Of a stretch of 20,677 nt of DNA, positions 1 through 20,677 are shown one piece after another (positions within the stretch are counted from its first letter, which is position 1; each line of letters opens with the position of its first letter). Made by a program: the position numbers and the translations under genes. The DNA comes from a virus, in IMG/VR virus record IMGVR_UViG_3300048504_000413, positions 1-20,677 of that record. One strand, written 5' to 3'. Below the pieces are notes generated by a model that made no database searches, had not been told where the DNA came from, and saw nothing but the letters and a program-made list of their open reading frames with translations.

Positions 1-3000
1 CATACATTATGTATGCCATTACATCACCCATCCATGTTTTTATATTTCTTTCTATTGTAACAGAACGTGGTTCGTCAACTTTTTTGGGACCTATTAGTCT
101 ATCATACTCATCTTTTTCCCCAACATCCATTACCTTATATGGACATCGTGGTGGTTTTGGTGGTCTGGCATTTTTTTGTATATCAACAGTGTGTGTACCG
201 GCAGTTGACCATTCCATTGCACCACTACCGTGTGATTTTCTTCCTGCTTTGACTTTTATAGTGTGTTTTCCAAATGAAAGTTTTTTCAAACTTTTAAATT
301 CATCAGTTGGTCTAAAATACGGTTCCGAAACTATGCTCTTAATACCAGATGGAAATTCTACTTCATACTGAATTGCAGTTTCTACTGAATCCCACTTCCA
401 TATTGGATTAGTGTTTGGAGTTGGAGTTTCGGTCGTTGGAACTGGTGCTGGTATTACTTTTGGTTTTCTACCAGGACGGGGATCAGGTGGTAACGCATTT
501 GAACCATCTTTCCAATCTATTTTGTCGTATTTATGATCACGCATCCATGCTTTATAGTGACTATCGGAATTTTTATTTCCAAAAAATACTCCATGTGGTA
601 ATACATCATCTGTCTCGTTTGACTCACTTTCAAGTTTTTCAATTTCTTTTTTAACATATTCAATTTCTTTCTTTAAAAAATCAATTTGAGTATATCGTTC
701 AAGTTCTTTGTCTTCTTGAATCAATTTTCCTTTATTTGCTACATTACGATATTGATTATCCGTGGTATTAATATCTGCATCAGTTGTTCCATTTAATAGT
801 AAAATATAATTTTCTAAATTAATTCTAGATTGTCCTAGTTTTCTTTTTTGACTTATCACAGGTTGATACTCTAGGTTTTTCATTTTGCTCATAATATCAG
901 CAGCCTGAGTTTCATTCCACTTACCCACTAAACTATAATCCATGCAAATTATATTTTCGTCTAACAATTGCGCGTTTACTCGTTCTTCGGCTCTAAGTTT
1001 TTCTTGTAAAAATTGTAACTCTTCCTCTTTGGACACAATATTATTTGGATTTAAGAAATTACGAGTGGAGTCCCAGTTACTGAATTGTGTTCCGTCACCA
1101 ACATAATTTTCTTTAGTTTTAGCACTACCACTTTCTTTTGCTTTTATATTTTCTTCAGTTGAATCTTGTTGAGCAAAAAATCTTTCATATAGTTCATCTG
1201 CCAAATTGTCTTCAAACCAAGTATCAGGTGCTTGCTCTGAGAGTGTTTCTTCTTTTTTACTTACAAGTGCATAAAAACCAATTTTTATCTCAGCAAAACT
1301 AGCATAATTATTTTCACGACCTGCTTGTGTGTTTGATGTATTTATTGTATTAATACCTACATCAGATGCAATATCATCGTTAACTTCATAATGAACATAT
1401 TTTTCTGTACCAGGAAATACTTTATACGCAGAAACCATTTGTTCGGCATTTTCTTCATATGGTGCGTAATATAAATCATAATCTGCATAATTACCTTTAT
1501 TCCACTTTCCGTTTAAATTTATGTATGAATCTTTCCATGTAAAGTTTGTCTCTGGACTATAATTTTTTGGTAATATATCTGCCATTTGCGTTGATACCCA
1601 TGCAGATAACCACGTTCTCATCGCAGATACATTTGTGTAATTACTTTTATCAATGATATGACCTTTTTCTTTGTTAATTACAATTTTGAAATCAGACTTT
1701 GTATCAATCATTATTTTAGGTTGAGTATTTCCTGCGATTTCTCTTATTTCATTATAATCGTCTTCGTCACAATCTATTTTAAAATCTTTTCTAATATTTT
1801 CATTGACAGGAGTTCCACAATAAGTAATTGGATTACCTCCATCAAATTCTATAACAACAGACCCGTTGCTACTGGAAACTTTTTTTATTTCACTTAATTT
1901 TGGAAGTTCTTTCTGCTTTTTTTCGTTGTAAAAATATCCCCCACTTCCTATTTGTGGTAGATTCATTTCGTTTGCAAGGTAGTCTGATACATCCTTGATC
2001 CACATTACTACATTTCTGTTTTTTAAATCTTTTCTATGAGACGAGTCTTCTTTAAATTTAACTTCATCTTCATACCCTATTAACCTACCACGTGTATCCG
2101 TTTCGTTAAATCTATCGCACTTTTCAGGACACATTGGTGGTTTTGGGTTTTCTTCTTCAGTAGGTGGTTGCTTTCCTGATAAAGTGTACTTACACTTCAA
2201 TGCCAACGGAACTTCTACTCCATTCACAGACTCTATGCACCCACCATCTCCCCATTTGCAACGATGACTTGATCCTGTTGTATCTTTATTCGACTTTGCA
2301 ATTGAATCCATTAGCGAATGACTTCTTGTACCCGTGTCATCTAATTCATTCGGTACACTGTCTGCATCTCCGAGTCCCATTAACTTTGCAGTTTCTTCAC
2401 ACGCACATTGCTTCCAGTCGTCTTCTTCTTGTTCAATTCTACTCGAATCTTTTCTAGTACGATTTCCACTTGATATATAATAATGAGACGGAGGAAATGT
2501 ACTACAAACTCCAGAACCATTACCCTCAAATGGATCACTTCCTTTACTTTGTGTAGATGGATCACCGTCAACTTCATTTGGAGTATCAAACTCTCGATTT
2601 GATTTAATTGGACGATCTGGGTTTGGATAAATCAAATTGTAATTAAAACCTTTATCAAAATCTCTTCCTGTATCAGGAGTTGCTAAATCGTCTTCTGACT
2701 GATGATGTCCAAAATGTCTGTTGTTAGTTTTTGGTAGTCTTTTTTCAAGTAATTTAAATGAAATAGATACAGATACCATATCTGGATACTGACCTACTAA
2801 TTTTTTATCTTTGATAATCGTTTTATTTAAAAAGTCATATTTATTTTTCGATCTTTTATCAGCAGTTAACTCCCAAGATGCCTCTTGTGGTATTGTTAGT
2901 GCAACACTCGTTAATACGCAAGGTTGATCTTTGTACATATCACCAAGATTGAATTTTACAAATGGTGGTATTACAAACATATTAGTTGGAATATTTGCTT

Positions 3001-4018
3001 CGTCCATAGCACTCGTTGTATATCCAGATGGTTTTGTAAGACCGACCAAATAATTAAGTCGTTGCCACATTGGATGTAATTCTTCAAGAGTAAATGCAAC
3101 CGTGGTAAAGTCTACTGATACAGTCCGTGCGAATCCTGTATAAACTTGCACAGTATCTGCTCTGCCTAAATATCTAATATCTTGCCACTCTGCATCTGAT
3201 TGATCACTTATAGAATTTATAAATGATCTAAATGGTAAATACTTTTTATTAACCAAGTCATGTAATATAAACGGAATAAAATCCCAGTCTTTCCATGTTA
3301 GTTCAGTTGGTTGATTCTCGGAATCTGTTTTGTCTTCTGATATTGGATATAACTTATTATACGAATCCTCTTTTAAAGCCGAACCCGTTCGATAATCAGA
3401 TACTTTTTTCTTGTTTCTGTGTGCAATATTATTAGCATACCTTCCTTCGTATTTTAATTTTGAATTTTCCTTAAAATCTTTATTTGTAGATGTGTTCAAA
3501 AACTGATTAACTTGCTCGTTTCTATTTGTTGATATTAAGTCTATAACCTCTTTACGTTTTGTATCGTTTATCATACCCGTGCTTTGGTAATTGTTTAAAC
3601 GCATTGAGTTTTCAAAATCTTTTTTAAATTGTTCGTGTGCATTATGTGATCTATGGGCATTAGCAGATGCACCTGCATCTGGAATTACTGCCGATATTGA
3701 TCCCGGAAAAGAAGTACCCGCAGTTGATAAAATTTCAGATTCTCCATTGGGGTCTCCTCCAGAATTTACTCTATTTCCATAATGATTTTCGAGTTTTTCT
3801 TTAACATCATCAAATTGAAATGTCCATTTACTTGCATCAAATGGATCACTTGGAATGTGATATACGGTTCCTTTATCATCGTAGATATCTAATATAGATT
3901 TTTGTAAAGATAACCTACTTTTTTGGTTTTCAAATGGCGTAACAATATCAGCAATCTTAGGTATATTTTTTTTGTTAGACCGTTTTGCTTTTCTTTTATT
4001 TTTAGTATTCTGTGCCAT
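1..4018 (-). CDS. Giant baseplate hub / tail-tube-initiator-like structural protein (3' end beyond window)
   Basis: An open minus-strand frame runs from ATG at 4018 to the left edge without a stop, giving at least 1339 residues; I checked the frame at several points. The start follows an AAAGGG ribosome site. Residues about 1-35 are basic. Residues about 237-430 form the most recognisable part: motifs such as GRADTVQVYTGFARTVS, LHPMWQRLNYLVG, QPCVLTSVALTIP and MVSVSISFKLLEKRLP resemble the tube-like fold of baseplate initiators of the gp48/gp54 type. Residues about 500-750 are rich in cysteine (CAC, CKWGDGGC, CPEKC). Two charged helical stretches lie near 990-1020 and 1100-1137. Residues about 1198-1280 read like a fibronectin-III-type beta domain (WKWDS, YEVEF, GKHTIKVKA, THTVDI). 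It follows the tape measure gene, where hub and initiator proteins are expected. Known T4 initiators are far shorter, so this may be a fusion. A virion role is likely; the exact part is inferred. Confidence 0.65.
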   Translation of the reverse strand, partial: MAQNTKNKRKAKRSNKKNIPKIADIVTPFENQKSRLSLQKSILDIYDDKGTVYHIPSDPFDASKWTFQFDDVKEKLENHYGNRVNSGGDPNGESEILSTAGTSFPGSISAVIPDAGASANAHRSHNAHEQFKKDFENSMRLNNYQSTGMINDTKRKEVIDLISTNRNEQVNQFLNTSTNKDFKENSKLKYEGRYANNIAHRNKKKVSDYRTGSALKEDSYNKLYPISEDKTDSENQPTELTWKDWDFIPFILHDLVNKKYLPFRSFINSISDQSDAEWQDIRYLGRADTVQVYTGFARTVSVDFTTVAFTLEELHPMWQRLNYLVGLTKPSGYTTSAMDEANIPTNMFVIPPFVKFNLGDMYKDQPCVLTSVALTIPQEASWELTADKRSKNKYDFLNKTIIKDKKLVGQYPDMVSVSISFKLLEKRLPKTNNRHFGHHQSEDDLATPDTGRDFDKGFNYNLIYPNPDRPIKSNREFDTPNEVDGDPSTQSKGSDPFEGNGSGVCSTFPPSHYYISSGNRTRKDSSRIEQEEDDWKQCACEETAKLMGLGDADSVPNELDDTGTRSHSLMDSIAKSNKDTTGSSHRCKWGDGGCIESVNGVEVPLALKCKYTLSGKQPPTEEENPKPPMCPEKCDRFNETDTRGRLIGYEDEVKFKEDSSHRKDLKNRNVVMWIKDVSDYLANEMNLPQIGSGGYFYNEKKQKELPKLSEIKKVSSSNGSVVIEFDGGNPITYCGTPVNENIRKDFKIDCDEDDYNEIREIAGNTQPKIMIDTKSDFKIVINKEKGHIIDKSNYTNVSAMRTWLSAWVSTQMADILPKNYSPETNFTWKDSYINLNGKWNKGNYADYDLYYAPYEENAEQMVSAYKVFPGTEKYVHYEVNDDIASDVGINTINTSNTQAGRENNYASFAEIKIGFYALVSKKEETLSEQAPDTWFEDNLADELYERFFAQQDSTEENIKAKESGSAKTKENYVGDGTQFSNWDSTRNFLNPNNIVSKEEELQFLQEKLRAEERVNAQLLDENIICMDYSLVGKWNETQAADIMSKMKNLEYQPVISQKRKLGQSRINLENYILLLNGTTDADINTTDNQYRNVANKGKLIQEDKELERYTQIDFLKKEIEYVKKEIEKLESESNETDDVLPHGVFFGNKNSDSHYKAWMRDHKYDKIDWKDGSNALPPDPRPGRKPKVIPAPVPTTETPTPNTNPIWKWDSVETAIQYEVEFPSGIKSIVSEPYFRPTDEFKSLKKLSFGKHTIKVKAGRKSHGSGAMEWSTAGTHTVDIQKNARPPKPPRCPYKVMDVGEKDEYDRLIGPKKVDEPRSVTIERNIKTWMGDVMAYIMY

Positions 4019-4035
4019 TAAGTAACCCTTTTAAT

Positions 4036-4043
4036 ATAAATAT
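4036..4043 (-). promoter_or_regulatory. ATATTTAT motif upstream of the giant baseplate gene
   Basis: On the coding strand the gap before the gene starting at 4018 reads ATATATATTTATATTAAAAG. The ATATTTAT core is shared with most other intergenic gaps here. It may be a late promoter element; this is inferred from recurrence only. Confidence 0.35.
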
Positions 4044-4057
4044 ATATTTTTTTGGTT

Positions 4058-7000
4058 TTAGTCACGTGCAGATGCTACACCCTTTGAGACTTTCTTTCCA
4101 TCCATATTTACAGAAATTCCACCCCGTTTCATCAAAGAAATTAGTTCAGATAATTTTGTTACAACTTCTCTGTTACTTCCACTTGTTTGTGGTTGATCCG
4201 ATGAATCAGATGCTTTTTGAGTAATCTTGGCAATTTCTTCAACGAATACGGTTTGACCACTAACATGAATTGTATCAAATCCAGAAAGTGATGATTCTGT
4301 ATCAGTTGGTTCATTGGTTGTAAATTTATCTATTAATGATTCAAAGTTAGGAGTTAAATTAGATGCAAATTCTGCGATTCGTGTGAAAATACTTGTTGGT
4401 GTGGTTCCTGTATTTTGTATCGCATCGTTTAAAACTTTACTTTGTGTTGCACTTGAAGTATTTATGCCCGCAGTTTCATCTACCAACGCAAATGGATCAA
4501 ATGTAGGTGTTCCTGGTTTTATAGTTGGTAGAACACCAGGTGATCCAAAATCAACCGTGCCACTTGCGTCCTCTGCCCAATCAAATACATTGCTAGTTGG
4601 TAGATTCATCTTTGTTTCACCCAATGCTTTGAATTTGTCAGACACTTTTAGTTCCATTTCCTTTATTATTTTTTCATACATCCCAACTTGATTTACACTC
4701 ATACGAATTGAACCGAGTGTTTCAATATCCCAATCTGGATTATCTATATCTGTTTGCCTTGACTCCATTAAGGATCTCAAACCTTCAATCGTACTTAGAT
4801 TTATATCCGAATCTTTTATTTGCAATCTTTCCACAAATTTTGTGTAATCGGTATCAGTAAAAATAGGTTTCATTTTTGATACAGGATCAATATAATTATC
4901 CGCATTGATATCATATTTTGTGGGAGGTTCAACTTGAATTGGACCAACAGGAATATCTATACGTGGTACTCCACCTTGGTTTTGTTGTATTTGAACCTGC
5001 CTTCTTAAAGATTGCTTCATTTCTTCGGTCATTGGTGGTGACATCGTTTCACTGGTAGTTTGGTCATATTCAGGTTTTGCAATAACAGGATCTGCCATGA
5101 AAAAATTCTCTAATGCACTCGGAGGAGGTTCTGCTTTAACCATGAAGTTTTTCATTGTTCCCTCTATTACAGTTTCCGATCCATCTATAAAAGGATCAGA
5201 TGACGGTAGTGGTGAACTCTGAGTGCCTTTAACGCCTTGATTACCGACTGGTCCTTCTGCTCCGGGTATTGTAAGACCTTTTAACTCATTTATTTTATTT
5301 ACATTTAAATTATTTAGACTAGTTGCAACCAGTTGAATACTCGTTGCAAGTTTTTGCATTCCTGTGCTTATTTTCTCAAAACTTAATCCTGATAAAGCAT
5401 TAATCACACTCATCGTTGGTTTCAGTTTATTTAGTTGCATTAACTCTTCGATTTCTCCATCGTTAATATATCCAGCAAGTTGATCTAATCCGTATCCTAA
5501 ACTTTTTAATGCCTCCCCAGAACCTGCTAGTTTTGTGTAATCAAGTTCACTAAACGATTTAATTGTAGGAATTAACGATTGAGTTACACCAGGAAGTTCC
5601 GAAACGACACCAAAGTCAATATTTTCAAAATTATTAAAGAAACTCTCAATGCCCAAACCAAGTGATTCTAGTATGTCGTTTACATTTCCAGGTATCGTTT
5701 CTACTCCGTCAAGACCGTCTACCAACGAATCTATTGCAAGTCCCATATTTGGGAGTTCTCTCATCTTACTAAAAGACATTTTATTAATTGGAACGAAAAA
5801 GTCATTTAATGCAGTTGCTAATGTTTTGAGACCTCTTAAATCGGAAGTACTAAGTCGTGGTAGTGCGTTCGCAAGACCTCCAATAAATTTTGGCATACTA
5901 ATTGAAAGTGTTTCTATGTCCGTAATTACTTTTGCATTTATACCAGAAAACATTGCAAGTAGATCACCCATGCCAAGTGTTAATATTGCTATTTTCTCAC
6001 CAAATCCATCTGAAATGGTTGATACGAAATCTCCTAAGTTTAACTGACTTATTATTTCTAGTGATTTTGTATCAATTTGTATTTCCGACAATCTTACCAT
6101 AAATCCAATGATTTTCTCAATAGGATCAACTTCTTGTGTTTCTCCACCAAAAAATCCAGATATTGCATTACCAATACTACTTGCAGTTGATGCCATGCTT
6201 ACCTGAGCGAGACCTTGGCCAAGTGATTTAAATGCTTCACCCATATTAATCATAGAGGTAGCTGCTTTTTCAAGGACTGCATCCATTTTTGATAAACGAT
6301 CAAATGAATTTATGAGAAGGTCCATTTTGTCAGCTACTGATATAATTGAATCTGCTTCTTTTGCAAAATCTAAAAGTTTTTGTAACGGTGACTTATTGAG
6401 TTCGTCTGCGGTTTCTGTACCTGGTAAAATTGATGTAGCAGTATTAAGCAGACCACTTACGAACCCACCTCCTGCATCGGCAACTTTACCAACCGCCGAA
6501 CCAACTCCGAAGCTAGCCATTGCACCAGCAACTGCGGTAATTGCAGCGGAGACGGCAAATAATTTACCCGCATCAAGTTCACTTAATCGTGTAATATCAT
6601 CTACCATTGTAGTTATTGCTCCAGAAACTGCTCCTATGATGGTTTTAATTCCCCCTGCAATACTTGTAATTACTCCCGAAATCGCACCACCTATTGCAGT
6701 TATCGCACCCACGATTACCTCACCTAGTGCAGAAACAACATTTACAATAACTTCTCCAATTGACCCAATAACCTCTGCCATTCCCGAAAATACGTCTCGT
6801 ATAAGTTTTCCAAATGCTTCTATACCAGGAGCGGCAATTTTTAAAGCATATGCAAGTGGAATAAGTGATGCACCTAATGCAGCGATTGCAAATGCACCTG
6901 CTAAAATTGCAGCTGCCCCCACACCACTCATCATAATCGCACCAAGTTTAGCGGCCGCAATACCAAGCACTAATAAAGAACCTGCTATAACAAGTACACT

Positions 7001-9751
7001 TTCAAGTCCGACACCTTTCATCATATTTAAAGCAAATGCCAATGGAATTAACGATAATGAAAGAATTCCAATCGCAACGGCACCTGCTATCATCATAGGA
7101 CCACCTTTGCCAAGTAACATAGCAGCTCCTACCAATCCACCCAAAACTAATATACCAGGCCATGCTTTGTCCCAATTCACTTTTGCAAATTCTTGAAATG
7201 CTTTTGCAGATACGAATAAAGCACCTGCTATTATTGCAAGTGCAGCTGCAGCTGCTAATATATTCTGTGGTTTTATTCTGTTAATAAAGTTTGCAATGCT
7301 TCCAAGTATTCCACCTTTACCTCCAGCTGCACCACCACCCTTAAATAATTTAGAAGTAATTTTACCCGCGAGTCCTGATATTAATCCCATTGTTACTTTT
7401 AATCCAAGAAACAATCCACCAATTACAATTAAATTTTGTATTAGACTTTCACCAAAGAAACTTGCGAAAAACCCACCAACTTCCAATACAGCTTCACCAA
7501 TTCCCATTATAGCAGTACCCACACCAATCATTGTATCTTTTAACTCTTCTCCCTGTGGTGTAAGTTTCCCATTTTCACTTACAAGATCTCCTGTTATGTC
7601 TTTTATTTTTCCAATTACTGTTTCTATTGCAGGTAAAAGTGCCTTTGCCACAGGTACAAGTGCCATTTTTACATCTGTCCAAGATGCTTGTAACTTTGTA
7701 ACCAACGCATTCATTGACTCTTGTCGTTGGTTATCCTTTTCCATTTGCACAAGTTCTTTTATAATTTCATCATTACTTTTTTGTTTCGTTTTAAGTGCTT
7801 CTGCTTCTAGTTTATTTCTTCTTTCTACTATTTTTCGTGCTTCATCGTTTCCTCGTAGTGCAGCGTCTTCAAGCATTTTTCTTTGAGCAGCTGTTTTTTC
7901 CATATTTTGAATTGTACCTAATTCAACTCCAAGTAAATTCACTAGTTTTTCTTTTTGGAAATAATTCATACTCTCAGTACCACCCAAGGATTGAACTATT
8001 CGTAATTGTTCTTCTGCAAGTTCTTTTGTTTTTCCTTGAAATGCAAGAGAACGGGCTTGGTTCATATTTATATGCTGACCAAACATAACACTTGCTTCCA
8101 TTTCGGATGTAACACTTGATTCAAAATCCAACATAGAAGCAGCCGAACTAGCAATTGAATCCATAGATGTTCCTAGTTTACGTGCTTCTAATGCTCCTTT
8201 TGCTAATGCTTTTGCCGAACCACCTATAAACTTCATTACATCTTCACCGGCATTTGCTATATCGTCCATCACAGTTGAAAATGCAACTCCATGTGCATCT
8301 GCCATTTTTTGTGTATTTAACAAAGTATTTCCTATCTCGCTTTGACTTAACATTCCGAGTTTCATTAAACTATTCATTGCACCTGCAATAGATTCCGCTG
8401 CGACACCAGTTGCAAGTGATAATAACGAAACAAATTTTACTTGCTCTTCTGTTACATAGTTCATCGATGAAAACTCAGCAGTCAATGCACTTGTACTTTT
8501 TAATACATCTTCTGCATTTAAGCCTAGACCTCTAAATTGATTTTCCATACTTACAGACATATCTGTTAACCTAGAAGCACTTTCTGCCGTAGCACCTATT
8601 TGAAATCTAAAATCACGTGCAACATTTTCCAAACGAGTCATTTCATTAAATGCTCCTTTTATCAATACTACAAAACCAGTTATTGCAGCTCCTACCAAAA
8701 CTAAAGGATTCAATAATGTACCTATTATTTTTTTACCGATTCCAGCAATCGTTCCACCGAGCATTTTAAAGTTTTTTGCAAGTGCTTGTGGGAAACTCAT
8801 TCCTTTTACTATTTCTCCATTCTCGTTCTCAACATCTTTCATGTCGTTCATCATTGAATCTGTAAAAGATTGCCATAAATTTTTACTTTCAGAAACTGCT
8901 TCTGATATAGGACCACTCATCATTCCTTTTAAAAGTCCACCAACAACTGGAACTCTTTCTACGAAACTCAACATTCCATCACCCATTGCATCAAATGAAT
9001 TCATCAACGCATCATTTAATGGACCAAACTTTGAAACATACTTATCTAAACCAATTCCAAGTTCATTAATTTTACCTTGTTGCTGATTTAAAATATCTAC
9101 TTGCGTTTTTGACAGATCTATTTCATCACGATACATTTTACGTCTATGTTGAATCAACTCGTTCATATCAGATGATGAAGCAGATTGTTGTTTCAACATT
9201 TCTAAGTATCCATCACTTATACCTTGCAAAGCAGTTTGTTGTGATTTAATGGCATCTAAATTTGTTTCTTGCTTAATTAATGTAATATTAGATTGATTTA
9301 TTTTTTCAGTTAACTCTTCGTACTTTTCCGATCCTGACGGAACTGTTGCTCTTAGGTTTTCTAACTGCACTATTTTTTGTTGTTGCTCTGCAACTGCACT
9401 AAGTGTATCAGATTCAAGTTGTTTACTTGAACTTATGCGAGACTGAATTTCATCCTGCATTTTTACTACTTCTGAATTCAACTCTGTGGTATCCGTGATA
9501 CCATTTAATTTTACATTGTAATCAGTAAGAGTTTCAGAGATAGTCTCATAACCCAATTTAATCGCAGACAATTTACCAGACATCTTAGCAAGTTTGTCTT
9601 CTCCTGTTATTTCTATATTAGCTGCTGAATTTGCTTCTATAAAATTTTCACGAACTTGTTTAGTCAGATCAGTAACTTCAGACATAGGTCCTGATGCAAG
9701 TTCACTCATCGCACCTTGGATATTTTTTGTTATGTCTATTAGATCCTCCAC
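4058..9751 (-). CDS. Tail tape measure protein
   Basis: Protein of 1897 residues starting with GTG at 9751, chosen because AAAGG lies 8 bases upstream and the next residues (EDLIDI) open a long helical region. Residues 1-300 are charged and coiled-coil-like. Hydrophobic segments occur near 344-365, 766-791, 830-853, 864-977 and 994-1054; the last blocks are rich in Gly, Ala and Ile. A near repeat is visible: AGAVAIGILSLSLIPLAFAL (about 888) and AGAFAIAALGASLIPLAYAL (about 950). Residues about 1496-1510 contain five Gly-X-Y triplets. The end (ISVNMDGKKVSKGVA) is typical of tape measure C-termini. Such proteins fill the tail lumen, set tail length and are ejected with the DNA. It is three times the length of T4 gp29 (590 aa). 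It lies directly upstream of the hub-like gene, as expected. Confidence 0.93.
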   Translation of the reverse strand: MEDLIDITKNIQGAMSELASGPMSEVTDLTKQVRENFIEANSAANIEITGEDKLAKMSGKLSAIKLGYETISETLTDYNVKLNGITDTTELNSEVVKMQDEIQSRISSSKQLESDTLSAVAEQQQKIVQLENLRATVPSGSEKYEELTEKINQSNITLIKQETNLDAIKSQQTALQGISDGYLEMLKQQSASSSDMNELIQHRRKMYRDEIDLSKTQVDILNQQQGKINELGIGLDKYVSKFGPLNDALMNSFDAMGDGMLSFVERVPVVGGLLKGMMSGPISEAVSESKNLWQSFTDSMMNDMKDVENENGEIVKGMSFPQALAKNFKMLGGTIAGIGKKIIGTLLNPLVLVGAAITGFVVLIKGAFNEMTRLENVARDFRFQIGATAESASRLTDMSVSMENQFRGLGLNAEDVLKSTSALTAEFSSMNYVTEEQVKFVSLLSLATGVAAESIAGAMNSLMKLGMLSQSEIGNTLLNTQKMADAHGVAFSTVMDDIANAGEDVMKFIGGSAKALAKGALEARKLGTSMDSIASSAASMLDFESSVTSEMEASVMFGQHINMNQARSLAFQGKTKELAEEQLRIVQSLGGTESMNYFQKEKLVNLLGVELGTIQNMEKTAAQRKMLEDAALRGNDEARKIVERRNKLEAEALKTKQKSNDEIIKELVQMEKDNQRQESMNALVTKLQASWTDVKMALVPVAKALLPAIETVIGKIKDITGDLVSENGKLTPQGEELKDTMIGVGTAIMGIGEAVLEVGGFFASFFGESLIQNLIVIGGLFLGLKVTMGLISGLAGKITSKLFKGGGAAGGKGGILGSIANFINRIKPQNILAAAAALAIIAGALFVSAKAFQEFAKVNWDKAWPGILVLGGLVGAAMLLGKGGPMMIAGAVAIGILSLSLIPLAFALNMMKGVGLESVLVIAGSLLVLGIAAAKLGAIMMSGVGAAAILAGAFAIAALGASLIPLAYALKIAAPGIEAFGKLIRDVFSGMAEVIGSIGEVIVNVVSALGEVIVGAITAIGGAISGVITSIAGGIKTIIGAVSGAITTMVDDITRLSELDAGKLFAVSAAITAVAGAMASFGVGSAVGKVADAGGGFVSGLLNTATSILPGTETADELNKSPLQKLLDFAKEADSIISVADKMDLLINSFDRLSKMDAVLEKAATSMINMGEAFKSLGQGLAQVSMASTASSIGNAISGFFGGETQEVDPIEKIIGFMVRLSEIQIDTKSLEIISQLNLGDFVSTISDGFGEKIAILTLGMGDLLAMFSGINAKVITDIETLSISMPKFIGGLANALPRLSTSDLRGLKTLATALNDFFVPINKMSFSKMRELPNMGLAIDSLVDGLDGVETIPGNVNDILESLGLGIESFFNNFENIDFGVVSELPGVTQSLIPTIKSFSELDYTKLAGSGEALKSLGYGLDQLAGYINDGEIEELMQLNKLKPTMSVINALSGLSFEKISTGMQKLATSIQLVATSLNNLNVNKINELKGLTIPGAEGPVGNQGVKGTQSSPLPSSDPFIDGSETVIEGTMKNFMVKAEPPPSALENFFMADPVIAKPEYDQTTSETMSPPMTEEMKQSLRRQVQIQQNQGGVPRIDIPVGPIQVEPPTKYDINADNYIDPVSKMKPIFTDTDYTKFVERLQIKDSDINLSTIEGLRSLMESRQTDIDNPDWDIETLGSIRMSVNQVGMYEKIIKEMELKVSDKFKALGETKMNLPTSNVFDWAEDASGTVDFGSPGVLPTIKPGTPTFDPFALVDETAGINTSSATQSKVLNDAIQNTGTTPTSIFTRIAEFASNLTPNFESLIDKFTTNEPTDTESSLSGFDTIHVSGQTVFVEEIAKITQKASDSSDQPQTSGSNREVVTKLSELISLMKRGGISVNMDGKKVSKGVASARD

Positions 9752-9770
9752 CTTTTAAACCTTTAAAATA

Positions 9771-10010
9771 TTAAATTCTTGGAAGTTTATCTAAATCAGT
9801 TACACCATATATATCTTTTAGTTTTTTGCGAAATTCGTTTGTACCCTTTACATAATCTTCAAGAGCATCTTTAAATTTTGGATCTTTAGCAGCTAACTGC
9901 ATTAGTTTTTTGGATTTTTTTCCAAAAATCCATTTTACAATACCCCCTATAAACTCGTTTAATTGCCCTTCTGTTAGAGTTTTTTTGATTTTTAAATTAT
10001 TGTTTTTCAT
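9771..10010 (-). CDS. Small basic protein of unknown function between chaperone and tape measure genes
   Basis: Protein of 79 residues with ATG at 10010 and a good ribosome site (AAAGGA, 9 bases upstream). The next gene, the tape measure, starts 19 bases after its stop, so the two are probably co-translated. The N-terminus is KKTLTEGQLNEFIGGIVKWI; residues about 18-32 would form a short amphipathic or membrane-seeking helix followed by a lysine cluster (GKKSKK). The rest is charged helix ending in DLDKLPRI. I do not recognise a family. Its position fits a small tail-assembly factor or a partner of the tape measure, but the sequence does not prove either. The start signal and position support a real gene. 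Confidence 0.75.
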   Translation of the reverse strand: MKNNNLKIKKTLTEGQLNEFIGGIVKWIFGKKSKKLMQLAAKDPKFKDALEDYVKGTNEFRKKLKDIYGVTDLDKLPRI

Positions 10011-10043
10011 TTATATATTTCCTTTGCATACATATATCCACAT

Positions 10044-10051
10044 ATAAATAT
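10044..10051 (-). promoter_or_regulatory. ATATTTAT motif upstream of the 79-aa gene
   Basis: The coding strand reads GCATATATTTATATGTGG in the gap between the frameshift extension and the 79-aa gene. It shares the ATATTTAT core with other gaps. It could drive the 79-aa, tape measure and hub genes; its role is inferred. Confidence 0.35.
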
Positions 10052-10079
10052 ATGCCCAAAGGATTTATATGAATTAAAA

Positions 10080-10334
10080 CTATCTAAAAGAAGATTTTGG
10101 TCTTGGTGGATTTGACCTAGATGATGATTTTGCTTTATTTTGCTGAGTCTTGATTTGCTCTGACTCTTTAGTTTTTACTTCAAGCAATTTTTTTGCATAA
10201 AACCTTCGTAGATAAATTGGAAGGTTATATGCAATTTGCTGATTAAATGCACCTTCACTGTAATAGCAGAGATTAAAAATCTCCTCATGTAATTGAATTT
10301 TATACTCCTGCGGAAGGGTAAAAAAAGTCGACCC
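10080..10334 (-). CDS. Frameshifted C-terminal extension of the gp26-like / tail assembly chaperone gene
   Basis: This open frame lies +1 (or -2) relative to the gene ending at 10300. It is bounded upstream by an in-frame TAG at 10335-10337 and ends with TAG at 10080-10082. It has no ATG, GTG or TTG at its head. From the T-run onward it encodes TLPQEYKIQLHEEIFNLCYY, then residues including NLPIYLRRFYAKKLLEV, then a basic Ser/Pro/Arg-rich tail. Acidic HEEIF and aromatic LPIYLRRFY patterns look like a folded, selected protein rather than a shadow frame, and resemble C-terminal parts of T4-type hub-chaperone proteins. The simplest reading is that ribosomes slipping on TTTTTTT (10320-10326) make a fusion of about 377 residues. 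A single-base homopolymer error would give the same picture. Initiation at an ATT preceded by AGGAG is a weaker option. Confidence 0.85.
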   Translation of the reverse strand, partial: GSTFFTLPQEYKIQLHEEIFNLCYYSEGAFNQQIAYNLPIYLRRFYAKKLLEVKTKESEQIKTQQNKAKSSSRSNPPRPKSSFR

Positions 10335-11211
10335 CTAATGGGATCGTCATCCTTTCTTCATATCCAGTGTCTTCCGACTCGAAGTTAAAAGTCATATCTA
10401 AATCAGGTGTAGTTTCTTTTATGTGTTCACGGAATGCTAAACTATCACGTGCAAGTAAACTTTTATCAACAAAACTTTTAATGTTTGCTCTGTCATCATT
10501 TCCATCAATTGCCTTGATGATATATTTTAATCGTGTTGTTACTTCGGAAGTTTCGTTTTTGTTTTTTGTAAACTTCTTAAGACCTTTCAACTCTGCATCA
10601 ATTGCTTGTTCATCTGCGTGAGTGAGAAGTTTCCAATGAATTCTTTTTCCACTATGTGGTAATGTAAACTCAAAAATATTATCTCCACGTGTATATGAGT
10701 CAAAATCAAATTCTTTTGCATTTAACTTAGTCAAATCGATTGTATCTTCAACATCGTCACCCGTAGATGAATCTTTGAATTTTATTTTATAGTCTTTTCC
10801 GTATGCAAGTACTCTTGCTGAAATGAATATTGCATTTTTATCACCGACTAAAATGTCATCAAGTTTCACACCAGGAGTAACAATAAGTTGTTCAAGCAGT
10901 TTATCCAAAACAACTCCCTTTTTGATTAAGTTTTGACTTGTTAAAATATCTTCTTCCTTTGCAGTCATGTATTTAATGTCAACTTTACCGGATGCGAGTG
11001 GATTGTCGGGAGAATAAAACCACCCTTTACTCGGAAGTTCAACAACTTCACTTGGATACTCAATCTTTTGCACAGCATCAGTTGGTTGTGTAAAATTACT
11101 ACTACTCTGTGTATTGGTAGTAGTTGCCGATTTTGTAGTTTCTTTTGAACTTTCAGAAGACATAGCCTGTCTTACTTCATCTGGTATGTTAATTTGTTCT
11201 TCGTTTTCCAT
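10300..11211 (-). CDS. gp26-like baseplate hub assembly / tail assembly chaperone protein, zero-frame product
   Basis: Protein of 303 residues with ATG at 11211 and AAAAGG 9 bases upstream. The first 45 residues are Ser/Thr-rich and probably disordered. The folded part begins at about residue 50 with YPSEVVELPSKGWFY, followed by KYMTAKEEDILTSQNLIKKG and LLEQLIVTPGVKLDDI. This matches my memory of the T4 baseplate protein family that includes gp26, and resembles chaperones that bind the tape measure. The zero frame stops at 10300 with FFYPSAGV, just after a TTTTTTT run that probably lets some ribosomes enter the downstream 84-codon frame. The position between the tail tube and tape measure genes is the classical place for a tail assembly chaperone pair. 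The family assignment is from pattern memory; the chaperone role is inferred. Confidence 0.75.
   Translation of the reverse strand: MENEEQINIPDEVRQAMSSESSKETTKSATTTNTQSSSNFTQPTDAVQKIEYPSEVVELPSKGWFYSPDNPLASGKVDIKYMTAKEEDILTSQNLIKKGVVLDKLLEQLIVTPGVKLDDILVGDKNAIFISARVLAYGKDYKIKFKDSSTGDDVEDTIDLTKLNAKEFDFDSYTRGDNIFEFTLPHSGKRIHWKLLTHADEQAIDAELKGLKKFTKNKNETSEVTTRLKYIIKAIDGNDDRANIKSFVDKSLLARDSLAFREHIKETTPDLDMTFNFESEDTGYEERMTIPLGVDFFYPSAGV
10320..10326 (-). promoter_or_regulatory. Candidate programmed frameshift site (TTTTTTT)
   Basis: On the coding strand the zero frame reads GAC TTT TTT TAC, then stops 18 bases later. The overlap in which a shift could join the two frames runs only from 10334 to 10303, and this seven-T run is the only obvious slippery sequence in it. 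A shift of +1 or -2 reaches the downstream frame; -1 does not. A -2 shift is known for the tail assembly genes of phage Mu, so this direction has precedent. Confidence 0.65.
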
Positions 11212-11230
11212 AAAATATAACCTTTTTAAA

Positions 11231-11255
11231 ATATTAGTCTAATATAAACTAATAT
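11231..11255. promoter_or_regulatory. CTAATAT repeat cluster upstream of the gp26-like gene
   Basis: The gap before the gp26-like gene holds ATATTAG-T-CTAATAT (11231-11245), an inverted repeat with a one-base centre, and a second CTAATAT at 11249-11255. The two direct copies are 10 bp apart, about one helical turn. This could be an operator or part of a promoter. The region is AT-rich, so chance is possible. Confidence 0.25.
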
Positions 11256-11305
11256 ATATACATATACAAGAATAAAAAAAATTGATGAAAAATCAACTTT
11301 ATTTT

Positions 11306-11647
11306 TTAAATATCCGCAAGAGCAAAACTTAGTATTTTCTTGTGATCTTTATAACTGAAAAACTCACTGTCCTTTTTACCCTTCCAAGTCTTGTTTGCAG
11401 TTACACCAAGTTTCATGTCATTAAAAACTATTTTTTTACCACTACCAGTTTGAAACACCATTCTTCCTACACTATCATCAATATCATAATTTCGGAGAAA
11501 TTTCCCTCCTTTTACTTGTTGAATTAAGAATTTGGCAAGTTTTGCATATGCACCACTTAAACCTTCTAGTTGCAGTTCACTTTGAGTATCTTGTTTTATC
11601 TCTTCAAAGATATCAAGTATTTGATTTTTAAGTTTATCAGATTTCAT
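11306..11647 (-). CDS. Hypothetical protein, 113 aa, downstream of the tail tube gene
   Basis: ATG at 11647 lies immediately after AAAGA, a weak ribosome site too close to be ideal. The protein begins with a charged helix (KSDKLKNQILDIFEEIKQD), followed by GLSGAYAKLAKFLIQQVKGG and a mixed beta-like half containing DDSVGRMVFQTGSGKKIVF and GKKDSEFFSYKDHKKILSF. No signal peptide or membrane segment is seen. It is separated from the tail tube gene by a strong terminator, so it probably starts a new transcript that continues into the gp26-like gene. I do not recognise the family. Its place in the tail cluster suggests a tail or assembly role, but nothing in the sequence shows this directly. Confidence 0.7.
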   Translation of the reverse strand: MKSDKLKNQILDIFEEIKQDTQSELQLEGLSGAYAKLAKFLIQQVKGGKFLRNYDIDDSVGRMVFQTGSGKKIVFNDMKLGVTANKTWKGKKDSEFFSYKDHKKILSFALADI

Positions 11648-11652
11648 TCTTT

Positions 11653-11662
11653 AGATAAATAT
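11653..11662 (-). promoter_or_regulatory. ATATTTATCT motif before the 113-aa gene
   Basis: The coding strand reads TATATATTTATCTAAAGA directly before ATG at 11647 and just after the tail tube terminator. This placement, between a terminator and a new gene, favours a promoter role, but the motif lies only about 5 bases from the start codon. Confidence 0.4.
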
Positions 11663-11673
11663 ATACATAACAA

Positions 11674-11702
11674 AAAAAAAAACTCCCTTTCGGGAGTTTT
11701 TA
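11674..11702 (-). terminator. Rho-independent terminator after the tail tube gene
   Basis: Coding-strand stem ACTCCC / GGGAGT (11682-11687 and 11692-11697) with a GAAA loop is followed by nine T residues. It lies 25 bases after the tail tube stop and before the next gene. Confidence 0.92.
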
Positions 11703-11726
11703 AATTTAATACAACAAAATGATGAA

Positions 11727-12218
11727 TTAGTATTGAAGAATTGCGTAGTCGTATGCAATCGTTAAGTTTACATTCAATGGATCACCCGTTGCCCAATCCA
11801 ATGTTCCGAAGTCAACTGCGGTACAGAATGCACCTTTGATTGTCCACTCTTCAACTTTGTCACCGACAGGTCCTAAAAGATTGATTGTTAAATCTTTCTT
11901 GTAGAAGTCAGCGTAACCATTTCGTCCTGTAACTGATTCATGGGAGAGACGAATCCATTCCATTGCAGCCTGAGATGCACTTGGTACTACTGGATCGTAA
12001 AGTGTCATTGTGATGTCTTGCCATTCAGCCTTACCACCACGGAGTTTTCTTTTGATATTGATGTGGTCAATTGTAACCGGGTCAATATTAAGATTTGGAC
12101 GGGTAACTCCTTTGATAAGATATGCAGGAAGTCCATCCATATACATGATAAATCTATTTGCGGTCTTTGGTTCAAAGGCCGTGAAAAACATTTCGTTTGT
12201 TTCAATTACGTCTGCCAT
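11727..12218 (-). CDS. 19: Tail tube protein, gp19-like
   Basis: Protein of 163 residues, the same length as T4 gp19. ATG at 12218 is preceded by GGAG with 7 bases of spacing. The N-terminal part FEPKTANRFIMYMDGLPAYL, the segment RGGKAEWQDITMTLYDPVVP and the C-terminal DWATGDPLNVNLTIAYDYAI are typical of contractile-phage tube proteins (T4 gp19 / phage tail tube family). Hexamers of this protein stack around the tape measure to form the inner tube through which DNA passes. The gene lies downstream of sheath and membrane-protein genes, has a long leader of about 110 bases with a sheath-like upstream element, and is followed by its own terminator, in keeping with a product needed in many copies. 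Confidence 0.95.
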   Translation of the reverse strand: MADVIETNEMFFTAFEPKTANRFIMYMDGLPAYLIKGVTRPNLNIDPVTIDHINIKRKLRGGKAEWQDITMTLYDPVVPSASQAAMEWIRLSHESVTGRNGYADFYKKDLTINLLGPVGDKVEEWTIKGAFCTAVDFGTLDWATGDPLNVNLTIAYDYAILQY

Positions 12219-12247
12219 TATTATTTCTCCGTTGAAGGTTGTATTTA

Positions 12248-12257
12248 AGATAAATAT
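12248..12257 (-). promoter_or_regulatory. ATATTTATCT motif, proximal site before the tail tube gene
   Basis: The coding strand reads AAATATTTATCTTAAATACA about 30 bases upstream of the tail tube start, leaving room for the GGAG ribosome site. It shares TATTTATCTTAAA with the site before the sheath gene. A late promoter element is inferred. Confidence 0.45.
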
Positions 12258-12299
12258 TTGTTAGTTTTTTCAAAAGTGCTTTTTTTCATTAAAAGTCAT

Positions 12300-12338
12300 A
12301 GATAAATATTAAAAAATTCCAAAATATATTTATTTATT
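12300..12338 (-). promoter_or_regulatory. Sheath/tube upstream element, copy before the tail tube gene
   Basis: Coding strand order: ATAAATAAATAT (12326-12337), TTTTGGAATTTTT (12312-12324), ATATTTATCT (12300-12309). The same order and core occur upstream of the sheath gene. The outer parts are inverted copies. The element overlaps the stop of the 233-aa gene. Its ATAAATA half has the orientation of T4 late promoters. Confidence 0.5.
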
Positions 12339-13031
12339 TTTTGATAACTTCTTTCCGACTAGTTTTGCCGATCCGTATATTACCGCAGTAACAAATTGTA
12401 TATGCTGTGGACCGGGCCATGGAAATGATAAACCAAGCATACCTGTTGCGAACAACGTCAACAGTGCCATACCTTCAGGTCCGGCAAATAACTTAGATAA
12501 AGTGAATCCCCCACCGAGTGCCATTATCATATCAGTCATATCGAAATCATAATCAGCATTACCTGTAAATGTCATATTCAACCATATGTAAATTAGTATA
12601 CCAGCAACTGCTATACCAGTAATTCTTTTGGTTTTTGGATGCTTTGCAAGAAACTCATCTAAATCTTTCAATTTCTCTTCAGTCCACTTACCAACTTTTG
12701 TTTTTGCTACATATTCACCGATTGCTTTGATTACCTGCTTATATGCTTTAAAACCTTTTTTAACCAAACTAAATAAATAAGTCATGCTAAATTTTATCTT
12801 AGCAAAGAACTTAAAAACGAGTTTGTCCATAAAAAGTTTTATTAAATCTTTTAGTTTTACTTTTACAATATCTTTTAGTTCAACTAAAAATGACCAAATT
12901 TTCTTCAATCTAGATGGTATCAATATTTCATTTATTTGAAATTCCCCACAATTTAATTTATGTTCGTTTACAAACAAACAAAATTCTTTGTATTGTAGTT
13001 CGTGTAATATATCTGTTAAATCAGTAGTCAT
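12330..13031 (-). CDS. Membrane protein of unknown function between sheath and tube genes
   Basis: Protein of 233 residues, ATG at 13031. No Shine-Dalgarno site is seen; ATATATTTATTTTAA abuts the start codon. Residues 1-40 look soluble; residues about 40-135 are very lysine-rich amphipathic helix; residues about 139-153 (ITGIAVAGILIYIWL) form a likely membrane segment, followed by ALGGGFTLSKLFAGPEGMAL, a second hydrophobic segment ending LGLSFPWPGPQH, and a third near the C-terminus before a basic end (KKLSKNK). The glycine/proline-rich central region looks strongly constrained. I do not recognise a named family. It could be a minor virion component, a membrane-active injection protein or a holin-like factor; none is proven. 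The sheath terminator lies just upstream. Confidence 0.8.
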   Translation of the reverse strand: MTTDLTDILHELQYKEFCLFVNEHKLNCGEFQINEILIPSRLKKIWSFLVELKDIVKVKLKDLIKLFMDKLVFKFFAKIKFSMTYLFSLVKKGFKAYKQVIKAIGEYVAKTKVGKWTEEKLKDLDEFLAKHPKTKRITGIAVAGILIYIWLNMTFTGNADYDFDMTDMIMALGGGFTLSKLFAGPEGMALLTLFATGMLGLSFPWPGPQHIQFVTAVIYGSAKLVGKKLSKNK

Positions 13032-13036
13032 TTAAA

Positions 13037-13044
13037 ATAAATAT
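13037..13044 (-). promoter_or_regulatory. ATATTTAT motif before the 233-aa gene
   Basis: The coding strand reads CCATATATATTTATTTTAA and then ATG. It lies between the sheath terminator and the gene, so a new transcript must start here or read through. The motif is within about 6 bases of the start codon. Confidence 0.4.
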
Positions 13045-13052
13045 ATATGGGC

Positions 13053-13085
13053 ACAAAAAAACCCCTCCGAAGAGGGGTTTTTTTT
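13053..13085 (-). terminator. Rho-independent terminator after the tail sheath gene
   Basis: Coding-strand stem ACCCCTC / GAGGGGT (13061-13067 and 13072-13078) with a TTCG loop is followed by a T-run of seven. A-tracts on the other side could make it work in both directions. It starts about 20 bases after the sheath stop. Confidence 0.93.
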
Positions 13086-13100
13086 AAGTTCTGTTTTACA

Positions 13101-15977
13101 TCAACTGAATGATGCTCCAGTTGCTTGTACATTGAAGTCAAGGATGATATACTCAACTGCACGTGCAGGTTGAAGGAAGATTTGTCCATAAAGGATATTT
13201 CTATCGATCAAGTCTGGTGTGTTGTTTGATTCATCCATAACCACGTTAAACGCATACAAACCTTGTCTTTGTTGTACTGCTTCCAAATAAGGATTTACAA
13301 TACCTAAGAAGCGATTGCGTGTAGCGGCAACATTTTGTTCAAATAACAAGTACCTTGATGTACTTGCGATAAACTTCTTCAATGAGATAAGCAAACGACG
13401 TACATTGATCCTATCCAAGGCAGATGCTCTGCGTTGTAAGGTTTTTTGACCGAAAGCAACAATTCCTTGACCAGGAAAAGCGGCAATTGGATTAACCTTA
13501 CCTTCGTACAATGTATCTCGTTCTGCAAATGTCAATCTATCCATAACGGAGATTGCTTGTTCAAGACCACCACGATTTAAACCGGCAGGTGCAAACCATT
13601 CAGCAGCTGCTTTATCATTAGAAGCAAATACCGCGGGCATCAATGCACTTGGTGGATAAACTTGCAATGCGTTTGTTGCTGGATCAATAATCTTAACCCA
13701 AGGGTAATAAGTTGCAGCGTAATTTGAATCAATCGTTGATGCTTGTGTTACTGCTTCATCTACCAATCCAGGTTGACCATTTGCTTGAACACAATCTAAA
13801 ATATAGAATGCATCTTCACGTGTTTCACATAGATCAACACCCATGTTTACAACACTTCTGTGTAAGTCTAAACTAAGTCCAGGTGTTACGAGCAAGTTAA
13901 TATCAAACTCGTCTTGATTACTAAGTGCTTTGAATGCTCTTTCGTATGCTTGTGTACCGGCAGACATTCTTCCAGAACAATCCATACCTTGAACATTCCT
14001 TGCAGATATATCTTCACCCAACAATACTGGCAATACAGGAGAGTCTCCATCTTCACCACCTTGGAAACCTACGATAAATCGTCTGTGCTTACGTGCTTTT
14101 GTTTCAGCATTTCTACTTGTTGGATTTGCTGAAATAATTTCAAACTCTTCAACATTAACTTCGTCATCAACTTGATAAAAGATTTTACCAGGTTCGTCCA
14201 TGTAGAATCCTTCACCCGCGGTTCCAGCATCATCAGGAATTGGAGCGCATAATTCTGTGAAATCTTTACTCCAATAAGGAAGACTCTCATTTGCAGGTAA
14301 TGTATAATTAGTTTGATTTGTTGGTGACCACCCGGATGGTTGAAGTAATCCATCAGGACTATCATCATTGAATACCGCACCACAGAAATATCTTCCGTTA
14401 ATTCTGCTATATTGAGATGCGTATGAATAACGAGGTGTTGGAAGATTAACTTTGTCACTTCCGTCTGTCATACCAACGGTTGAAGAGTAAGCATGGTGAC
14501 CATAAGGCATACATTGCGTTGGTGCAGTACTATCTTTTGGCATTTCAATGCGAATCCAATTACTTCCGTTTATGTAATCACCCTTTTCATGCACTTTTCC
14601 TCTTAAGTCAATAAAAGTGAATCTATCACCAATAACTCTTGGTAAATAACGAGGAGACATTGGATCAAGAGTAACATCACGGAAATCTTCAATTACATCT
14701 TGAGTTTTATCATTGTCATTAAATCCACGAACTAGTACACTAAATGTTCCATACTGCGTTCCATCTAATGTACCGGGTGTTTTGATGTTATAGAAACCAA
14801 CTTTAATTTCACGATTTGCTGATTGACCATAACTGCGTGTGTGAATTCTGAATAACTCATAACGAGCATTACTAATTTCTTGAGACACAATCCAAGGTGT
14901 AGAAGCAGGACGACAAGCATGAGTTCCTCTTGCATTTCCATCATATGCTTCGTATCTGTAATCTGTGTCGATAGCATTTTCGTATCCATCTCCGTCTGCA
15001 TCTTCGTTTTGTGATGTAAAATCAAGAAATCCAGATGAAGTCTCAATTTCTACATTATATTCAGCACCATGTTGTACTATCAATTCATTTACTAAATTTT
15101 GAGAACTTTCAAAGTATGAAGTAAAATATGCAGGTTTAACATTCTTTTGAGGTGCTCTTCCGAATATGTTGTGTAAACTATTTGGAGAAGCAGGATCAAT
15201 CGTAAAATTATATTCACCCAAAATTTCAGGTTTACCATTGTTATTTCCAGAAGCAACTTCTTGAGTATTGTATTCTTGCCTAAGAACCAATGTACCTGTT
15301 CTTTCGTCTACTTCTTCAGAAATAAGTTCCGAATTCAAGTTAGGAGTTCCGTCTGCGTTTGTTTCAGCATAAACTGCCGGTGTGAATTTTAAAGGAAGTG
15401 GTTGATCAATTTCAAGTCCGTCTCTGTCTTTCAACTTTGATCCAGCAAATCCGATACTTGTTTCAGATGGTGATGCAAGATCTTTCTTTAAAATAAGTTC
15501 ACCAGGAATCCATTGCTCTCTTCCGTCTTCGTTCAAAATTGGTTCACCTGAAACAGTGTCAGTTAATACTACAAGCTGTCTTTCTTGTAATGTATTAGCA
15601 AGAACACCGATAACTACACTATCAGGTACATCACCTTCAGCAACTGTATCAGATGTAATACTACCAGAAACATAATTTGCTCTAACAAGAAGTGCGTTTT
15701 CACACATCCATCCTTCTAAAGCACCTGTTCTAACAATAGTAACAACTCCTTGGTTAAGTAAATATTCACGAGCAGTAAATGGTTGGTAATAAATACCTTG
15801 TGGTGTACCAAATAATGCTTCGAGTTGGTTTACGTCTCTTATAATAGTAGGGGAATATGCGGGACCTTTGGTGAATGGACCGATAACGGCCCCACCAATG
15901 TCACCTATTCCCTGTATAAGAAAAGACGAATCGATTTCGTTTGTAAAAACTGCTGGACTAACTGTGCGCTCTGCCAT
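13101..15977 (-). CDS. 18: Tail sheath protein, gp18-like, unusually large
   Basis: Protein of 958 residues, ATG at 15977 with a strong ribosome site (AAAGGAG). N-terminal VSPAVFTNEIDSS, GPFTKGPAYSPTII and ALFGTP are typical of contractile sheath proteins. Around residues 640-720 the conserved core is seen (ARNVQGMDCSGRMS, FDINLLVTPGLSLDLH). The C-terminal domain (RINVRRLLISLKKFIASTSR, LFEQN, RNRFLGIVNPYLE, YIILDFNVQA) is the part that interlocks neighbouring subunits. T4 gp18 has 659 residues; the extra length lies mostly in residues about 130-630, likely surface domains. That insertion contains DADGDGYENAIDTD (residues 326-339), an acidic loop like calcium-binding thrombospondin type 3 repeats. 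Contraction of the sheath drives the tube through the host envelope. The gene has its own terminator and upstream element. Confidence 0.96.
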   Translation of the reverse strand: MAERTVSPAVFTNEIDSSFLIQGIGDIGGAVIGPFTKGPAYSPTIIRDVNQLEALFGTPQGIYYQPFTAREYLLNQGVVTIVRTGALEGWMCENALLVRANYVSGSITSDTVAEGDVPDSVVIGVLANTLQERQLVVLTDTVSGEPILNEDGREQWIPGELILKKDLASPSETSIGFAGSKLKDRDGLEIDQPLPLKFTPAVYAETNADGTPNLNSELISEEVDERTGTLVLRQEYNTQEVASGNNNGKPEILGEYNFTIDPASPNSLHNIFGRAPQKNVKPAYFTSYFESSQNLVNELIVQHGAEYNVEIETSSGFLDFTSQNEDADGDGYENAIDTDYRYEAYDGNARGTHACRPASTPWIVSQEISNARYELFRIHTRSYGQSANREIKVGFYNIKTPGTLDGTQYGTFSVLVRGFNDNDKTQDVIEDFRDVTLDPMSPRYLPRVIGDRFTFIDLRGKVHEKGDYINGSNWIRIEMPKDSTAPTQCMPYGHHAYSSTVGMTDGSDKVNLPTPRYSYASQYSRINGRYFCGAVFNDDSPDGLLQPSGWSPTNQTNYTLPANESLPYWSKDFTELCAPIPDDAGTAGEGFYMDEPGKIFYQVDDEVNVEEFEIISANPTSRNAETKARKHRRFIVGFQGGEDGDSPVLPVLLGEDISARNVQGMDCSGRMSAGTQAYERAFKALSNQDEFDINLLVTPGLSLDLHRSVVNMGVDLCETREDAFYILDCVQANGQPGLVDEAVTQASTIDSNYAATYYPWVKIIDPATNALQVYPPSALMPAVFASNDKAAAEWFAPAGLNRGGLEQAISVMDRLTFAERDTLYEGKVNPIAAFPGQGIVAFGQKTLQRRASALDRINVRRLLISLKKFIASTSRYLLFEQNVAATRNRFLGIVNPYLEAVQQRQGLYAFNVVMDESNNTPDLIDRNILYGQIFLQPARAVEYIILDFNVQATGASFS

Positions 15978-16027
15978 CTTATTTTGTCTCCTTTTGGGTG
16001 GTTAATGATTAGGTTTGATAAGTTTTA

Positions 16028-16070
16028 AGATAAATATGTTCTAAAAATTCCAAAAAGTTAATATTTATCT
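16028..16070 (-). promoter_or_regulatory. Sheath/tube upstream element, copy before the tail sheath gene
   Basis: Coding strand order: AGATAAATAT (16061-16070), TTTTTGGAATTTTT (16043-16056), ATATTTATCT (16028-16037). The outer 10-mers are exact inverted copies. The same arrangement occurs before the tail tube gene. It lies 50-95 bases upstream of the sheath start. A strong late promoter or a transcript-stabilising structure is inferred. Confidence 0.55.
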
Positions 16071-16076
16071 AAAATA

Positions 16077-16367
16077 CTAACTTTTAATATAAATACCCGA
16101 TTTTATATCCAATACACCCTCACCGTATTTAGTTTTTAATCTATCGGCAAAAATGTCTTCTCTCTTTTTAAGTTCGTAGTAAGATTTTTTGCAGTCTCTT
16201 TCAAACTTTTTAAGTTCAGATAGTTGTTTTTTCAAATCTATTTTCTTTACATTATTATTACCAATTTGTAGTAGCAAGTTTTGAAACTCTGCATTTAATC
16301 CGGAAATTTCAGATTGTTCATCTTCAGTAATCTGTATTTGAGATTTTTCGTTATTATTATTATCCAT
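16077..16367 (-). CDS. Small coiled-coil protein of unknown function, 96 aa
   Basis: ATG at 16367; no clear ribosome site is visible in the 54-base gap after the gp15-like gene. The first 12 residues are Asn/Glu-rich. Residues about 17-78 are an unbroken charged helix with coiled-coil spacing (LNAEFQNLLLQIGNNNVKKI, LKKQLSELKKFERDCKK). It ends in DRLKTKYGEGVLDIKSGIYI, a short pattern I associate with small phage proteins having a helix followed by a KYGxGxLDIxxG end. No function can be assigned. It is the last gene of the neck operon, before the sheath gene. Confidence 0.65.
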   Translation of the reverse strand: MDNNNNEKSQIQITEDEQSEISGLNAEFQNLLLQIGNNNVKKIDLKKQLSELKKFERDCKKSYYELKKREDIFADRLKTKYGEGVLDIKSGIYIKS

Positions 16368-16421
16368 ACTATTATGGTAACATATTACATAACATTATCA
16401 ACTAAAAAAATAAAAGACATA

Positions 16422-17654
16422 TTAAATAAATTTAATAAAAATCATTTCGTTTCCTGTCTTTAGTTCAACGGAAACTGATGCAGTTTCATTTATTTTTATT
16501 TCTTCTATTTTATTTTCTTTTAGTTTAATTTCACTAACACCATAATCCCAAATAACACTTGATTGTTGTGAATCTATTTTAATTAGAAATTTTCTATTTA
16601 AAATATTAATTTCGTATTCTTCCGTATCATTCCACATACGGACTTGATACTCGGTGTAATCTTTATTCAGAAACAACTTTGGATGCTTTCTATTTAATAT
16701 AAGATTTTTGGTTTTCGTAATTTGTTTAATTTTGGTATCGAGTTCTTGTTCTTTTTTAGTTGATAATCCTACTTCACTACTAGATGCTTCCAATCCCCAC
16801 TCTACTTTTCTTGTAGTTAAATTTCTTTGAACAGTTGTTTTATTGTCAAATATAGGAGGTAACAAATAAGCATTCACGGTTAATGTAAATGTAGATGAAA
16901 CACTTCTATCATCATCACTTGGTACTTCTACATTATTTGAAAATGAATCAATACTTGCTCTGAATTTAAGTTTTGTTGGATCACCCCAATAATCACCTTC
17001 TGCAAAATTTATAGTCTCGATTAAATTATTCATTTGTTGAACATATTCAGTTGACATATTAAAATCATAAGTAAGAATAACATGATCTGGAAATGTTACA
17101 TTGTGTACTTCATGCAAAGGACTTGCATCGTTTAGTAAACTAAATCTATCGTATGAATTTTTATTACTATATTTTTTTAGAAAAGGAACGGATAGATATT
17201 TGTTAAATGTAACAAAAGAATCATCTTTGCTTACACCGGTTCGTGTAAATATGATTACTGGTCGTTGTAACTGTCCTTTATCGTCTCGGTAAACTCCATC
17301 TGATTGAATAGCACTCCATCGTTCGGGTGATGCGTGTCTTACAGGAACATTTACGACTTCGCTATTAGCATCTACCACAGTTGGATTTATTACCTTAGTA
17401 AAATATTCGTATATAATATTATCAATATCTAATAGTGTAATTGAATAGTTATCAAATGATTTTACATCGTCACCCATTTTCATTTTGTATGCACGATTAT
17501 CAGAATACAAAGCATGATTGGATTTCTTGAGGTTAGACATATTGGGATCGTTGTCTACAGTAGGTGCAGACTTTGATAAATCTACCGTAAATTCCTCTTC
17601 TGTTTTTGAGTTTCTGAGAGTAATAAACGGATTCTTTACATTATCATAGTTCAT
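16422..17654 (-). CDS. 15: Tail completion / sheath stabiliser protein, gp15-like
   Basis: Protein of 410 residues, ATG at 17654, one base after the stop of the gp14-like gene, so translation is probably coupled. Residues about 95-275 follow the T4 gp15 plan: VPVRHASPERWSAIQSDG (an interface strand also seen in gp15), VIIFTRTGVS, DHVILTYDFNMSTEYVQQMN followed by a helix, FRASIDSFSNN, and STFTLTVNAYLLPP. T4 gp15 has 272 residues; here both ends are extended, with the C-terminal 130 residues forming a beta-rich, charged domain. In T4, gp15 forms a hexameric ring that caps the tail tube and top sheath ring and joins the tail to the head neck. The assignment is from motif order and operon context. 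Confidence 0.8.
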   Translation of the reverse strand: MNYDNVKNPFITLRNSKTEEEFTVDLSKSAPTVDNDPNMSNLKKSNHALYSDNRAYKMKMGDDVKSFDNYSITLLDIDNIIYEYFTKVINPTVVDANSEVVNVPVRHASPERWSAIQSDGVYRDDKGQLQRPVIIFTRTGVSKDDSFVTFNKYLSVPFLKKYSNKNSYDRFSLLNDASPLHEVHNVTFPDHVILTYDFNMSTEYVQQMNNLIETINFAEGDYWGDPTKLKFRASIDSFSNNVEVPSDDDRSVSSTFTLTVNAYLLPPIFDNKTTVQRNLTTRKVEWGLEASSSEVGLSTKKEQELDTKIKQITKTKNLILNRKHPKLFLNKDYTEYQVRMWNDTEEYEINILNRKFLIKIDSQQSSVIWDYGVSEIKLKENKIEEIKINETASVSVELKTGNEMIFIKFI

Positions 17655-17655
17655 A

Positions 17656-18120
17656 TTATGATCTTGGTAAAATATTTAATTTGCTTTTACGACTTAAATG
17701 TGCGTTGCACAATAAACTATAATTTTTTTCAGGTTGACCACCTAGAAACTGATTTTCTACTATATTTTCTATTTCAAAATATGTATTTTCCCAAAATACT
17801 ATATCACCGATTTCAGGATACATCTTTTTAATTTCACATAACTTTTGATGAAATCTGAAAACAGTCCCTTTTTTGACATCCGGTCCGAATCCTTCGTAAT
17901 TTGTTGTTTGTGGATCAGACTCTACTAAACAACTCGTTTCTACACCAGGATAATATATTTTATCCATACTTTCACCATATATAGTTGATTGTGTTTTGTT
18001 TGGATTTATTTTATATATTACAACAAGTTGTTCTATTATATCTCCCAACAATTCACCATTTAAACTGTTCATAAAACGAACATCTCTTCTAGTAAAATAT
18101 CTACCACGTGATCTATCCAT
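17656..18120 (-). CDS. 14: Neck protein, gp14-like
   Basis: Protein of 154 residues, ATG at 18120 with AGGA 4 bases upstream and a 1-base gap after the gp13-like stop. The N-terminus YFTRRDVRFMNSLNGELLGD leads into LVVIYKINPNKTQSTIYGES. The C-terminal half (VFRFHQKLCEIKKMYPEIGD, IVFWENTYFEIENIVENQFL) matches the pattern of T4 gp14, in which a GD-hydrophobic-aromatic segment is followed by FEI and an acidic strand. T4 gp14 has 256 residues, so this is a short form. With gp13 it closes the packaged head and provides the platform for the tail. Its position between gp13-like and gp15-like genes supports the call. Confidence 0.8.
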   Translation of the reverse strand: MDRSRGRYFTRRDVRFMNSLNGELLGDIIEQLVVIYKINPNKTQSTIYGESMDKIYYPGVETSCLVESDPQTTNYEGFGPDVKKGTVFRFHQKLCEIKKMYPEIGDIVFWENTYFEIENIVENQFLGGQPEKNYSLLCNAHLSRKSKLNILPRS

Positions 18121-18121
18121 T

Positions 18122-19498
18122 TTATCCTATGTATAAAAAATTTGGAACTTTTCTTAAATTTTCTTGAAGATTATCAGAAACTTGATTTAGCTGTTCACTG
18201 GTAGTACTTCTACTTGTTACTTCCAAATCCTCTCTCAGTTCAGTTATTAATTGTTCTTTTTCTTGTTGTGCTTCTGACCTCAGTGCATCCCCATCCAACG
18301 ATGTTTCACCACCAGGAATAGGTATACTTTGATATTTTGCTCGGATTGCTCCTAATAGTTCTTTACACAACGATAAATAATATTTCATTATCCATCGTTT
18401 ACCTACATCGTTTATTGTAGCAAAACTATGAAATTGATAAGGTGCGTTACTGACATCAGTCACACTATCACTCGTTGAATCATAAGGTCTTTTTGGATAA
18501 ACATCTTCGGTCGTTTCATGTGTCCCATCATCTAAACCTTTACTTGTTTCGTTTATTACGACTTGTTGAGTAGTTTCCTCGGTTACATTTGTTTGTGTTT
18601 TTGGCATGGTGTTGAATTCATCTGCATCAACATATCCTTGAACAGCCGCAATATCTCTTTCTCGTTTGTACACATAATCAAACCAAAGTGTAAAATCTTT
18701 TTGTGGTACAGGTAAAATCGTTAGTTTATTATTAATAACTTCAAATCCAAATGCACTTCTTCTTACTTGTTCATTAAATTCAATTGCCTGTAATCGCATT
18801 AAATCTTCATTTACAGGTCTTAATAAAAATTGTGTTCCCAAAGGTGACATTCCATTCCAATTAAACTCACTTAATAAATTTGAGTGACTCATACCCGAAT
18901 TGGACATAGGATCATATATTTTATTTAAAGCAGGTGGTGGGTGGTGCCAGATTCGTTTCACCTCAATTCTTTCTAACTTCTTTTCACCAGTTTTTGGGCA
19001 AACATAATATTGATTAAACAAACCTTGTAGATCATATGTTTGGACTCCTGCCTTAACAGACAAACTTGCTTTTCTCCAATCAACATTCCCCCCGACACCA
19101 ACCTCTGCACCATATGCTTCAGATAATTTTAAATAAAATGGTAAAGGTTGAGTTTGCATTACAGATGTAGTTAAATTTACACTCGTTGATGTACCTTTTA
19201 AACTATATAAATTTTGCTTAATTGAAAATTGATTTACTTGAGCACTATACTCGGTTATTGCTTCTTCAAGACACGCATAAAATTGAGTATCTATCATTTC
19301 CACATCTACCACAGGATATCCTAATCTTTTTGCAGCCCAATCAGCTGCTCTTGGTGCAAAACCAGTAAAACTTGCATCGTTATCAAAAAAACCAAACGGA
19401 GTTTTTCCAATTGGTGAACTTAATGTTCCATCCCATCTAACTCGTTCTAATTCGTATTCTTTATCTTCACTCTCTGGATTTGTATTCTCTTCGTCCAT
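18122..19498 (-). CDS. 13: Neck protein, gp13-like
   Basis: Protein of 458 residues, ATG at 19498 without a visible Shine-Dalgarno site. Residues about 50-90 (AAKRLGYPVVDVEMIDTQFY, then an EEAITEYS helix) match the start of T4-type gp13. Near 255-285 come the strand pair LTILPVPQKDFTLWFDYVYK and RER. The C-terminal part (IMKYYLSLCKELLGAIRAKY, then SIPIPGGETSLDGDALRSEA and a long glutamate-rich helix) is the most diagnostic section of gp13-like proteins. T4 gp13 has 309 residues; the extra length here includes an acidic, Thr-rich insertion near 300-350. It is the first gene of the neck operon and forms the connector between portal and gp14. The MCP terminator lies just upstream, so it needs its own promoter. 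Confidence 0.85.
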   Translation of the reverse strand: MDEENTNPESEDKEYELERVRWDGTLSSPIGKTPFGFFDNDASFTGFAPRAADWAAKRLGYPVVDVEMIDTQFYACLEEAITEYSAQVNQFSIKQNLYSLKGTSTSVNLTTSVMQTQPLPFYLKLSEAYGAEVGVGGNVDWRKASLSVKAGVQTYDLQGLFNQYYVCPKTGEKKLERIEVKRIWHHPPPALNKIYDPMSNSGMSHSNLLSEFNWNGMSPLGTQFLLRPVNEDLMRLQAIEFNEQVRRSAFGFEVINNKLTILPVPQKDFTLWFDYVYKRERDIAAVQGYVDADEFNTMPKTQTNVTEETTQQVVINETSKGLDDGTHETTEDVYPKRPYDSTSDSVTDVSNAPYQFHSFATINDVGKRWIMKYYLSLCKELLGAIRAKYQSIPIPGGETSLDGDALRSEAQQEKEQLITELREDLEVTSRSTTSEQLNQVSDNLQENLRKVPNFLYIG

Positions 19499-19500
19499 GT

Positions 19501-19510
19501 CTATAAATAT
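19501..19510 (-). promoter_or_regulatory. ATATTTATAG motif before the gp13-like gene
   Basis: The coding strand reads ACTTATATTTATAGAC followed by ATG. It lies between the capsid terminator and the neck operon. The motif is only 2 bases from the start codon, so if it is a promoter the transcript would be leaderless or start upstream. Confidence 0.35.
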
Positions 19511-19530
19511 AAGTTAGTTTACTTAATCGT

Positions 19531-19568
19531 TATAAAATAAAAGAGGGGTTCAAACGAACCCCTCTTAA
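19531..19568 (-). terminator. Rho-independent terminator after the major capsid gene
   Basis: An 11-base-pair stem AAGAGGGGTTC / GAACCCCTCTT (19541-19551 and 19556-19566) has a 4-base loop. On the coding strand it is followed by TTATTTTAT. It begins 25 bases after the capsid stop. Confidence 0.88.
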
Positions 19569-19591
19569 ATTTTGTGTTATCCTTTGCAGAA

Positions 19592-20677
19592 TTAAAGATC
19601 TGCTGTACCGGAAACAGAGATTTTTCCGTAGAATTCAGGACGAACCATCTTCTTAGCATAACGAGTCATTACTCCACGACGTGGTGTGAAGTTAACTGGA
19701 TCGTATACCAAAGGAGTTTGGATCAACGGAATGTACGGAGCATAAACTGCACCAGTTTCGAGGAAGTTTGTTCCACGGAATCCGATAAGAACGTCACCAC
19801 TTGTCATGTATGGGTTCTTGTAGACTTGGAAACGATTGTTCAATGCACCAACCTTGGTAACACCCATTGCGAACTGAGACTGATTTCCGTCTGTGTCAGC
19901 TGCGTATCCTGGGATACTTTCAAGAACGGTAGCAACTTGTGGAGAACAAACCAAGAAGTTTGCACCACCACGAAGGGTCAATTGATGAATTGTGTTACTC
20001 ACCTTTTGAATCTTTGTGCCGAGCTTCTGGAACAATGTTCCTTGAGTCTCACCACCTGTAAGAGCTGCATTCGCAGCGAATTCACCACCGTCTGTGTGTG
20101 CGTTAACGATAAGCATATCAAGAATTTCCAAATCAATTTCCATTGAAACGTACTCGGAAAGAAGAGAAGTCAATTCTGCTTCTGCGTCAATACTATGGTA
20201 TGCGTTTAAGTCTTGTGCCAACTCCGGTGTCCAAACTGCTTTCAACTTACGTGTCTTTGCAACGATTGGTTCACTTTTGAGTTCCAAGTTAACTTCTGGA
20301 ATACCGACATCTTTTTGAAGACCTGTGTCAGCTGCATCATCAGATGCACCGAGATTATCTTCAAAGTCACCACGATTGTCCGCAGTTGTTTGTGCATGAT
20401 ACTGAAGTTCTCCTGCTTGAGTCATCTTGTTGTCGCCATCAAGAACAAGTTGTGCACCGTCAACTTGGAATGCACGAATGCCTTCTAAGTCTGCGTCAGA
20501 TGGAATTGCGTCTCCAACTGCAACGGTAACTTTCTTGTCATTGATTGAGTAACCATGACGACCTGATCCGTAAAGACCACCTTCTGCTTTGTCGGTTGAA
20601 CCGAGTTTTGCGTCTGATGATCCACCGAAGAGACTTCCGTTACCACCTTGAAGTGATTGGTCTGTTCCATACTTAAA
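19592..20677 (-). CDS. 23: Major capsid protein, gp23-like (5' end beyond window)
   Basis: The open frame reaches the right edge (first visible residues FKYGTDQSLQGG) and ends with TAA at 19592, giving 361 C-terminal residues; the Met at 20425 is internal, not the start. T4 gp23 has 521 residues, so roughly the first third is missing. Diagnostic parts: KLKAVWTPELAQDLNAYHSI, then DAEAELTSLLSEYVSMEIDL, close to the gp23 segment following the ALKAEYS motif; FLVCSPQVATVLE; MTSGDVLIGFRG; YAPYIPLIQTPLVYDPVNF; and the C-terminal RRGVMTRYAKKMVRPEFYG. It is an HK97-fold shell protein. The codon pattern here is richer in G and C than in its neighbours, as expected for a very highly expressed gene. It is followed by a strong terminator and the neck operon. 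Confidence 0.95.
   Translation of the reverse strand, partial: FKYGTDQSLQGGNGSLFGGSSDAKLGSTDKAEGGLYGSGRHGYSINDKKVTVAVGDAIPSDADLEGIRAFQVDGAQLVLDGDNKMTQAGELQYHAQTTADNRGDFEDNLGASDDAADTGLQKDVGIPEVNLELKSEPIVAKTRKLKAVWTPELAQDLNAYHSIDAEAELTSLLSEYVSMEIDLEILDMLIVNAHTDGGEFAANAALTGGETQGTLFQKLGTKIQKVSNTIHQLTLRGGANFLVCSPQVATVLESIPGYAADTDGNQSQFAMGVTKVGALNNRFQVYKNPYMTSGDVLIGFRGTNFLETGAVYAPYIPLIQTPLVYDPVNFTPRRGVMTRYAKKMVRPEFYGKISVSGTADL

Follow-up and report, generated by a model that had tools for sequence, protein, structure and literature searches.

Probable +1 programmed frameshifting in a putative tail assembly chaperone gene from a distant relative of phage T4

Results

Organization of the locus

The window analyzed here is a virus record of 20.7 kb (20,677 nucleotides), probably a fragment, and its tail genes lie on the minus strand in the order tail sheath, 233-aa ORF, tail tube, small ORF, gp26-like gene, startless frame, small ORF and 1897-aa tape measure candidate (Table 1). 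The gp26-like gene and the frame after it thus lie between tail tube and tape measure candidate, as originally described, with two small ORFs in between. A similar gene order is seen in Flavobacterium phage immuto, Microcystis phage Mel-JY01 and Bacillus phage SP-15, and the ORF annotated as tape measure in immuto and SP-15 is the counterpart of the candidate here. No convincing family match was found for the small ORFs flanking the cassette (9771-10010, 79 aa; 11306-11647, 113 aa). The tail sheath (958 aa, 13101-15977) has tblastn matches beyond the nearest phages mainly in its C-terminal third.

The second frame is open from after the TAG at 10337-10335 to the stop at 10082-10080, comprises 84 codons and stands in the +1 phase relative to the gp26-like gene. 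ATG, GTG and TTG are absent from its first 49 codons, the earliest being at codon 50. The two frames overlap by 35 nt (10334-10300), with TTTTTTT inside the overlap at 10326-10320; in the gp26 frame the region reads GGG GTC GAC TTT TTT TAC CCT TCC GCA GGA GTA TAA. The preliminary description had reported a gp26-like gene stopping at 10300, followed by a protein-like 84-codon frame in the +1/-2 phase that runs to 10080 and begins after the TAG with no start codon at its head. The ORFs, tblastn and a profile of the extension bear out the first part, and the sequence confirms the second, so that a start of its own at the head of the frame, which would have spoken against a frameshift, is absent in the window. 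The T run was also correctly placed, whereas the overlap is longer than the 30 bases or so first given.

Table 1. Features of the cassette and its neighbors (positions in the window)
Feature	Position	Strand	Description	Evidence
gp26-like gene (short product, putative TAC-N)	10300..11211	(-)	303 aa, ends ...VDFFYPSAGV (stop)	ORF, PF12322, phrog_150, AlphaFold
+1-frame extension (putative TAC-C domain)	10080..10334	(-)		startless head, homologues in +1 phase
Putative slip site TTT TTT T(AC), 0-frame codons	10320..10326	(-)		TTT-Y in 172/172 +1-phase contexts
Upstream hairpin CGATCCC-ATTA-GGGGTCG	10329..10346	(-)	3' foot 2 nt before T run	
Shine-Dalgarno-like element GAAAGGA	10350..10356	(-)	5' of hairpin; weak in this member	
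TAG closing +1 frame upstream	10335..10337	(-)	5' limit of shift window	sequence
Tape measure candidate	4058..9751	(-)	1897 aa, downstream of cassette	ORF; counterpart ORF annotated
Tail tube protein (gp19-like)	11727..12218	(-)	upstream of cassette	PF06841 E=9e-8; phrog_4542 E=4e-24

The second frame is conserved in the +1 phase

The similarity of the second frame to other phages is far beyond chance, with tblastn matches in Mel-JY01 (47% identity, E=3e-14) and in phage LR756508 (E=1e-8), in both of which the match follows the gp26 match in the same +1 phase. Both frames were recovered by tblastn in Mel-JY01, immuto and LR756508, always in this phase, and the same +1 arrangement is present in Streptococcus phage GXN1, Bacillus phage SP-15 and Listeria phage LIS04. 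Rhodothermus phage RM378 has an annotated 58-aa gene in the +1 frame that is open from the T run, although its extension was not detected by the domain profile. Protein scans with the SP-15 and RM378 sequences gave matches only in those phages themselves. A frameshift is marked in none of the annotated regions of the relatives examined; LR756508 carries no annotation.

Scans of viral contigs and genome contigs yielded a set of 204 loci with a gp26 match. A profile of the extension matches most of these roughly 200 related loci in the +1 phase. When counted over the 176 unique contexts that have a detectable extension and a located Phe codon pair, 172 carry the downstream domain in the +1 phase, among them far-diverged phages of Microcystis, Flavobacterium, Bacillus (SP-15), Listeria (LIS04) and Streptococcus (GXN1). 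In the closest relatives (L008-L011, gp26 65-74% identical), the T run and the phase are both kept, the outcome that the proposed alignment with relatives was meant to reveal, and a single uninterrupted gene was seen in none of the relatives examined. The +1 frame is devoid of any start codon in L045 and has only deep starts in L027, L049 and L069. One locus, L007 (LR756511), is ambiguous and could be read either as a T_TTT_TTC -1 site or as a TAATG restart.

An invariant TTT-Y marks the putative slip site

In all 172 contexts with the +1 phase, TTT is followed by T or C within a Phe-Phe or Phe-Leu codon pair. This TTT-Y is found in 172/172 +1-phase contexts vs 0/4 contexts in another phase (P=2.6e-8, Fisher's exact test, a value that overstates independence because the four exceptions represent two switch events by the tree). 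Among 181 unique sites tabulated, 105 read TTT TTT TGG CCT, 27 TTT TTT TAC CCT, 13 TTT CTT TGG CCT and 12 TTC TTT TGG CCT, and the others are rarer forms. The nearest +1-frame stops are only 2 nt upstream of the slip codons, while stops in the 0 frame follow these codons at a distance of 9-21 nt. The +1 product continues FFGL, FFTLP or similar in nearly all members, and the conservation of the frame begins at the slip site. The slipping codon could be the first or the second of the pair in most members.

A hairpin and a Shine-Dalgarno-like element precede the site

The hairpin of the window has a folding energy of -11.3 kcal/mol (z=-2.8 vs synonymous recodings that keep the codon usage of the gene concerned, the null used for the folding tests). 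Across the family, the interval -24..-1 folds more strongly than expected, the mean z being -1.28 for 62 clusters (60% identity, P=3e-10) and -1.17 for 30 clusters (50% identity). Six control windows that lie farther upstream in these genes, from -96 to -216, have z near 0, and z is at most -0.28 in the windows at -48 and -72. The family hairpin ends 1-3 nt before the slip codons and is covarying: the paired arms are CGATCCC/GGGGTCG in the window, CTACCCC/GGGGTAG in L010, TCTGCCG/CGGCAGA in L133, GACGGTC/GACCGTC in L027 and CGCATCC/GGATGCG in L003, so that sequences differ between clades, with two-sided changes at several pairs. A weaker test, counting stems of at least 5 bp, also gave an excess (37/62 vs 24.9 expected, P=0.0015).

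Pairing to the anti-Shine-Dalgarno sequence is likewise in excess at -36..-18 in the family (-8.0 vs -4.6 kcal/mol for the synonymous null, P about 1e-11), with a value of -5.8 for the window itself. No excess was found from -48 upstream, nor a significant one near the slip codon (-18..-1, P=0.075). At the cut-offs used, 33 of the 62 clusters have both elements, 16 the Shine-Dalgarno-like element only, 4 the hairpin only and 9 neither. A constant effective spacing after removal of the hairpin was considered and rejected, for leaving out the hairpin does not make the distance to the slip codons more uniform (sd 5.9 vs 5.7 for linear spacing). Downstream RNA structure was likewise set aside as a candidate: its mean z is -0.5 to -0.9, and the stronger value overlaps the dual-coded stretch, which makes the test unfair.

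To our knowledge, a conserved upstream hairpin of this type is otherwise known only from reporter tests. On 70S ribosomes, a hairpin that refolds at the E site, adjoining the slip site, promotes +1 frameshifting and reduces -1 frameshifting (PMC6321510). This effect fits a +1 family with the hairpin and other arrangements mostly without it: nine of ten loci in other arrangements lack a clear hairpin excess, L189 being the exception.

Loci with the extension in another arrangement

In four unique contexts (L110, L115, L166 and L189), the extension lies in the -1 phase and TTT-Y is missing. In L110 and L115, an ATG directly behind the gp26 stop gives the extension a start of its own; it also carries an additional N-terminal segment, and the slip site is lost. 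In L166 and L189, at about 2690-2720, TTC TTC stands in place of the +1 site, together with A_AAT_TTC, a canonical -1 heptamer. The gp26 tree places L110/L115 inside the immuto-like +1 group (97% SH-aLRT) and L166/L189 inside the main +1 group (98% SH-aLRT for its branch with L003). Given these nested positions, the four exceptions most likely reflect two switch events: L110/L115 went over to separate genes, and L166/L189 to a canonical -1 heptamer, an apparent switch of recoding direction.

A further four loci (L214, L216, L217 and L218) are the Kyanoviridae S-RIM50 and ACG-2014f, Vibrio AIR2 and Stenotrophomonas Moby. Their gp26 ends in T_TTT_TTC just before the stop. From this heptamer onwards, a short gp51 frame that the annotations treat as a gene of its own is open in the -1 phase, which makes a -1 frameshift probable there.

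The gp26-like product and its extension

The gp26-like product matches PF12322 (E=2e-8, 34.5 bits vs a cut-off of 24.5) and phrog_150, a baseplate hub family (E=2e-10). T4 gp26 and the longer gp51 both belong to PF12322. On phrog_150, T4 gp51 covers columns 13-280 and T4 gp26 stops at 235; the fusion of the two frames in the window reaches column 267 vs 232 for the 0-frame product, for a gain of only about 3 bits. The SP-15 fusion brings no gain, its match also ending at column 235. Profile-profile comparison of the extension with the C-terminus of T4 gp51 gave E=0.011 at low probability, and single-sequence profile comparison with T4 gp51 and gp26 was insignificant. An AlphaFold model of the short form has a pLDDT of 85.5. 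Its two best PDB matches after realignment, YqbN (Z 5.3) and the HK97 tail chaperone (Z 4.7), are weak; Foldseek returned no significant match for the gp26-like model and nothing for the extension.

T4 gp26 and gp51 have reportedly been called the tail chaperones of T4 (Vladimirov et al. 2022), and on this account a chaperone function is itself not new. PMC12846349 cites the identification of tail chaperones in T4-like phages. From the reach on phrog_150, the gene position and this cited identification, we infer a chaperone function in which the short form is TAC-N and the long form TAC-NC, the latter apparently the counterpart of T4 gp51.

Direction of the shift and alternative explanations

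A +1 and a -2 shift lead into the same downstream frame, and the preliminary description had left both open. Both are conceivable for the window, where the seven T's permit re-pairing either way. The two differ in the predicted junction peptide, VDFFTLPQEYK for +1 and VDFFFTLPQEYK for -2. In the first set of loci, the T7 run is present in 68/81 unique contexts and -2 re-pairing of the Phe tRNA is possible in 70/81, but +1 re-pairing (TTT to TTY) is possible in 81/81. The sites TTT CTT TGG, TTC TTT TGG, TTC TTT CGT and TTT CTA TTC bar -2 and all permit +1, and the upstream hairpin is a published stimulator of +1 shifting (PMC6321510). Because +1 re-pairing fits every context and -2 only 70, the predicted direction is +1, and a -2 ribosomal shift of the kind used by phage Mu is very improbable. 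Slippage of RNA polymerase on the T run, yielding mRNAs that lack one T or have two extra, could also join the frames, and seven or more T's are indeed present in 143/181 listed unique sites. In the remaining 38 the T run is broken up or shorter, a misfit shared by transcriptional and -2 slippage, but all except the four re-arranged ones keep TTT-Y, and at nearly all of these TTT-Y sites the domain is in the +1 phase; the hairpin and Shine-Dalgarno-like signals moreover point to the ribosome. We consider transcriptional slippage highly unlikely.

Translation of the second frame as a separate gene, by re-initiation or from an unusual start codon, has precedents in L110 and L115 with their ATG and in T4, where initiation of gene 25 uses a Shine-Dalgarno sequence plus hairpin located in the last part of gene 26 (PMC3014915). 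Yet in L110 and L115 the phase is different and TTT-Y is gone, no start stands at the head of the frame in the window or in many relatives, and the conservation of the +1 frame (FFGL/FFTLP) starts at the slip site itself, so there is little probability left for a separate gene. A sequencing error or a broken gene might be suspected in a homopolymer run, which is error-prone, on a 20.7 kb record that is probably a fragment. The same phase and site recur in about 170 unique contexts, isolate genomes included, which refutes this explanation for practical purposes. Programmed frameshifting in a tail chaperone gene of a T4-related phage, as first proposed, is therefore the best-supported reading.

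Discussion

Two frames in a conserved +1 phase, an obligatory TTT-Y and hairpin and Shine-Dalgarno-like signals are all present in this family. From them we infer ribosomal slippage, its efficiency and the action of the stimulators, and the locus very probably encodes a tail assembly chaperone made by +1 programmed frameshifting in a distant T4-like phage. Most ribosomes would stop at 10300 and release the 303-aa short form, while some would slip one base forward with the Phe tRNA on the TTT codons at 10326-10321. The P-site Phe tRNA would re-pair from TTT to TTT one base 3', and ACC CTT CCG CAG... would then be read, giving an extension from T-L-P-Q-E-Y and a 376-aa long form. The +1 shift is probably driven by the hairpin, whose foot lies 2 nt from the slip codons and which would refold once the ribosome has passed, perhaps jointly with the Shine-Dalgarno-like element farther 5'. 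Both forms are expected to cover the tape measure protein and to bring in subunits of the tail tube, like lambda G and GT.

Comparison with known systems

The arrangement resembles a cassette of the G/GT type in that the second frame overlaps the first, has no start of its own and is conserved in phase, and in that the overlap contains a slippery site that is also conserved. According to a review (PMC5009743), conservation of the G-T shift is wide, with T4 as the exception. Such shifts are mostly -1, whereas here the shift would be +1 on TTT-Y with an upstream hairpin. T4 gp26 and gp51 are of the same family (PF12322/phrog_150), the short form being like gp26 and the long form apparently like gp51. 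In T4, however, the two are encoded by two divergently transcribed genes, and here by a single overlapping cassette; in the window the long form has no complete gene of its own. For the tail chaperones of T4-like phages, the title of Vladimirov et al. 2022 names a mechanism other than frameshifting. The end of T4 gene 26 (L088) has the codons TTC TTT (EFFELL), near the published Shine-Dalgarno hairpin of the gene 26-25 junction. That hairpin is a parallel to the one described here, which by analogy with gene 25 initiation at the junction may shorten the path from the Shine-Dalgarno-like element to the slip codon.

The gp26 genes of Kyanoviridae, Schizotequatrovirus and Menderavirus are the same gene with the same terminal Phe-Phe codons and a short gp51 frame directly after. 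They differ in having T_TTT_TTC, a second frame in the -1 phase and no upstream hairpin excess, and this -1 arrangement has possibly been described already. For the +1 system, the TTT-Y site and the upstream hairpin in a gp26-like gene, no report was found in an incomplete collection of open-access literature. The annotation of gp26/gp51 in these genomes, including the isolates immuto, Mel-JY01, SP-15, LIS04, GXN1 and RM378, is probably wrong, with the extension either left out or entered as a hypothetical gene that is truncated or stands apart.

Shifts of +1 are likewise known in other phage tail genes, being very likely in Halorubrum myovirus HSTV-2 and occurring at CCC (CCC_UGA) in the major tail protein gene of Listeria phages PSA, A118 and A500 (PMC5009743); the Listeria shifts are not in a gene of the gp26 family. 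The RF2 gene (prfB) is similar in that a P-site tRNA slips +1 onto UUU, at CUU_UGA, with the help of an internal Shine-Dalgarno-like element, and the TTT CTT T variants of the present family contain CTT T, in only 13 unique +1 sites. The A-site codon is TAC in the window and mostly TGG or TAC in the family, instead of the in-frame stop of prfB. The Shine-Dalgarno sequence of RF2 adjoins the slip codon, whereas here the Shine-Dalgarno-like element lies much farther 5', with its excess at -36..-18 and often a hairpin between. The locus family provides many natural variants of a +1 signal, and at one codon pair the recoding direction appears to have been reversed. A broader proposal, to which we give about even weight, is that a composite +1 signal (Shine-Dalgarno element, refolding hairpin and TTT TTT/CTT T) extends across a T4-like lineage, and that the Phe codons at the gp26 end have been switched between +1, -1, separate genes and the T4 gene duplication with both chaperone forms kept. 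Among phages with frameshifted tail chaperones, T4 counts as the textbook exception; the present comparison suggests that its distant relatives do frameshift, in the rarer +1 direction.
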